DNA of 64,000 nucleotides from Janthinobacterium sp. LM6 (lineage in GTDB: Bacteria; Pseudomonadota; Gammaproteobacteria; Burkholderiales; Burkholderiaceae_D), in the NCBI RefSeq assembly GCF_002002885.1, contig NZ_CP019510.1, forward strand, positions 1,302,001 through 1,366,000. Reading direction: 5' to 3'. Positions 1 through 64,000 of the stretch are shown here, one piece after another (the first letter of the stretch is position 1; the number at the start of each line of letters is the position of its first letter). The notes beneath the pieces were generated by a model. It had not been told where the DNA came from, ran no database searches, and saw nothing but the letters and a program-made list of their open reading frames with translations. The translations under genes were made by a program, and so were the position numbers.

Positions 1-1333
<1,333 letters not shown>

Positions 1334-1480
1334 ACCTTAGCAGGTACAGAGGATGAGAAAGTACATGTTGCGTGAATGTTGATCGCAATCATTACCCAAG
1401 TAATACCTCAATACATAATCCTACTTCTTCCAGATTCATGGCTTTGTCGTCCTACAGGAGACAAATGCCGGTACAAGTTA

Positions 1481-1596
1481 TGCCTGATGACCATAGCAAG
1501 TTGGTCCCACCCCTTCCCATCCCGAACAGGACCGTGAAACAACTTTGCGCCGATGATAGTGCTGCAACCAGTGTGAAAGTAGGTTATCGTCAGGCT
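1481..1596 (+). rRNA. rrf: 5S ribosomal RNA
   Basis: The ends TGCCTGA and TCAGGC pair as helix I, and the interior carries the usual 5S core (CCCATCCCGAACAGG). It lies about 150 bases after the 23S end and just before a rho-independent terminator. The same sequence recurs at 29448-29563. Confidence 0.95.
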
Positions 1597-1616
1597 TGTT
1601 ATTCGCAGTAAGAGAA

Positions 1617-1648
1617 AAACCCGTCAAGCAATTGGCGGGTTTTTTTTC
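1617..1648 (+). terminator. rRNA operon terminator
   Basis: AACCCGTCAA and TTGGCGGGTT form a hairpin with a GCAA loop, followed by a run of T. The same terminator ends the second rRNA operon at 29584-29615. Confidence 0.9.
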
Positions 1649-1689
1649 GTCTGGCGCTTTGTTGGTGACTTTGATGCTGATAACATGCG

Positions 1690-1717
1690 AAAAAAAGGCA
1701 GCGCTGCGCGCTGCCTT
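1690..1717 (-). terminator. Rho-independent terminator of the rtcR-side minus strand unit
   Basis: A GGCAGCG/CGCTGCC hairpin is flanked on the plus strand by a run of A, which reads as a T tract on the minus strand. It sits 14 bases past the stop of the minus-strand pseudogene. A nearly identical element occurs at 29708-29736, downstream of uraH, so each faces the end of an rRNA operon. Confidence 0.75.
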
Positions 1718-1730
1718 TACTGGCTGACGC

Positions 1731-2274
1731 TCAGTTTTCCTGCAAAACTTGGCGGAACAGCTCGTTCAACGCCTCCATGCCCCCGGATTTTTCTTCCTTT
1801 TCCAGACTGAAATGCTCCAGCCTGGCCAAATCAGATAGCCGCGGTAATTCGTCTTGGCCATGCTGCGGTAATGATAAATTCCCTTTTCCAGTGCGTAGAC
1901 GGTATCGAGCAAGGCCTGGATGCCCATCCTGAAACCGCATTTTTCCATATATCGGATCGGCGACTGTATCCATTCGATGACGGCAGGATTGGAGCGCCAG
2001 AAGAGCTGCAGCGCCTTGCGCACATCCCAGCCATTCAAATCGATATCATCGACGATCGGATATTCGATGACGTCGCGCTTGTCTTCCAGGTCGACGCTCA
2101 GATACCAGTCTTGCGGGCGCGCGTAGATAAAACGCACATCGAAGTCGTTGTTCGGCGAGGCAAATCCCGGGCGCGGCTGCCCGATTCAATCGCCATTAAA
2201 ATCCGCACGCCTTCCTTCTTTTCCACGGCCGCCAGGCGACGCATGATCTCTACTCGTATTTCTTCTGGAATCAT
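1731..2274 (-). pseudogene. Broken nucleotidyltransferase (COG3541-like, RNA-repair associated)
   Basis: The minus strand encodes fragments of a predicted DNA-polymerase-beta-type nucleotidyltransferase in three frames. The first fragment starts at 2274 (MIPEEIRVEIMRRL) and ends in ESGSRA. A one-base loss within the CCCGGG run at 2166-2171 then moves the frame to GFASPNNDFDVRFIYARPQD, which carries the family's DFDVRF metal-binding signature. After YRGYL (about 1834) the frame jumps again to LARLEHFSLEKEEKSGGMEA and the C-terminal ALNELFRQVLQEN. The KYFYVLRP-type middle region expected in this family is absent, so an internal deletion is inferred. The gene follows rtcR on the same strand, and such nucleotidyltransferases are known neighbours of rtc RNA-repair genes. 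The family assignment is from memory of the motifs; the broken frames are seen directly. Confidence 0.8.
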
Positions 2275-2286
2275 CGTTCTCTCTTC

Positions 2287-3900
2287 TTAGTTGCTTGAGG
2301 ACACTTTATCCCAGTCGAGGGTAAAGCGGGCCAGGAATTTCTTGAGCCGGTCCGCATCGTTCGGCCTGGCTTTCGCTTCGCGCGAGACGGCATACAAGGT
2401 ACGGCCTGCATCGGACAGGCTGTTCGATTCTCGGCATACCTTGATCACTGCCTGCAGCTGCAGCGCATCGAACAGGTCGAGTTGCGCGCTTGCTGGCTCT
2501 CCCATGATTTCTGCCAAATCCACTTCCGGATTATCATTCTGAGTAACATGATGTTGCCACATGCGTTTCAGGCGCTTGATCTCTTCGTCGACCACGCCAT
2601 CCGTGATGCGGCCCGCCTCGGACAAGGTGGCCAGGCGCGTGACAGACGCGGACAAATCGCGGAAATTGCCTTTCCAGGCGGAGGTGGGCAGGGTGGCAAA
2701 GCGCATGAAGCGTTCGCGCGCTTCCTTGTTGAAGCGCACTCGTTCCCCCGTCTCGGCGCTGTATTGTGCCAGCTGGTATTCCAGGTTCGGCTCGATGTCT
2801 TCCGGCCGCTGCGCCAGGCCCGGCAATTCGTAGGTCCACAGGTTGATGCGCGCATACAGGTCTTCGCGGAAGCGGCCGGCCATCACTTCTTTGCCCAGGT
2901 CGCGGTTGGTGCCGGCGATCAGCTGGAAGTCGCTCTGCACCTCCGTATCGGCACCGACGGGAAAGAAGCGCTTTTCTTCAATGGCTTTCAATAGCATGGC
3001 CTGTTCATCGAGTCCCAGTTCGCCAATTTCATCAAGAAACAGCAGTCCCTTGTGCGCGCTGCGCAGCAAGCCGGGACGATCCGCGCCCGCGCCCGTGAAT
3101 GCGCCCTTGATATGGCCGAACAGGGTGGATGCGGCGCCGTCGCCGTGCAGGGTGGCGCAATTGAGGTCGATGAATTTTCCGTCGATCTGGTGGCGCGATT
3201 TTTTCAGTTCATACACGCGGCGCGCGAGGAAGGATTTGCCGGCACCGGTAGGCCCCATCAGCAGCATGGGGGCTTTCGATTTAATGGCGACGCGCTCGAT
3301 TTCATCGATCATGCCGTTGAATTTTGCATTGCGCGTGGCGATGCCGGACTTCAGGAAGGCCACGCCTTCAGCCTGCTCGCGCGTAAAACGCTGTGCGATC
3401 TGATCGTAGCGCGACAGATCGAGATCGATCAATGCGTAGCTGCCGGGATTGCCGGTGGCCTGGCGCTTCGGCGGCGACGTTTGTACGAGACGGCCAGGAA
3501 AATAGCGCGCTTCCGTCATCAGGAACATGCATATCTGCACCACGTGGCTGCCGGTGGTGATGTGAATCCAGTAGTCTTCCTTGTCCGGATCGAAGGGGTA
3601 GCTATTGGCAAAATCATAGAGCGCGCCATATACATTCTCGAAGTCCCAGGCATCGCTGATAGGCAGTTCATGGGAGATCAGTCTGGTTTCCGGCGAGACG
3701 CTGGCAATATCCTGCGACACCTGGCGTACCAGGTTGTCGAACTGGCTGCCCGCGTACAGCAACTCGAAGCGGTCGATGATCTTGTCCTCGTGCTGGGTCA
3801 GGGCGATGCTGGGGCGCCACTTTTCCCAGCGTGCCGCTCCCCTGCCATTGTCGAGCTGCGTGCCGAGAAAACCGATGACGACGGTGCGTTTTGCTTGCAT
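2287..3900 (-). CDS. rtcR: RtcR, sigma-54-dependent activator of the RNA repair operon
   Basis: This 537-residue protein is a bacterial enhancer-binding protein. Residues 1-185 form the CARF-type sensory domain typical of RtcR (start MQAKRTVVIGFLGTQLD; ITTGSHVVQICMF near 114-126). The AAA+ domain has Walker A GPTGAGKS (216-223), the sigma-54-contacting GAFTGA loop (266-271) and Walker B LLFLDEIGE (286-294). The C-terminus holds the DNA-binding part. RtcR of other bacteria is known to sense RNA-damage ligands and activate rtcBA. The gene diverges from the rsr-rtcB-rtcA unit, whose upstream region has a good -24/-12 promoter and a dyad. Length and motifs are normal, so the regulator looks functional although two accessory genes beside it are broken. 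Confidence 0.96.
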   Translation of the reverse strand: MQAKRTVVIGFLGTQLDNGRGAARWEKWRPSIALTQHEDKIIDRFELLYAGSQFDNLVRQVSQDIASVSPETRLISHELPISDAWDFENVYGALYDFANSYPFDPDKEDYWIHITTGSHVVQICMFLMTEARYFPGRLVQTSPPKRQATGNPGSYALIDLDLSRYDQIAQRFTREQAEGVAFLKSGIATRNAKFNGMIDEIERVAIKSKAPMLLMGPTGAGKSFLARRVYELKKSRHQIDGKFIDLNCATLHGDGAASTLFGHIKGAFTGAGADRPGLLRSAHKGLLFLDEIGELGLDEQAMLLKAIEEKRFFPVGADTEVQSDFQLIAGTNRDLGKEVMAGRFREDLYARINLWTYELPGLAQRPEDIEPNLEYQLAQYSAETGERVRFNKEARERFMRFATLPTSAWKGNFRDLSASVTRLATLSEAGRITDGVVDEEIKRLKRMWQHHVTQNDNPEVDLAEIMGEPASAQLDLFDALQLQAVIKVCRESNSLSDAGRTLYAVSREAKARPNDADRLKKFLARFTLDWDKVSSSN

Positions 3901-3957
3901 ATTTGGGATAAATATTTATCTTAAAAGATAATTGTATTCCAAATCGCAGTGATAGGG

Positions 3958-3989
3958 ATATTTTCAGTGAACAGCTTGTGTGAAAATAT
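3958..3989. promoter_or_regulatory. Inverted repeat, candidate RtcR upstream activator site
   Basis: ATATTTTCA and TGAAAATAT are perfect 9-base arms separated by 14 bases. The centre is about 94 bases upstream of the start expected from the -24/-12 promoter at 4041, a usual distance for an enhancer-binding protein site. Assignment to RtcR is inferred from position. Confidence 0.55.
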
Positions 3990-4040
3990 TATTTAATTAA
4001 ATCAATGAGTTATGGAAATTTTTGAGGAAATATTGAAAGC

Positions 4041-4056
4041 TGGCACAGCGCTTGCA
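4041..4056 (+). promoter_or_regulatory. Sigma-54 promoter (-24/-12) of the rsr-rtcBA unit
   Basis: TGGCACA-GCGC-TTGCA matches the sigma-54 consensus TGGCACR-N4-TTGCW exactly. It lies about 50 bases upstream of the rsr start codon. The divergent neighbour encodes the sigma-54 activator RtcR, so the functional match is strong. Confidence 0.88.
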
Positions 4057-4106
4057 ATAGAGGAGGTAGCAACGAGATAAACGTAGAGAGCAGAGAGGAA
4101 CGAAAA

Positions 4107-5664
4107 ATGGCCAACGCCCAGTTATTCCAGAGCGCGCAACAGACCGGAACCTTGCCAGCGGCGCTGGCACGCAATGCCGAAGGCGCGCCAGCGTATGCGC
4201 TGACGCCACGCCATCAGCTGGCACAGTATGCAGCCACGGGCTGCCTGAACACGACGTTTTATGCGACCGCCGAAGCGCAACTGGCAAAGGTGATCGAGCT
4301 GTGCCAGGCGGTCGAGCCGGCCTTCATCGCGCAGACGGCCGTGTACTGCCGCGAACGGGGCTACATGAAAGACATGCCGGCCTTGCTGGTGGCCGTGCTG
4401 GCGGGGCAGGGCGCCGCGGCATTTGCGCCGGCCTTTCAGCGCGTCATCAACAATGGCAAGATGCTGCGCAATTTCGTGCAAATCGTGCGTTCGGGCGTCA
4501 TCGGCCGCAAATCGCTGGGATCGCGTCCAAAAAAGCTGGTGCAGGCATGGCTGAACGGCGCTTCGGAACAAGCCTTGCTGGCCGCCGCCGTCGGTAACGC
4601 GCCATCGCTGGCTGACGTGGTCAAGATGGTGCACCCGAAACCGCAGGAAGCGTGGCGCGCCGCCTTCTTCGCATGGCTGATCGGCAAGCCGTACGATGCC
4701 GCGGCCTTGCCGCCGACGCTGGCCGCGTTCGAAGCTTACAAGCTTGATCCAGCGCAAACGATACCGGACGTGCCCTTCCAGATGCTGACGGCGCTGCCTT
4801 TGCGCGCGCAGGATTGGGCGCAGATCGCCCGCCAGGGCAGCTGGCAGATGGTGCGCATGAATCTGAATACCTTTGGCCGCCACGGCGTGTATGCGATAGC
4901 CGGCATGCCGGAGCTGATCGCCGCCAAGCTGCGCGATCCCGAGGCGATTGGCCGGGCACGGGTGTTTCCGTACCAGCTGATGTCGGCTTGCATGGCGGCC
5001 GGCGAGCACGTGCCGGCCGCTGGAACAGGCGCTGGAAATATCGCTGCTGAACGTGCCGCAGATCGCAGGCAAGGTGGTGGTGTGCCCCGACGTTTCCGGT
5101 TCGATGTCCTCGCCCGTCAGCGGTTTTCGCGGCAGCGCCACGTCCAGCGTGCGCTGCATCGATGTGGCGGCGCTGGTGGCGGCGGCCATGTTGCGCAAGA
5201 ATCCGGATGCTATGGTGCTGCCGTTCGAGCACAGCGTGGTGCAGTGCGGACTCGGCGCGGATGATAGCGTGATGAGCAACGCGGCCAGGCTGGCAGCCAT
5301 CGGTGGCGGCGGTACCAATTGCAGCGCGCCGCTGCTGCGCATGAACAGCAAGAAGGAGCTGGCCGACCTGGTGATTTATGTGTCCGATAACGAATCGTGG
5401 ATCGACGCCAAACGCAGCGGCGCCACGGCGACGATGGGACAGTGGAATGTCTTCAAGCAGCGCAATCCGCAAGCAAAGCTGGTGTGCATCGATATTGCGC
5501 CGCATGCCACCACGCAGGCGATGGAGCGCGAAGATATTCTGAATATCGGCGGTTTTTCCGACGACGTCTTCAAAATCATCGCCGCCTTTGCGGCCGGACG
5601 GCTGGATCCCGCCCACTGGGTGGGAGAAATCGCCGCCGTCGATATCGCAGCACCAGGTTGTTGA
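4107..5664 (+). pseudogene. rsr: Frameshifted rsr (Ro60/TROVE and vWA domain RNA-binding protein)
   Basis: The intact protein would be a Ro60 homologue, a ring-shaped binder of Y RNAs and misfolded RNAs. The first part (4107 to about 5013) reads as a TROVE domain (PRHQLAQYAATGCLNTTFYA; MLRNFVQIVRSGVIGRKSLG). The second part is a von Willebrand A domain with the MIDAS motif PDVSGSMSS, in the next frame, up to 5664. The switch falls near 5010-5022, where EHVP in frame one should continue as PLEQALEISLLNVPQIAGK in the other frame. One extra or two missing bases explain it. The start has a good ribosome site (AGAGAGGAA). Both halves otherwise look conserved, so the lesion is recent or a sequencing error. 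The gene is first in the sigma-54 unit, ahead of the structured RNA array and rtcBA. Confidence 0.85.
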
Positions 5665-5670
5665 AACAAA

Positions 5671-5727
5671 GCGCATGAATGCGGACAGGACTACATAACA
5701 GACGTCTTGTCCAAGCTTGTCATGCGC
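5671..5727 (+). ncRNA. Structured RNA unit 1 of the rsr-rtcB intergenic array
   Basis: Outer arms GCGCATGA (5671-5678) and TCATGCGC (5720-5727) pair perfectly. An internal loop (ATGC on the 5' side, AAGCTTG on the 3' side) follows. Inner arms GGACAGGAC (5683-5691) and GTCTTGTCC (5704-5712) pair with one G-U, closing a loop that begins TACAT. Architecture and loop motifs match units 2 and 3 although the stem bases differ. Likely a Y-RNA-like element, inferred from its position beside the Ro60 homologue. Confidence 0.65.
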
Positions 5728-5735
5728 CGCAGTGC

Positions 5736-5828
5736 CCCGAATGCCGACAGGATTACATCGATCAGCCGCTTCAAACCGGCCTGGCAGGCGCAGTGCGTCT
5801 GCCAGAAATCCTGTCCCGCCTTGTCGGG
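5736..5828 (+). ncRNA. Structured RNA unit 2 of the rsr-rtcB intergenic array
   Basis: Outer arms CCCGA (5736-5740) and TCGGG (5824-5828) pair. The internal loop has ATGCC on the 5' side and CCGCCTTG on the 3' side. Inner arms GACAGGATT (5746-5754) and AATCCTGTC (5807-5815) pair perfectly. The apical part is larger than in unit 1. It has a GCCG/CGGC hairpin whose loop contains TTCAAAC, which resembles a tRNA T-loop, and an 11-base-pair hairpin (5781-5791 with 5795-5805, loop AGT). A tRNA-like apical module is what one expects of bacterial Y RNAs; that identification is inference. Confidence 0.65.
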
Positions 5829-5837
5829 TTGTCGTAC

Positions 5838-5906
5838 TGATGAATGCCGGTGGAACTACATCCTGGGCCGATGCGTCGGCAGCTGTTTCACCAACCCTTG
5901 TCATCA
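5838..5906 (+). ncRNA. Structured RNA unit 3 of the rsr-rtcB intergenic array
   Basis: Outer arms TGATGA (5838-5843) and TCATCA (5901-5906) pair. The internal loop has ATGCC on the 5' side and AACCCTTG on the 3' side. Inner arms GGTGGAAC (5849-5856) and GTTTCACC (5885-5892) pair with one G-U. The loop begins TACAT, as in unit 1, and contains a GCCGA/TCGGC hairpin. It ends 30 bases before the rtcB start codon. Confidence 0.62.
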
Positions 5907-5936
5907 CCCTCTATACAATAGAAGAAGAGAATAGCG

Positions 5937-7172
5937 ATGAAAAACGAAGAATACGAAGTCCTGCATACCGAAGGCAGCCGTCCCGTGAAAATGTGGACGC
6001 GTGGCGTGCCTGTCGAAGAAGCGGCTAAAAAACAACTGCGCAACACGGCGACCCTGCCGTTCATTTACAAGCATATCGCCGTTATGCCCGACGTTCACCT
6101 GGGTAAAGGGTCGACCATCGGCAGCGTGATTCCCACCCTCGGCGCCGTGATTCCGGCCGCCGTGGGCGTGGATATCGGTTGCGGCATGATGGCGGCGAAA
6201 ACCACGCTGACGGCGAATGATCTGCCCGATAACCTGGGACCGCTGCGCAGCGCCATCGAGCGCGCCATTCCGCACGGGATGTCGCCGAAGACGCGCGGCC
6301 ACCGGGGCCGCGACGAGGGTTCCTGGCATACGCCGCCCTCGGTGGTCGACGCCGCGTGGCTGCAATTGAAAGATGAATTCGACGCCATCTGCCTGAAAAC
6401 GCCGAAGCTGAAAAACACGAACAATTATCGTCACCTGGGAACCCTGGGCAGCGGTAACCACTTCGTCGAAGTGTGCCTCGATGAACAGGGTTCCGTGTGG
6501 TTCATGCTGCATTCCGGTTCGCGCGGTGTGGGCAATGCCATCGGCACCCATTTCATCGAACTGGCCAAGCAGGATATGCGCACCCACTTCATCAACCTGC
6601 CCGACCAGGATTTGGCTTACCTGGCCGAGGGAACGCAGCATTACGACGATTACGTGGAAGCGGTGGGCTGGGCCCAGCGTTTCGCCCGCAACAACCGCGA
6701 AGTGATGATGCAAAACCTGATCGCCGCCGTGCGCACCGTCATCCACAAGCCGTTCCAGACGCATGTGGAGGCCGTCAACTGCCACCATAACTATGTGCAG
6801 AAGGAACATCACTTCGGCAAGGACGTGTTGATCACGCGCAAGGGCGCTGTCTCGGCCCGCGCCGGAGAATTGGGCATCATTCCCGGCTCCATGGGCGCGA
6901 AGAGCTTTATCGTGCGCGGCAAGGGCAATGCAGACAGTTTCCATAGCTGCAGCCACGGTGCGGGACGTACGATGAGCCGCACGGAAGCGAAGCGGCGCTT
7001 CAACCTGGATGACCAGATACGCGCCACGCAAGGCGTGGAATGCCGCAAGGATGAAAACGTGATCGATGAAATTCCGATGGCCTACAAGGATATCGATGCG
7101 GTGATGCTGGCGCAGCGCGAGCTGGTCGATGTCGTGCATATCCTGAAGCAGGTCGTCTGCGTCAAAGGTTAA
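5937..7172 (+). CDS. rtcB: RtcB, GTP-dependent tRNA/RNA-splicing ligase
   Basis: RtcB joins RNA ends carrying a 2',3'-cyclic or 3' phosphate to 5'-OH ends, using GTP and manganese. The 411-residue protein has the full set of family motifs. These are GVDIGCG (77-83), GTLGSGNHF (168-176), HSGSRG (192-197) and CSHGAGR (338-344), with His340 as the expected guanylylated residue. Length is close to the usual 400-410. The start follows a purine-rich GAAGAAGAGAA site. It is followed 16 bases later by rtcA and is probably cotranscribed with rsr and the structured RNA from the sigma-54 promoter at 4041. All motif residues are intact, unlike rsr. Confidence 0.97.
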   Translation: MKNEEYEVLHTEGSRPVKMWTRGVPVEEAAKKQLRNTATLPFIYKHIAVMPDVHLGKGSTIGSVIPTLGAVIPAAVGVDIGCGMMAAKTTLTANDLPDNLGPLRSAIERAIPHGMSPKTRGHRGRDEGSWHTPPSVVDAAWLQLKDEFDAICLKTPKLKNTNNYRHLGTLGSGNHFVEVCLDEQGSVWFMLHSGSRGVGNAIGTHFIELAKQDMRTHFINLPDQDLAYLAEGTQHYDDYVEAVGWAQRFARNNREVMMQNLIAAVRTVIHKPFQTHVEAVNCHHNYVQKEHHFGKDVLITRKGAVSARAGELGIIPGSMGAKSFIVRGKGNADSFHSCSHGAGRTMSRTEAKRRFNLDDQIRATQGVECRKDENVIDEIPMAYKDIDAVMLAQRELVDVVHILKQVVCVKG

Positions 7173-7188
7173 TAAAGAGAAAGTACAG

Positions 7189-8208
7189 ATGATAGAAATT
7201 GATGGAGCGCAAGGTGAAGGCGGCGGACAGATTTTACGTTCGGCGCTGAGCCTGTCGATGATTACGGGGCAACCGTTTCGGCTGATTAACATTCGCGCGG
7301 GGCGGGAAAAACCCGGCTTGCTGCGCCAGCATCTGCTGGCCGTGCAGGCGGCAGCCGCCATTTGCGGGGCGCGCACGACGCCGGTGGCGCTGCGCGCGTC
7401 GAGCCTGGAATTCGTGCCCGGCCCCATACGCGGCGGCGATTACCGCTTCGCCATCGGCAGCGCCGGCAGTTGCACCCTGGTGCTGCAAACCCTGTTGCCG
7501 GCCCTGCTGCATGCGGATGAGCCATCCACCGTGCGCATCAGCGGCGGCACGCACAATGCCATGGCGCCGCCCGTGCATTTCCTGCAGCGCGCGTATGGCC
7601 GCATCCTGGAACAGATGGGCGCCGAGGTGGAGATTACGCAGCAGCGCTATGGCTTTCATCCCGCAGGCGGCGGCGAGGTGCTGGCCACCGTGCAACCGTG
7701 CCAGCGCCTGCGGCCCATCGCATTGCTGCAGCGCGGCGAAAGGAAGGCCGGGTATGCGGAAAGCGTGGTGGCGGGCGTGCATGTGCAAGTGGCGCAGCGC
7801 GAGCTCGAGCGTGTCGCCGGCGGCATGGGCTGGAGCGGCAAGCAGCTGCGCCTCGTCGGCTTGCCGGCGGAGCAGGGACCGGGCAATGTCCTGCTGTTGA
7901 CTTTAGAGCATGAGCATGTCACGGAAGTGTTTACGTCTTTCGGAGAAAAGCACTTGCTGGCCGAAACCGTGGCCAAGCGCCTGTTGAACGAGGTGCGCAG
8001 CTATCTCAAGACGGACGCGGCCGTCGGCGAGCACCTGGCCGACCAGCTCTTGCTGCCCATGGCGCTGGCGGGTGGCGGTACCTTCAGTTGCAACAAGGTG
8101 TCGCAGCATGCGCTGACGAATGCGGACGTGATTGCCCGATTTTTGCCCGTGCGTATCACTTTCGAGCAGCAGGCGCGCGGCAGCATCTGCACGGTGTCTG
8201 CCGCCTGA
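7189..8208 (+). CDS. rtcA: RtcA, RNA 3'-terminal phosphate cyclase
   Basis: RtcA uses ATP to convert RNA 3' phosphates to 2',3'-cyclic phosphates, making substrates for RtcB. The 339-residue protein starts IDGAQGEGGGQILRSALSLS, a family hallmark. It contains HNAMAPPVHFL (122-132) and HPAGGGEV (157-164), and ends with SQHALTNADV. His307 there corresponds to the adenylylated histidine of the E. coli enzyme. The start codon lies 16 bases after the rtcB stop behind AAAGAGAAAG, consistent with one operon. No lesion is seen. Confidence 0.97.
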   Translation: MIEIDGAQGEGGGQILRSALSLSMITGQPFRLINIRAGREKPGLLRQHLLAVQAAAAICGARTTPVALRASSLEFVPGPIRGGDYRFAIGSAGSCTLVLQTLLPALLHADEPSTVRISGGTHNAMAPPVHFLQRAYGRILEQMGAEVEITQQRYGFHPAGGGEVLATVQPCQRLRPIALLQRGERKAGYAESVVAGVHVQVAQRELERVAGGMGWSGKQLRLVGLPAEQGPGNVLLLTLEHEHVTEVFTSFGEKHLLAETVAKRLLNEVRSYLKTDAAVGEHLADQLLLPMALAGGGTFSCNKVSQHALTNADVIARFLPVRITFEQQARGSICTVSAA

Positions 8209-8239
8209 CGCGCGCGGTGACACAACGACCTGTTGCAGC

Positions 8240-8256
8240 TGTTCCAAATTGATACA
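8240..8256. promoter_or_regulatory. Candidate activator dyad (TGTTCCA-N3-TGATACA)
   Basis: An imperfect dyad with half site TGTTCCA, three bases, then TGATACA. The same geometry appears at 13067 and 23807. It lies about 65 bases upstream of the start expected from the sigma-54 promoter at 8286. Binding by the activator at 21763-23751 is inferred. Confidence 0.45.
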
Positions 8257-8285
8257 TGGCCGGCCGGATGTGGGGCATATGTGCA

Positions 8286-8301
8286 TGGCATGGCATTTGC
8301 T
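8286..8301 (+). promoter_or_regulatory. Sigma-54 promoter of the cytochrome c gene
   Basis: TGGCATG-GCAT-TTGCT has the GG and GC dinucleotides at the required -24/-12 spacing. It lies 38 bases upstream of the PedF-like start codon, in the 131-base gap after rtcA. Confidence 0.7.
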
Positions 8302-8339
8302 CTTCTTGGATATTCACTAAAAAAACCAAGGAGACCAGC

Positions 8340-8825
8340 ATGACCTATTCCATCCGTACCCTGCTCGGCGTGGCCGCCGCCGGCGCCGTTGCCCTCACTT
8401 CCCTGCTGACCTTGCCTCATGCCTATGCGCACGGCAATGTCACGCCGCAAGGCGTCGATACCACGGGTTTGCCCAAGGTGGGCGACAAGTGGCTCGAACA
8501 AAATCCGTATCGGGGCAACAAACTGGCCTTGATGGTGGGCACCTCGGCCTACAACCAGAATTGCGCCCGCTGCCACGGCATCGAAGCCATCTCGGGCGGC
8601 ATCGCGCCGGACTTGCGCCAGCTGGACCGCGATTGTTTCGGTATCAAGAATGAAACAAAGAAACAGGCGTGCTACAAGGAAACGGACAATTACTACCTCA
8701 CCACCATTCGCCACGGTAAAGTGCGCAATGGCGCCGTGTACATGCCGCCGTTCGAAGGCGTGTTCAACCAGGAAGCCATGTGGGCCATCAAGACCTACCT
8801 GGAAACGCGCCGCGAATCGAATTAA
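8340..8825 (+). CDS. pedF: Periplasmic cytochrome c, PedF-like (cytochrome c-550)
   Basis: This 161-residue protein has a Sec signal peptide (1-30, ending in HAYA) and one haem-binding motif CARCH at 75-79, followed by HGIEAISGGIAPDLR. A second half region has MPPF, which can supply the axial methionine. It matches the cytochrome c-550 PedF type, the known electron acceptor of quinoprotein ethanol dehydrogenases. The chosen start has an AAGGAG site 5 bases upstream (AAGGAGACCAGC then ATG). It precedes the binding-protein gene by 25 bases and is probably cotranscribed with it. Role as electron acceptor for the PQQ enzyme at 15402 is inferred from family and context. Confidence 0.85.
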   Translation: MTYSIRTLLGVAAAGAVALTSLLTLPHAYAHGNVTPQGVDTTGLPKVGDKWLEQNPYRGNKLALMVGTSAYNQNCARCHGIEAISGGIAPDLRQLDRDCFGIKNETKKQACYKETDNYYLTTIRHGKVRNGAVYMPPFEGVFNQEAMWAIKTYLETRRESN

Positions 8826-8850
8826 GTCGAACTGATCACCAAGGAGTCCC

Positions 8851-9684
8851 ATGCGTTCATTTCAATTCCGGGGGGCGCGTGCGATGATCTCGCTCGCTTG
8901 CCTGGCGCTGTGCGCCGCCGCGCCGGCGCGCGCCGACTGGCAAAAGGTGCAGCAGTCGGGCAGCCTGAAAGTGGCTGTGTATAACGAATTCGCGCCGTTT
9001 TCCGACAAGGGCACGGGCATCGATATCGATATTGCCGAAGCGCTGGCGAAAAAGCTGGGTTTGAAACTGAGCTTGCTGCCATTTCCCGCCGGCGAAAACC
9101 TCAACGATGATTTGCGCAATATGGTGTGGAAGGGACATTACCTCGGTTATGGTCCCGCCGATGTGATGTTGCATGTGCCGGTCGACAAGAGGTTGATGGC
9201 GGACAACGACAAGGTCGAGATCTTCGCGCCATACTATGTGGAAACCGTGCGCCTGGCGCGCAGTGCGCATGCCGTGCCGCAATTCGATGGCGTCGCCTCG
9301 CTGGCCGGCAAGCGCATCGGCGTGGAAAAGGTGTCGATCGCGGCCATGCTGATGCTGGGCGAAGACAATGGCAAGTACCGCGACGACGTGCGCATCTTCG
9401 ATACGGCAGCCGAAGCCTTGCAGCAATTGCAGGCGGGCAAGCTCGATGCCGTGCTGGCCAACCGTTCGGAAATCGAATCGGTGCTGAAAAGCGATCCCGC
9501 TTTCCCCATGAGCGAAGTGGCGTTCGCCCGCCTGCCGCGTGCCGGCTGGGCCGTGGGCCTGGCCGTCAGCCGCCAGCAGCTCGACGTGGCGAAATTGCTG
9601 CAGGCAGCCATGAACGAGATGGCGGCCAGCGGCGAATTGAAAGCCATCTTTGAGAAATATGGAGTGAAGGAAGCGCGGCCGTAA
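8851..9684 (+). CDS. Quinoprotein dehydrogenase-associated periplasmic binding protein (MxaJ/XoxJ/PedG-like)
   Basis: This 277-residue exported protein belongs to the family-3 solute-binding fold. It has a signal peptide (about 1-28, ARA before DW), then SGSLKVAVYNEFAPFSDKGT and GIDIDIAEALAKKLG. Such proteins accompany PQQ methanol and ethanol dehydrogenases as MxaJ/XoxJ, which assist or partner the dehydrogenase rather than feed an ABC transporter. No permease gene lies nearby, which supports that reading over amino-acid transport. The start ATG follows AAGGAGTCCC. It is the last gene before a bidirectional terminator. Confidence 0.82.
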   Translation: MRSFQFRGARAMISLACLALCAAAPARADWQKVQQSGSLKVAVYNEFAPFSDKGTGIDIDIAEALAKKLGLKLSLLPFPAGENLNDDLRNMVWKGHYLGYGPADVMLHVPVDKRLMADNDKVEIFAPYYVETVRLARSAHAVPQFDGVASLAGKRIGVEKVSIAAMLMLGEDNGKYRDDVRIFDTAAEALQQLQAGKLDAVLANRSEIESVLKSDPAFPMSEVAFARLPRAGWAVGLAVSRQQLDVAKLLQAAMNEMAASGELKAIFEKYGVKEARP

Positions 9685-9702
9685 CAGGCCATGCTGGTAA
9701 GG

Positions 9703-9739
9703 TAAAAAGCCCGCGTATCTTCCGATGCGCGGGCTTTTT
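9703..9739. terminator. Bidirectional terminator between the binding-protein gene and pqqU
   Basis: AAAAAGCCCGCG and CGCGGGCTTTTT form a strong hairpin with A and T runs on both sides. It can therefore end both the plus-strand cytochrome unit and the minus-strand receptor gene. Confidence 0.9.
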
Positions 9740-9743
9740 AGTT

Positions 9744-11882
9744 TTAGAAACTATATTGGGCGCTGACACCCAGCAACCAGTTGCGGCCTGGCGCCGCTTC
9801 ATAGTAGCGCTTGTTGCTGTCGCCGACGATGACGGAACCCACGTAGGTCTTGTCGAAAAGATTGTTCAGGCGGGCAAACTCCTTGAAGCGCCAATTGCCT
9901 GCGTTTTGCCTGGCGTTGAAGCGCGCATTGAACACCGTGTAGCCGGGCGCCGGTTTTTCGATGTTGCTGTCTTCCGCGTAGACCTGGTTGCTGGCCACGC
10001 TTTCCAGCGCTGCGCCAAAACGGTCGAACGTATCTTTCCAGGCCAGTTCCGCGAACAGGTTAGCGCTGGGCACGCCCGGCAAGCGGCTGCCTTCGCGTAC
10101 GCTGCCGAACGCCTGGTCATACACGGCGTGCAGGCTGGTCAGCGCCACTTTTGTCGTGAAGCCATATGGCAGGTTTGAATCCAGCGACACTTCCATGCCC
10201 TGGCGCAAGGTCTTGCCTGCATTGCGATAGCTGGTGCGCCCGCCGCTGGACTTGTCGACCACCAGTTCGTCGTTGGTTTTGATCTGGAACAAGGCCGCAT
10301 TTATGTGCGTGTTGTTGGCGATCCTGGCCTTGACACCGGTTTCCAGGTTGGTGCTGGTGGCCGGCTTCAAGTTGAAATTGAAGCCGCCGCCCGTGCCCGA
10401 GTAAAACAGTTCGTTCAGGGTCGGCGCCTCAAAACCGCGCGCGGCGCTGGCGTAGACGTTGACGTTGGGCGTCAGTTTGTACAGCAGGCCCAGCACCGGT
10501 GTCGTGTGGCTGAACTCGAGGCTGCCGCTGTCGTCGCCATTGCTGAGGAAATGGTCGTCGACGGCCACTTTCATCTTGCTGTAGCGCACACCGGCGCTGA
10601 GCAGCCACGGGCCGCCTTGCCATTCCGTCTGGATATACGGATCGAGGCTGGAAACGACATTCTGCTCGTCGCGGCGCAGCTTGCCCTTTACGCCGAAGCT
10701 ATTGCCAATGAAATTTTCATAGCCTGTGCGGTCGTCGCTGGAGCGGCCGTAATCGATGCCGATGGTGGTGCTCAGCTTGCCTCCGGCCAGCTGGTTCACG
10801 TGCAGCCAGTTGGTGTCGATGCCGTAGAACTGGCGCTGGAAGTCGACCACGCCGCCCGAATGGCTTGGCGGCGCCTGGAATCCCTTGGTAAATGCCTGGT
10901 ACTGGATCACGTCGCGGTTGCCGCCATACACCATCACGTGCAGTCGGTCATCGCCGAACGATTGTTCATAAGTGGCGCCGATCTGCTGATGGTCGATGCT
11001 TTTGCGCGTGTTGTAGCGCTCGGCCAGGGTGCGTTTCGGGTTTTGCGTGTCCGTCGCATCGATTTCGCCGGCGCGCGGGTTCGCTGCAAACGTAGGCCAG
11101 GTGGCGCCCAGCGGATCTTGCGTATTGCCTTGATGCAGACTGTTGGCAACGATGGTCAGCTTGCTGTCCACATTCGGCTTGACGGTGATCTTGCCGAACG
11201 CCTGTTCGCGCGTGGCGGCGCTGTGGTCGCGGAAGCCATCCGTGCGGAAGCGGGAGCCGTCGAGCACGTAGCCGATGCCGCCTGCCTGGCCCTGCGCCGT
11301 CAAGTCTACCTTGCTGGTGCCGTAGCTGCCGCCCGTTACGTTCAGTTCGACGGATGGTGGATTTTGCCCATCCCTGGAGAACAGCTGGATCACGCCGCCC
11401 GAATGGTTGCCGTAGATGGCAGAAAACGGTCCGCGCAGCACTTCGATGCGCTCGGCCGTATCGAGATTGAAAGTGGCGGCCTGCCCTTGGCCATCGGGCA
11501 TGCTGGCGGGAATGCCATCGCTGATCAGCTTGACGCCGCGCACGCCGAAGGCCGAGCGTGCTCCGAAGCCGCGTGACGAGATTTGCAAGTCCTGCGCGTA
11601 GTTCTGGCGGTTTTGCACGACCAGGCCCGGCACGGCAGCCAGCGCTTCCGACGCGTTGACGCGGATTTGACCCTCCTGGATGCGCGCGCTGTCGACCACG
11701 TCGATCGAGGCCGGCACTTCCTGGCTGGGGTGGGCGATGCGGCTGCCGCTGACGACCACCGTATCCATGAGTTGCCCGGCGGCCAAGTCAGCTGCCTCGG
11801 CGGCAAAGACGTGGGGGGCGAGGGTGGCGCTGCCGGCGACAAACAGGCTGGCGATGGTGTTCAGGCGGAAACGATGCTGCAT
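9744..11882 (-). CDS. pqqU: PqqU (YncD), TonB-dependent outer-membrane receptor for PQQ
   Basis: This 712-residue TonB-dependent receptor has a signal peptide (1-28), a plug domain and a 22-strand barrel ending in a C-terminal Phe. It resembles E. coli YncD over its length. Shared stretches include VPGLVVQNRQNYAQDLQ, DGIPASMPDGQGQ, VLRGPFSAIYGN, VVDKSSGGRTSYRNAGKT and the end NLFDKTYVGSVIVGDSN. YncD was shown to import pyrroloquinoline quinone and renamed PqqU. The gene diverges from a YncE-like beta-propeller gene, the same arrangement as yncD-yncE in E. coli. It sits in a quinoprotein dehydrogenase island, which fits the substrate. A sigma-54-type promoter faces it at 11952-11967. The comparison with YncD is from memory. 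Confidence 0.88.
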   Translation of the reverse strand: MQHRFRLNTIASLFVAGSATLAPHVFAAEAADLAAGQLMDTVVVSGSRIAHPSQEVPASIDVVDSARIQEGQIRVNASEALAAVPGLVVQNRQNYAQDLQISSRGFGARSAFGVRGVKLISDGIPASMPDGQGQAATFNLDTAERIEVLRGPFSAIYGNHSGGVIQLFSRDGQNPPSVELNVTGGSYGTSKVDLTAQGQAGGIGYVLDGSRFRTDGFRDHSAATREQAFGKITVKPNVDSKLTIVANSLHQGNTQDPLGATWPTFAANPRAGEIDATDTQNPKRTLAERYNTRKSIDHQQIGATYEQSFGDDRLHVMVYGGNRDVIQYQAFTKGFQAPPSHSGGVVDFQRQFYGIDTNWLHVNQLAGGKLSTTIGIDYGRSSDDRTGYENFIGNSFGVKGKLRRDEQNVVSSLDPYIQTEWQGGPWLLSAGVRYSKMKVAVDDHFLSNGDDSGSLEFSHTTPVLGLLYKLTPNVNVYASAARGFEAPTLNELFYSGTGGGFNFNLKPATSTNLETGVKARIANNTHINAALFQIKTNDELVVDKSSGGRTSYRNAGKTLRQGMEVSLDSNLPYGFTTKVALTSLHAVYDQAFGSVREGSRLPGVPSANLFAELAWKDTFDRFGAALESVASNQVYAEDSNIEKPAPGYTVFNARFNARQNAGNWRFKEFARLNNLFDKTYVGSVIVGDSNKRYYEAAPGRNWLLGVSAQYSF

Positions 11883-11951
11883 GCGGATTCTCCAATGTGA
11901 ATAAAAGCCTGCTTGATCGCGTCAGCGGCACAGGTCTGCGTAGGTGTATCA

Positions 11952-11967
11952 AGCAATATGCCTGCCA
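11952..11967 (-). promoter_or_regulatory. Sigma-54 promoter facing pqqU
   Basis: On the minus strand TGGCAGG-CATA-TTGCT fits the -24/-12 consensus. It lies about 70 bases upstream of the pqqU start, and back to back with a plus-strand sigma-54 site at 12005. Confidence 0.6.
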
Positions 11968-12004
11968 TGTCTCCATTGGTGGGCTGAAATTATACGCGTG
12001 TCAG

Positions 12005-12020
12005 TGGCACGGCGTTTGCA
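12005..12020 (+). promoter_or_regulatory. Sigma-54 promoter of the beta-propeller gene
   Basis: TGGCACG-GCGT-TTGCA is an exact -24/-12 match, 66 bases upstream of the start codon at 12087. Confidence 0.8.
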
Positions 12021-12086
12021 TACGGTAATTGTCAGAGGCGCCGATGCGGCGCGCTTTCCCCTCGTTTTGCCATTGAAAAGGTGATT

Positions 12087-13043
12087 ATGCCCAACTTCTT
12101 CTCGCGCTTGCGCCAGGTGTGCTGGCTGCTGCCGGCGCTCGCCAGCACCGCTGTCCAGGCCGCTCCGTTTGCCTATGTTCCCAATGAAAAGTCGGGCACC
12201 TTGAGCGTGATCGACACGGCGACCGACCAGGTGGTGCGCCAGATCGCCGCAGGCAAGCGTCCGCGTGGCATCGCCGCCGACCCCACCGGGCGGCAATTGT
12301 TTGTCACGGATGCCGCCAGCAGCGCCTTGCTGCTGATCGACAATGCTGGCGGCGCGCCCGTGCGCACGGTGGCGCTGGGCAAGTCGCCTGAAGGCGTCAG
12401 CGCCTCGCAAGACGGTAGTCACGTTGCCGTGGCCGTCGAGGAAAACAATAGCGTGGCCTTGCTCGATGGCCAGACGGGCACCTTGCTCGCCGACATCAAG
12501 GTGCAGGGACGCAATCCGGAACACGCCGTCTTCAGCCCGGATGGGCGCTGGCTGCTGGTCAGCGCGGAAGAGGCGGAGCAAGTCGATGTCATTGATGTGG
12601 CGCAACGCCGCCAGGTGGCGTCCATCGCCGTGGGACTGCGTCCGCGCGGCATCGGTTTCAGTCCGGACTCGGGGCGCGCCTACGTGGCGTGCGAACTGGT
12701 CAATGCCGTCTACGTGATCGACTTGGCCGCGCGCAAGGCGATTGCCACCATTCCAGCGGGCAAGAATGCGAATGGCATCGCCGTCCATCCCGGCGGCAAG
12801 CAGGTGTATGTCTCGAACGGCATCGACGGCACGGTGATGGTGATCGACACGGCCAGCAATCAGGTGACGGCCACGATTCCGGTCGGCAAGCGCCCGTGGA
12901 ACATGGCCATCACGCCCGACGGCGCCAAGCTGTACGTGGCCAATGGCCGCTCGAACAGCGTATCCGTCATCGACACGGCCAGCGCGCGCAAGGTGGCCGA
13001 TATTGCCGTGGGTGAATTGCCATGGGGCGTGGTGATTCGTTGA
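12087..13043 (+). CDS. PQQ-catabolism-associated YVTN beta-propeller protein (YncE-like)
   Basis: This 318-residue exported protein has a signal peptide (about 1-27, STAVQA before APFAY). It consists of seven or so YVTN-type repeats, each with a VIDTAT/VIDLAA strand followed by a G-K-P-RGIA turn (for example VIDTATDQVVRQIAAGKRPR). It corresponds to the beta-propeller proteins found with PQQ-dependent alcohol catabolism and to E. coli YncE. Function is unknown; a role in PQQ handling or in the dehydrogenase assembly is inferred from neighbours. The start ATG at 12087 is preferred over GTG at 12081 because AAAAGG lies at better spacing. A sigma-54 promoter precedes it. Confidence 0.82.
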   Translation: MPNFFSRLRQVCWLLPALASTAVQAAPFAYVPNEKSGTLSVIDTATDQVVRQIAAGKRPRGIAADPTGRQLFVTDAASSALLLIDNAGGAPVRTVALGKSPEGVSASQDGSHVAVAVEENNSVALLDGQTGTLLADIKVQGRNPEHAVFSPDGRWLLVSAEEAEQVDVIDVAQRRQVASIAVGLRPRGIGFSPDSGRAYVACELVNAVYVIDLAARKAIATIPAGKNANGIAVHPGGKQVYVSNGIDGTVMVIDTASNQVTATIPVGKRPWNMAITPDGAKLYVANGRSNSVSVIDTASARKVADIAVGELPWGVVIR

Positions 13044-13066
13044 TTCCTTCATGGCACAGGCGCAGG

Positions 13067-13083
13067 TGTTCCAGTCTGGTACA
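13067..13083. promoter_or_regulatory. Candidate activator dyad (TGTTCCA-N3-TGGTACA)
   Basis: TGTTCCA, three bases, TGGTACA. The arms extend one to two bases each side (GG and CC), giving a near-perfect palindrome with one mismatch. Further TGTTCCA half sites follow at 13087 and, inverted, near 13135. The gap 13044-13388 otherwise holds only the sigma-54 promoter at 13285. Confidence 0.55.
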
Positions 13084-13284
13084 CCTGTTCCATTGTGCAG
13101 CGGCGCCGGGGCGGCGCAGCAGGGCTGGCCCGGATTGGAACAGGATGGCGCCACCTTGTTCAAAACGCAAACAGTGCCACGCCCCCACCCAAGTCCGGGG
13201 CATGCGCTGAAAAGCGGACCGGGATTGACGCCACGCCCTTGTAACGAGGGTAAAACCGGCTAAGTTTGTAGTGGGACGGCGAGC

Positions 13285-13300
13285 TGGCACGGCATTTGCG
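13285..13300 (+). promoter_or_regulatory. Sigma-54 promoter of the aldehyde and alcohol dehydrogenase genes
   Basis: TGGCACG-GCAT-TTGCG matches the -24/-12 consensus well. It lies about 90 bases upstream of the aldehyde dehydrogenase start and about 215 bases after the dyad at 13067. Confidence 0.82.
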
Positions 13301-13388
13301 GAAGACTCCGTGTACTCACCCCATCTGTACCAGGACGTTTGATTTTAATCACGGCAGTTCCATACCAATTAACCCGATAGAGGACGAC

Positions 13389-14909
13389 ATGAATCTCGCA
13401 GACATCAGCAAACTGGGCGTAGCCAATCCCTTCAAACAACGCTATGACAATTACATCGGCGGCAAATTCGTTGCACCAGTAAAAGGTGAATACTTTCCCA
13501 ACATTACGCCGATCACCGGCTTGCCGTTTTGCGAAATCGCCCGTTCCACGACGGAAGACGTCGAGCTGGCGCTGGACGCCGCCCATGCCGCCAAGGAGGC
13601 CTGGGGCAAGACTTCGCCTGCCGAGCGCGCCAACATCCTGAACCGCATCGCCGACCGCATCGAACAGAACCTGAGCCTGATCGCCACGGCGGAAACCATC
13701 GACAACGGCAAGCCCATCCGTGAAACGATGAACGCCGACATTCCGCTGGCCATCGACCATTTCCGTTACTTCGCCGGCTGCATCCGCGCGCAGGAAGGTT
13801 CCGTCGCGCAAATCGATGCGGAAACCTATGCCTACCACTACCACGAGCCGCTGGGCGTCGTGGGCCAGATCATTCCGTGGAATTTCCCTATCCTGATGGC
13901 CGTGTGGAAACTGGCGCCAGCCCTGGCGGCCGGCAATTGCGTCGTGCTCAAACCGGCCGAGCAGACGCCGGCGTCCATCATGGTGTTGATCGAGCTGATC
14001 GGCGACCTGTTGCCGCCTGGCGTGTTGAACATCATCAACGGTTTCGGCTTGGAAGCGGGCAAGCCGCTGGCGTCGAGCAAGCGCATCGCCAAGATCGCCT
14101 TTACGGGCGAAACGGGCACGGGCCGTTTGATCATGGGCTACGCGGCGCAAAACCTGATTCCCGTCACCCTGGAGCTGGGCGGCAAATCGCCGAACATCTT
14201 CTTTGAAGACGTGATGGATGCGGACGACGAGTATTTCGACAAGTGCCTGGAAGGTTTTGCGATGTTTGCGCTGAATCAAGGCGAGGTGTGCACCTGCCCA
14301 TCGCGCGTGCTGATCCAGGAATCGATCTACGAGAAATTCATCGAACGGGCCCTGAAGCGCGTGGCTGCCATCAAGCAGGGCAACCCGCTCGATTCGTCCA
14401 CCATGATCGGCGCGCAGGCATCGCAGGAGCAGCTGGAAAAAATCCTGTCCTATCTCGACATCGGCCGCCAGGAAGGCGCCGAAGTGCTGGCCGGCGGCGA
14501 GCGCAACACGCAGGCGGGCGACCTGGAAGGCGGCTACTACGTGCGTCCGACCGTGTTCAAGGGCAACAACAAGATGCGCATCTTCCAGGAAGAGATTTTC
14601 GGACCGGTCGTCTCCGTGACCACCTTCAAGGACGAGGCCGACGCGTTGGCGATTGCCAACGATACCTTGTACGGCCTGGGCGCCGGCCTGTGGACGCGCG
14701 ATGGTTCGCGCGCCTTCCGCATGGGACGCGCCATCCAGGCGGGACGCGTGTGGACCAATTGCTACCACCTGTATCCCGCCCACGCCGCGTTCGGCGGCTA
14801 CAAGCAATCGGGTATCGGCCGCGAAAACCACAAGATGATGCTCGATCACTACCAGCAAACGAAGAACTTGCTGGTGAGCTATAGCCCGAAAGCGCTGGGC
14901 TTCTTCTAA
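13389..14909 (+). CDS. exaC: NAD-dependent aldehyde dehydrogenase (ExaC/AldB/AcoD type)
   Basis: This 506-residue cytoplasmic enzyme oxidises acetaldehyde or similar aldehydes to the acid, the step after alcohol oxidation. It shows the NAD-binding region [20 protein letters not shown], the catalytic glutamate in [12 protein letters not shown], and the nucleophile Cys in [13 protein letters not shown]. The C-terminal [14 protein letters not shown] is typical of the acetaldehyde dehydrogenase II branch. The start at 13389 follows AGAGGACGAC. A DUF779 gene follows within 60 bases, as is usual for this branch. Sigma-54 control is indicated by the promoter at 13285, as with acoD and exaC genes elsewhere. 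Confidence 0.93.
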
Positions 14910-14965
14910 ACCGGCAACAGGCGCCGCGCCAGTCAATCCAGGCGCGGCGCGCAGAAAGGGATGCC

Positions 14966-15361
14966 ATGAGTGCAGCAATTGCCCGGGTGGTCGCCACCGA
15001 TGCGGCGCTGGAAATGATGGACAAGTTGCGCCAGCGTCACGGCCCGCTGATGTTTTTCCAATCGGGCGGATGCTGCGACGGCAGTGCGCCCATGTGCTAC
15101 GCGCTGGGCGAGTTCGATGTCAGCGACACCGACATCTATCTTGGCAATTTGAATGGCACACCGTTCTACATGGGACTCGAGCAATTCGAGTACTGGGAGC
15201 ATACCCAGTTGATTATCGATGTGGTCGATGGCAATGGCGGCATGTTTTCACTCGACAACGGCACGGGCAAGCGCTTTTTGACGCGCTCGCGCCTGTTCAC
15301 CGATGAAGAGTGCGTGCTGTTGCATGCCCAGCCGCATGAGCACGACAAAAAAAGTACCTGA
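14966..15361 (+). CDS. DUF779 domain protein, aldehyde dehydrogenase partner
   Basis: This 131-residue protein carries the DUF779 signature [16 protein letters not shown] near residues 32-47 and [20 protein letters not shown] later. DUF779 genes are usually next to AldB/ExaC-type aldehyde dehydrogenases; the molecular role is not established. The paired cysteines suggest metal binding, which is inference. It lies between the aldehyde dehydrogenase and the PQQ alcohol dehydrogenase in an apparent operon. Confidence 0.88.
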
Positions 15362-15401
15362 GAGCTACACACACATACTAATAAAACAGAGGGAGATGAT
15401 T

Positions 15402-17153
15402 GTGCAGAAAAAAATCATGGGGATACTCATCGGTTTGGGTTTGGCATCGCTGGCCCAGGCGGCCGACGTGGGCAATGTCACCAATGCCATGCTCGACAGC
15501 ACGGCGAAGAATCCGGCCAGTGTGCTGTCGTTTGGCATGGGTACGCAAGGTCAGCGCTATTCGCCATTGACGCAGATCAATGACAAGACCGTGGCCAAGC
15601 TGGTGCCGGCCTGGTCGTTTTCGTTCGGCGGCGAAAAGCAGCGGGGCCAGGAGTCGCAGCCCTTGATTCATAACGGCAAAATGTTCGTCACGGCATCGTA
15701 TTCGCGCATCTTTGCCGTCGACCTGAAAACGGGCGCCAAGCTGTGGAAGTATGAGCATCGCTTGCCGGACGGCATCATGCCGTGCTGCGACGTGGTCAAC
15801 CGCGGCGCGGCCCTGTACGGCAACCTGGTGATTTTCGGCACGCTCGACGCCTACCTGGTGGCGCTGGACCAGAATACGGGCAAGATCGTCTGGAAGGAGA
15901 AAGTGGATGACTACGCGGCCGGCTACTCGATGACGGCCGCGCCGTTGATCGCCGAAGGCTTGCTGTTGACGGGCGTTTCGGGCGGGGAATTCGGCATCGT
16001 CGGTCGGGTCGAGGCGCGCAATCCGATGACGGGCGACCTCGTGTGGAGCCGTCCGACGGTGGAGGGCCATATGGGCCACCGCTACGACAAGGATGGCAAG
16101 GCCATCGATAACGGCGTATCCGGCACCGTGAACAAGACCTGGCCGGGCGACCTGTGGAAAACGGGCGGCGCCTCGACGTGGATGGGCGGTACCTACGATC
16201 CGCAGACCAAACTCGCTTACTTTGGCACCGGCAACCCGGCGCCGTGGAACAGCCATTTGCGTCCCGGCGACAATCTGTACTCGTCGTCCACCGTGGCACT
16301 CGATGTGAAAACGGGGCAGATCAAATGGGCGTATCAAAACACGCCGAATGACGCCTGGGATTTCGATGGCGCCAACGAGTTCGTCACCTTCGACATGGAT
16401 GGCAAGCGTTACGGCGGCAAGGCCGACCGCAACGGATTCTTTTATGTCATCGACGCCAACACGGGCAAGCTGCAGAACGCCTTTCCGTTTGTGAAGAAAA
16501 TCACCTGGGCCAGCAGCATCGACCTGAAGACGGGACGGCCGAACTACATCGCCGCCGGCCGCCCTGGCGACCCGACCAAGGGAGAGGAAGGCAAGAAGGG
16601 CACGACCGTGTTTGCCGCGCCCGCTTTCCTCGGCGCCAAAAACCAGATGCCGATGGCGTACTCGCCGCAAACCAAGCTGTTCTACGTTCCCGCGAACGAA
16701 TGGGGCATGGATATCTGGAATGAGCCGATCAGCTACAAGAAGGGCGGCGCCTTCCTCGGTGCCGGTTTCACCATCAAGCCCCTGTTTGACGACTACATCG
16801 GCGCCATGCGCGCCGTCGATCCGAAGACGGGCAAGATCGTCTGGGAAATCAAGAACAACGCGCCGCTGTGGGGGGGCGTGATGAGTACGGCCGGCAACCT
16901 GGTGTTCTACGGCACGCCGGAAGGCTTCCTGAAAGCCGTCGATGCGAAGACGGGCAAGGAGCTGTGGAAATTCCAGACGGGCTCCGGCGTCGTGGCGCCG
17001 CCCGTCACCTGGCAGGATGGCGACACGCAATATGTGGCCGTCGTTTCCGGCTGGGGTGGCGCCGTGCCGCTGTGGGGCGGCGAGGTGGCGAAGAAGGTCA
17101 ACTTCCTGGAACAGGGCGGTTCCGTGTGGGTCTTCAAGCTGGCATCGAAGTAA
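15402..17153 (+). CDS. PQQ-dependent alcohol dehydrogenase, probably lanthanide type
   Basis: This 583-residue periplasmic quinoprotein oxidises alcohols and passes electrons to cytochrome c. It has a short signal peptide (1-20, ASLAQA before ADV) and eight-bladed propeller tryptophan motifs such as GAKLWKYEH and [10 protein letters not shown]. Adjacent cysteines Cys128-Cys129 (MPCCDV) form the vicinal disulphide beside PQQ. The active-site stretch NDAWDFDG has Asp320 as base and a second Asp322 two residues on. That extra Asp marks lanthanide-dependent enzymes (XoxF, PedH, ExaF); calcium enzymes have Ala, Ser or Thr. There is no C-terminal haem domain, so the separate PedF cytochrome is the likely acceptor. 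GTG at 15402 is preferred to ATG at 15396 because GGGAG abuts that ATG but sits 6 bases from the GTG. Confidence 0.92.
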
Positions 17154-17216
17154 CGGGGTGAAGCATCCGGGCCACTCGGATGGGTGTCTCCCTGTCCGCC
17201 GGATGTTTTCTTTTTG

Positions 17217-17242
17217 CTGACGGCCCAGGCCGTCAGTTTTTT
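17217..17242 (+). terminator. Terminator after the PQQ dehydrogenase gene
   Basis: CTGACGGC and GCCGTCAG pair around a CCAG loop and are followed by six T. It closes the 13389-17153 operon. Confidence 0.85.
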
Positions 17243-17361
17243 GTTTACCTTTCCGCCCGCTATGCCTGCTTGCGGTCAAAAAATGAACACTGGCAGTGGC
17301 GATTGATCCGCTGCTGCACAAGTGAAATACGCTTTTTCTCTTTCTCCCTCTGAGCCGTGCT

Positions 17362-17377
17362 GGGCACGCTTATTGCC
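17362..17377 (+). promoter_or_regulatory. Possible sigma-54 promoter of the porin gene
   Basis: GGGCACG-CTTA-TTGCC keeps the essential GG and GC at correct spacing but has G instead of T in the first position. It lies about 65 bases upstream of the porin start. Confidence 0.5.
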
Positions 17378-17440
17378 AAAGCTTGAGGTACATCAATCAC
17401 TGGTGTGCACACTAAAAACAGAGAAGAAAGAGGAGAACAA

Positions 17441-18601
17441 ATGAACACATTGATCAAGCTGGGGAGCCTCGGTGTCATGACAATCGCAGCGGTAGGGCAG
17501 GCGCAAGCCGTCGATATCAAGGCCGGCGACTGGACCGTGTCGGTGGGCGGCATCGTCAACGCCTATTACACGCAAGTATCGTGTTCGGGCGATGCGGTGG
17601 GCGGGCTGGCGCTGGGCGGCCAGGCGCTCGGTTGCGGCGGAGAGAAGGACCGCACGACGATCGGCAACGGCTTGCTGCCGAATGGCTTGATCACCTCGGC
17701 AAGCTCGCGCCTGGGCGAGTACGACGTGAAAGCCTTGATCGGCATCTACAACTCGACGGCCACGGACAGCGCCATCAGCCAGAACAGCGTGGTCGACGTG
17801 CGCCAGGCCTTCTTCACGTTTGGCAATGCGGAAATGGGCACGTTCAAGCTGGGCCGCGACTACGGCATCTTCGGCGCGAATGCGATCCTGTCCGACATGA
17901 CCTTGCTGGGCTCGGGCGCGCCCGTGCAGGCGACGCAGCGGGGCCGGGTGACCCTGGGCCATATCGGCGCCGGCTATACCTATCTGGGCAACTATGGCCA
18001 GATCATGTACAGCACGCCGAAGTCGGGCGGCTTTGGTGCCGATGTGGCGCTGGTCAGCCCCGTGTCCGATACGCCCATCGTGGCAGGCTCGACCTATTCT
18101 TCGAAGTCGAGTCCGCAAGTGCAGGCGCAGCTGACGTATGCGCAGGAAGGCTTGAAAGCCTGGCTGGGCGTGAAGTCGCAAAAATTCACGTCGAAAACGC
18201 CGGGTATCGATGACCTGACCATGCGCGGCGTGGAAGTGGGCGGCTCCTACCAGATGGGACCGGCTGGCGTATTGGTCAACTTCCAGGGCGGCAAGGGACT
18301 CGGTATCTTGTCCGATGCGGACCAGGGCGATACCAAATCGAAGAACTGGCTGTTGCAAGGCACGTACAAGACGACAGACAAGCTGAAACTGGGCTTGTCC
18401 TATGGCATCAGCAAGAACGACGACAACACGGCCGGCACGGGCGGCTTGAAGTCGAACGCCAACCTGACCCTCGGTGCGTATTACTCGCTCAACAGCGCGA
18501 TCACCCTGGTGGGTGAACTGGGCCAGACGCGCTCGAAAGCCTTTGCGGGTGGCGAAGCGAAGATGAATGGCGTGTCCCTGGGCGGCATTATTTTCTTCTA
18601 A
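17441..18601 (+). CDS. Gram-negative porin (general outer-membrane porin family)
   Basis: This 386-residue beta-barrel precursor has a signal peptide (about 1-23, VGQAQA before VDIKAGDW). The mature start DWTVSVGGIVNAYYTQVSC and the repeated barrel strands are typical of betaproteobacterial porins, and it ends in a C-terminal Phe (GGIIFF). The start follows AGGAGAACAA. Its place inside the alcohol island, behind a sigma-54-like promoter, suggests uptake of the alcohol or of PQQ into the periplasm; that role is inferred. It ends in a hairpin at 18611. Confidence 0.85.
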   Translation: MNTLIKLGSLGVMTIAAVGQAQAVDIKAGDWTVSVGGIVNAYYTQVSCSGDAVGGLALGGQALGCGGEKDRTTIGNGLLPNGLITSASSRLGEYDVKALIGIYNSTATDSAISQNSVVDVRQAFFTFGNAEMGTFKLGRDYGIFGANAILSDMTLLGSGAPVQATQRGRVTLGHIGAGYTYLGNYGQIMYSTPKSGGFGADVALVSPVSDTPIVAGSTYSSKSSPQVQAQLTYAQEGLKAWLGVKSQKFTSKTPGIDDLTMRGVEVGGSYQMGPAGVLVNFQGGKGLGILSDADQGDTKSKNWLLQGTYKTTDKLKLGLSYGISKNDDNTAGTGGLKSNANLTLGAYYSLNSAITLVGELGQTRSKAFAGGEAKMNGVSLGGIIFF

Positions 18602-18610
18602 TAAATGAAC

Positions 18611-18635
18611 GCGGCGCCTTGCGACAAGGCGCCGC
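18611..18635 (+). other. Strong hairpin between the porin and NosR-like genes
   Basis: GCGGCGCCTT and AAGGCGCCGC pair perfectly around a 5-base loop. There is no T tract, so it may attenuate transcription or protect the porin mRNA 3' end rather than terminate fully. Confidence 0.6.
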
Positions 18636-18649
18636 ACGGAGCGTGGTGC

Positions 18650-20761
18650 ATGCGGATAATGCGGTTGTTCATCGGATGCTGGCTATTCCTGTTTATCCTG
18701 GGACAGGCGTGGGCGGGTGTGCTCACCAGGGCCGAGCTGGCGCGGCGCTTTCCTGCTCCCATCGTCGTGGGCGACAAGGAGACCGACTTGCCCGTCTGGC
18801 CATTGTTCCGGCAAAACGCCACGGTAACTGAACTGGTCGGCTACGTGTTTGAGTCGGTGGACTTGGCACCGATTCCCGGCTTTTCTGGCGTTCCCGTCAA
18901 TTTATTGATCGCGATCAATCCCCAAGGGAGTTTTCTCGACGTGGCCGTGCTGTCGCAGCACGAGCCCGTGTTTCTCGATGGCCTGGGCGAAGCGCCCTTG
19001 TTTCAGTTCGTCAAACAGTACCAGGGACTGTCGCTGAAACAGAATATCGCTATTGATGCCAGGAAGAAACGCGCCACGGATGCCACGCACGCCGATATCG
19101 ATGGCGTGTCGAAGGCCACGGCTTCCGTGCGCATCATCAACCAGAGCGTGCTGGCGTCGGCCTTGAAAGTGTCGCGCAAAAAACTTGGGTTTGCGCAAGG
19201 GCGCGACCCGGATCAGATCGCCCGCATCCGCATGGACGTGTTCGAAAAGCTTGATGTCGCGCAAATGTTAAAGCAGGGTTTGATCCAGCATGTGCGGTTG
19301 AGCAACAAGGAGATTGAAAGCCTGTTTGCCGGCAGTCCCGGTGCGGGACTCGATGTGGAAGCGATGCGCGCGCCTGACGGCGTGTTCATCGACCTGTACC
19401 TGGCCTATGTGTCCGTGCCCACGGTGGGGCGCAATCTGTTGACGGAACGCAGCTGGAACAAATTGCGCAACCGGCTGGACGAGGGCGACCACGCCATCCT
19501 CGTCATGTCGCGTGGGCGCTACAGCGTGCTGGGCGACGATTTCGTGCGCGGCACCGTGCCGGACCGGCTATTGCTGAAACAGGATGGCTTGCCCATCGAC
19601 ATGCGCGACCTGGACCTGGAATTGAACCTGTCCGATGCGGGACCGTTGCCGACGGAAAATATCGCCGTATTCCGCGTCATCAGCCAGGCAGGGCTCGATG
19701 CGGCCAGTCCGCTGGCGTTCACCATGCCGATCACGCGCAGCAAGGGCATCGTGTATCCCGAACGCATCACCCGCAACGTCGATGTCACATACCGCTTGCC
19801 GGCCGATTTTTATAGCGCTCCGCAAGGTGACGATGCCAGCTGGCGCGGCACGTGGAAGGGGCGCAAGGCCGAACTGCTGATCTTGCTGGCCGGGCTGGCG
19901 CTGCTGGCCGGCGCACTGGCCTGGCAGAAACGCCTGGTGCGTAATGGCCGGCAATTTGTCTGGTTCCGCCGGCTGTTCCTGCTGTTCACCATCGTTTTTG
20001 TCGGCTATTACGCGCAGGGGCAGTTGTCGATCGTCAATATCACGGGCGTCATCCAGGCGCTGCTTGCGAGTCGCAGCCTGGGCTTCTTCCTGTTCGATCC
20101 GATGACGGTGATTCTCTGGGCGTCCGTGCTGTTCAGTCTGTTTATCTGGGGCCGCGGCACGTTTTGCGGCTGGCTGTGCCCGTTTGGCGCCTTGCAGGAA
20201 TTCACGGGCAAGCTGGGCCAATGGCTGCGCTTGCCGCAGTGGAAGATCAAACCGCGCCTCGATGGACGCTTGAAGTGGATCAAGTATGGCTTGCTGGCGG
20301 CCATTCTGGGCAGCAGCGTTTTTTCCAGCCAGATCACGGACAAGCTGGTGGAACTGGAACCGTTCAAGACGGCGATCACCTTGAATTTCGTGCGGGCCTG
20401 GCCCTTCGTCGCGTATGCCGGGGGCTTGCTGCTGCTCAGTAGTGTTTCCTACAAATTCTTTTGCCGCTACCTGTGTCCGTTTGGCGCGGCGCTGGCGCTG
20501 CTGGGACGTTTTCGCCTGTTCAACTGGATTCCCCGTCGCAAGGAGTGCGGCACGCCTTGCCAGACTTGCCGTCACCGTTGCGAGTACCACGCCATCGCGG
20601 CTGGCGGGAAAGTCGATTATGGCGAGTGTTTCCAGTGCATGGATTGCGTGGTGATTTACGCCAGCGATGAAAAATGCGCGCCCTTGATGCTGGAAATCAA
20701 GCGTGCCCGTACCATCCCGATTGTCCGGGCCACGGCAGAGGAGAGCAGCAATGCAGCGTAG
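18650..20761 (+). CDS. NosR/NirI-like membrane protein with FMN-binding and [4Fe-4S] domains
   Basis: This 703-residue protein resembles NosR/NirI regulators of respiratory enzymes. It has an N-terminal signal/anchor, then a periplasmic FMN-binding-type domain (SVLGDDFVRG and DGVSKATASVR; the latter fits the threonine flavinylation motif). Several membrane helices follow between about residues 410 and 600. Cysteine clusters CGWLCPFG (506-513) and CRYLCPFG (605-612) mark the inner membrane fold. The C-terminal motifs CGTPCQTCRHRC (633-644) and CFQCMDC (660-666) bind two [4Fe-4S] clusters. ATG at 18650 is chosen because GGAG lies 9 bases upstream; a start at 18605 has no ribosome site. It overlaps apbE, whose product would attach FMN. 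Electron transfer linked to the quinoprotein system is inferred. Confidence 0.82.
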   Translation: MRIMRLFIGCWLFLFILGQAWAGVLTRAELARRFPAPIVVGDKETDLPVWPLFRQNATVTELVGYVFESVDLAPIPGFSGVPVNLLIAINPQGSFLDVAVLSQHEPVFLDGLGEAPLFQFVKQYQGLSLKQNIAIDARKKRATDATHADIDGVSKATASVRIINQSVLASALKVSRKKLGFAQGRDPDQIARIRMDVFEKLDVAQMLKQGLIQHVRLSNKEIESLFAGSPGAGLDVEAMRAPDGVFIDLYLAYVSVPTVGRNLLTERSWNKLRNRLDEGDHAILVMSRGRYSVLGDDFVRGTVPDRLLLKQDGLPIDMRDLDLELNLSDAGPLPTENIAVFRVISQAGLDAASPLAFTMPITRSKGIVYPERITRNVDVTYRLPADFYSAPQGDDASWRGTWKGRKAELLILLAGLALLAGALAWQKRLVRNGRQFVWFRRLFLLFTIVFVGYYAQGQLSIVNITGVIQALLASRSLGFFLFDPMTVILWASVLFSLFIWGRGTFCGWLCPFGALQEFTGKLGQWLRLPQWKIKPRLDGRLKWIKYGLLAAILGSSVFSSQITDKLVELEPFKTAITLNFVRAWPFVAYAGGLLLLSSVSYKFFCRYLCPFGAALALLGRFRLFNWIPRRKECGTPCQTCRHRCEYHAIAAGGKVDYGECFQCMDCVVIYASDEKCAPLMLEIKRARTIPIVRATAEESSNAA

Positions 20762-21761
20762 AACGTTTATTTCCGCAGCGATCGGCAGCGTGGCCGGCAT
20801 GGCGGGCGTTATCTTGCCTGGAAGCATGGCGCGCGGTACGGTCACGGCGTCCGGCGTGCGCCCCTATCAAGGCGCCGCCCTGGCGTTTGGCACGACCATC
20901 GCCGTCACCGTGTTGCACCACGATCAGCGCCAGGCGGAACTGGCCATCGAGGATGCCTTGCATGCAGCGAGGAATGTCGACCGCCTGATGAGCATTTACA
21001 GTCCCGCCAGCCAAGTCTTCCAGCTGAACCGCGATGGACGCCTGGCCCGGCCGGACACGCATTTGCTGGCCGTGCTGGCGCAGGCGCAAACCTTGTCGCA
21101 ATGGAGTGACGGGGCGTTTGATATCACGGTGCAACCTTTATGGCGGCTGTTTCGCGCGGCGGCAGACCAGGCAAGTTTACCGGCGGAAGCATTGCGCCGC
21201 GCTGCGCAGGCGCGGGTGGGCTGGCGGCAACTGGCGTGGGATCGCCGGGAAGTGCGTTTTCTGCAGCCGGGCATGGCGCTGACCTTGAATGGCCTGGCGC
21301 AAGGCTACGCGGCGGATATGGCGCTGGCGGCCGTGCAGGCGCGCGGCATACGGCACGCTTTGCTTGACACGGGCGAATTCGTTGCGCGTGGGCAGCGTGC
21401 CGTGCGCCGTCCGTGGACCTTGGGCATCCAGGATCCGCGCGACGCGGAAATCCTGGCGGCCACCTTGAAAGTGGAGGGGCGCAGCGTGGCCACGTCGGGC
21501 GACTACGAATGCACGTTCACGCCCGACTTCGTGCATCACCACATCTTCGACCCATCGAAGGGCGATTCGCCGCGTGAACTGGCCAGCGTGACCGTGCTGG
21601 CGCCCACGGGTTTGCTTGCTGATGGCTTGTCGACCACCTTTATGGTGACGGGCGCGGCACGTGCGCATGCGATGGCCGCGCAGATGCAGGGCATCGACCT
21701 GATGACCATCGACAAGCGGGGCCGGCGCGCGATGTCGCCCGGCTTTCCCCGCCTACTCTAG
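20751..21761 (+). CDS. apbE: ApbE-type FAD:protein FMN transferase
   Basis: ApbE covalently attaches FMN from FAD to a threonine of periplasmic flavoproteins. The 336-residue protein begins with an RRTF twin-arginine-like signal (1-27). It has the family features AFGTTIAVTV, RLMSIYSPASQVFQLN, LNGLAQGYAADM and LLDTGEFVARG. The last has Glu-Phe where many members have GGD/GGN. The start overlaps the end of the NosR-like gene by 11 bases, so the two are translationally coupled. The FMN-binding domain of that neighbour is the obvious substrate. It ends one base short of the convergent regulator gene. Confidence 0.9.
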   Translation: MQRRTFISAAIGSVAGMAGVILPGSMARGTVTASGVRPYQGAALAFGTTIAVTVLHHDQRQAELAIEDALHAARNVDRLMSIYSPASQVFQLNRDGRLARPDTHLLAVLAQAQTLSQWSDGAFDITVQPLWRLFRAAADQASLPAEALRRAAQARVGWRQLAWDRREVRFLQPGMALTLNGLAQGYAADMALAAVQARGIRHALLDTGEFVARGQRAVRRPWTLGIQDPRDAEILAATLKVEGRSVATSGDYECTFTPDFVHHHIFDPSKGDSPRELASVTVLAPTGLLADGLSTTFMVTGAARAHAMAAQMQGIDLMTIDKRGRRAMSPGFPRLL

Positions 21762-21762
21762 G

Positions 21763-23751
21763 CTATTTCAGATGCGGCACCTTGCGATAGATCGTGTTGC
21801 GCGATACGCCCAGGGCCCGCGCCGTGGCCGAGACGTTGCCGCCGTGGGCATCGAGCGACTTGAGGATCACGCTTTGCTCCATCTCTTCCAGGTTGGCGCC
21901 GGCGGCGATCATGCGGTCCGTGCTGGCGCTGGCGGCAGTCGCTTGCGTCATCTCAATATCGTCGAGGAAATCATCGGGCATGTGGCGCAAACAGATTTCA
22001 TGCTCGTCGCCCGCCATGACGATGGCCGTGCGCAGCAGATTGGTCAGCTGGCGGAAATTGCCTGGCCATTTATGTTGGTGGAACATGCGCAGGATGTCCG
22101 GCGCCACCGTGTAGCGCGTATCGGGCGCTTCCGTTGCGAGGATTTTTTTCACGACCGTGTCTAGGTCCGTGCGCTCGCGCAGCGGCGGCAGTTTTACCAC
22201 CAGGCCATTCAGGCGGTAATACAAGTCTTCGCGAAACAGTCCCTTGGCCATGCGTTCGCGCAAGTTGTGATTCGTGGCGCAAATGAGTTCCACGTTGACG
22301 GTGATGGATTTGCTGCTGCCCAAGGGAGTGACCATGCGTTCCTGCAACACGCGCAACAGCCGCGCCTGCAAGCCGAAAGGCATGTCGCCGATTTCATCGA
22401 GGAACAGGGTGCCGCCATTGGCTTGCAGGATTTTGCCGATCGCGCCTTTCTTGCGCGCGCCCGTAAAGGCGCCGTCTTCATAGCCGAACAGTTCGGACTC
22501 GATCAGGGTTTCCGGGATGGAAGCGCAGTTGACGGCAATAAACGGTCCCATGGCCCGCGGCGAGTCGTTGTGGATGGCTTGCGCGAGCAATTCCTTGCCG
22601 GTGCCCGTTTCGCCCATGACGAGGATGGGGATGTCGCGCCCCAGCACCTTGTTGACCTTTTCGATGACCAGTTCCAGTTGCGGATCGCCCGTGCGCAGGT
22701 AGCGCAAGCCGGACAGGCGCCGCGCCGCGTTGGCCGCATGGCTGGCGGACGCGGGAATCTGTGCCGGCACGGCGTTGATATCGCTATGGTCGGTGCTGGC
22801 AGTAAAGCCGTGCTGGAAGACGCTATTGGACAGGCGCAACTGCGCGCGCCCATACACGCGCACGCCGCTGTGCATGCACAGGTTCAGCAAACCGGGGGCG
22901 GCCGTGCGGTAATGGTCATAGAGGGCGGACACGGGCAAGCCGAACAGGGAGCTGAAGGTATGTGATTGCAGCGCGGCAAATGACAGGCCCAGCTGGAACA
23001 AACCATTCTTGTTTGCCGATAAAAACCGTCCGCCCGGCGTGAACGAGGCGATGCCTTCCATCAAGGTGCCGATGAATTCGGGACGCGCGTGGAAGTGCAC
23101 GGTGATGGCGTCTTCGAAGGTGGCGGAAAACAGCTGGTTTTCGATCATCAGCGCCGACATGCGCACGAGGGCCATCGTATGCTTGTGAAAGCTGCGCTGG
23201 TCGCTGGACACGTCCAGCACGCCGATGACATTGCCCCGGTGGTCGGTGATTGGGGCCGCGGAGCACGTCAGGAAATGATTTGCGGCCAGGTAATGCTGGT
23301 CCGCATGGACGAGGGTTGGTACTTTTTCCGTGATGGCCGTGCCGATGGCATTCGTGCCGCGGCTTTGTTCCGACCACGCCACGCCCGGCTGCAGGGCGAC
23401 GCGGTTGGCTTTCTCCAGGAAATCATCGTCGCCCAGCGAATGCACGATCACGCCGTTGGCATCCGTGAGAATCACCATGTTGTGCGTGTTGACGATTTGC
23501 TGGTACAGGGTTTCCATGGCCGGCAGCGCGTGCGTGTGCAGCATGCGGTTTTGCTCGATCAGCAAGGACAGATCGGACTTGCCGGCCGGCGTAAAGTCGG
23601 GCGTGGCCGTGGGCGACAGGCCAAAGGCGACGGAACGCTGATGGGACGTTTCGATGATGACGGGGACGTTGTCCTGTCCTGCCGGCAAAATGTTCGCGTC
23701 CGCGATGGACGAAAACGGTGCGCTACGGTAAGTAGCTGACGGTTGATACAT
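21763..23751 (-). CDS. AcoR-type sigma-54 activator of the alcohol oxidation island
   Basis: This 662-residue enhancer-binding protein has an N-terminal GAF-type sensor (about 70-230; NMVILTDANGVIVHSLGDD, EQSRGTNAIGTAI) like AcoR and BmoR, which respond to alcohols or their products. The AAA+ domain has Walker A GETGTGKE, GAFTGA and LFLDEIGDMP. A Fis-type helix-turn-helix closes it (NVSATARALGVSRNTIYRK). The ATG at 23751 follows GGAGGCAACGAG; an upstream ATG at 23814 lacks a site. Several -24/-12 promoters in the island give it clear targets. A dyad at 23807 upstream of its own start suggests autoregulation. Ligand identity (alcohol or aldehyde) is inferred. Confidence 0.9.
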   Translation of the reverse strand: MYQPSATYRSAPFSSIADANILPAGQDNVPVIIETSHQRSVAFGLSPTATPDFTPAGKSDLSLLIEQNRMLHTHALPAMETLYQQIVNTHNMVILTDANGVIVHSLGDDDFLEKANRVALQPGVAWSEQSRGTNAIGTAITEKVPTLVHADQHYLAANHFLTCSAAPITDHRGNVIGVLDVSSDQRSFHKHTMALVRMSALMIENQLFSATFEDAITVHFHARPEFIGTLMEGIASFTPGGRFLSANKNGLFQLGLSFAALQSHTFSSLFGLPVSALYDHYRTAAPGLLNLCMHSGVRVYGRAQLRLSNSVFQHGFTASTDHSDINAVPAQIPASASHAANAARRLSGLRYLRTGDPQLELVIEKVNKVLGRDIPILVMGETGTGKELLAQAIHNDSPRAMGPFIAVNCASIPETLIESELFGYEDGAFTGARKKGAIGKILQANGGTLFLDEIGDMPFGLQARLLRVLQERMVTPLGSSKSITVNVELICATNHNLRERMAKGLFREDLYYRLNGLVVKLPPLRERTDLDTVVKKILATEAPDTRYTVAPDILRMFHQHKWPGNFRQLTNLLRTAIVMAGDEHEICLRHMPDDFLDDIEMTQATAASASTDRMIAAGANLEEMEQSVILKSLDAHGGNVSATARALGVSRNTIYRKVPHLK

Positions 23752-23806
23752 GATCTCGTTGCCTCCGTTGGGCCCTGTACTGCGGCGCTCTTTTGAATAT
23801 CGAGAG

Positions 23807-23823
23807 TGTTCCATAATGTAGCA
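23807..23823. promoter_or_regulatory. Candidate activator dyad upstream of the regulator gene
   Basis: TGTTCCA, three bases, TGTAGCA: the same half site and spacing as 8240 and 13067, about 60 bases upstream of the regulator start. Between 23824 and 23970 I see nothing else. Confidence 0.4.
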
Positions 23824-23977
23824 CCTGTCACAGATGGGAGCAAAGCAAAGCGAACCGGGCTATCCCCAGTGTTGCTGCCAGGCCCAGAGTTGCTCCCCTC
23901 GGTGGTTGGTGCATGTGTTCATATAAGCAATTGCGGTGCCAGGCCTATCGCCTTTGATCTGGCGCAAAAAATAGCGC

Positions 23978-24006
23978 TTGCGGGCTGCGCGGGGCAGGGC
24001 TATAAT
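23978..24006 (+). promoter_or_regulatory. rRNA operon promoter
   Basis: TTGCGG (-35), 17 bases, TATAAT (-10), then a GC-rich discriminator typical of stringently controlled rRNA promoters. An A-rich stretch just upstream may act as an UP element. Start of transcription is expected near 24013. Confidence 0.8.
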
Positions 24007-24179
24007 TCGCCCCCTCGCTGAACGATGCATGCAAATGCAGTGTGAAGCGAGAAAAGTTTTTAAGCGCAATGCGCTGAAAAACGGGGTTGACGGACGTAGC
24101 AAATTGCTTCATACTCTTCCTTCTTCGCAGCTGACAAACACAACGCTTTGTCGATAGCGCGAAAGCAGTACCGAATACA

Positions 24180-24190
24180 GTTCTTTAACA
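24180..24190 (+). promoter_or_regulatory. boxA antitermination site in the rRNA leader
   Basis: GTTCTTTAACA matches boxA. A second copy lies ahead of the 23S gene at 26254-26264. Confidence 0.75.
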
Positions 24191-24196
24191 ATTAAC

Positions 24197-25973
<1,777 letters not shown>

Positions 25974-26014
25974 GTTAGTAAGAGAAGAAACAGTAGTCGT
26001 AGTAGCACCGCGTT

Positions 26015-26091
26015 GGGGCTGTAGCTCAGCTGGTTAGAGCACCGTGTTGATAACGCGGGGGTCGTTGGTTCGAGTCCAACCAGCCCTACCA
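26015..26091 (+). tRNA. ileT: tRNA-Ile (GAT)
   Basis: Cloverleaf with acceptor GGGGCTG pairing CAGCCCT, D arm GCTCAGCTGGTTAGAGC, anticodon GAT at 26049-26051, T loop TTCGAGT, and encoded CCA. It is the first tRNA of the 16S-23S spacer. Confidence 0.97.
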
Positions 26092-26110
26092 GCTAATTAG
26101 TAAAATCTCA

Positions 26111-26186
26111 GGGGGATTAGCTCAGCTGGGAGAGCACCTGCTTTGCAAGCAGGGGGTCGTCGGTTCGATCCCGTCATCCTCCACCA
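26111..26186 (+). tRNA. alaT: tRNA-Ala (TGC)
   Basis: Cloverleaf starting GGGGGATTAGCTCAGC with anticodon TGC at 26144-26146, T loop TTCGATC and encoded CCA. It is the second tRNA of the rRNA spacer. Confidence 0.97.
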
Positions 26187-26253
26187 ATACTTTGAAAGTG
26201 CAAACGTAAGCCGTCAGGTTTAGGTTTGATCTTTTAGCGATCAAAGCTGTTTC

Positions 26254-26264
26254 GTTCTTTAACA
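26254..26264 (+). promoter_or_regulatory. boxA antitermination site ahead of 23S
   Basis: GTTCTTTAACA, identical to the boxA in the 16S leader, lies about 155 bases upstream of the 23S start. The rest of the 26187-26419 spacer holds processing sequences only. Confidence 0.7.
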
Positions 26265-26419
26265 ATCTGGAAGAAGTAAAGATTATTTATTGATCGGTTT
26301 GCCGTAAAAAGCGAATCGATGGGTAATGATTGTATGTATCAACAAACAAGCAACAACGTTGTACTTTCTTATCCCTGTAGCGCTCTTTTCGTTTGAAAGA
26401 ATGAAGAGGCTAACGTTAT

Positions 26420-29300
<2,881 letters not shown>

Positions 29301-29447
29301 ACCTTAGCAGGTACAGAGGATAAGAAAGTACATGTTGCGTGAATGTTGATCGCAATCATTACCCAAGTAATACCTCAATACATAATCCTACTTCTTCCAG
29401 ATTCATGGCTTTGTCGTCCTACAGGAGACAAATGCCGGTACAAGTTA

Positions 29448-29563
29448 TGCCTGATGACCATAGCAAGTTGGTCCCACCCCTTCCCATCCCGAACAGGACC
29501 GTGAAACAACTTTGCGCCGATGATAGTGCTGCAACCAGTGTGAAAGTAGGTTATCGTCAGGCT
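29448..29563 (+). rRNA. rrf: 5S ribosomal RNA
   Basis: Identical by eye to the 5S gene at 1481-1596, with the same flanks. The 23S-5S spacer differs at one position (A at 29322, G at 1355). Confidence 0.95.
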
Positions 29564-29583
29564 TGTTATTCGCAGTAAGAGAA

Positions 29584-29615
29584 AAACCCGTCAAGCAATT
29601 GGCGGGTTTTTTTTC
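29584..29615 (+). terminator. rRNA operon terminator
   Basis: Same hairpin and T tract as at 1617-1648. The direct repeat between the two operons ends 8 bases later, at 29623 (1656 in the first copy). Confidence 0.9.
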
Positions 29616-29636
29616 GTCTGGCGGTTTGTGATGGTG

Positions 29637-29698
29637 ACCCCAAACGAAGGCTGGGGTCAGACCCTGAGGGTCTGACCCCGGTATTTCGCCGTTGGGGT
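29637..29698. repeat. Dispersed palindromic repeat, copy A
   Basis: The core 29653-29679 is GGGGTCAGACC, a short loop, GGTCTGACCCC. Outer arms ACCCCAA (29637-29643) and TTGGGGT (29692-29698) also pair, giving a two-level hairpin. Related copies lie at 62145 and 63526. Confidence 0.7.
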
Positions 29699-29707
29699 AA
29701 TTCCGAA

Positions 29708-29736
29708 TAAAAAAAGCAGCGCTGCGCGCTGCCTTT
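29708..29736 (-). terminator. Terminator of uraH (minus strand)
   Basis: GCAGCG/CGCTGC hairpin with an A run on the plus strand, hence a T tract for minus-strand transcripts. It lies 16 bases past the uraH stop and closely resembles the element at 1690-1717. Confidence 0.75.
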
Positions 29737-29751
29737 GTCATGTAACGTCGC

Positions 29752-30105
29752 TTAACTCCCGCGATAAGTCGAATACGACCACGGCGACACCACCAGCGGC
29801 ACGTGGTAATTTTCGTCCGTATGCGCAATGCCGAAGGACAGCGTGACCAGATCGATGAAGCGGGGCGAAGGCAGTTCCACTCCCTGGGCGGCGAAATAGT
29901 CGCCTGCATTGAATACCAGTTCATATTGACCAGCTTTCATGCTCTCGCCTTCCAGCAAGGGCGTGCTGCAGCGGCCATCGCTATTGGTCATATCCATCTT
30001 CAATAGCACTTTTCCTTCCGGCGCGACTGAAAACAGGGCCACCTTGACGCCGGCTCCCGGCCTGCCGTGGGCGATATCGAGTACATGCGTGCTGAGTTTT
30101 CCCAT
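29752..30105 (-). CDS. uraH: 5-hydroxyisourate hydrolase (transthyretin-like)
   Basis: UraH hydrolyses 5-hydroxyisourate, the first product of urate oxidation, on the way to allantoin. The 117-residue protein has the diagnostic N-terminal LSTHVLDIAHGRPG and C-terminal YHVPLVVSPWSYSTYRGS. The terminal YRGS and the early histidine form the active site. Length is normal for the cytoplasmic form, and no signal peptide is seen. It diverges from puuE across a 121-base gap with a perfect inverted repeat. Confidence 0.95.
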   Translation of the reverse strand: MGKLSTHVLDIAHGRPGAGVKVALFSVAPEGKVLLKMDMTNSDGRCSTPLLEGESMKAGQYELVFNAGDYFAAQGVELPSPRFIDLVTLSFGIAHTDENYHVPLVVSPWSYSTYRGS

Positions 30106-30171
30106 TTGCTATCCTGTATATAGGGTGAGTGAATGTGCTTATCGTGCAAATCATATACCGGTGACTGCGCC

Positions 30172-30197
30172 TGGCTATATGATTGGGCATATAGCCA
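30172..30197. promoter_or_regulatory. Perfect inverted repeat between uraH and puuE, candidate operator
   Basis: TGGCTATATG and CATATAGCCA are perfect 10-base arms around 6 bases. It ends 29 bases before the puuE start. A looser relative (GCATAT-N9-ATATGC) lies upstream of xdhA at 31219. A shared purine-responsive regulator is inferred. Confidence 0.6.
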
Positions 30198-30226
30198 ACA
30201 TTGTCCTCCTATAGGCGCGCTTCCGC

Positions 30227-31180
30227 ATGAACAATTACGAAGATTATCCACGCGACTTGATCGGCTATGGCCGCACGCCACCGCATCCGCAATGGCCGGG
30301 CAAGGCCCGCATTGCCCTGCAATTCGTCCTCAATTACGAGGAAGGGGCGGAAAACAGCGTGCTGCATGGCGATCCCGCCTCGGAAACGTTTTTATCGGAA
30401 ATGATCGGTGCGGCGGCTTTTCCCGCGCGCCACCTGAGCATGGAGTCGATCTACGAATACGGCTCGCGTGCCGGATTATGGCGTTTGCTGCGCATGTTCG
30501 AGGAGCGGCGCCTGCCGCTGACCGTATTCGGCGTATCGATGGCCTTGAAACGCAATCCGGAGGCGGTGGCCGCGTTCCAGCAACTGGGGCATGAAATTGC
30601 CTGTCACGGCTTGCGCTGGATTTCCTACCAAAACATGGATGAAGCAACGGAGCGCGAACACATGCGCGAAGCCGTGCAGATCATTCGCGAATTGACGGGT
30701 TCCGCCCCGCAAGGCTGGTACACGGGGCGCGATTCGCCCAATACGCGCAAACTGGTGGTCGAGCATGGCGGTTTCCGCTACGACGCCGATTACTATGGCG
30801 ACGATCTGCCATTCTGGGAGAAAGTGGCGTACACGGACGCCGCCGGCATGCCGTCCGTGCAGCCGCAGCTAATCGTGCCTTACACCCTGGACACGAACGA
30901 CATGCGCTTTGCCGCCATGCAAGGCTTTAATTCGGGCACGCAGTTTTTCGATTATCTGAAGGATGCCTTCGATGTGCTGTATGCGGAAGGCGATCCGAAC
31001 GGCTTGAATCAGCCGAAGATGTTGTCGGTGGGCTTGCATTGCCGCCTGGTGGGACGTCCGGGACGGGCCGCGGCGCTGGCGCGCTTTCTCGATTATGTGC
31101 AGGGCCATGAGCAGGTGTGGATCACGCGCCGCATCGATATCGCCGAACACTGGCATGCGACGCATCCCTATGCTGCTTGA
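30227..31180 (+). CDS. puuE: PuuE-type allantoinase (polysaccharide deacetylase fold)
   Basis: PuuE hydrolyses allantoin to allantoate without the metal-dependent amidohydrolase fold of AllB. The 317-residue protein has the family start YEDYPRDLIGYGRTPPHPQW and the NodB-type core VNYEEGAEN-like segment (read here LNYEEGAENSVLHGD). It also has GHEIACHGLRW and the end TRRIDIAEHWHATHPY. It diverges from uraH and precedes xdhA by 99 bases, so urate-to-allantoate steps cluster here. No urate oxidase gene was seen in the window. Confidence 0.94.
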   Translation: MNNYEDYPRDLIGYGRTPPHPQWPGKARIALQFVLNYEEGAENSVLHGDPASETFLSEMIGAAAFPARHLSMESIYEYGSRAGLWRLLRMFEERRLPLTVFGVSMALKRNPEAVAAFQQLGHEIACHGLRWISYQNMDEATEREHMREAVQIIRELTGSAPQGWYTGRDSPNTRKLVVEHGGFRYDADYYGDDLPFWEKVAYTDAAGMPSVQPQLIVPYTLDTNDMRFAAMQGFNSGTQFFDYLKDAFDVLYAEGDPNGLNQPKMLSVGLHCRLVGRPGRAAALARFLDYVQGHEQVWITRRIDIAEHWHATHPYAA

Positions 31181-31218
31181 TGGATATTGATATTGGATGA
31201 TAAGTAAAATCAGTCTTT

Positions 31219-31239
31219 GCATATAGTTGTCCCATATGC
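31219..31239. promoter_or_regulatory. Imperfect inverted repeat upstream of xdhA
   Basis: GCATAT and ATATGC arms with a 9-base spacer, 41 bases before the xdhA start. It shares CATATAG with the repeat at 30172. Confidence 0.4.
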
Positions 31240-31279
31240 CGGTGTTAATCTCCTATACTGGGACTATACCGAGGCCAGC

Positions 31280-32746
31280 ATGTCAGAACCGATCCGCTTT
31301 TATTACCGTGGTGCCGTACAGGAAGTACGCAACGCCGCCCCTACGCAGACTGTGTTGCAGCACCTGCGCGAGGATTTGCATTGCACGGGCACCAAGGAAG
31401 GCTGCGCCGAAGGCGATTGCGGCGCCTGCACCGTCGTCATCGGCAGCCTGGTCGATGGCCAGGTCGAGATGAAGGCCGTCAACGCCTGCATCCAGCTCAC
31501 GCCCACCCTCGATGGCAAGGCCCTGTTTTCCGTGGAAGACTTGCAGCAGCCCGACGGCGCCCTGCACCCGGTGCAGCAGGCGATGGTCGAGTGCCACGGA
31601 TCCCAGTGCGGTTTTTGCACGCCCGGCTTCGTCATGTCCTTATGGGGCATGTATCTGAAAAAAAACGGCGAGACGCCCACGCGCTGCGAAATCGACGACA
31701 CCCTGTCGGGCAATCTGTGCCGCTGCACCGGTTACCGGCCCATCATCGATGCGGCTAGGCGCATGGGGGAGTTGCCGCACGTCACGTTCGATCGCGATGC
31801 CTTGAGGGGGCAATTGCAGGCGCTGCAGCGCGGCAGCCTGCATACGTATGAACATGGCGGCCAGCACTTCCACGCGCCGCGCAGCATCGATGAACTGGTG
31901 GCGTTGCGCGCGGAAAAGCCGCAAGCGTGCCTGCTGGCCGGTTCCACGGACGTGGGTTTGTGGGTGACCAAGCAATTGCGCGACCTGGGCGACATTATTT
32001 ATCTGGGCCACGTCGCGGCGCTGAAAACCATCGCCGTGGACGACGGCAAGCTGCACATCGGCGCCGGCGCCAGTCTGAACGATGCTTACGGGGCGCTGTG
32101 CGGGCATTATCCGGAAGAATTGTCGGAACTGTGGCAGCGCTTTGCATCCTTGCCGATTCGTAACGCGGGTACTTTGGGCGGCAATGTGGCCAATGGTTCG
32201 CCGATCGGCGATTCGATGCCGTGGCTGATTGCGTTGGGCAGCGAGATCGTGCTGCGTGGCCCCGCCGGCCAACGGATCATGCCGCTGGAAAACTTCTATC
32301 TGGGGTACCAAAAGAAAGATTTGCAGCCAGGCGAATTCGTCGAAGCCGTGCGTGTGCCCTTGCCACGTGCCGGTGTGCAATTTCGCACCTATAAACTGGC
32401 GAAACGCTTCGACCAGGATATTTCGGCCGTGTGCGCCGGGTTCGCTTTCCGACTCGATGGCGAACGCATCGTCGATGCGCGCATCGCCTTTGGCGGCATG
32501 GCGGCCACGCCGCAGCGCGCCGCGCAAACGGAAGCATTTTTGCGGGGACAGGCGTGGACGGAAGAGAACCTGCTCGTCGCCATGCGCTTGCTGGCCGACG
32601 ATTACGCGCCCTTGTCGGACATGCGCGCGTCGAATACCTACCGCATGACGACGGCGCAAAACCTGTTGCGCCGCTTCTGGCTGGAAACCCGCCCCGCTGC
32701 GCCGCTGTTGCGCACGGCCGTCAACGCCTACGCTTGCCGCGCCTGA
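31280..32746 (+). CDS. xdhA: Xanthine dehydrogenase small subunit (2Fe-2S and FAD)
   Basis: XdhA carries electrons from the molybdenum centre to NAD through two [2Fe-2S] clusters and FAD. In this 488-residue protein the plant-type cluster is GCAEGDCGAC (Cys42, 47, 50). The second is in HGSQCGFCTPGFV and NLCRCTGYRP. The FAD domain follows from about residue 190 (AGSTDVGLWVTKQLRDLG; GNVANGSPIGDSMP). The start at 31280 follows GAGGCCAGC. xdhB begins 10 bases after the stop. Confidence 0.96.
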   Translation: MSEPIRFYYRGAVQEVRNAAPTQTVLQHLREDLHCTGTKEGCAEGDCGACTVVIGSLVDGQVEMKAVNACIQLTPTLDGKALFSVEDLQQPDGALHPVQQAMVECHGSQCGFCTPGFVMSLWGMYLKKNGETPTRCEIDDTLSGNLCRCTGYRPIIDAARRMGELPHVTFDRDALRGQLQALQRGSLHTYEHGGQHFHAPRSIDELVALRAEKPQACLLAGSTDVGLWVTKQLRDLGDIIYLGHVAALKTIAVDDGKLHIGAGASLNDAYGALCGHYPEELSELWQRFASLPIRNAGTLGGNVANGSPIGDSMPWLIALGSEIVLRGPAGQRIMPLENFYLGYQKKDLQPGEFVEAVRVPLPRAGVQFRTYKLAKRFDQDISAVCAGFAFRLDGERIVDARIAFGGMAATPQRAAQTEAFLRGQAWTEENLLVAMRLLADDYAPLSDMRASNTYRMTTAQNLLRRFWLETRPAAPLLRTAVNAYACRA

Positions 32747-32756
32747 AAGGACCAGC

Positions 32757-35102
32757 ATGAACCATCCTGCCACGCCCGAACTGCAAGCGGCCGCCTGGAG
32801 CGCCGTGGGCAAGCCCAGCCCTCATGAATCGGCGCAATTGCATGTGCTGGGGCAAGCCACCTACACGGACGATATCGCCGAATTGCAAGGCACCTTGCAC
32901 GCGGCGCTGGGCCTGTCGCAAAAGCCGCACGCGCGCATCACGGCCATGGATTTATCTGCCGTGCGCGCCGCTGCCGGTGTTGTCGCCGTCTACACGGCGC
33001 AGGACATTCCCGGCACCAACGATTGCGGTCCCATCATCCATGACGATCCCATCCTGGCTTTTGATCTGGTGCAATACGTGGGCCAGCCCATTTTCATCGT
33101 CGTGGCCAATACGCATGACCATGCGCGCCGCGCCGCCCGCCTGGCGCAAGTGTCATATGAGGAATTGCCCGCGATCATGACGCCGCAAGCGGCCAAGGCC
33201 GCGCAATCGTACGTGCTGCCGCCGATGCAGCTGACGCGCGGCAACTACCAGGCAGCGTTCGAAGGCGCGCCGCATGTGGTCAAGGGCCAGCTGTATGTGG
33301 GCGGCCAGGAACAGTTTTATCTGGAAGGACAGATTTCCTACGCCATCCCGAAGGAAGCGCAGGGCATGCTGGTGCTGTGTTCGACCCAGCATCCGAGCGA
33401 GATGCAGCATGTGGTGGCGCATGCCCTGGGCGTGCATTCGCACAACATCACGGTCGAATGCCAGCGCATGGGCGGCGGCTTCGGCGGCAAGGAATCGCAA
33501 TCGGCCCTGTGGGCGGCGGCGGCGTCGATTGCGGCGGCCAAACTGAAGCGTCCCGTGAAATTGCGTGCCGACCGCGACGACGACATGCTGGTGACGGGCA
33601 AGCGCCACTGTTTTTACTATGAGTACGAAGTGGGCTACGACGACGATGGCCGCATCCTTGCCGCCAAGGTCGACATGACCACGCGCGCCGGCTATTCGGC
33701 CGACTTGTCCGGTCCCGTCGCCACGCGCGCCGTCTGCCACTTTGACAACACATATTACCTGTCCGACGTGGACATCCGCGCCGCCTGCGGCAAGACGAAT
33801 ACCCAGTCGAACACGGCATTCCGGGGCTTTGGCGGGCCGCAGGGCGCCATTGCCATCGAGTATGTCATCGATGAAATCGCCCGCCACTTGCAACGCGATG
33901 CGCTCGATATCCGCCTGCTCAATTTCTATGGGCGCAACGATGGAGAAGGGCGCAACGTCACGCCATATGGCCAGAAGATCGTCGACAACGTCATCCATGA
34001 ACTCGTTGCCGAACTGGAAGAGAGCAGCGATTACCGCGCGCGCCGCCGCGCCATCGATGCCTTCAACGAGGCCAGCCCTATCCTGAAGAAGGGCCTGGCC
34101 TTCACGCCCTTGAAATTCGGCATCGCCTTCAACGTCACGCATCTGAACCAGGCCGGTGCCCTCGTGCACGTGTACGTGGATGGCTCCGTGCTGGTCAACC
34201 ATGGCGGCACGGAAATGGGGCAGGGCATCAATACCAAGGTCATGCAGGTGGTGGCGCACGAGCTGGGCCTGGATCTAAATAAAGTGCGCGCCACGGCCAC
34301 CGATACCAGCAAGGTGGCGAACACGTCGGCCACGGCGGCGTCCACCGGCGCCGACCTGAACGGCAAGGCGGCGCAGGACGCGGCACGCCAGATCCGTGAA
34401 CGCCTGGCCGATTACGCGGTCAAACTGTACGGCGGCGACGTTGCTGCTGTGCGCTTCTTCGATAACCATATCCACGTGCATGGCCATGTCGTCGCGTTTG
34501 CCGAGCTGGTGCAGAAGGCTTATCTGGCCCGCGTACAACTGTGGTCGGACGGTTTCTATGCCACGCCCGGCCTGTCGTGGGATGCGAAGACGATGACGGG
34601 GCATCCGTTTTCGTATTACGCGTATGGCGCGGCTGTGGCCGAAGTGGTGGTCGATACCCTGACGGGCGAATGGAAATTGCTGCGTGCGGACGCCTTGTAC
34701 GATGCGGGCCAGTCGTTGAATCCCGCGATTGATCTGGGTCAAGTGGAGGGGGCATTTATCCAGGGCATGGGCTGGCTGACGACGGAGCAGCTGTGGTGGA
34801 ATGCGGCGGGCAAGCTGATGACGCACGCGCCATCGACGTACAAAATTCCTGGCGTTTCCGATTGCCCGGAAGATTTTCGTGTGAAATTGTTTCAGAATCG
34901 CAACGTGGAAGACAGCATCCACCGTTCCAAGGCCGTGGGCGAACCGCCGTTGCTGTTGCCGTTTTCCGTGTTCTTCGCCATCCGCGACGCCATTTCCAGC
35001 GTGGGCCATCACGCCGTGCAGCCACCGCTGAATGCTCCCGCCACCAGCGAGGAAATCCTCAAGGCAGTCATGGCCGTGCAAGCGGTGCATGCCGGCGCCT
35101 AG
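32757..35102 (+). CDS. xdhB: Xanthine dehydrogenase large subunit (molybdopterin)
   Basis: XdhB holds the molybdenum cofactor and oxidises hypoxanthine and xanthine to urate. The 781 residues show GGGFGGKES (molybdopterin contact), AFRGFGGPQGA and the catalytic glutamate motif GEPPLLLPFSV near the C-terminus. Length fits the bacterial two-subunit type. It lies in tight order with xdhA and xdhC. Confidence 0.96.
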   Translation: MNHPATPELQAAAWSAVGKPSPHESAQLHVLGQATYTDDIAELQGTLHAALGLSQKPHARITAMDLSAVRAAAGVVAVYTAQDIPGTNDCGPIIHDDPILAFDLVQYVGQPIFIVVANTHDHARRAARLAQVSYEELPAIMTPQAAKAAQSYVLPPMQLTRGNYQAAFEGAPHVVKGQLYVGGQEQFYLEGQISYAIPKEAQGMLVLCSTQHPSEMQHVVAHALGVHSHNITVECQRMGGGFGGKESQSALWAAAASIAAAKLKRPVKLRADRDDDMLVTGKRHCFYYEYEVGYDDDGRILAAKVDMTTRAGYSADLSGPVATRAVCHFDNTYYLSDVDIRAACGKTNTQSNTAFRGFGGPQGAIAIEYVIDEIARHLQRDALDIRLLNFYGRNDGEGRNVTPYGQKIVDNVIHELVAELEESSDYRARRRAIDAFNEASPILKKGLAFTPLKFGIAFNVTHLNQAGALVHVYVDGSVLVNHGGTEMGQGINTKVMQVVAHELGLDLNKVRATATDTSKVANTSATAASTGADLNGKAAQDAARQIRERLADYAVKLYGGDVAAVRFFDNHIHVHGHVVAFAELVQKAYLARVQLWSDGFYATPGLSWDAKTMTGHPFSYYAYGAAVAEVVVDTLTGEWKLLRADALYDAGQSLNPAIDLGQVEGAFIQGMGWLTTEQLWWNAAGKLMTHAPSTYKIPGVSDCPEDFRVKLFQNRNVEDSIHRSKAVGEPPLLLPFSVFFAIRDAISSVGHHAVQPPLNAPATSEEILKAVMAVQAVHAGA

Positions 35103-35111
35103 GAGCAGAGC

Positions 35112-36179
35112 ATGAGCGACTGGCTGACAGCGATGGAGAACGACACGCAGGCATCCGTGCTGGTGACGGTTGCCCTGGTGGAAGGTTCCGGGCCGCGCGA
35201 GGCGGGCGCGAAGATGCGCGTCAGCTTCGATGGTCAAATTGACACCATCGGCGGCGGCCACCTGGAATTGCGCGCCGTGGAAATCGCCAAGACCATGCTG
35301 GCCACGGGCGAGACCCATGCGCGGCTCGAGCGTTTTGCGCTCGGCCCCAGCCTGGGACAATGCTGCGGTGGCGTCGTCCATCTGGCATTCGAATATGTCG
35401 ATGCCAGCCTGAAAGCATTGCTGGCCGCCTTGCGCGAACGCCGCCAGCAGGACAGCTGGCGTTTGACGGCGCTCGACGGTGAAGCCGCGTCGGCATTGTT
35501 CGATGTTGCCGGTCGCTTGATCGCCGGCACAGGCGCACAGGCGCCCGACACGTTTTCGCGCGAACGCAGTACCCATGTGGCGCAGGATGGCAAGGGTCGG
35601 CGCTGGCTGGTCGATCCCTGCCTGGCACCGCGCGCCCATCTGACCCTGTTCGGCGCCGGCCATGTGGGTGCCGCCATCGTGCGCGCGCTGGCCCACCTGC
35701 CCTGCAATATCACCTGGGTGGATGAACGCGAAGACATGTTTCCCGCGCAACTACCAGATAACGTACGCATCGCCGCCACCGATACGCCCGAGGAATTTGT
35801 CGCCATGGCGCCGCCGGGCGGCAGTTTTCTCGTCATGACGCATAGCCATGCGCTCGATCAGCGCTTGACGCAAGCCATCATGGAGCGCGAGGATGCGGGC
35901 TGGTTCGGCTTGATCGGTTCGCACACGAAACGCAAGCAGTTCGAGCACCGCCTGCAGGCGCACGGCGTGCCGGACGAGCGCATCGCCGCCATGGTGTGTC
36001 CGATCGGCATGCCCGGCATCCGCAACAAGGCGCCGGCCGTGATCGCCGCTTCCGTTGCCTGTCAACTACTCATGGTGTGGGAGGAAGCGGCCGCGGCCGC
36101 CTTGGCCGCACCGCTGCGGCTGGCCTCTGCCAGTGCGCCACCGCGACGCGAGAAACGCGCCGCCATTCACCCCTTATAG
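35112..36179 (+). CDS. xdhC: XdhC, molybdenum cofactor sulfuration and insertion chaperone
   Basis: XdhC binds the molybdenum cofactor, promotes its sulfuration and delivers it to XdhB. The 355-residue protein has the N-terminal XdhC/CoxI domain (VEGSGPREAGAKM; GGGHLELRAVEIA; QCCGGVV). A Rossmann-like C-terminal domain follows (LTLFGAGHVGAAIVRALAHL; THSHALDQRL; GLIGSHTKRKQFE). It starts 9 bases after xdhB, and guaD follows 9 bases after its stop, so one operon is likely. Confidence 0.95.
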   Translation: MSDWLTAMENDTQASVLVTVALVEGSGPREAGAKMRVSFDGQIDTIGGGHLELRAVEIAKTMLATGETHARLERFALGPSLGQCCGGVVHLAFEYVDASLKALLAALRERRQQDSWRLTALDGEAASALFDVAGRLIAGTGAQAPDTFSRERSTHVAQDGKGRRWLVDPCLAPRAHLTLFGAGHVGAAIVRALAHLPCNITWVDEREDMFPAQLPDNVRIAATDTPEEFVAMAPPGGSFLVMTHSHALDQRLTQAIMEREDAGWFGLIGSHTKRKQFEHRLQAHGVPDERIAAMVCPIGMPGIRNKAPAVIAASVACQLLMVWEEAAAAALAAPLRLASASAPPRREKRAAIHPL

Positions 36180-36188
36180 AAAGAAGTC

Positions 36189-37505
36189 ATGCCGATTGTT
36201 CCTGCTACATTGCAAGCTTACCGTGCCAGCTTGCTGCACTTCCACGCCGATCCCGCCTTTAGCGAGGAGGCGCATGCCTGGCATGCGGATGGCTTGCTGA
36301 TCGTGGCCGACGGCAAGGTCGTGGCGGCAGGCGACTACGCGCAGCTGCTGGCGACCTTGCCGCCTGGCAGCGACATCGTCGATTACCGGGGCAAGCTGAT
36401 CGTGCCCGGGTTTATCGATACCCACCTGCATTTTCCGCAGACGGAAATGATCGCCTCGCCCGCGCCGGGCCTGCTGCCGTGGCTGGAAACGTACACGTTT
36501 CCTACCGAACGCGCGTTTGAGGATCCTCAACATGCGCGCAATGTGGCCGAGTTTTTCCTCGATGAACTGCTGCGCTGCGGCACCACGACGGCCATGGTGT
36601 ATGGCAGCGTGCATCCGCAATCGGTCGATGCCTTCTTTGGCGCCAGCGAGGCGCGCGGCTTGCGCATGGTGGCGGGCAAGGTCATGATGGACCGCAATTG
36701 CCCCGAGTTCCTGCGCGACACGGCCGAGTCGGGCGCGCGCGAAAGCGAAGAGCTGATCCAGCGCTGGCACAAGCACGGCCGTTCGCTGTATGCGATCACG
36801 CCCCGTTTCGTGCCGACCTCCACCAATGAACAGATGCACCTGGCGGGCGAGCTGGCGCGCGCCTATCCGGATACGTATCTGCAGACGCACGTGTCGGAAA
36901 ACGCGGATGAATGCCGCTGGGTGCGCGAATTGCATCCGCAGGCGCGCAGCTACCTCGATGTGTATGACCAGTACGGCATGCTGCGTCCGCGCGCCATGTT
37001 CGGCCACTGCATCTGGCTCGACGAGCGCGACCGCGCGCGCATGGCGGAAACGTCCTCGGCGGCCGCCATTTGTCCTACATCAAACCTGTTCCTGGGCAGC
37101 GGCCTGTTTGATTTCGAGCGGGCCGATGCGGCGCGGGTGCTGCTGTCGCTGGCCACCGACGTGGGGGGCGGCACCTCGTTCTCGATGTTGCAAACAATGA
37201 ACGAAGCCTATAAAGTAGCACGCTTGAAAGGCAGCTATCTGCCCGCCTTGCGCATGTTTTACCTGGCGACTCTGGGCGCTGCACGGGCCATGCAACTGGA
37301 AGGCACCTTGGGCAATTTCGCGGCAGGCACGGAAGCGGATTTTATTGTGCTCGACAAGCAATCGACGCCGCTGCTCGAACGCCGCACGGCCGGCTGTCAA
37401 AGCCTGGAGGAATTGCTGTTTGCCTTTGCGCTGCTGGGCGACGACCGCGCCGTGGCCGCCACCTATTCAGGCGGCCGATGCGTGCATGTGCGGGGGCAGG
37501 GCTGA
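36189..37505 (+). CDS. guaD: Guanine deaminase
   Basis: GuaD hydrolyses guanine to xanthine and ammonia, feeding xanthine dehydrogenase. The 438-residue amidohydrolase has the zinc motif PGFIDTHLHFPQTEM, the guanine-binding region RFVPTSTNEQM, HVSEN, FGHCIWL and the metal-ligand aspartate in ATDVGGGTSFS. The length is typical. It ends the xdhABC-guaD run. Confidence 0.96.
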   Translation: MPIVPATLQAYRASLLHFHADPAFSEEAHAWHADGLLIVADGKVVAAGDYAQLLATLPPGSDIVDYRGKLIVPGFIDTHLHFPQTEMIASPAPGLLPWLETYTFPTERAFEDPQHARNVAEFFLDELLRCGTTTAMVYGSVHPQSVDAFFGASEARGLRMVAGKVMMDRNCPEFLRDTAESGARESEELIQRWHKHGRSLYAITPRFVPTSTNEQMHLAGELARAYPDTYLQTHVSENADECRWVRELHPQARSYLDVYDQYGMLRPRAMFGHCIWLDERDRARMAETSSAAAICPTSNLFLGSGLFDFERADAARVLLSLATDVGGGTSFSMLQTMNEAYKVARLKGSYLPALRMFYLATLGAARAMQLEGTLGNFAAGTEADFIVLDKQSTPLLERRTAGCQSLEELLFAFALLGDDRAVAATYSGGRCVHVRGQG

Positions 37506-37548
37506 CCTATCCGTAGTTCAACACGAATTATCCTGAGCGAGAACGCGA

Positions 37549-39036
37549 ATGCACAAGAAACTCACTGGCCTGGCGCTTGGCGTCGCGCTGGCCTTGACCG
37601 GAACGGCGCAGGCCGCCCCGTCGTCCAACGAAGCGGCCACCGCGCGCCATTTTGCAGCGTTGGTTGCCGGTGCGCAGCCGAAGACAGCCGAGTTGAGCCT
37701 GTTCTTTTCCATGATGCCCAAGGGCGGTGATCTGCATCACCATTACTCGGGTGCCATTTACGCCGAACAATTCCTCGACTGGGTCGACAAGGAAAACTAT
37801 TGCGTCAACAAGACAACATATCGCATCGAAAGCAACAAGGACGTCGTGGCGGCCGAGCGCGCCAAGCCGGCTGCGCAGCGTGGATGCCTGTCGTCCACGG
37901 AAGTGTTTGCCGATGCGGGCCTGTATGCGGAATTGCTGCAGCGCTGGTCGACCAAGGATTTCTATAATCACGGCGCCATCCAGACGCCGCCCGACCGTAC
38001 CTTCTTTGATACCTTTGGCTATTTCGGCCCCGTGGCATCCACGAACACGGCCGACGGCTTGAAAACCCTGAAGCAGCGCGCCATCGCGGAAAACCTCAGC
38101 TATATCGAAACGATTTTCGAGCTGTCGCCATTCGTGCAAAACGCGCAGTTCGACCAGCAAGTGCTGGCGCCGGGCTTGCCGCCGGCAGCGTTGCAAGCCG
38201 TACTGGCCAAGTGGACAGCCAGCCTGGAGCAGGATGCCGGCTTCCAGAAAAGCATCACCGCGTATAACGACAACGTCAACGCCAGCAGCACCGGCATCGA
38301 TGACGCCAATTTCACCATGCGTTACCAGGCGTATGTGTTGCGTTTCCTGTCGCCATCGCAAGTTTTCTCCTCGATGGTGGCTGCGTTCAAGGCAGCGAGC
38401 CTGAATCCCTTGCTGGTGGGCGTGAACATCGTGGGTCAGGAAAGTGTGAACGTGTCGATGCGCGATTACAGCCTGCACATGGAAATGTTCAAGTTCCTCA
38501 AGGCAAAATATCCGAACGTCAAGATCGCCTTGCACGCCGGTGAACTGGCGCTGGGCATGGTGCCGCCGGAAGGCATGGCTTTCCATATCGCCGAAGCCGT
38601 CGACGTGGCGGGCGCCGACCGTATCGGCCACGGCATGGATATCGCCTACGAGCACAATGCGCTGGCGACCATGCAGAAGATGCGCGAACGTAATATTCCC
38701 GTGGAAGTGAATTTGACCAGCAACGATTACATCCTCGGCATCAAGGGCCAGGCTCATCCGATCACCCTGTACCGCAAATATGGCGTGCCCTTCGTCATCT
38801 CCACCGATGACGCGGGCGTCTCGCGCAATACCCTGTCGAATGAATACGTGCTGTTTGCCAGCCAGTACAAGACCGATTATGCGGAAATCAAAAAGCTGTC
38901 GTATAACAGCTTGCGGTACTCGTTCCTGGCGGAAGCGGACAAGCAACGTTTATTGAAAGCACTCGATGCCCGCTTTACCCGTTTCGAAGCCTTGATCGCA
39001 AATAGTGATCGTAAAGCAACTGTTGTAAAACCGTAA
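37549..39036 (+). CDS. Exported adenosine deaminase-family enzyme
   Basis: This 495-residue protein belongs to the adenosine deaminase superfamily and resembles the ADGF/CECR1-like exported group more than cytoplasmic Add. It has a clear signal peptide (1-22, GTAQA before APSSN). Zinc and catalytic motifs are GGDLHHHYSGAIY (59-71), ALHAGELALG, RIGHGMDIA and STDDAG. The location fits deamination of adenosine to inosine in the periplasm or outside. It follows guaD by 43 bases and ends in a hairpin at 39062. Substrate is inferred from motifs. Confidence 0.88.
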   Translation: MHKKLTGLALGVALALTGTAQAAPSSNEAATARHFAALVAGAQPKTAELSLFFSMMPKGGDLHHHYSGAIYAEQFLDWVDKENYCVNKTTYRIESNKDVVAAERAKPAAQRGCLSSTEVFADAGLYAELLQRWSTKDFYNHGAIQTPPDRTFFDTFGYFGPVASTNTADGLKTLKQRAIAENLSYIETIFELSPFVQNAQFDQQVLAPGLPPAALQAVLAKWTASLEQDAGFQKSITAYNDNVNASSTGIDDANFTMRYQAYVLRFLSPSQVFSSMVAAFKAASLNPLLVGVNIVGQESVNVSMRDYSLHMEMFKFLKAKYPNVKIALHAGELALGMVPPEGMAFHIAEAVDVAGADRIGHGMDIAYEHNALATMQKMRERNIPVEVNLTSNDYILGIKGQAHPITLYRKYGVPFVISTDDAGVSRNTLSNEYVLFASQYKTDYAEIKKLSYNSLRYSFLAEADKQRLLKALDARFTRFEALIANSDRKATVVKP

Positions 39037-39061
39037 AAGTATTTCACCTCTCCTGCCTGTC

Positions 39062-39086
39062 ACGCGACCGCAACTAGCGGTCGCGT
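39062..39086 (+). terminator. Hairpin after the adenosine deaminase gene, possible terminator
   Basis: ACGCGACCGC and GCGGTCGCGT pair perfectly around AACTA. The T tract is poor, so termination strength is uncertain. Confidence 0.55.
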
Positions 39087-39566
39087 AACCTCCTGTTCTT
39101 CATAGTTACAAAACCCTCTTTTTAGCCTTTTTGTTGTGCCTTTACGACACAAAATGACGCGCTGGTAGTGCTTTCTTGCAATTATTTTCTGAAACAATTT
39201 CCAAGTCTTGCCGCTCATCTATAATTTCGCCCCGATGAGGTGAGCTTGCTCGGTTGATACAAAAAATGCGGCTTCCAGCGGTGATTTATATTTTTTATAT
39301 ATAAATTATTAAAAAAAAACGTATTTGTCAGCCTACAGACCTTAATGCATAGTTGGACGGCGAAGAATCGAATAAGTCATTTTTGCTATCGCTTTTGTGA
39401 CAATTCAGGATGTCTAGCGGCTCCTGTCACATTGCGGTCATATCCGTGTAACGGATTTGAAATATTCGATCTTTATACTGCCGTGTCTAGTTGGATAGTT
39501 TCCGTGTTTCACCACAATATAAGCAAGTCAAAATCTTGTAAGTTACACACACTCTAGGGGGTTCAA
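39087..39566. other. AT-rich intergenic region without a gene
   Basis: About 480 bases clearly richer in A and T than the neighbourhood, including an A/T-only run near 39289-39318. No open frame here looks real. It probably holds the promoter and control sites of the receptor gene at 39567, but I cannot place a promoter with confidence. Confidence 0.6.
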
Positions 39567-41990
39567 ATGCAGTTCATTCAACAACCAAAATTGCGACTAA
39601 GTATGATCGCAGTGGCATGTCAACTGGCTTGCTTCGGCATCTCCACTGCGCATGCGCAAAGTGCAGAAGGCACGGTATCGCCATCGACGGTGACCGTTAC
39701 CGGGAAAAAAGTTGGTATGGGCTTGATGGTGCAGGAAGATGCGCCAAAGGCACGCAGTACCGTGACGGCCGAGGAGTTGGCAAAGCAGCGTCCAACCGGC
39801 AATGCATACGATGCCCTGACTCTGTTGCCATCGGTGAACACCTATGGCTACGATGCGACTGGTCTGTTTGGTGGCGGCTTGGCCATGCGCGGTTTCAACA
39901 GCGACCAGATCGGCGCGACGGTGAATGGCGTGCCAGTGAATGACTCCGGTAACTTCGCTGTATTTCCACAAGAATATGTAGACCAGGAAAACACCTGCTC
40001 GCAATTTGTGACCCAAGGCTCGACCGACGTTGATTCTCCACAAGTGGGTGCAACCGGTGGTAACTTTGGTATTACTACCTGCGATCCAGAAGATAAATTC
40101 CGTGTACGCGTCATGCAAACTCTGGGCCAGTTGAATCTGGCAAAGTCGTATGTGCGTATCGATACCGGCCGTTTTGCCAATGACAAAGCGAAGGCATTCA
40201 TGTCGGTGTCGAATGCGCAAGCGGATAAATGGAAAGGCAAGGGCAAAGCCGATCGTACTCACGTTGACGTTGGCTTCAATTACGACTGGAACCGTTTCAA
40301 TTACATTCACGCTTCTATCGGTTATAACCGCGCGATTAATAACAACTTCCGCTCGCTTACGCTGAAAGAGCTGGCCACCGAAGGTTACGACGCTGACTAC
40401 AGCTCCACTTATGCTGGCCAGGCTGCACTCAGCCCGGGCAAGGCAAGCGCTTCCGGTCCTCAAGCAGGCACCGGCCAGCCAGCCGCTTACTACAAGCTGG
40501 CCCTGAACCCATTCGAGAACGTCATCGCATCGGCGATCGGTAAATTCCGTCTGGCCGAAGATCTGGATCTGAAAGTCGTGCCTTACTACTGGTATGGTTT
40601 CGGCACTGGCGGCGTGCAGCAAAATACGCTGAAAGAAGCCGGCGGCTTCCTCAATCCTGTCACCGGCAAGATCGCCGCCAGCAAGGATGTGAACGGCGAC
40701 GGCGACAGCCTCGACACCGTATCGATCTATCGCGGCAGTCTGACCCGTACTCATCGTCCTGGCGTTACGACTTCGATCACGTATAACGTGGGCGATCACC
40801 AGATCCTGGGTGGCATCTGGTACGAGCGTGCGAATCACCGTCAAACGGCACCAGGCCAATTGGTCAATGCAGATGGCTCCGCACCGGATATCTGGCTGCG
40901 CAACAACCTGATTACCCGTCCGGACGGCACCTTGTATCAAAACCGCGATTGGGAGACGATCAGCACTGCTTACCAGGCGTTCTTGCAAGATACCATCACA
41001 TTGATGGACAACAAGCTGAACATTAACATCGGTGTGCGCGCTCCATACATCAAGCGTGATTTCACCAATAACGCCAGCGAAGGTAGCAATTCGCAAACCA
41101 CGTACAACGTGTCGAAGACGTACTCGGATGTGTTGCCACAATTGGGCGCGCGTTACCGTGTTACCAACGACGACCAGATCTTTGCCAGCCTGGCGAAGAA
41201 CATGCGTGCGCCGAACAACTTCGTGCTGGCACCGAACAATCCGCCGTACGTGACTGTGACGAATGGTGTTGCCACCATCGTCAAGGACGTCAAGCCTGAA
41301 GTGTCGTGGAGCCTGGACGTTGGCTACCGTCATCAAACCAAGGATATTTCGACCTCGCTGACCGCTTTCTACACGGACTTTAAAGATCGCCAGGCAACCG
41401 CAATCGATCCAAACACATTGACCAGCCTGACGACCAACGTAGGCAAAGTGCGTAACAAAGGTATTGAGCTGGAAGTCGGCAACACACCGATCAACGGCTG
41501 GTCGGTTTATGGTTCGCTCGGCTACCTGAAGACCAAGATGGAAGATGATCTGGCCGTGGTCGCCAAAACCGTCAATGGCAAAACCATTGTTGGTTATGCA
41601 CCAACCGCTGGCAAGAATTTCTCCCTGTCGCCTAAGCTGAAAGCCGGCTTGAGCGCCTCTTATGAAACCAACGCCTGGTATGTTCGCGTAAAAGCCCGTT
41701 ACACCGCCTCGCAATACGCTACGCTGGTGAACGACGAGGAAGTACCAGCGTACACTCTGGTTGACCTGGATGCGGCATATCAGTTGCCAACTTTCGGCAT
41801 GTTCAAGAATCCTAAGCTGACCTTGAACGTATCGAATTTGTTGAACCGCGAGTATCGCAACCCAAGTTCCGGTACGGGTATTGGCGCCAATGATATTGTT
41901 ACGGCTGCCGGTACGTTCGCAGGTCGCGCACCAACTTACTACATGGGTGCACCGCGCTTCGCGTCGGTCACCTTGCGCGTCGACTTCTAA
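39567..41990 (+). CDS. TonB-dependent outer-membrane receptor, substrate unknown
   Basis: This 807-residue receptor has a signal peptide (about 1-31, AHA before QSAEG) and a TonB-box-like TVTVTGKKV. The plug has RPTGNAYDALTLLPSVNTYG and GLAMRGFNSDQIGATVNGVPVNDSG, and the barrel ends in LRVDF. The length suits large ligands or siderophores. It sits between purine-catabolism genes and a nucleotidase-nuclease unit, so import of nucleotide-derived material is possible, but the sequence itself does not show the ligand. Codon use is less GC-rich than in neighbouring genes, perhaps for high expression or from separate origin. It ends in a strong terminator. Confidence 0.88.
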   Translation: MQFIQQPKLRLSMIAVACQLACFGISTAHAQSAEGTVSPSTVTVTGKKVGMGLMVQEDAPKARSTVTAEELAKQRPTGNAYDALTLLPSVNTYGYDATGLFGGGLAMRGFNSDQIGATVNGVPVNDSGNFAVFPQEYVDQENTCSQFVTQGSTDVDSPQVGATGGNFGITTCDPEDKFRVRVMQTLGQLNLAKSYVRIDTGRFANDKAKAFMSVSNAQADKWKGKGKADRTHVDVGFNYDWNRFNYIHASIGYNRAINNNFRSLTLKELATEGYDADYSSTYAGQAALSPGKASASGPQAGTGQPAAYYKLALNPFENVIASAIGKFRLAEDLDLKVVPYYWYGFGTGGVQQNTLKEAGGFLNPVTGKIAASKDVNGDGDSLDTVSIYRGSLTRTHRPGVTTSITYNVGDHQILGGIWYERANHRQTAPGQLVNADGSAPDIWLRNNLITRPDGTLYQNRDWETISTAYQAFLQDTITLMDNKLNINIGVRAPYIKRDFTNNASEGSNSQTTYNVSKTYSDVLPQLGARYRVTNDDQIFASLAKNMRAPNNFVLAPNNPPYVTVTNGVATIVKDVKPEVSWSLDVGYRHQTKDISTSLTAFYTDFKDRQATAIDPNTLTSLTTNVGKVRNKGIELEVGNTPINGWSVYGSLGYLKTKMEDDLAVVAKTVNGKTIVGYAPTAGKNFSLSPKLKAGLSASYETNAWYVRVKARYTASQYATLVNDEEVPAYTLVDLDAAYQLPTFGMFKNPKLTLNVSNLLNREYRNPSSGTGIGANDIVTAAGTFAGRAPTYYMGAPRFASVTLRVDF

Positions 41991-42065
41991 GCATGGCTGT
42001 CAACTTCGTGACTGCCCTGCACGGCGGGCGCGGAGTTGTCTCCACCAGGCTGAGATAGCAAGAGT

Positions 42066-42089
42066 ACAGGCCTTCGGGCCTGTTTTTTT
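42066..42089 (+). terminator. Terminator after the TonB-dependent receptor gene
   Basis: ACAGGCC-TTCG-GGCCTGT with a stable tetraloop and seven T. Confidence 0.93.
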
Positions 42090-42148
42090 ATGGGTAAGGA
42101 TGTTTCACTGTCTTTGCCATTGGCGCCGCCCCGTCCAGGAGTCTCCGC

Positions 42149-43855
42149 ATGATCCCATCCCTTTCCCTCCACCGGCCTCCATCGAGGTTGCCACGTCTGC
42201 TCCTGCTTGCCCTGTTGATGACCGGTTGCGCCACCCATCCCGCGGCGCCCGTCGATATCAACCTGGTCGCCCTGAACGATTTTCACGGCAACCTTGATCG
42301 CAGCAAATTTACCTACACGAGCGTCGCCGATGCCGAGCGCAGGACGGTGCAGGCCGGCGGCATCGATACCTTGTCCGGCGCCCTGACGGCCTGGCGGCGC
42401 GAAGACGCGCAGCTGATTTTTGTCGGCAATGGCGACCTGGTCGGCGCCAGCCCCGCCATGTCGGCCCTGTGGGCCGATGAACCGAGCATCGTTGCCATGA
42501 ACATGCTGGGCATGAAGGCCAGTTCGGTCGGCAACCATGAATTTGACCAGGGCAAGGCGGAATTGCTGCGCCAGCAGCGCGGTGGCTGCGAATCGTCGCG
42601 CGCCGACAAGGCGTGCCAGTTCACGCCCGACTTCAAGGGCGCCAGCTATACCTATATGGCGGCCAATGTCATCGACACGCAGACGGGCAAGCCCCTGCTG
42701 CCGGCCTACCGCATCGAAGAGGCGCATGGCGTCAAGGTGGGCCTGATCGGCGCCGTGCTGAAAGATACGCCGTCCGTGGTGACGGCCGCCGGCATTGCTG
42801 GCCTGCAATTCGGCGATGAGGCCGACGCCATCAACGCCACCTTGCCGCAACTGCGCGCGCAGGGCGTGGGCGTGTTCGTCGTGCTGCTGCACCAGGGCGG
42901 CGAGACCAAGGAATCCGTCGACCAGCCCGATTGCAGCCACCTGAAGGGCGAAGTGGTCGATGTCGTGAAACGTCTCGACCCGGCGATTCAGCTGGTCATC
43001 AGCGGCCACTCGCACCAGGGTTATTTGTGCCGTGTCGATGGCCGCTTGGTGACGCAGGCGCAGATGGGCGGACACATGTTGACGCGCATCAAACTCAAGG
43101 TCGATCCCGTCAAGAATGCCGTTGTCGATGCCAGCGCGCAAAACGTCGTCATGTTGCCAGGCATGTATGAGCCGGACCCTGCCGTGGCAGCCTACCTGGA
43201 ATCGGTCAAGCAGCGCAGTGCGGCCGAATTGTCGCGCCCCGTGGCCGCCATCGCCGTGCCGAACGTGGGCCGCAGCACCAAGGGCGGCGGCGCTTCCCCG
43301 CTGGGCGACCTGGTGGCCGACAGTACCCTGTTCGGCGCGCGCGCTGCCGGCGCGCAAATCGGCCTGATGAATAATGGCGGCATCCGCAAGGATCTGGAAG
43401 CGGGTGCTGACCTGATGACGAACGTGGGGCAGAACCAGGCCGTGGTGCCGTTCGGCAATACCCTGATCGTCGTCAGTCTTTCCGGCGCGCAAATCCGTAC
43501 CTTGCTTGAACAGCAATGGCCGGGCGAAGAGGCCGGCGAGGGCAATCTGCTGCAAGTGTCCGAAGGTTTTACTTATCGCTGGGACAGCACGCAGCCGCAG
43601 GGCCAGCGCGTGTTGGCTGCCAGCATCATGCTGAATGGCAGCCCTATTGACGATAATCAACAATACCGTGTCGCCGCCAACAGTTTCCTGGCCGGCGGCG
43701 GCGACCGCTTCACCGTGCTGGCGGCCGGCACGCGCCGGCTGGACACGGGCGTGCGCGACATCGACGCCTTCAGCAATTACCTGATCGCCCGCGCACGCGC
43801 CGGCAAGCCGGCTGGCAGCGCCACGGCTGCCGGCCGCATCGTGCGTGTCAAATAA
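42149..43855 (+). CDS. UshA-family 5'-nucleotidase/metallophosphatase lipoprotein
   Basis: This 568-residue protein has a lipoprotein signal with lipobox LMTGC (Cys27). The N-terminal metallophosphatase domain shows LVALNDFHGNLD (39-50), GNGDLVGASPA, SSVGNHEFDQG and ISGHSHQGYLC. The C-terminal 5'-nucleotidase substrate domain shows NNGGIRKDL, PFGNTL and NSFLAGGGDRF. Such enzymes release nucleosides from nucleotides in the periplasm; some also act on cyclic nucleotides or NAD. It leads a run of three exported hydrolases, with the PLD-family gene 17 bases downstream. Confidence 0.9.
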   Translation: MIPSLSLHRPPSRLPRLLLLALLMTGCATHPAAPVDINLVALNDFHGNLDRSKFTYTSVADAERRTVQAGGIDTLSGALTAWRREDAQLIFVGNGDLVGASPAMSALWADEPSIVAMNMLGMKASSVGNHEFDQGKAELLRQQRGGCESSRADKACQFTPDFKGASYTYMAANVIDTQTGKPLLPAYRIEEAHGVKVGLIGAVLKDTPSVVTAAGIAGLQFGDEADAINATLPQLRAQGVGVFVVLLHQGGETKESVDQPDCSHLKGEVVDVVKRLDPAIQLVISGHSHQGYLCRVDGRLVTQAQMGGHMLTRIKLKVDPVKNAVVDASAQNVVMLPGMYEPDPAVAAYLESVKQRSAAELSRPVAAIAVPNVGRSTKGGGASPLGDLVADSTLFGARAAGAQIGLMNNGGIRKDLEAGADLMTNVGQNQAVVPFGNTLIVVSLSGAQIRTLLEQQWPGEEAGEGNLLQVSEGFTYRWDSTQPQGQRVLAASIMLNGSPIDDNQQYRVAANSFLAGGGDRFTVLAAGTRRLDTGVRDIDAFSNYLIARARAGKPAGSATAAGRIVRVK

Positions 43856-43872
43856 CATTACAAGGAATAACC

Positions 43873-45102
43873 ATGCGTCGTTTATTTGTTTCCGTTCTTC
43901 TCTCCAGCCTGTTCGCGGGCACGGCCCACGCCGATTTCACCATTCCCGGCTTTGAGCTCGTACACACCTCGCCCGTGGAAACGAGCTTGACGAATCCCGA
44001 CCTGCGCGAGCCCGTCACCGTGTGGAGCGAGCTGTTTGATTCGGCCAAGAAAGAAATCGTCATCGCCCAGTTCTATGCCGTCAGCAAGCCGGGCACGGCC
44101 TTTGAAAAAGTGCTGGCGAGCCTGACGGCCGCGGGCCAGCGCGGCGTGAAAATCCGCTTCCTGCTGGACCAGAAGGGCGTGGGCCTGTCGGAAGCGGCGA
44201 CCATCGCGCAGATCAAGGCGATCCCGAACCTGGACTTGCGCCTCATCGATTTCAATAAAATCACGGGCAACGGCATCGTGCACGCGAAATACCTGGCCGT
44301 CGATGGCCAGGCGGCATACATCGGCAGCCAGAATTTCGACTGGCGCTCGTTCGAGCACATCCATGAGACGGGCTTGAAGATCACGGAGCCAGGCATGGTG
44401 AGCCAGGTGCAAGCGATTTTCGAGCAGGATTGGCAAGCCCAGGCATTGACGTCGCAAGGCAGCCGCGCCACGGTGCTCAACAGCAAGGTCGTGCCGGCCA
44501 ACTACGCGCAAAACGCCTTCCTGCTGGCCAGCCCGAATGCCTACAACCCGGCCGGCGTGGGCGACTCGGAAACGGGCTTGCCCGCCTTGCTGGCGGAAGC
44601 GAAAAGCGAAGTGCGCATCCAGCTGCTCGACTATGCGCCCCTGTCCTACGGCCCGAACCGCACGCGGCCTTATTACGCCGTGATCGACAACGCCGTGCGT
44701 GCGGCTGCCCAGCGTGGCGTGAAAATCAAGCTGATGGTGTCCGCCTGGAACACGGAGGCGCCTGCCATCGCTTACTTGAAAAGCCTGGCCCTGCTGCCGA
44801 ACGTGGAAATCCGCATCGTGACGATTCCTGCGGCGTCGACGGGCTTCATCCCGTTTGCGCGCGTGATCCACAGCAAAACCATGAGCATCGACGGCAAGCT
44901 GGCCTGGGTCGGCACGAGCAACTGGGCGGGCGGCTATTTTGACTTGTCGCGCAACCTGGAAGTGGTGCTGCGCAACGATGCCATGGCGCAGCGTATTGCC
45001 GCGCTGCATGAGCAGACGTGGAGTTCGGCGTATGCGCAGCCCATCGATATCAACAAGCAATATCCGAAGCCGGCCAAGGCGGCGCCGCAAGGCAAGGAGT
45101 GA
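43873..45102 (+). CDS. Exported phospholipase D-family protein (possible nuclease)
   Basis: This 409-residue protein has a signal peptide (1-20) and two complete HKD motifs. These are HAKYLAVDG (His137, Lys139, Asp144) followed by GSQNFD, and HSKTMSIDG (His333, Lys335, Asp340) followed by GTSNW. The double HKD layout occurs in phospholipases D, eukaryotic-type PLD3/PLD4 exonucleases and bacterial nucleases. Position between a nucleotidase and an S1/P1 nuclease gene, 2 bases from the latter, favours a nucleic-acid substrate. That is inference; lipid cleavage remains possible. Confidence 0.85.
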   Translation: MRRLFVSVLLSSLFAGTAHADFTIPGFELVHTSPVETSLTNPDLREPVTVWSELFDSAKKEIVIAQFYAVSKPGTAFEKVLASLTAAGQRGVKIRFLLDQKGVGLSEAATIAQIKAIPNLDLRLIDFNKITGNGIVHAKYLAVDGQAAYIGSQNFDWRSFEHIHETGLKITEPGMVSQVQAIFEQDWQAQALTSQGSRATVLNSKVVPANYAQNAFLLASPNAYNPAGVGDSETGLPALLAEAKSEVRIQLLDYAPLSYGPNRTRPYYAVIDNAVRAAAQRGVKIKLMVSAWNTEAPAIAYLKSLALLPNVEIRIVTIPAASTGFIPFARVIHSKTMSIDGKLAWVGTSNWAGGYFDLSRNLEVVLRNDAMAQRIAALHEQTWSSAYAQPIDINKQYPKPAKAAPQGKE

Positions 45103-45104
45103 AC

Positions 45105-46172
45105 ATGAAAAAACTGTTGACGGTGCTGGCGCTGGGCGCGGCTTTCTCCTCCGGCAATGTGCTCGCCTGGGGCAACGACGGTCACCGCGCCGTGGGCGCC
45201 ATCGCCGACCAATTGCTCAAGGGCAGCGCGGCGCAGGCGCGGCTGGAGAAATTGCTGTTGCCGGGCGAAAGCCTGGAAAAGATCGCCAACTGGCCCGACT
45301 GCGTGAAGGGCACGTATTGCGGCCCGCAATCGCCGGAAATGTTGACCTATGTCGCGGCGAACCCCAAGCATGGCGAATACCATTACACGAACGTGCCCTT
45401 CCAGAACGCGCATTACCACGACCATGGCGTGGGCACGGCCGACGACGATATCGTGCAGACGCTCAAGCAGGCGATTCTGGTGCTGCAAGGCAAGGCTGAT
45501 GCGGCCAGTAATCCGCACGGTTTCAGCCAGCGTGAAGCTTTGATTTTGATCACGCACCTGGTGGGCGATATCCACCAGCCCCTGCATGTGGGCAATGCGT
45601 TTCTCGGCAAGGATGGCCAGTTCTTCGTGCCCGCCACGCAGGAGCAGATTGACGACGTCGCCATTTTCAATGCGCGCGGCGGCAACGACCTGTTGCTCGA
45701 TGATGCGAAGATGACGGCGCTGTCGGACGCCGTGATTCCTGCGCCGCTGCCGGCAGACGCGGACGCCAAGCCGGCCAGCGCGTATCCGAAGTCGCCCACC
45801 AAGCCCCTGCATTCGTATTGGGACACGACCGTCGTCGATTACGCCATGCGCCGCCTGAGCACGCGCACGCCGCAGCAGTTCGCGCGTACCGTGATCGCCA
45901 GCGCGCCTGTGGTGAGCGCCAATAGCGGCGACCCCGCCACCTGGCCGTATCAATGGGCCGATGCCTCGCTGGCGGCGTCAAAGATTGCCTTCACGGACGT
46001 GGTGGCCGGCCCGGCCACGCAGCAGACCAGCCGCAAGGGCGATGTCTACAACGTCTGGAACTTGAACGTGCCGGACAATTATCCCGTGCCCAGCTCGGCG
46101 CTGGCGAAGCAGCAGTTGATCGAGGGCGGCTATCGTCTGGCCGCCGTGCTGCAGGCGATCTGGCCGCAGTAA
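45105..46172 (+). CDS. S1/P1-family zinc nuclease, exported
   Basis: This 355-residue protein has a signal peptide (1-21) that exposes an N-terminal Trp22 (AWGNDGHRAVG). In S1/P1 nucleases the free Trp amine and His are zinc ligands. Further ligands appear in ANWPDCVKG, HYTNVPF, LITHLVGDIHQPLHVG and LHSYWDTTVVD. These enzymes cut single-stranded RNA and DNA to 5'-nucleotides. Products would be substrates for the nucleotidase two genes upstream. The start overlaps closely with the PLD gene (GGAGTGAAC then ATG). The last codon and stop lie in a tandem duplication. Confidence 0.9.
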   Translation: MKKLLTVLALGAAFSSGNVLAWGNDGHRAVGAIADQLLKGSAAQARLEKLLLPGESLEKIANWPDCVKGTYCGPQSPEMLTYVAANPKHGEYHYTNVPFQNAHYHDHGVGTADDDIVQTLKQAILVLQGKADAASNPHGFSQREALILITHLVGDIHQPLHVGNAFLGKDGQFFVPATQEQIDDVAIFNARGGNDLLLDDAKMTALSDAVIPAPLPADADAKPASAYPKSPTKPLHSYWDTTVVDYAMRRLSTRTPQQFARTVIASAPVVSANSGDPATWPYQWADASLAASKIAFTDVVAGPATQQTSRKGDVYNVWNLNVPDNYPVPSSALAKQQLIEGGYRLAAVLQAIWPQ

Positions 46173-46203
46173 AGTGTCATGCTGGCCGCAGTAAAGTGTC
46201 ATG
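46160..46203 (+). repeat. Perfect 22-base tandem duplication over the nuclease stop codon
   Basis: The unit starting CTGGCCGCAGTAAAGTG occurs at 46160-46181 and again at 46182-46203 without mismatch. The first copy contains the last codons and TAA of the nuclease gene. Confidence 0.9.
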
Positions 46204-46205
46204 CG

Positions 46206-46230
46206 AAAGCGGCCTGCGGGCCGCTTTTTT
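46206..46230 (+). terminator. Terminator after the nuclease gene
   Basis: AGCGGCC-TGCG-GGCCGCT flanked by AA and six T. It directly precedes the stop of the convergent DeoR gene. Confidence 0.9.
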
Positions 46231-46994
46231 CATGCCAGGGTGATGCTGATCCCCATCTCGCGGTAGGGCGCGACCAGGGCGTCTTCCACGTCGCGGTGCA
46301 CGATGATGTCGTTGACCTGGCTCAAGGGCACGATTTGAAACGGCGAGGCCGTATTGAACTTTTCCGGCGAAGCCAGCACGACAGTGCGGCTGGACGCCTC
46401 GCTCAGCGCGCGTTTCACGCACGCTTCTTCATAATCGCCTGTGGTGATGCCCGCTTGCGGATGCAGGCTGGACACGCCCATGAAATACAGGTCGGCGCGG
46501 ATGCGGCCGATGGCTTCCACGGTGGCCGCGCCGACACCCACGATCGAGTGCTTGTACAGGCGCCCGCCCAGCATCAGCACCTCGACGCCAGGGTGAGTCA
46601 CCAGTTCGACGGCAATCGAAGGGCTGTGCGTGACGATGGTGGCGCGCAACTCCCGCGGCAGCTGGCGCGCCAGTTGCACGGCAGTCGTGCCGCCATCGAG
46701 AAACACCACTTGTCCCGTTTGTATCATGGCGCCCGCCGCACGGCCGATGGCGGGCTTGGCTTCCAGTGAAAGCTGTTCACGCCCCGCGAACGGCGCCAGA
46801 GCGGGCGAACGGGGCAGCAAGGGCAGGGCGCCGCCGTGCACGCGCTCCAATAAACCCTCTTTCGCCAGTTCGCGCAGGTCGCGGCGTATCGTGTCTTCCG
46901 ACAAGCCCAGGCTATCGCTGACGGTCTTGGCGACGATCTGGCCTTCGCGCTGGAGCAAGTCCAGCAGGTATTGCTTGCGTTGATGTGTTAGCAT
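46230..46994 (-). CDS. DeoR-family transcriptional regulator
   Basis: This 254-residue protein has the DeoR helix-turn-helix at the N-terminus (RKQYLLDLLQREGQIVAKTV; LSEDTIRRDLRELAKEGLLERVHGGA). The C-terminal sugar-phosphate-sensing domain has VFLDGGTTAVQLARQLP and YKHSIVGVGA. The start at 46994 aligns with the usual DeoR beginning; a longer frame upstream has no homology. It diverges from the NudK-like gene, which it may control. Repeated TTCTTG elements lie in the gap. The effector is unknown; a (deoxy)ribose phosphate is plausible given the deo genes nearby. Confidence 0.9.
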   Translation of the reverse strand: MLTHQRKQYLLDLLQREGQIVAKTVSDSLGLSEDTIRRDLRELAKEGLLERVHGGALPLLPRSPALAPFAGREQLSLEAKPAIGRAAGAMIQTGQVVFLDGGTTAVQLARQLPRELRATIVTHSPSIAVELVTHPGVEVLMLGGRLYKHSIVGVGAATVEAIGRIRADLYFMGVSSLHPQAGITTGDYEEACVKRALSEASSRTVVLASPEKFNTASPFQIVPLSQVNDIIVHRDVEDALVAPYREMGISITLA

Positions 46995-47079
46995 GATTTT
47001 TCTTGTATTTTCTTGATATTGCACGAGTTTGCATGATAAAGTCGGCAAAGGCAAGCATATACAAGCACAAGGAGACACT

Positions 47080-48036
47080 ATGCGCGAAGAAAATAGCAAG
47101 CAGGAACGGGTCCGCATCCACGGCGTGCAGACCCTGTCGCACGACTGGTATTTATTGCAGAAAACCACGTTCGACTATCTGCGCCGCGATGGACAGTGGC
47201 AGACGCAGACGCGGGAAACCTATGACCGGGGCGATGGGGCCACCATCTTGCTCTACAACAAAGTCAAACGCACGGTGATTTTGATCCGCCAGTTCCGCTT
47301 TCCCACCTACCGCGAAGGCCACGACGGTTTCCTCATCGAATCGGCCGCCGGCTTGCTGGAAGAGGCCAGCGCGGAACAGCGCATCCGCGCCGAGGTGGAA
47401 GAAGAAACGGGCTATGCGGTGGGCGCCGTGCATAAAGTGTTCGAGGCTTTCATGAGCCCCGGTTCCGTGACGGAGCGCCTGCACTTCTTCGTTGCCGAAT
47501 ACGATCCGGCCAGCCGCATCGGCGACGGCGGCGGCCTGGCGCACGAAGGGGAAGACATCGAAGTGCTGGAACTGCCCCTGGCGCAAGCGCTGCGGATGGT
47601 GGCCGATGGCCGCATCTGCGACGGCAAGACCATCATGCTGCTGCAGCATGCGCAGCTGCACTTGATGCCGCGCAAAAGGGGACTGCAGATTTTAGTGGCT
47701 GGCCCGTATCGTTCCGGCACGGGCGACGCCCCGGCCTTGATGGCGCGCAATGTGGCAGCAATGGAAGCCGTCTGCCTTCCGTTGTATGAAAAGGGACACA
47801 TGCCCGTGCTCGGTGAATGGCTGGCCTTGCCCATGCTGGCGCTGGCAGGCTCAAGCCGGGTGGGCGATGCCGTGTACGAGGCATTGTTTCACGCGCATGC
47901 GACGCGTTTATTGAGCCATTGCGATGCCGTGCTGCGCCTCGGCGGCGCGTCCCAGGGTGCCGACCAGATGGTCAACGTGGCGCGCAGCCTGGGGCTGGCC
48001 GTGTTTTTCTCGCTGGACGAGATTACCCAGGCGTAA
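47080..48036 (+). CDS. NudK-like Nudix hydrolase with an extra C-terminal domain
   Basis: Residues 1-195 match E. coli NudK (GDP-mannose pyrophosphatase) closely: [36 protein letters not shown], the Nudix box ending [19 protein letters not shown], and DIEVLELP. In this box the usual Arg before Glu is Ala, while NudK itself has Lys. Residues 200-318 are additional. They begin [20 protein letters not shown] and contain [18 protein letters not shown], resembling DUF4406 or nucleoside deoxyribosyltransferase-like folds. NudK alone is about 190 residues, so this is a fusion. The start follows AAGGAGACACT. Confidence 0.87.
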
Positions 48037-48067
48037 AAAAAGCGAAGCCCGCGGGCTTCGCTTTTTG
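48034..48067. terminator. Bidirectional terminator
   Basis: AGCGAAGCCCG and CGGGCTTCGCT form a perfect palindrome flanked by A and T runs. It ends the Nudix gene; the minus-strand transporter operon stops about 70 bases beyond. Confidence 0.9.
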
Positions 48068-48137
48068 TCATTTTAGGGAGCGCCTGAAAAATGCCCAGGG
48101 CAAGGCAACGACGCCATGGGTATTTTCTCAGGTGCTC

Positions 48138-49109
48138 TTAACGCGATTTTACAAAGGGGATACCGATAGCCTTCGGTGCGATGGATTTGGCCATCAAGCC
48201 TGCCAGCACGATCACGGTGACGACGTACGGCACCATCTGGATCAGCGAGCCGGGGATGCGGCCCACGACGGGCAAGTCCACGCCTTCAATCTGAATCTGG
48301 ATGGCGGCAAAGAAGCCGAACATCAGGCAGCCGAGGAAGGTGTAGACGGGACGCCAGTTGCCGAACACCATGGCCGTCAGGGCCAGGTAGCCGGCGCCGG
48401 CCGACATGTCGCGCAGGAAGAAGCCGCTTTGCACGATGGCAAGATATGCACCCGAGAACGAGCACAGGATGCCGGCCACCAGCATGGCCAGGTAGCGCGT
48501 CGCTTCCACGCTGACGCCGGCCGAGTCGGCCGCATGCGGGTTTTCGCCGCAGGCGCGCAGGCGCAGGCCGAAACGCGTGTGGTACAGCAGCCAGTGCACG
48601 AGCGGAATCAGCAGGAATGCCACGTAGACGAGGATGGAATGGCCGCCGATCAGGTGGGCATACACCCAGCCGATGAAGGGAATGTGTTCTACGTACTGTG
48701 TGCCCGGCAATACCACGTCGAACAGGCGTGCCGAGCCGAGGTCCGGCGTGCGGCCGCCTTGCTGGAAGAAAAATTGCGCTAGCACAAACGTCAGTCCGCT
48801 CATGGCGATGTTGATCGCCATGCCGGCCACCAGCTGGTTGCCCTTTTGCGTGATGCTGACATACGCTTGCAGCAGGGCAAGGGCGACGCAGACGAGCATG
48901 CCGGCAGCCATGCCGTAGTACGGGTTTTGCGTCGTGTAGGCCACGGCGGCGGAAGCGAAGGCGCTGGCCAGGATCTTGCCTTCCAGGCCGATGTCGATCA
49001 TGCCGCTGCGTTCGGCAAACAGGCCGGCCATGGCGGCAAAGATCAGGACGGGCGCATTGCGCACGGTCGATACCAGGATGCTGGCGAATTGAAAGTCGTC
49101 GAGTGTCAT
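48138..49109 (-). CDS. Nucleoside ABC transporter permease 2 (BmpA-type system)
   Basis: This 323-residue integral membrane protein belongs to the permease family shared by ribose and BMP-type nucleoside importers. It has about eight hydrophobic segments, plus AERSGMIDIGLEGKILASAF near the start and RACGENPHAADSAGVSV in the coupling region. It is the last gene of the four-gene minus-strand operon and starts 4 bases after the other permease. It would import nucleosides together with 49114, 50190 and 51801. Confidence 0.92.
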   Translation of the reverse strand: MTLDDFQFASILVSTVRNAPVLIFAAMAGLFAERSGMIDIGLEGKILASAFASAAVAYTTQNPYYGMAAGMLVCVALALLQAYVSITQKGNQLVAGMAINIAMSGLTFVLAQFFFQQGGRTPDLGSARLFDVVLPGTQYVEHIPFIGWVYAHLIGGHSILVYVAFLLIPLVHWLLYHTRFGLRLRACGENPHAADSAGVSVEATRYLAMLVAGILCSFSGAYLAIVQSGFFLRDMSAGAGYLALTAMVFGNWRPVYTFLGCLMFGFFAAIQIQIEGVDLPVVGRIPGSLIQMVPYVVTVIVLAGLMAKSIAPKAIGIPFVKSR

Positions 49110-49113
49110 GGTG

Positions 49114-50193
49114 TTAGCCTTTGGTGCGCTTGAGCAGGGCGGAAATGGCCGGTGCGTAGAAGTTTTCCATGGCGCCGCAGAACAGGATGATCAAGCCCTG
49201 GATGAAAATGAAAGTTTCCGTCGGGATATTCGGTTTTTCCAGCGACAAGTCGAAACCACCCTGTATCAGCGCGCCGAACAGCACGGCTGACAAAAAGATG
49301 CCGACCGGATGCTGGCGGCCCATCAGGGCGATGGCGATGCCGATGAAACCGGCGCCGCCGACGAAATTGAGCGACAGATAATGCGTCGAACCCATGATGG
49401 AATTGACGGAACCCAGGCCCGCCAGCGCGCCGGAGATCAGCATGACGATGATGATCATCTTGCTGATCGACACGCCCGCATAGTGGGCCGCGTGCTTGTT
49501 GAGGCCCGTGGCGCGCAGCTTGAAGCCCCACGACGAGCGCCAGACCATCACGCCGTAGATGACCAGCGCGGCGATCGCCAGGATAAAGCTGATGTTCAGC
49601 GGGGTGTCGCCCAGCGACGGGAACCAGGTGGACAGGCGCGGCATTTCGCCGCTTTCCGCAAACACGCGGCTGGCCGTGTTCTGTTCGCCCGGCGGGATCA
49701 GGTATTTCACGATCACGAAGTTCATCAGGCTGGCGGCGATGAAGTTGAACATGATGGTCGTGACGACGATATGGCTGCCGCGCTTCGCCTGCAGATAGCC
49801 GGGCAAAAAGCCCCACAGCGCGCCGAACAGGGCCGCGCCGATCATGGCGGCGGGAATCAGCAGCCAGGCGGGCAGGGTCTGGTCGAAAGCCAGCATGGCG
49901 ACAGTGAGGCCCAGGCCGCCGATATACATCTGGCCTTCGGAACCAATATTGAACAGGCCGGCCTGCATCGCCACCGAGACCGACAGGCCCGTGAAAATGA
50001 AGGTGCTGGCGTAGAACAGGGTATAGCTCAAGCCTTCCGGATTGAGGATGGCGCTGTGGACGAGGATCGACAGCGATTCGGCCGGGTCTTCGCCCAGCAT
50101 ATAAATCACCAGGGCAGCGACCAGCAAGGCCGACAGCAGGTTTAACATGGGCATGACAAAGGCTGTCGCCCAGCGTGGCAAGTCGTTATTCAT
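49114..50193 (-). CDS. Nucleoside ABC transporter permease 1 (BmpA-type system)
   Basis: This 359-residue permease shows GLFNIGSEGQMYIGGLG and LRATGLNKHAAHYAGVSISK, the paired-permease signatures of guanosine/purine-nucleoside importers such as NupP or YufP. It starts inside the end of the ATPase gene (4-base overlap), which indicates translational coupling. Confidence 0.92.
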   Translation of the reverse strand: MNNDLPRWATAFVMPMLNLLSALLVAALVIYMLGEDPAESLSILVHSAILNPEGLSYTLFYASTFIFTGLSVSVAMQAGLFNIGSEGQMYIGGLGLTVAMLAFDQTLPAWLLIPAAMIGAALFGALWGFLPGYLQAKRGSHIVVTTIMFNFIAASLMNFVIVKYLIPPGEQNTASRVFAESGEMPRLSTWFPSLGDTPLNISFILAIAALVIYGVMVWRSSWGFKLRATGLNKHAAHYAGVSISKMIIIVMLISGALAGLGSVNSIMGSTHYLSLNFVGGAGFIGIAIALMGRQHPVGIFLSAVLFGALIQGGFDLSLEKPNIPTETFIFIQGLIILFCGAMENFYAPAISALLKRTKG

Positions 50194-51743
50194 GATTTAT
50201 GCATTCCCCCCATCAACAGACCGATGCGGGTGGTATCGAATTCTTCAATTTTCAGTTCGCCGGTGATGCGTCCGCCGCACATGACGAGGATGCGGTCGGC
50301 CAGCGCCCGCACCTCCTCCAGTTCGACGGACACCAGCAGGATCGCCACGCCCGCGTCGCGCAGGGCCAGCAATTGCGTATGGATGCTTTCGATGGTGCCG
50401 ATGTCGACGCCGCGCGTGGGTTGCCCCACCAGCATCAGTTTCGGCTTGGCCAGCACTTCGCGCGCGATCACCACCTTTTGCTGGTTACCGCCCGACAACA
50501 AACCGATGCGCAGGTCCGGATTGGCCGGGCGCACGTCGAAAGTCTTCAGCAATTGCGCGCAGCGGGCGCCGATAGCCTTGAAGTTGAACAAGCCCCAGCG
50601 GTTTTTCAGGTGGTCCTGGTAACCGAGGATGGTGTTTTGCATGACGGAAAAATTTTTCACCACGCCATCGCGCAAGCGGTCTTCCGGAATGTGGGCGATG
50701 CCCAGTTCGCGGAAGGCCAGCGGCAAGCCGTCGGCATCGTGACGCTTGGCAAACGGCAAGTCCTTGTCGAGGAAGCGCAAGGTGCCGGACGTGGGCAAGC
50801 GCATGCCGGACAGGATTTCCAGCAGCTCGCTCTGGCCATTGCCCGAAACGCCCGCGATGGCGACGATTTCGCCGGCGCGCAAGTTGAAACCTATGTCGGC
50901 CAGCAATTTGACTTGCTGCTCGTCGGCCAGTTGCAAACCGTCAACCTCCAGCACCGTGGCGCCCGGATTGTACGGCGCGCGGGGCAGATGGCTCTGGATG
51001 GGGCGGCCGACCATCATGTTGGCCAGTTCCTCTTTCGAGGTGCCGGCCGTGGCGACGGCGCCGACCACCGTGCCGCCGCGCATGACGGTGACGTTGTCGG
51101 TGATTTCCAGGATCTCTTGCAGCTTGTGCGTGATCAAGATGATGGTCTTGCCTTGTTCCTTGAACAGGCGCAAGATTTCAAACAGCGACGCCGTTTCCTG
51201 GGCCGTCAGCACGGCCGTGGGCTCGTCGAGGATCAGGATATTGGCGCTGCGGTAAATCTGCTTGAGGATTTCCACGCGCTGCTGCGCGCCGACGGAGAGG
51301 TCTTCGATCTTTGCCAGCGGGTCGACGTCGAGGCGGTAGCGGGCGCAAATCTCGCGCAACTTCGCTTCCGCTTCCGCGCGGTGGCTGGCCAGGCGAAAAC
51401 CGCCTTCCGTGCCCAGCATGATATTGTCGAGGACGGTAAAGTTCTCGACCAGCATGAAGTGCTGGTGCACCATGCCGATGCCGAGGTTGATCGCTTCCTG
51501 GCTGTTGCGGATAGGCTGTACTTTTCCGTCGAGCAGGATTTCTCCGCCGTCGGCACGGTAATACCCGTACAGGATGCTCATCAAGGTCGATTTGCCGGCG
51601 CCGTTTTCCCCCACCAGGCCGTGGATACTGCCCTTGGCGATGGAGAAGCTGACGTCGGCGTTCGCCTTCACATGTCCAAACTGCTTGGAAATGCTGCGAA
51701 ATTCTACTGCTGGCTGCATAGGTTCATAACTGGATAGTTTCAT
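50190..51743 (-). CDS. Nucleoside ABC transporter ATPase, duplicated nucleotide-binding domains
   Basis: This 517-residue protein has two ATPase domains. The first carries GENGAGKST, DLSVGAQQRVEILK and LILDEPTAVLT. The second has SGNGQSE in place of a full Walker A and LSGGNQQKVVIARE, then LVGQPTRGVDIG where Gly-Gln replaces the usual Asp-Glu. A degenerate second site is common in ribose- and nucleoside-type ATPases. It follows the binding-protein gene by 57 bases. Confidence 0.93.
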   Translation of the reverse strand: MKLSSYEPMQPAVEFRSISKQFGHVKANADVSFSIAKGSIHGLVGENGAGKSTLMSILYGYYRADGGEILLDGKVQPIRNSQEAINLGIGMVHQHFMLVENFTVLDNIMLGTEGGFRLASHRAEAEAKLREICARYRLDVDPLAKIEDLSVGAQQRVEILKQIYRSANILILDEPTAVLTAQETASLFEILRLFKEQGKTIILITHKLQEILEITDNVTVMRGGTVVGAVATAGTSKEELANMMVGRPIQSHLPRAPYNPGATVLEVDGLQLADEQQVKLLADIGFNLRAGEIVAIAGVSGNGQSELLEILSGMRLPTSGTLRFLDKDLPFAKRHDADGLPLAFRELGIAHIPEDRLRDGVVKNFSVMQNTILGYQDHLKNRWGLFNFKAIGARCAQLLKTFDVRPANPDLRIGLLSGGNQQKVVIAREVLAKPKLMLVGQPTRGVDIGTIESIHTQLLALRDAGVAILLVSVELEEVRALADRILVMCGGRITGELKIEEFDTTRIGLLMGGMHKS

Positions 51744-51800
51744 GGAAACGCGCCGCGCGGAGACTGGCCCCGGCGGCGCGCTAAAAGATACGGAGAAAAA

Positions 51801-52796
51801 TTAAACCGGGCAGCTGCTGCCGACGCGGTAATCGATCACTTTGATCTTGCCATCGATAATGTCCTTACGCGCACCCAACACGCGCTTTTCGATTTCCGGC
51901 GTGATCAGCTTGCGGTTGTTCGCGTCGAGCGCCCAATCCACGCCGCCTTCTTTCAAGCCTTTATAGCTGACGCCGCCCTTCCAGGTGCCGTTCTTGACTT
52001 GCATGAAGCTGTCGTAGACGGTGTTGTCGACGCGCTTGACCATCGAGGTCAGGATGCTGCCTGGATACAGATGATTCTGGTTCGAATCGACGCCGATGGC
52101 CAGCTTGCCTTTTTCCTTGGCCATTTGCAGGGTACCCATGCCGCTGCCGCCAGCGACGGCGAAGACGACATCGACGCCGCGCTCGAATTGCGAGCGGGCC
52201 AGTTCGCCGCCCTTGGCCGGGTCATTCCAGGCGCCGGACGTGGTGCCGACCATGTTTTGCGTGATTTCCGTCTTCGGATTGACGGCTTTCGCGCCTTGCG
52301 CGTAGCCGCAGGCGAAGTTGCGGATCAGGGGAATATCGATGCCGCCGATGAAGCCGACCTTCTTGCTCTTGCTGGCCATGGCTGCAGCCACGCCCACCAG
52401 ATAGGAGCCTTCTTCTTCCTTGAAGACGACGGAATTGACGTTGCTGCCGGCGGCCTGGCCGTCGATCAGCACGAATTTTACGTTCGGGAATTCCTTGGCG
52501 ACCTTTTGCACGGCTTGCGTTTGCGCAAAGCCGATGGCGGCGATCATGTCGAGTTTCTTGCGGGCCAGGCCACGCATGACTTGCTCGGCTTGCGTATCGC
52601 TGGAGGCTTGCACTTCGATGAAGGAAATGCCCGTGTCTTTTTTGAAGCGCGAGGCGCCTTCGAAAGCGGATTGGTTGAACGACTTGTCGAACTTGCCGCC
52701 CGCGTCATACACGACACCCAGTTTTGGGGTAGCCGCGGACGCTTGAGCAGTCAGAAATACGGCTGCGATCGTCAAACTAAATTGTGTAAGTTTCAT
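51801..52796 (-). CDS. BMP-family nucleoside-binding protein
   Basis: This 331-residue periplasmic protein of the BmpA/PnrA family has a signal peptide (1-21, QASA before ATPKLG). It has VVYDAGGKFDKSFNQSAFEG, GFIGGIDIPLIRNFACGYAQG and GVDSNQNHLYPGSILTSMVKR, which form the purine-nucleoside pocket in homologues. It heads the importer operon. Purine nucleosides are the likely ligands given the surrounding genes. Confidence 0.92.
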   Translation of the reverse strand: MKLTQFSLTIAAVFLTAQASAATPKLGVVYDAGGKFDKSFNQSAFEGASRFKKDTGISFIEVQASSDTQAEQVMRGLARKKLDMIAAIGFAQTQAVQKVAKEFPNVKFVLIDGQAAGSNVNSVVFKEEEGSYLVGVAAAMASKSKKVGFIGGIDIPLIRNFACGYAQGAKAVNPKTEITQNMVGTTSGAWNDPAKGGELARSQFERGVDVVFAVAGGSGMGTLQMAKEKGKLAIGVDSNQNHLYPGSILTSMVKRVDNTVYDSFMQVKNGTWKGGVSYKGLKEGGVDWALDANNRKLITPEIEKRVLGARKDIIDGKIKVIDYRVGSSCPV

Positions 52797-53175
52797 GAAT
52801 TGGCTCCTGGAAGATCGATATTGTATATTTTTTATAGGTGAAACATATAATTTGGGGCCGATTTAGCCTGTTTTTGATGCACGAGGTGATAATTCCTTAT
52901 CAACATTGCACTGTATTGCACAAGATCATTGCTGACCTCGACTGCTTTTATGTCGACAATGTGATGCTCATGCAACAGTCGATCCCGTCTCTTTTATAGG
53001 TACAACATCGAAGGGGGCTGCCGGAGCGGGCTGGGATGCGCCGTCAGTTGACGGGCAGGGCAAGCACGGGACCGGCGCCGCGATGGGCGTCCGAATCACT
53101 ATGCATCATGCCAGATATGTATGACAAATACGTTTTTGTTTAACTATTTATATGAAAGCCATATAAATTGCGGCC
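52797..53175. other. Intergenic region upstream of the nucleoside importer
   Basis: About 380 bases between the importer operon (leaving leftwards) and the LysR gene (ending here). It must hold the importer promoter. I see AT-rich patches (near 52825-52855 and 53130-53165) but no hairpin, repeat or promoter that I can call firmly, and no convincing small gene. Confidence 0.5.
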
Positions 53176-54078
53176 TCAAGCGGCGGGGGGATTCAGGATA
53201 TTCAAGAAGGCCCGCACAACGGGTGCGTCGTCCAGCGTGGTGTAGCTGATATACAGGTTGGCCGACGGCGGATTGGTCTTGATCGGCAGAAACACCACGC
53301 CGGGCCAGCCGATACGGCTCGTCGTTTCCGGCACCAGGGTCACGCCCAGGCCCGCACCGACCATGGCCAGCAGGGTTTGCGGTTCGCTCGCTTCCTGGAA
53401 GATCACGGGTTCGAAACCGGCATTGATGCAGCATTGCACCAGATAGCGGGGAAACGCGGATTTGTCGAGGTTCAGGGTCAGCATCGGCTCGTGGGCGATG
53501 TCGATCAGTTCGATGGACGTGTTTTTTGCCAGCGGGTGGTGTTCATTGACGGCGACGCAGACGTTTTCGCGGAAGCACAGTTCCTGGCGTAAATTGTCGT
53601 GACGCAAGTCGTCGTCGTTGAGCTTGGGTTCGCGCCAGAAGCCCACGTCGATCTGTTTGGCGCGCAAGGCTTCGTATTGCACCGTGGGACCAAATTCATG
53701 GATGGTCCAGCTGACGCGGGGAAATTTGGTCTGGAATTCTTCCAGCAGGCTGGGAATGGGGCCCCACATGGCAGAGCCGACGATGCCCACGCGCAAGCGG
53801 CCCACTTCGCCGCGGTCGATCTGGCGGATGGTGTCGATGGTCATGCGCATCTTGGCCAGCAGGTCGGCCGCCTCGTTCATCAGCGCCTTGCCCGCCACGG
53901 TCAGCTCGAACGTGCGCGTGGTGCGCGCAAACAGGCGTACGCCCAGTTCGCTTTCCAGTTTCATGATCTGCTGGCTCAGAGGCGGCTGCGAGATATGCAG
54001 GCGCTCGGCGGCGCGGCTGAAGCTTTTCTCCTCGGCAACGGCAAGAAAATACTTTAACTGTTTCAGATCGATGGACAT
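53176..54078 (-). CDS. LysR-family transcriptional regulator
   Basis: This 300-residue protein has the LysR helix-turn-helix (LKQLKYFLAVAEEKSFSRAA; RLHISQPPLSQQIMKLESEL) and an effector domain (GEVGRLRVGIVGSAMWGPIP; MVGAGLGVTLVPE). The start at 54078 follows AAGGAAAGC and gives the normal family length; longer frames upstream lack homology. It lies between the nucleoside importer and psuKG and may regulate either; target and effector are unknown. Confidence 0.92.
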   Translation of the reverse strand: MSIDLKQLKYFLAVAEEKSFSRAAERLHISQPPLSQQIMKLESELGVRLFARTTRTFELTVAGKALMNEAADLLAKMRMTIDTIRQIDRGEVGRLRVGIVGSAMWGPIPSLLEEFQTKFPRVSWTIHEFGPTVQYEALRAKQIDVGFWREPKLNDDDLRHDNLRQELCFRENVCVAVNEHHPLAKNTSIELIDIAHEPMLTLNLDKSAFPRYLVQCCINAGFEPVIFQEASEPQTLLAMVGAGLGVTLVPETTSRIGWPGVVFLPIKTNPPSANLYISYTTLDDAPVVRAFLNILNPPAA

Positions 54079-54163
54079 GCTTTCCTTGGCGTTGCGTGTT
54101 GCTAGGCGATGGAACGGCGCACGAACCCGTGAAGACGCGTGCGCTTTCTTTACAGCAGTCCTA

Positions 54164-55093
54164 TTATCGTGCCACGACTGCCTGCATGGCAATGGCCAGC
54201 GCGGTGCCGACTTGGGCATTGTGCTTGACCAGCGCGATATTCGTCGCCAGGCTGCGGCCATCCGTCAGCTGCTTGATGCGCGACAACAGGAATGGCGTGA
54301 CTTGCTTGCCCTTCACGCCGCCCGCATCCGCTTCCTGCAGCGCCTGCGCGGTGATGGCATCGATCTCTTCCTTGGGCATGGCTTGCGCGGCCGGCACGGG
54401 GTTGCTGACGATCACGCCGCCTTTCAAGCCCAGTTGCCACTTGGTGCCGATGAAGGCAGCCTGTTCGGCGGCCGTATCGAGGCGGAAATCGGCCTTGAAG
54501 CCGCTTTCGCGCGTGAAGAAGGCGGGGAAGCCTTCCTGGCCCACGCTGATGACGGGCACGCCATGGGTTTCCAGGTATTCCAGGGTCAGGCCGATGTCGA
54601 GGATGGATTTCACGCCCGCGCAGACGACGGCGACCGAGGTGTGCGCCAGTTCCTGCAAGTCGGCGGAAATGTCGAAGCTGGTTTCCGCGCCGCGGTGCAC
54701 GCCGCCGATGCCACCCGTGACGAACACGGAAATACCTGCCAGTTCCGCGCAGATCATGGTGGCGGCCACGGTGGTGGCGCCCAGCTTGCCCTGTGACAGG
54801 ACGAACGGCAGGTCGCGGCGGCTGACTTTCATGGCGTCGGGCGAGGTGCCCAGCAATTCCAGTTGCTCGGGCGACAAGCCCACGCAGATCTTGCCGCCGA
54901 TGATGGCGATGGTGGCCGGCACGGCGCCGCCGTCACGGATGATTTGCTCCACTTCGCGCGCCATTTCCACGTTTTGCGGATATGGCATGCCGTGCGAAAT
55001 GATGGTCGATTCCAGCGCCACGATGGCCTTGCCGGCGGCGCGCGCGTCGAGCACTTCTTGCGAGAACAAGAGGAAATTCTGTAATTGAGTCAT
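54164..55093 (-). CDS. psuG: Pseudouridine-5'-phosphate glycosidase
   Basis: PsuG splits pseudouridine 5'-phosphate into uracil and ribose 5-phosphate. The 309-residue protein has [17 protein letters not shown] (Glu28), [20 protein letters not shown] and [13 protein letters not shown] (Lys162), matching the catalytic Glu and Lys of E. coli YeiN. The start at 55093 follows CAGGATTAAC and lies 1 base past the psuK stop, so the two are coupled. Confidence 0.95.
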
Positions 55094-55094
55094 G

Positions 55095-56279
55095 TTAATC
55101 CTGTTGAAAGAGGGTAGGTGGGGGCGGCGCCAGGTCGGCGTCGTCAATGTTGTCGAGCGCGCTGGCGGAAATCTGGGGGGAGACGGTGGCAGCCGATTCT
55201 AGGGTCATGGCAGCCAGTTTCAGGCCGCGCCGGCATGCCAGTTTCAAATCGCTGCTGTCGTGGTAGAGCGACCAGCAGACGGCGGCGGAAAACGCGTCGC
55301 CGGCGCCCGTCACGTCGACGGCGTCCACTTCGCGCGCGGCCAGGTGCACGACAGGCGCGTCCAGGCTGTCGCCATCCGTGAAGTACACGCCTTCGCCGCC
55401 GCAGGTGACGATCACCTGGCGCGCGCCCTGACGCTGCACTTCGCGGCAGGCGGCGCGTACCTCGAACGCCGTGGGCAAGGCCCGCGCCACGCGCGTTTCC
55501 AGTTCGCCACGGTTAAGGATCAGCAAATGCAAGCCCGTCAGGTCTTGCGGCAGGTGCGCCATCTTCGGCTGCGAGACGGCGACGATGACCAGCGGTGTCG
55601 CGTGGGCCGCGTCCTGGCGCGCATCGGCCAGCAGCGCCTGCACGCTGTCGTGGCCCAGGTTCAGGTCGCAGACGGTGAGGGCGGCGGCTGCGCGCTGCGG
55701 CTGGCGGCTGTGCAAAAAGGCGGGTGTCAGCTGTTCGTAGAGTTGCATGTTGGCCATGGCCAGCAGCATTTCGCCATGTTCGTCGAGCACGGCCGTGTAG
55801 GTGCCGCTGCTGGTGTTGCTCAAATGCAAGCTGCCGCGCATGTCGATGCCCGCGTCTTCCGCGTGCGTTTGCAGCGCGTGGCCGGCCGCGTCGTCACCCA
55901 GCGCCGTCAGCAGGGCGACGGGAATGGACAGGCGGGCCAGGTTTTCCGCGATGTTGCGGCCGACGCCGCCAAACACCTCTTCCGAGCGCACGGGATTCGA
56001 GGTGCCCATCTGCAAGGTCGCCAGCGTGCGCATCTTGCGGTCGAGGTTGGCGGCGCCTATGCACAGCACGGGACGGCTGTCGGGCAGCACGTAGGCGCGT
56101 CCCAGCAGGCGTCGTTCGCGGATCAAACCGGCGATGTGGCCGGCGACGGCCGAGCGCGACAAGCCCAGTTCGCTCGCCAGGTCTTGCTGCGAGATGAAGG
56201 GGTTGTTGCGGATCAGCGTGTACAGCTGGTCTTTTTTATTGGTGTCGGTCACAAGGTTTTCGCTGAAGGTTTTAAACAT
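55095..56279 (-). CDS. psuK: Pseudouridine kinase with N-terminal winged helix
   Basis: This 394-residue protein fuses a winged-helix DNA-binding domain to a PfkB-type kinase. The winged helix is residues 18-62 ([33 protein letters not shown]). The kinase spans about 68-380 ([42 protein letters not shown], the anion hole and catalytic Asp). PsuK phosphorylates pseudouridine before PsuG cleavage. A fused DNA-binding domain suggests it also regulates its own operon. Direct repeats overlap its start codon. The ribosome site at 56279 is weak. Confidence 0.92.
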
Positions 56280-56305
56280 TTGTCTGCGACTGTAAACATT
56301 TGTCT
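56273..56305. promoter_or_regulatory. Two 13-base direct repeats at the psuK start, candidate operator
   Basis: TAAACATTTGTCT occurs at 56273-56285 and again at 56293-56305, exactly 20 bases apart (about two helical turns). The first copy covers the psuK start codon. Autoregulation by the PsuK winged helix is inferred. Confidence 0.6.
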
Positions 56306-56415
56306 TTAATGTGTCAAGCCCGTGTCAAGTGCACGCAAAAAGCGGTCGTATGGAGCTTGTATGCATGCATTTTCGGGGCATGGCAGGTCTGGGCTTGCCT
56401 GGACTATAATGTCGG

Positions 56416-56442
56416 CCATTTATATTTGAATTGTATAAATGG
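56416..56442. promoter_or_regulatory. Perfect inverted repeat in the psuK-punA gap, candidate operator
   Basis: CCATTTATA and TATAAATGG arms with a 9-base spacer. It lies about 180 bases upstream of punA, just after a TATAAT-like hexamer at 56405. The rest of the 343-base gap shows nothing I can support. Confidence 0.5.
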
Positions 56443-56622
56443 GCAAGAAAAATGGTATTTGCCATACATATTCCGTTTGATGCATAGTGGCGGCAAATAG
56501 TGGCAATACGCATTTCGATATACCTGTAACACCATACTTAGCCGATACCTGGGCCGCAGTCCTTCACCGGGCTCGGCCGTACAGGCAGCAACCCATCATC
56601 ATTAGTCAATCAGAGGATAACC

Positions 56623-57462
56623 ATGTCGAACAACAGCCCTTTCCACGCCGCCGAAATCATCCGTGCCCGCGCTCCTGCAAATTTCAAGCCGCGCGTGGCG
56701 ATGATCCTCGGCTCCGGCCTGGGTGTGTTGGCCGAGCAGATGACGGACGCCGTCAGCATCAGCTTTGACGAATTGCCAGGCTTCCCGATCAGCACCGTGC
56801 ACGGCCACGCCGGCGAACTGGTGGTCGGCACCCTGTCGGGCGTCGCCGTCGTCTGCATGAAGGGCCGTGGCCACTTCTATGAAGGCTATGGCATGGGCGT
56901 CATGACGAGCGCTATCCGCACTCTGAAACTGCTGGGCTGCGAAATGCTGTTCGTCACCAACGCCGCCGGTTCCCTGCGCCCAGAAGTGGACGCGGGCAGC
57001 CTGGTCGCCATCAGCGACCATATCAACCTGTTGCCTGGCACGCCGATGGTCGGCCCGAACGACGACCGCTTCGGCCCGCGCTTCTTCAGCATGGCCAATG
57101 CCTACGATGCGGACCTGCGCAAGCTGGTCGCGGACACGGCCGCCGCGAACGGCATCACCCTGCATGAAGGCGTGTTCGTCGCCTACCCTGGCCCGAACTT
57201 CGAGACGGCCGCAGAAATCCGCATGATGGCGCGCCTGGGCGCCGACACGGTCGGCATGTCGGTGGTACCGGAAGTGGTGTCGGCCCGTCATTGCGACCTG
57301 AAAGTGGTGGGCGTGTCCGTCATCACCAACCTGGCCGAAGGCATGTCGCCATTCGCCCTGTCGCACGAGCAAACCCTGAAATACGCGGCCATCGGCGCGA
57401 AAGACCTGGTCAAGCTGATCCTGGCTTTCCTCTCCAAAGTCGCTGAAAAACCGCAAGCCTAA
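56623..57462 (+). CDS. punA: Purine nucleoside phosphorylase (PNP-I, trimeric; PunA/XapA type)
   Basis: The enzyme converts inosine, guanosine or xanthosine and phosphate to base and ribose 1-phosphate. The 279-residue protein has MILGSGLGVLAEQ, STVHGHAGELVVG, GRGHFYEGYGMG, VTNAAGSLRP, YPGPNFETAAE and GMSVVPEVVSARHC, all typical of the trimeric class. The ATG follows AGAGGATAACC. It is the first gene of the nucleoside catabolic cluster; its bases would feed guaD and xdhAB. Confidence 0.95.
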   Translation: MSNNSPFHAAEIIRARAPANFKPRVAMILGSGLGVLAEQMTDAVSISFDELPGFPISTVHGHAGELVVGTLSGVAVVCMKGRGHFYEGYGMGVMTSAIRTLKLLGCEMLFVTNAAGSLRPEVDAGSLVAISDHINLLPGTPMVGPNDDRFGPRFFSMANAYDADLRKLVADTAAANGITLHEGVFVAYPGPNFETAAEIRMMARLGADTVGMSVVPEVVSARHCDLKVVGVSVITNLAEGMSPFALSHEQTLKYAAIGAKDLVKLILAFLSKVAEKPQA

Positions 57463-57513
57463 GTACTTTTTTATGCAGTAGCGGCGCGCCGGCCACCGGC
57501 GCTGTCGCGCGGC

Positions 57514-57533
57514 AGGCCGGGAAAATCCGGCCT
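57514..57533 (+). other. Hairpin between punA and deoB
   Basis: AGGCCGG and CCGGCCT pair around GAAAAT. No T tract follows. Two TTCGCATCA copies lie just downstream. It may modulate expression between punA and deoB. Confidence 0.45.
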
Positions 57534-57579
57534 ACACTGTTCGCATCATCTTCGCATCACTCCTAAAGCGAGCCTTATC

Positions 57580-58773
57580 ATGTCACGCGCATTTATCCTC
57601 CTGCTTGATTCCTTCGGCCTTGGCGCGACGCCAGACGCCGCCAAGTATGGCGACGCAGGTGCCAATACCTTTGGCCACATTGCCAGCACTGTCGCCAAAA
57701 GCGGCAAGACCTTGAAACTCCCGAACATGGAACGCCTGGGCCTGGGCGCCGCGGCGCACCTGGCCAGCGGCGAATGGGCCACGGGTTTCGACCAGCGCGA
57801 CGGTTTCACCGGCGCCTACGGCGCGGCGCGCGAGCGCTCCACCGGCAAGGACACGCAGAGCGGCCACTGGGAAATCGCCGGCGTGCCCGTCGAATTCGAC
57901 TGGGGCTACTTCCCCCGCACGACGCCATCGTTCCCGGCCGACCTGACCGACAAGCTGAAAGCCATGTCCGGCGTGCCGGGCTTCCTCGGCGACTGCCATG
58001 CCTCGGGCACGGACATCATCAACAAGCATGGCGATGAACATGTCGCCACCGGCAAGCTGATTATCTATACCTCGGGCGACTCGGTGATGCAGATCGCCGC
58101 GCACGAAGAATCGTTCGGCCTCGAACGCCTGTATGACGTGTGCGAAATGGCCTTCAAGCTGGTCGAACCGTACAACATCGGCCGCGTCATCGCCCGCCCG
58201 TTCACGGGCAGCAATGGCAACTACACGCGCACTTCCAACCGCCACGACTATGCGGTGGCGCCGCCAAGCAAGACCCTGCTCGACCACGTCAAGGATGCGG
58301 GCGGCGAAGTCGTCGGCCTGGGCAAGATCAGCGATATTTTCGCCACCCAGGGTATTTCCAGAGTCGTGAAGGGTGTCGACAACATGGCGCTGTTTGAAGC
58401 GCTGTTGAAGACGGCCGATGAAGTGCAGGACAAGTCGCTCACTTTCGTGAACTTCGTCGATTTCGACCAGGCGTTCGGCCACCGCCGCAACGTCGAAGGC
58501 TATGCCGACGCGCTGCGCGAAATGGATGCGCGCCTGCCGGAATTCATGGCCAAGCTGAAGGAAGGCGACCTGGTCGTGATCACCGCCGACCATGGCTGCG
58601 ACCCGACCTGGCACGGCTCGGACCACACCCGCGAACACATTCCGATGATCTTCTTCGGCCCCGGCGTCGCCCCGCGCGCACTGGGTATTTCCGAGACGTT
58701 CTCCGATATTGGCCAAACCCTCGCCAAGCACCTTGGCGTACCACCACTTGCTAATGGAACCAGCTTGTTATGA
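57580..58773 (+). CDS. deoB: Phosphopentomutase
   Basis: DeoB interconverts (deoxy)ribose 1-phosphate and 5-phosphate. The 397-residue alkaline-phosphatase-superfamily enzyme has the metal site LLLDSFGLGA, the phosphorylated Thr92 in STGKDTQSGHWE, FVNFVDFDQAFGHRRN, and the DHGCDPTWHGSDHTREHIP metal-binding end. Its last four bases overlap the deoC start (ATGA), showing coupling. Confidence 0.97.
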   Translation: MSRAFILLLDSFGLGATPDAAKYGDAGANTFGHIASTVAKSGKTLKLPNMERLGLGAAAHLASGEWATGFDQRDGFTGAYGAARERSTGKDTQSGHWEIAGVPVEFDWGYFPRTTPSFPADLTDKLKAMSGVPGFLGDCHASGTDIINKHGDEHVATGKLIIYTSGDSVMQIAAHEESFGLERLYDVCEMAFKLVEPYNIGRVIARPFTGSNGNYTRTSNRHDYAVAPPSKTLLDHVKDAGGEVVGLGKISDIFATQGISRVVKGVDNMALFEALLKTADEVQDKSLTFVNFVDFDQAFGHRRNVEGYADALREMDARLPEFMAKLKEGDLVVITADHGCDPTWHGSDHTREHIPMIFFGPGVAPRALGISETFSDIGQTLAKHLGVPPLANGTSLL

Positions 58774-59729
58774 CACTCATGCACCCCGAATTCAAGCGTA
58801 ACGAGGCCGTCGGCCTCGACCTGGGCTGGATCAACCAGATCCGCGTCAACCGCGCCGCGACGGACCGCCGCGCGGCCAGCCTGGCGAATCGCCGTACCGT
58901 GAAAAAGGAATACCAGGCCGCCTGGCTGGTGAAAGCCATCCAGATGATCGATCTGACCACCCTGGGCGGCGACGATACGCCGGGCCGCGTGGAGCGCCTG
59001 TGCATGAAGGCCATGCGCCCGCTGCGCGCCGACCTGATGGACGCGCTGGGCCTGACGGAACTGAGCACCGGCGCCGTGTGCGTGTACCACGAGATGATCC
59101 AGCCGGCCGTGAAAGTCATCCAGGGCCGTTTGCCCATCGCCGCCGTGTCGACCGCCTTCCCGGCCGGCCTGACAAACATGGAAACGAAGCTGCGCGAGAT
59201 CGAACTGTCGGTCGCCGCGGGCGCTTCGGAAATCGATATCGTCATCACGCGCCAGCATGTCCTGAACGGCAACTGGCAAGTGCTGTACGACGAAATGCTG
59301 GCTTACCGCAAGGCGTGCGGCGAAGCGCACGTGAAGGCGATTCTCGCCACGGGCGACTTGCTGACCATGGAAAACGTGGCCAAGGCGTCGTGGGTCTGCA
59401 TGATGGCCGGCGCCGATTTCATCAAGACCTCCACCGGCAAGGAAAGCGTCAACGCCACCATCCCCGTGGCCCTGACGATGGTGCGCACGGTGCGCGAATA
59501 CTACGAGCAGACCGGTTTCAAGGTGGGCTTCAAGCCGGCCGGCGGCGTCAGTTCGGCCAAGAGCGCGCTGCAGTTCCTGACCCTGATGAAGGAAGAGCTG
59601 GGCAACGAATGGCTGCAGCCGCACCTGTTCCGCATCGGCGCTTCCAGCCTGCTGACCGACATCGAGCGCCAGCTCGAGCACTACGTCACCGGCAGCTACT
59701 CGGCCAATCATCGTCACGCACAACCTTAA
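58770..59729 (+). CDS. deoC: Deoxyribose-phosphate aldolase
   Basis: DeoC cleaves deoxyribose 5-phosphate to acetaldehyde and glyceraldehyde 3-phosphate. The 319-residue protein has Lys219 in DFIKTSTGKE as the Schiff-base residue, KAILATGDL and FKPAGGVSSAKSAL with the second lysine. It is longer than E. coli DeoC (about 259) by an N-terminal extension, as in the larger DeoC branch. The acetaldehyde released would suit the aldehyde dehydrogenase encoded next. Confidence 0.95.
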   Translation: MTLMHPEFKRNEAVGLDLGWINQIRVNRAATDRRAASLANRRTVKKEYQAAWLVKAIQMIDLTTLGGDDTPGRVERLCMKAMRPLRADLMDALGLTELSTGAVCVYHEMIQPAVKVIQGRLPIAAVSTAFPAGLTNMETKLREIELSVAAGASEIDIVITRQHVLNGNWQVLYDEMLAYRKACGEAHVKAILATGDLLTMENVAKASWVCMMAGADFIKTSTGKESVNATIPVALTMVRTVREYYEQTGFKVGFKPAGGVSSAKSALQFLTLMKEELGNEWLQPHLFRIGASSLLTDIERQLEHYVTGSYSANHRHAQP

Positions 59730-59741
59730 AGAACAATCGTC

Positions 59742-62123
59742 ATGCCAACAATTAACGAGATTCTCACTACTATGGACTACGGCCCTGCTCCCGAAAGTCA
59801 AAAAGAAGCGCAAGCGTGGCTCGACGGCCACCAGCGCAAGTTCGGCCTGTTCATCGACAACGCCTGGAGCGAGCCGGCCGAACTGTTCGCCTCGACCAAT
59901 CCGGCCGACGGTACGCAGCTGGCCGAACTGACGCAAGCCACCGATGCGGACGTGGAACGCGCCGTGGAAGCGGCGCGCCGCGCGCTGTCCGTATGGCAAG
60001 GCATGGGCGGCCATGGCCGCGCCAAAGTCATGTACGCGCTGGCCCGCTTGCTGCAAAGGCATTCGCGCCTGTTCGCCGTGCTCGAAACCCTGGACAACGG
60101 CAAGACCATCCGCGAAACGCGCGATATCGACCTGCCGCTGGCCGCGCGCCATTTCTACCATCACGCCGGCTGGGCGCAACTGCAGTCGGAAGAATTCGCC
60201 GACTACCGCGCCGTGGGCGTGGTGGGCCAGATCGTGCCGTGGAATTTCCCGCTGCTGATGCTGTCGTGGAAAATCGCCCCGGCCCTGGCCGCGGGTAACA
60301 CGGTGGTCTTCAAACCGGCCGAATTCACGTCGCTGACGGCCATGCTGTTCGCTGAATTGTGCCTGCAGGCGGGTGTGCCGGCGGGCGTGGTCAATATCGT
60401 CACCGGCGACGGCAGAGTGGGCTCGGCCATCGTCAACCATCCGGGCGTCGACAAGATCGCATTTACGGGCTCCACGGAAGTGGGCCGTCTGATTCGCGAG
60501 GCGACGGCCGGCAGCGGCAAGAAGCTGTCCCTCGAGTTGGGCGGCAAGTCGCCGTTCATCGTCTTCGAAGACGCGGACCTGGACGGCGCCGTGGAAGGCC
60601 TGGTCGACTCGATCTGGTTCAACCAGGGACAAGTGTGCTGCGCCGGTTCGCGCCTGCTGGTGCAGGAGTCGATCCAGGATCGCTTCCTGAACAAGGTGCG
60701 CGCGCGCATGGAAAACCTGCGCCTCGGTTCGCCCCTGGACAAGTCGATGGACGTGGGCGCGCTGGTCGACCCCGTGCAGCGCCAGCGCATCGCCGCGCTG
60801 GTCGATACCGCCCGTGCCGAAGGCTGCGACGTGTGGCAACCGGCGTGCGAATTGCCGGCTGACGGTTCGTGGTTCCCGCCCACCCTGATCACGGGCGCGT
60901 CCACTTCCGCCGCCGTGGCACAGGCTGAAATCTTCGGCCCCGTGCTGGTGGCCATGAGCTTCCGCACGCCGCCTGAAGCGGTGCAATTGGCGAACAACAC
61001 GGTGTACGGCCTGGCCGCCAGCGTGTGGACCGAGTCGATCAGCCTGGCGCTGGACATCGCTCCGGCCATCAAGGCTGGCGTGGTGTGGATCAACAGTGCC
61101 AACCAGTTCGACGCGGCGTGCGGCTTCGGCGGCTACCGCGAATCGGGCTTCGGCCGTGAAGGCGGACGCGAAGGCATGCTGGAATACATGACGGCCCTGG
61201 CCGAAGATGCGCGCCCGGCCTTGCCGGTGGTGCAAGCGAAAGCCAAGGCCAACGTGAAGCCGGCGGCAGCCGATCCGTTCGCCATCGACCGCACGGCCAA
61301 GATGTACATCGGCGGCAAGCAGGCGCGCCCTGACAGCGCCTACAGCACCCCTGTGTTCGGCGCGAATGGCGCCCTGCTGGCCGAAGTGGGCGTGGGCAGC
61401 CGCAAGGACATCCGCAATGCCGTCGAGGCGGCGCATAAGGCGTCCGGCTGGACCAGCGCCACGGCGCACAATCGCGCGCAAGTGCTGTACTACATCGCTG
61501 AAAACCTGGCAGCGCGCGCCGACGAATTCGCCGCCCGCATCGCCGCCATGACGGGCAGTAAAAATCCTGAGAAAGAAGTGCAGGCTTCGATCGAGCGCCT
61601 GTTCTATTACGCCGCCTGGGCCGACAAGTACGACGGCCTGGCGCACCAGCCGCCTACCAAGGGCATCACCGTGGCGCTGAACGAAGCGGTTGGCGTGATC
61701 GGCATCGTCTGCCCGAACGAGGCACCTTTGCTGGGCTTCATTTCGCTGGTGGCGCCGGCTATCGCGCTGGGCAACCGCGTGGTGGTGGTGCCGTCGGAAG
61801 CGCATCCGCTCTCCGCGCTGGATCTGTACCAGGTGTTCGACACGTCCGACCTGCCGGGCGGCGTCGTCAACATCATCAGCGGCAACGCCGATGAACTGGC
61901 GCGCACCCTGGCCACGCACGCCGACATCGACGCCGTCTGGCGCCATGACGGCTCCGCCGAAGGTTGCGCGGAAGTCGAGCGCCTGTCGGCGGGCACCCTG
62001 AAGCGCACCTGGGTCGGCGGCGCGAAGGGCCGCGACTGGTACAGCGCCGCGCAAAGCGGCGGCCGCGCCGTGCTGGCGCATGCGTCGCAAGTGAAAAACG
62101 TGTGGATTCCTTACGGCGTCTGA
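59742..62123 (+). CDS. ALDH16-type aldehyde dehydrogenase with two ALDH domains
   Basis: This 793-residue protein has two aldehyde dehydrogenase domains in tandem. The first (about 30-500) is complete: [32 protein letters not shown] and the nucleophile Cys299 in NQGQVCCAGSRLL. The second (about 520-793) starts MYIGGKQARPDSAYS and keeps the cofactor-fold part (VIGIVCPNEAPLLGFISLVA). It lacks the Glu and Cys motifs and ends early, so it is non-catalytic. This arrangement matches the bacterial ALDH16 family. Position behind deoC suggests oxidation of acetaldehyde from deoxyribose; the substrate is inferred. Confidence 0.9.
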   Translation: MPTINEILTTMDYGPAPESQKEAQAWLDGHQRKFGLFIDNAWSEPAELFASTNPADGTQLAELTQATDADVERAVEAARRALSVWQGMGGHGRAKVMYALARLLQRHSRLFAVLETLDNGKTIRETRDIDLPLAARHFYHHAGWAQLQSEEFADYRAVGVVGQIVPWNFPLLMLSWKIAPALAAGNTVVFKPAEFTSLTAMLFAELCLQAGVPAGVVNIVTGDGRVGSAIVNHPGVDKIAFTGSTEVGRLIREATAGSGKKLSLELGGKSPFIVFEDADLDGAVEGLVDSIWFNQGQVCCAGSRLLVQESIQDRFLNKVRARMENLRLGSPLDKSMDVGALVDPVQRQRIAALVDTARAEGCDVWQPACELPADGSWFPPTLITGASTSAAVAQAEIFGPVLVAMSFRTPPEAVQLANNTVYGLAASVWTESISLALDIAPAIKAGVVWINSANQFDAACGFGGYRESGFGREGGREGMLEYMTALAEDARPALPVVQAKAKANVKPAAADPFAIDRTAKMYIGGKQARPDSAYSTPVFGANGALLAEVGVGSRKDIRNAVEAAHKASGWTSATAHNRAQVLYYIAENLAARADEFAARIAAMTGSKNPEKEVQASIERLFYYAAWADKYDGLAHQPPTKGITVALNEAVGVIGIVCPNEAPLLGFISLVAPAIALGNRVVVVPSEAHPLSALDLYQVFDTSDLPGGVVNIISGNADELARTLATHADIDAVWRHDGSAEGCAEVERLSAGTLKRTWVGGAKGRDWYSAAQSGGRAVLAHASQVKNVWIPYGV

Positions 62124-62144
62124 TAAGTCACTAGCGTTACAAAG

Positions 62145-62174
62145 CTGGGGTCAGATCCGCAGGGACTGACCCCA
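62145..62174. repeat. Dispersed palindromic repeat, copy B
   Basis: CTGGGGTCAG and CTGACCCCAG pair around a 10-base loop. It lies in the 74-base gap between the ALDH16 gene and deoA, and is related to copies at 29637 and 63526. It lacks the outer arms. Confidence 0.7.
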
Positions 62175-62197
62175 GATCTCATGATTGGAGTTATTCC

Positions 62198-63520
62198 ATG
62201 TTGTTAACCCAGGAAATCATTCGCAAGAAGCGCGACAAGGGCGTGCTGAGCGCCGAGGAAATTCAGTTTTTCGTGCGCGGCATCACTGACGGCAGCGTCA
62301 GCGAAGGCCAGATCGCGGCGCTGGGCATGGCCGTCTATTTCAATGACATGAACATGGACGAGCGCGTGGCGTTTACCCTGGCCATGCGCGATTCCGGCCA
62401 GGTGCTGGATTGGCGTTCGCTGAACTTGCCGGGCCCTATCGTCGACAAGCATTCGACGGGCGGCGTGGGCGATGTCGTCTCCCTGCTGCTGGGCCCCATG
62501 GTCGCCGCGTGCGGCGGCTACGTGCCGATGATCTCGGGCCGCGGCCTGGGACACACGGGCGGCACCTTGGACAAGTTCGACGCCATTCCAGGCTATTGCA
62601 CGGTGCCGGACAATGAACTGTTCCGCAAGGTGGTGCAGGATATCGGCGTGGCCATCATCGGCCAGACGGCGCAGCTGGCACCGGCCGACAAGCGTTTCTA
62701 CAGCATCCGCGACGTCACCGCCACGGTGGAATCGGTGGCCATGATTACCGGCTCCATCCTGTCGAAGAAACTCTCGGCCGGGCTGGATGCGCTGGTGATG
62801 GACGTGAAAGTGGGCACTGGCGCCTTCATGCCGACCTACGACAAGTCGGTGGAACTGGCCGAAAGCATCGTCGCCGTCGGCAATGGCGCGGGCATGCAGA
62901 CGTCGGCGATTTTGACGGACATGAACGAGTCGCTGGCGCCGTACGCCGGCAATGCGCTGGAAGTGCGCGGCGCCATGGATTACCTGACGGGCCGTTCGCG
63001 TCCCGCGCGCCTGCACGAAGTCACCCTGGCGCTGTGCGCCGAGATGCTGGTGCTGGGCGGCCTGGCCGCCAGCGAAGAGGAGGCACGCGTGAAATTGATG
63101 GCTGCGCTCGATTCGGGCGAAGCGGCCGAGCGCTTTGCGCGCATGGTGTCTGCCCTGGGCGGCCCGGCCGACCTGGTCGAACATCCGGACAAGCACCTGG
63201 AACAGGCGCCATTCATCGTGCCGGCGCCGGCGCTGTCGGCCGGTTTTGCCAACGTGCGCGATTGCCGCGCCATTGGCCTGGCCGTGGTGGCCCTGGGTGG
63301 TGGCCGCCGCCGTCCGACGGACAGCATCGATTTCGCTGTCGGCCTGACGGACCTCGTGCACCATGGCGAGCAGGTGGCTGTCGGCCAGCCGCTGGCCATG
63401 GTGCACGCGCGCACGGAAGCGGCGGCGCAGCAAGCCGTCAGGGAAATCCAGGATGCGTATGACATCAGCGCGGTCGCGCTGGCGGCTAAGCCGGTGATTT
63501 ATCGTACCATTCGTCCTTAA
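62198..63520 (+). CDS. deoA: Thymidine phosphorylase
   Basis: DeoA phosphorolyses thymidine and deoxyuridine to base and deoxyribose 1-phosphate. The 440-residue protein has the family signature [56 protein letters not shown] and [10 protein letters not shown]. The length equals that of the E. coli enzyme. It follows ALDH16 with a dispersed palindrome between them. Confidence 0.97.
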
Positions 63521-63525
63521 ACTAA

Positions 63526-63588
63526 ACCCAGAAGCAAAGTCCGGGGTCGTACCCTGAGGGTACGACCCCGGCATCTCGCTGTTGGGGT
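63526..63588. repeat. Dispersed palindromic repeat, copy C
   Basis: The core 63541-63571 pairs CCGGGGTCGTACC with GGTACGACCCCGG around CTGAG or similar. Outer ACCC (63526) and GGGT (63585) arms resemble copy A, including the shared tail CGCTGTTGGGGT. It fills the gap between deoA and cdd. Confidence 0.72.
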
Positions 63589-63603
63589 TGAAAAGAAAAC
63601 AAA

Positions 63604-64000
63604 ATGAACAACCAAGAACTGATCGCCGAAGCCAACGCCGGCCGCGAACTGGCCTACGCGCCCTATTCGCGTTTCAAGGTGGGCGCTGCGCTGCTGTGCA
63701 AGGATGGCCGCGTCTTCCGCGGCTGTAACGTGGAAAATGCCGCCTATGGCCTGTGCAACTGCGCCGAACGCACGGCGTTTTTCAGCGCCATCGCGCATGG
63801 CTGCAAGCCGGGCGACTTTGCCAGGCTGGCCGTCACGGGCGACACGGCGGAACCGATCTCGCCATGCGGCGCCTGCCGCCAGGTGATCTTCGAGATGGGC
63901 GGCGCCGACCTGCCGGTGATCCTCACCAATCTGAAAAACGATGTCATGGAAGTGACGGCGGGCTGGCTGCTGCCGCACGGCTTCGGCAATTCCGACCTGG
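63604..64000 (+). CDS. cdd: Cytidine deaminase, cut by the window end
   Basis: The 132 visible residues match homotetrameric cytidine deaminase: YAPYSRFKVGAALL, GCNVENAAYGLCNCAERTAF with the catalytic Cys-Ala-Glu, and PCGACRQVIFEMG with the other zinc ligands. Only the last residues after GFGNSDL are missing. It converts cytidine and deoxycytidine to uridine forms and closes the visible nucleoside catabolic cluster. Confidence 0.95.
   Translation, partial: MNNQELIAEANAGRELAYAPYSRFKVGAALLCKDGRVFRGCNVENAAYGLCNCAERTAFFSAIAHGCKPGDFARLAVTGDTAEPISPCGACRQVIFEMGGADLPVILTNLKNDVMEVTAGWLLPHGFGNSDL

Follow-up and report, generated by a model that had tools for sequence, protein, structure and literature searches.

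A probable three-module bacterial Y RNA array between rsr and rtcB in Janthinobacterium sp. LM6

The closest described system is the Salmonella operon rsr-yrlBA-rtcBA, for which passages of PMC7790460 report two Y RNA units; the operon and the RtcR signal are described in parts of the same paper and of PMC9879122. The tRNA-like head of YrlA, as given in passages of PMC8394870, consists of D, T and acceptor arms. In Deinococcus radiodurans, Rsr, a Y RNA and PNPase form the RYPER complex (passages of PMC8394870 and PMC4726728). Within the titles, abstracts and passages that our literature search covered, we found no array of more than two bacterial Y RNAs, which does not establish their absence from print, and no description of ordered arrays, of two circular permutations or of stripped heads. 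The locus presented here bears on the question of why a Ro60 protein and Y RNAs are retained in bacteria next to RNA-repair enzymes.

We analyzed a 64,000-nt stretch of Janthinobacterium sp. LM6 (the window). Its RNA-repair operon has the order divergent rtcR, sigma-54 element, rsr, unit array, rtcB and rtcA (Table 1), confirming the rsr-rtcBA context assigned to the units in a preliminary description of this DNA. The gap between rsr and rtcB measures 272 nt and contains three stem-loop units. Our best explanation, which we consider highly probable, is that they form a three-module bacterial Y RNA array inside an rsr-Y array-rtcBA operon. The sigma-54 element is of a type with two matches in the window against 0.06 expected, and in 70 of 80 loci (the best 80 of 284 confirmed Rsr relatives in named genomes) TGGCAY-N5-TTGC lies no more than 300 nt ahead of rsr, compared to a shuffled maximum of 1/80. 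Scanning positions 5400-6100, we found no sigma-70-like promoter and no plus-strand terminator, which, together with the conserved sigma-54 element, fits a single transcript. A second sigma-54-like element, TGGCACGGCGTTTGCA, lies at window positions 12005-12020. The operon is flanked by rRNA operons in the same orientation, namely the end of one (1-1595) and a whole second one (24384-29562).

Table 1. Features of the rsr-rtcBA locus, in window coordinates
Feature	Position	Strand	Evidence
rtcR, sigma-54 activator of the RNA-repair operon	2287..3900	-	Pfam RtcR and Sigma54_activat
Sigma-54 (-24/-12) element TGGCACAGCGCTTGCA, putative operon promoter	4041..4056	+	motif match
rsr (Ro60 homologue), in two frames, 14-nt deletion near 5017/5018	4107..5664	+	Pfam, relatives
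Y RNA unit 1, short-loop (YrlB-like) module	5671..5727	+	model R2, fold
Y RNA unit 2, CCCGA/TCGGG class, degenerate T arm and acceptor-like hairpin	5736..5828	+	model R1, fold
Degenerate T arm of unit 2	5765..5780	+	genus alignment, cross-genus alignment
Acceptor-like hairpin of unit 2	5781..5805	+	genus alignment pairing
Y RNA unit 3, GATGA/TCATC class, tRNA-like head cut down to a hairpin	5838..5906	+	models R3 and R2; Rfam YrlA
rtcB, RNA ligase	5937..7172	+	Pfam RtcB
rtcA, RNA 3'-phosphate cyclase	7189..8208	+	Pfam RTC

The three units at 5671-5906 agree with the preliminary description in sequence, stems and coordinates. Each consists of a near-invariant GAAUGC/UUGUC internal loop flanked by variable pairing helices. 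A rule-based detector counted three units in the window and reached its threshold in 0/520 shuffled gaps; since the units were picked by pairing, this is the fair control. Compared to shuffled sequence, units 1 and 2 gave fold z scores of -4.75 and -4.40 and the whole stretch -3.82; unit 3 alone folded no better than shuffled sequence (z -0.64, with 44/200 shuffles at least equal). No unit of the window has a full tRNA-like head, and units 1 and 3 have no recognizable T arm. The T-loop-like TTCAAAC reported for unit 2 is indeed present, but we call this T arm degenerate because 16 of the 17 aligned genus members carry a G rather than the loop-opening T at its first position. The arm is nevertheless homologous by alignment to the real GGTTCGAATCC T arm of other genera. 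Like the rest of the CCCGA class, which in other genera carries a T arm without a D arm, unit 2 lacks a D arm. The helix of its acceptor-like hairpin is paired in 85.9% of cells among the 17 genus members, one pair being G-C in seven and C-G in six of them. The linkers at 5732-5735 and 5834-5837 pair with each other and extend the outer stem of unit 2, and a second TTGTC lies on the 3' side. One pair of this linker helix varies in the genus, with G-U in 10 members and A-U in 7.

At its curated cut-offs, Rfam reports nothing in this stretch. Below them, unit 3 matches YrlA (RF02553) at 34.4 bits (E 1.3e-5; gathering score 69 bits) and unit 1 matches YrlB (RF02565) at 18.3 bits (E 1; gathering score 97 bits), while at E 10 neither unit 1 nor unit 2 matches YrlA, and unit 2 matches no Rfam family. 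Across 12 Rsr loci, Rfam at its cut-offs reports seven YrlA, at most one per locus, and no YrlB, whereas the detector counts 54 units. Because Rfam is silent here, we built covariance models R1, R2 and R3 from other genera only, with no rows from the genus. All three units were recovered in this way. R1 found unit 2 at 74.8 bits (E 2.8e-19) and unit 3 less well (E 2.4e-7), R2 found unit 1 at 49.1 bits (E 9.4e-10) and unit 3 at 45.3 bits (E 8.2e-9), and R3 found unit 3 at 48.6 bits (E 2.1e-10). The best other match of these models in the window had an E value of 0.097 and lay over true tRNA-Ile and tRNA-Ala genes.

The 106 units from 26 family loci were reduced to 87 distinct stem composites, in which GAAUGC and UUGUC scarcely vary. 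At each of the twelve inner pair positions, 79-87 of these composites are paired, and up to six standard pair types occur, in agreement with the covariation between stems that had been claimed; the two outermost columns are paired in only 41 and 45. In an alignment of 17 genus members made without using structure, 95.0% of cells are paired. Covariation in this alignment was 0.061 versus 0.053 in shuffles (1/500 reaches it), and at most 0.028 when the structure was slid. Many pairs are invariant within the genus, and support for covariation at this level is modest, since pairs changed on both sides number 5 versus 3.1 in shuffles (30/500 reach it) and further pair types 23 versus 22.1 (191/500 reach it). 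The paired bases are thus kept in the 87 composites as well as in the 17 genus members; the loss of pairing in relatives that would have spoken against the stems was not seen.

We then looked at the linkage of the units to rsr. In the family survey, RtcB was found in 56 of 195 genomes and 50 were examined, leaving out G048, G103 and G130 (distant RtcB paralogue only), G017 and G018 (partial) and G176. With the detector reading up to 1100 nt upstream of rtcB, units were present at all 26 rtcB loci with rsr upstream and at none of the 24 without, six of which are covered over only 1.4-1.8 kb upstream, where a more distant rsr could be missed. At the order level, Rsr occurs in 13/300 genomes, and the short-unit model matches 8 of these 13 and 0 of the other 287, taking the Rsr and unit searches to cover the same 300 genomes as their shared identifiers indicate. 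All these unit matches lie within 0.5 kb of rsr, one of them on its upstream side; under strict filters, the remaining 5 of the 13 Rsr genomes gave no unit-model match. The gap has matches in 19 of 40 genomes of the genus; 17 of these carry rsr together with units 1 and 2, nine of those also with unit 3. Two sister species (G157 and G221) lack rsr, units 1 and 2 and half of unit 3 together but retain the sigma-54 element and rtcB. Two IMG/VR viral contigs with Rsr homologues (52% identity) have no units detected within 5 kb downstream.

The stretch thus shows what characterizes bacterial Y RNAs in the broad sense: a lower stem with the YrlA-consensus internal loop and variable flanking helices, encoded next to rsr and not found where rsr is lacking. 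Unit 1 fits the short-loop class, in a YrlB-like place ahead of the T-arm and tRNA-like units. The head of YrlA, with its D, T and acceptor arms, is not found, as unit 2 keeps only the degenerate T arm and the acceptor-like hairpin. The earlier proposal of Y-RNA-type modules is supported by the shared stem and internal loop, the linkage to rsr and the cross-genus models. We conclude that the window units are bacterial Y RNA modules of a known kind, the Yrl RNAs of rsr-rtcBA operons, and regard this assignment as real and well supported.

The survey of named genomes covers the best 80 of the 284 confirmed Rsr relatives, mainly Burkholderiales with some Enterobacterales; as these are the closest relatives, our conclusions on arrays are confined to them. 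All 80 loci carry one to eight units downstream of rsr, 277 in total, and among 410 shuffled gaps, counted with those of the two viral loci, none reached the detector threshold. By array size, the loci divide into 4 with one unit, 18 with two, 19 with three, 23 with four, 12 with five, 1 with six, 2 with seven and 1 with eight. Arrays of at least three units, found in 58/80 loci, are the commonest state, so the suggestion that a triple array is a special form is not supported; the three-unit form is ordinary among rsr loci. The family relative G001 (L057) has 13 units over 1.64 kb between rsr and rtcB, with short and tRNA-like kinds interspersed. With unit kinds set by simple motif rules, by which single units may be misfiled, short units stand ahead of T-arm units in 38/38 loci (shuffle maximum 26) and ahead of full tRNA-like units in 50/50 (shuffle maximum 32), and T-arm units stand ahead of tRNA-like units in 32/45 (shuffle maximum 29). 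The window follows the standard order: short unit, CCCGA class, GATGA class. The idea that adjacent units avoid cross-pairing of their outer stems proved weak (66/394, or 0.168, versus 0.224 +/- 0.027 at random, minimum 0.145). Upstream of the rsr locus of Massilia aquatica, Rfam finds a pair of neighbouring glycine riboswitch aptamers (L126:2865-3079, minus strand).

The heads of the longer units were analyzed on 116 heads of at least 60 nt, taken from the 80 loci and from G000, G001 and G044. ARAGORN called none of them a tRNA as they stand and 53 after circular rotation, compared to 0/116 shuffled heads. The commoner head, which accounts by pattern for 69 of the 277 units, is opened on the anticodon/variable side and comprises, in this order, the T arm, the acceptor and a whole D arm. 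A second permutation is opened in the D loop, with the 3' half of the D arm first and the 5' half last; by pattern it is found in 10 units, each of them the last of its array (10/10), and five arrays hold both circular permutations. We know of no description of a tRNA permutation opened in the D loop. Examples are L132:7005-7131, L124:7098-7219, L168 near 7078 and L184 near 6909. For the last units of L168 (Methylibium rhizosphaerae) and L184 (a Proteobacteria MAG), ARAGORN at default gives a tRNA call only after rotation near the 3' end; the sequence of each reads as a D-loop-opened mimic whose variable arm is long, and each array contains the other permutation as well. Among heads of the GATGA, GGTGA and AGTGA classes, ARAGORN called 18/31 versus 1/31 shuffled when loosened to 90% and 3 versus 0 at default; at 80%, the 28 calls versus 4 shuffled make the setting too loose for use. 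An amino-acid identity for the heads was dropped, as the anticodons assigned by ARAGORN to rotated heads scatter.

Outside the genus, the class of unit 3 carries a head of 73-88 nt in 11 loci, nine of them D-loop-opened mimics by pattern; in the window, this head is a 28-nt hairpin. Given this reduction and the degenerate T arm of unit 2, Janthinobacterium has kept the Y-RNA-type stems and given up full tRNA mimicry.

What is established by computation are the modules, their common Y-RNA-type stem, their homology in the same order across genera and their linkage to rsr. For the three-module Y RNA array that we favor, we propose the following mechanism. RtcR, activated as in Salmonella by tRNA fragments ending in a 2',3'-cyclic phosphate, would drive one sigma-54 transcript, in which the modules would fold separately and bind Rsr by way of the GAAUGC/UUGUC internal loop and the helices on either side of it. 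The heads differ by module (short loop, T-arm/acceptor hairpin, plain hairpin), and each might tether or gate a partner, for example PNPase or a tRNA-handling enzyme. The units would probably be released from the mRNA by cleavage, and the three may exist as separate RNAs after cutting rather than as the single multi-module Y RNA of the preliminary description. In Janthinobacterium, the tRNA-like heads would have been stripped down. In LM6 the Rsr partner is probably non-functional, so the array may be newly orphaned.

An alternative that we consider unlikely is that the array is a decaying relic, its heads stripped in the genus, rsr broken in this strain and the array now inactive here. The window rsr lacks 14 nt that are present in three relatives, which places its TROVE and vWA parts in different frames, and no second rsr copy was found in the genome at E 1e-5. 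This break in rsr goes unmentioned in the preliminary description, and it may be an assembly error. The reduced heads and the two sister species that lost rsr with most of the array point the same way. However, the other 16 of the 17 rsr-bearing genus members give a single uninterrupted Rsr match, among them Janthinobacterium violaceinigrum, which has the same three units, and the helices of the window are intact, in keeping with the high pairing across the genus. In this one strain the array may still be a relic.

Slightly less likely still, in our view, is a cis element: the units would remain in the polycistronic mRNA instead of yielding free Y RNAs, and Rsr would bind its own operon transcript, thereby either autoregulating rsr or protecting or trimming the rtcBA mRNA. 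The linkers of about 8-9 nt between units, the 30 nt from the end of unit 3 to the rtcB start and the failure to find an internal promoter or plus-strand terminator in the scanned region are in line with this. Yet a plain protein site on an mRNA needs neither differing heads in conserved order nor the many permuted-tRNA mimics among them, and the Salmonella Yrl RNAs are treated, in passages of PMC4987338, as noncoding RNAs complexed with Rsr and PNPase. That the stretch is a small coding gene or a mobile palindromic repeat and folds by chance is most improbable and, as far as sequence can show, refuted: although chance ORFs overlap the stretch, no small gene is conserved (no common frame in 17 genus members, stops in shifting frames, 1-2-nt indels common), which removes the coding gene that the preliminary description had named as a possible objection, and the unit pattern matches only units 1 and 3 genome-wide, the gap has no plasmid match and the units are linked to rsr.

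Returning to the three-module Y RNA array, a wider reading, which we put forward tentatively and would not yet rank as probable, treats Y RNA arrays as ordered adaptor cassettes. Upon induction, a single transcript would supply Rsr-binding stems whose heads range from the short loop through the T-arm/acceptor minihelix to tRNA mimics of either circular permutation, and so dock Rsr to several tRNA-handling enzymes. Lineages would add, drop or strip heads, and Janthinobacterium would run the system without a full tRNA mimic. The ordered arrays, with up to 13 modules, most of them unflagged by Rfam in the 12 loci scanned, offer a natural series of putative Rsr-binding RNAs with interchangeable heads, so head identity could be matched to partner enzymes. 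Janthinobacterium provides a test case for Y RNAs without the full tRNA mimic, and LM6 possibly one for an array without its protein.

Compared to Salmonella, the window array occupies the same operon position, and the RF02553 consensus has identical GAAUGC and UUGUC loop letters. The succession of yrlB and yrlA also corresponds to the short unit followed by the tRNA-like unit in the arrays. Salmonella differs in having two units instead of three, and the window units fall short of the Rfam thresholds and are without a complete tRNA-like head. The likeness to RYPER lies in the proposed mode of working, a stem holding Rsr and a head holding another enzyme; PNPase is part of the complex there, whereas for the window array it is only a candidate partner. 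The other rsr arrays of Burkholderiales and Enterobacterales share the unit type, the unit classes and their order with the window, but in most of them T-arm heads and complete tRNA-like heads, the latter in two permutations, have been retained, unlike in Janthinobacterium.
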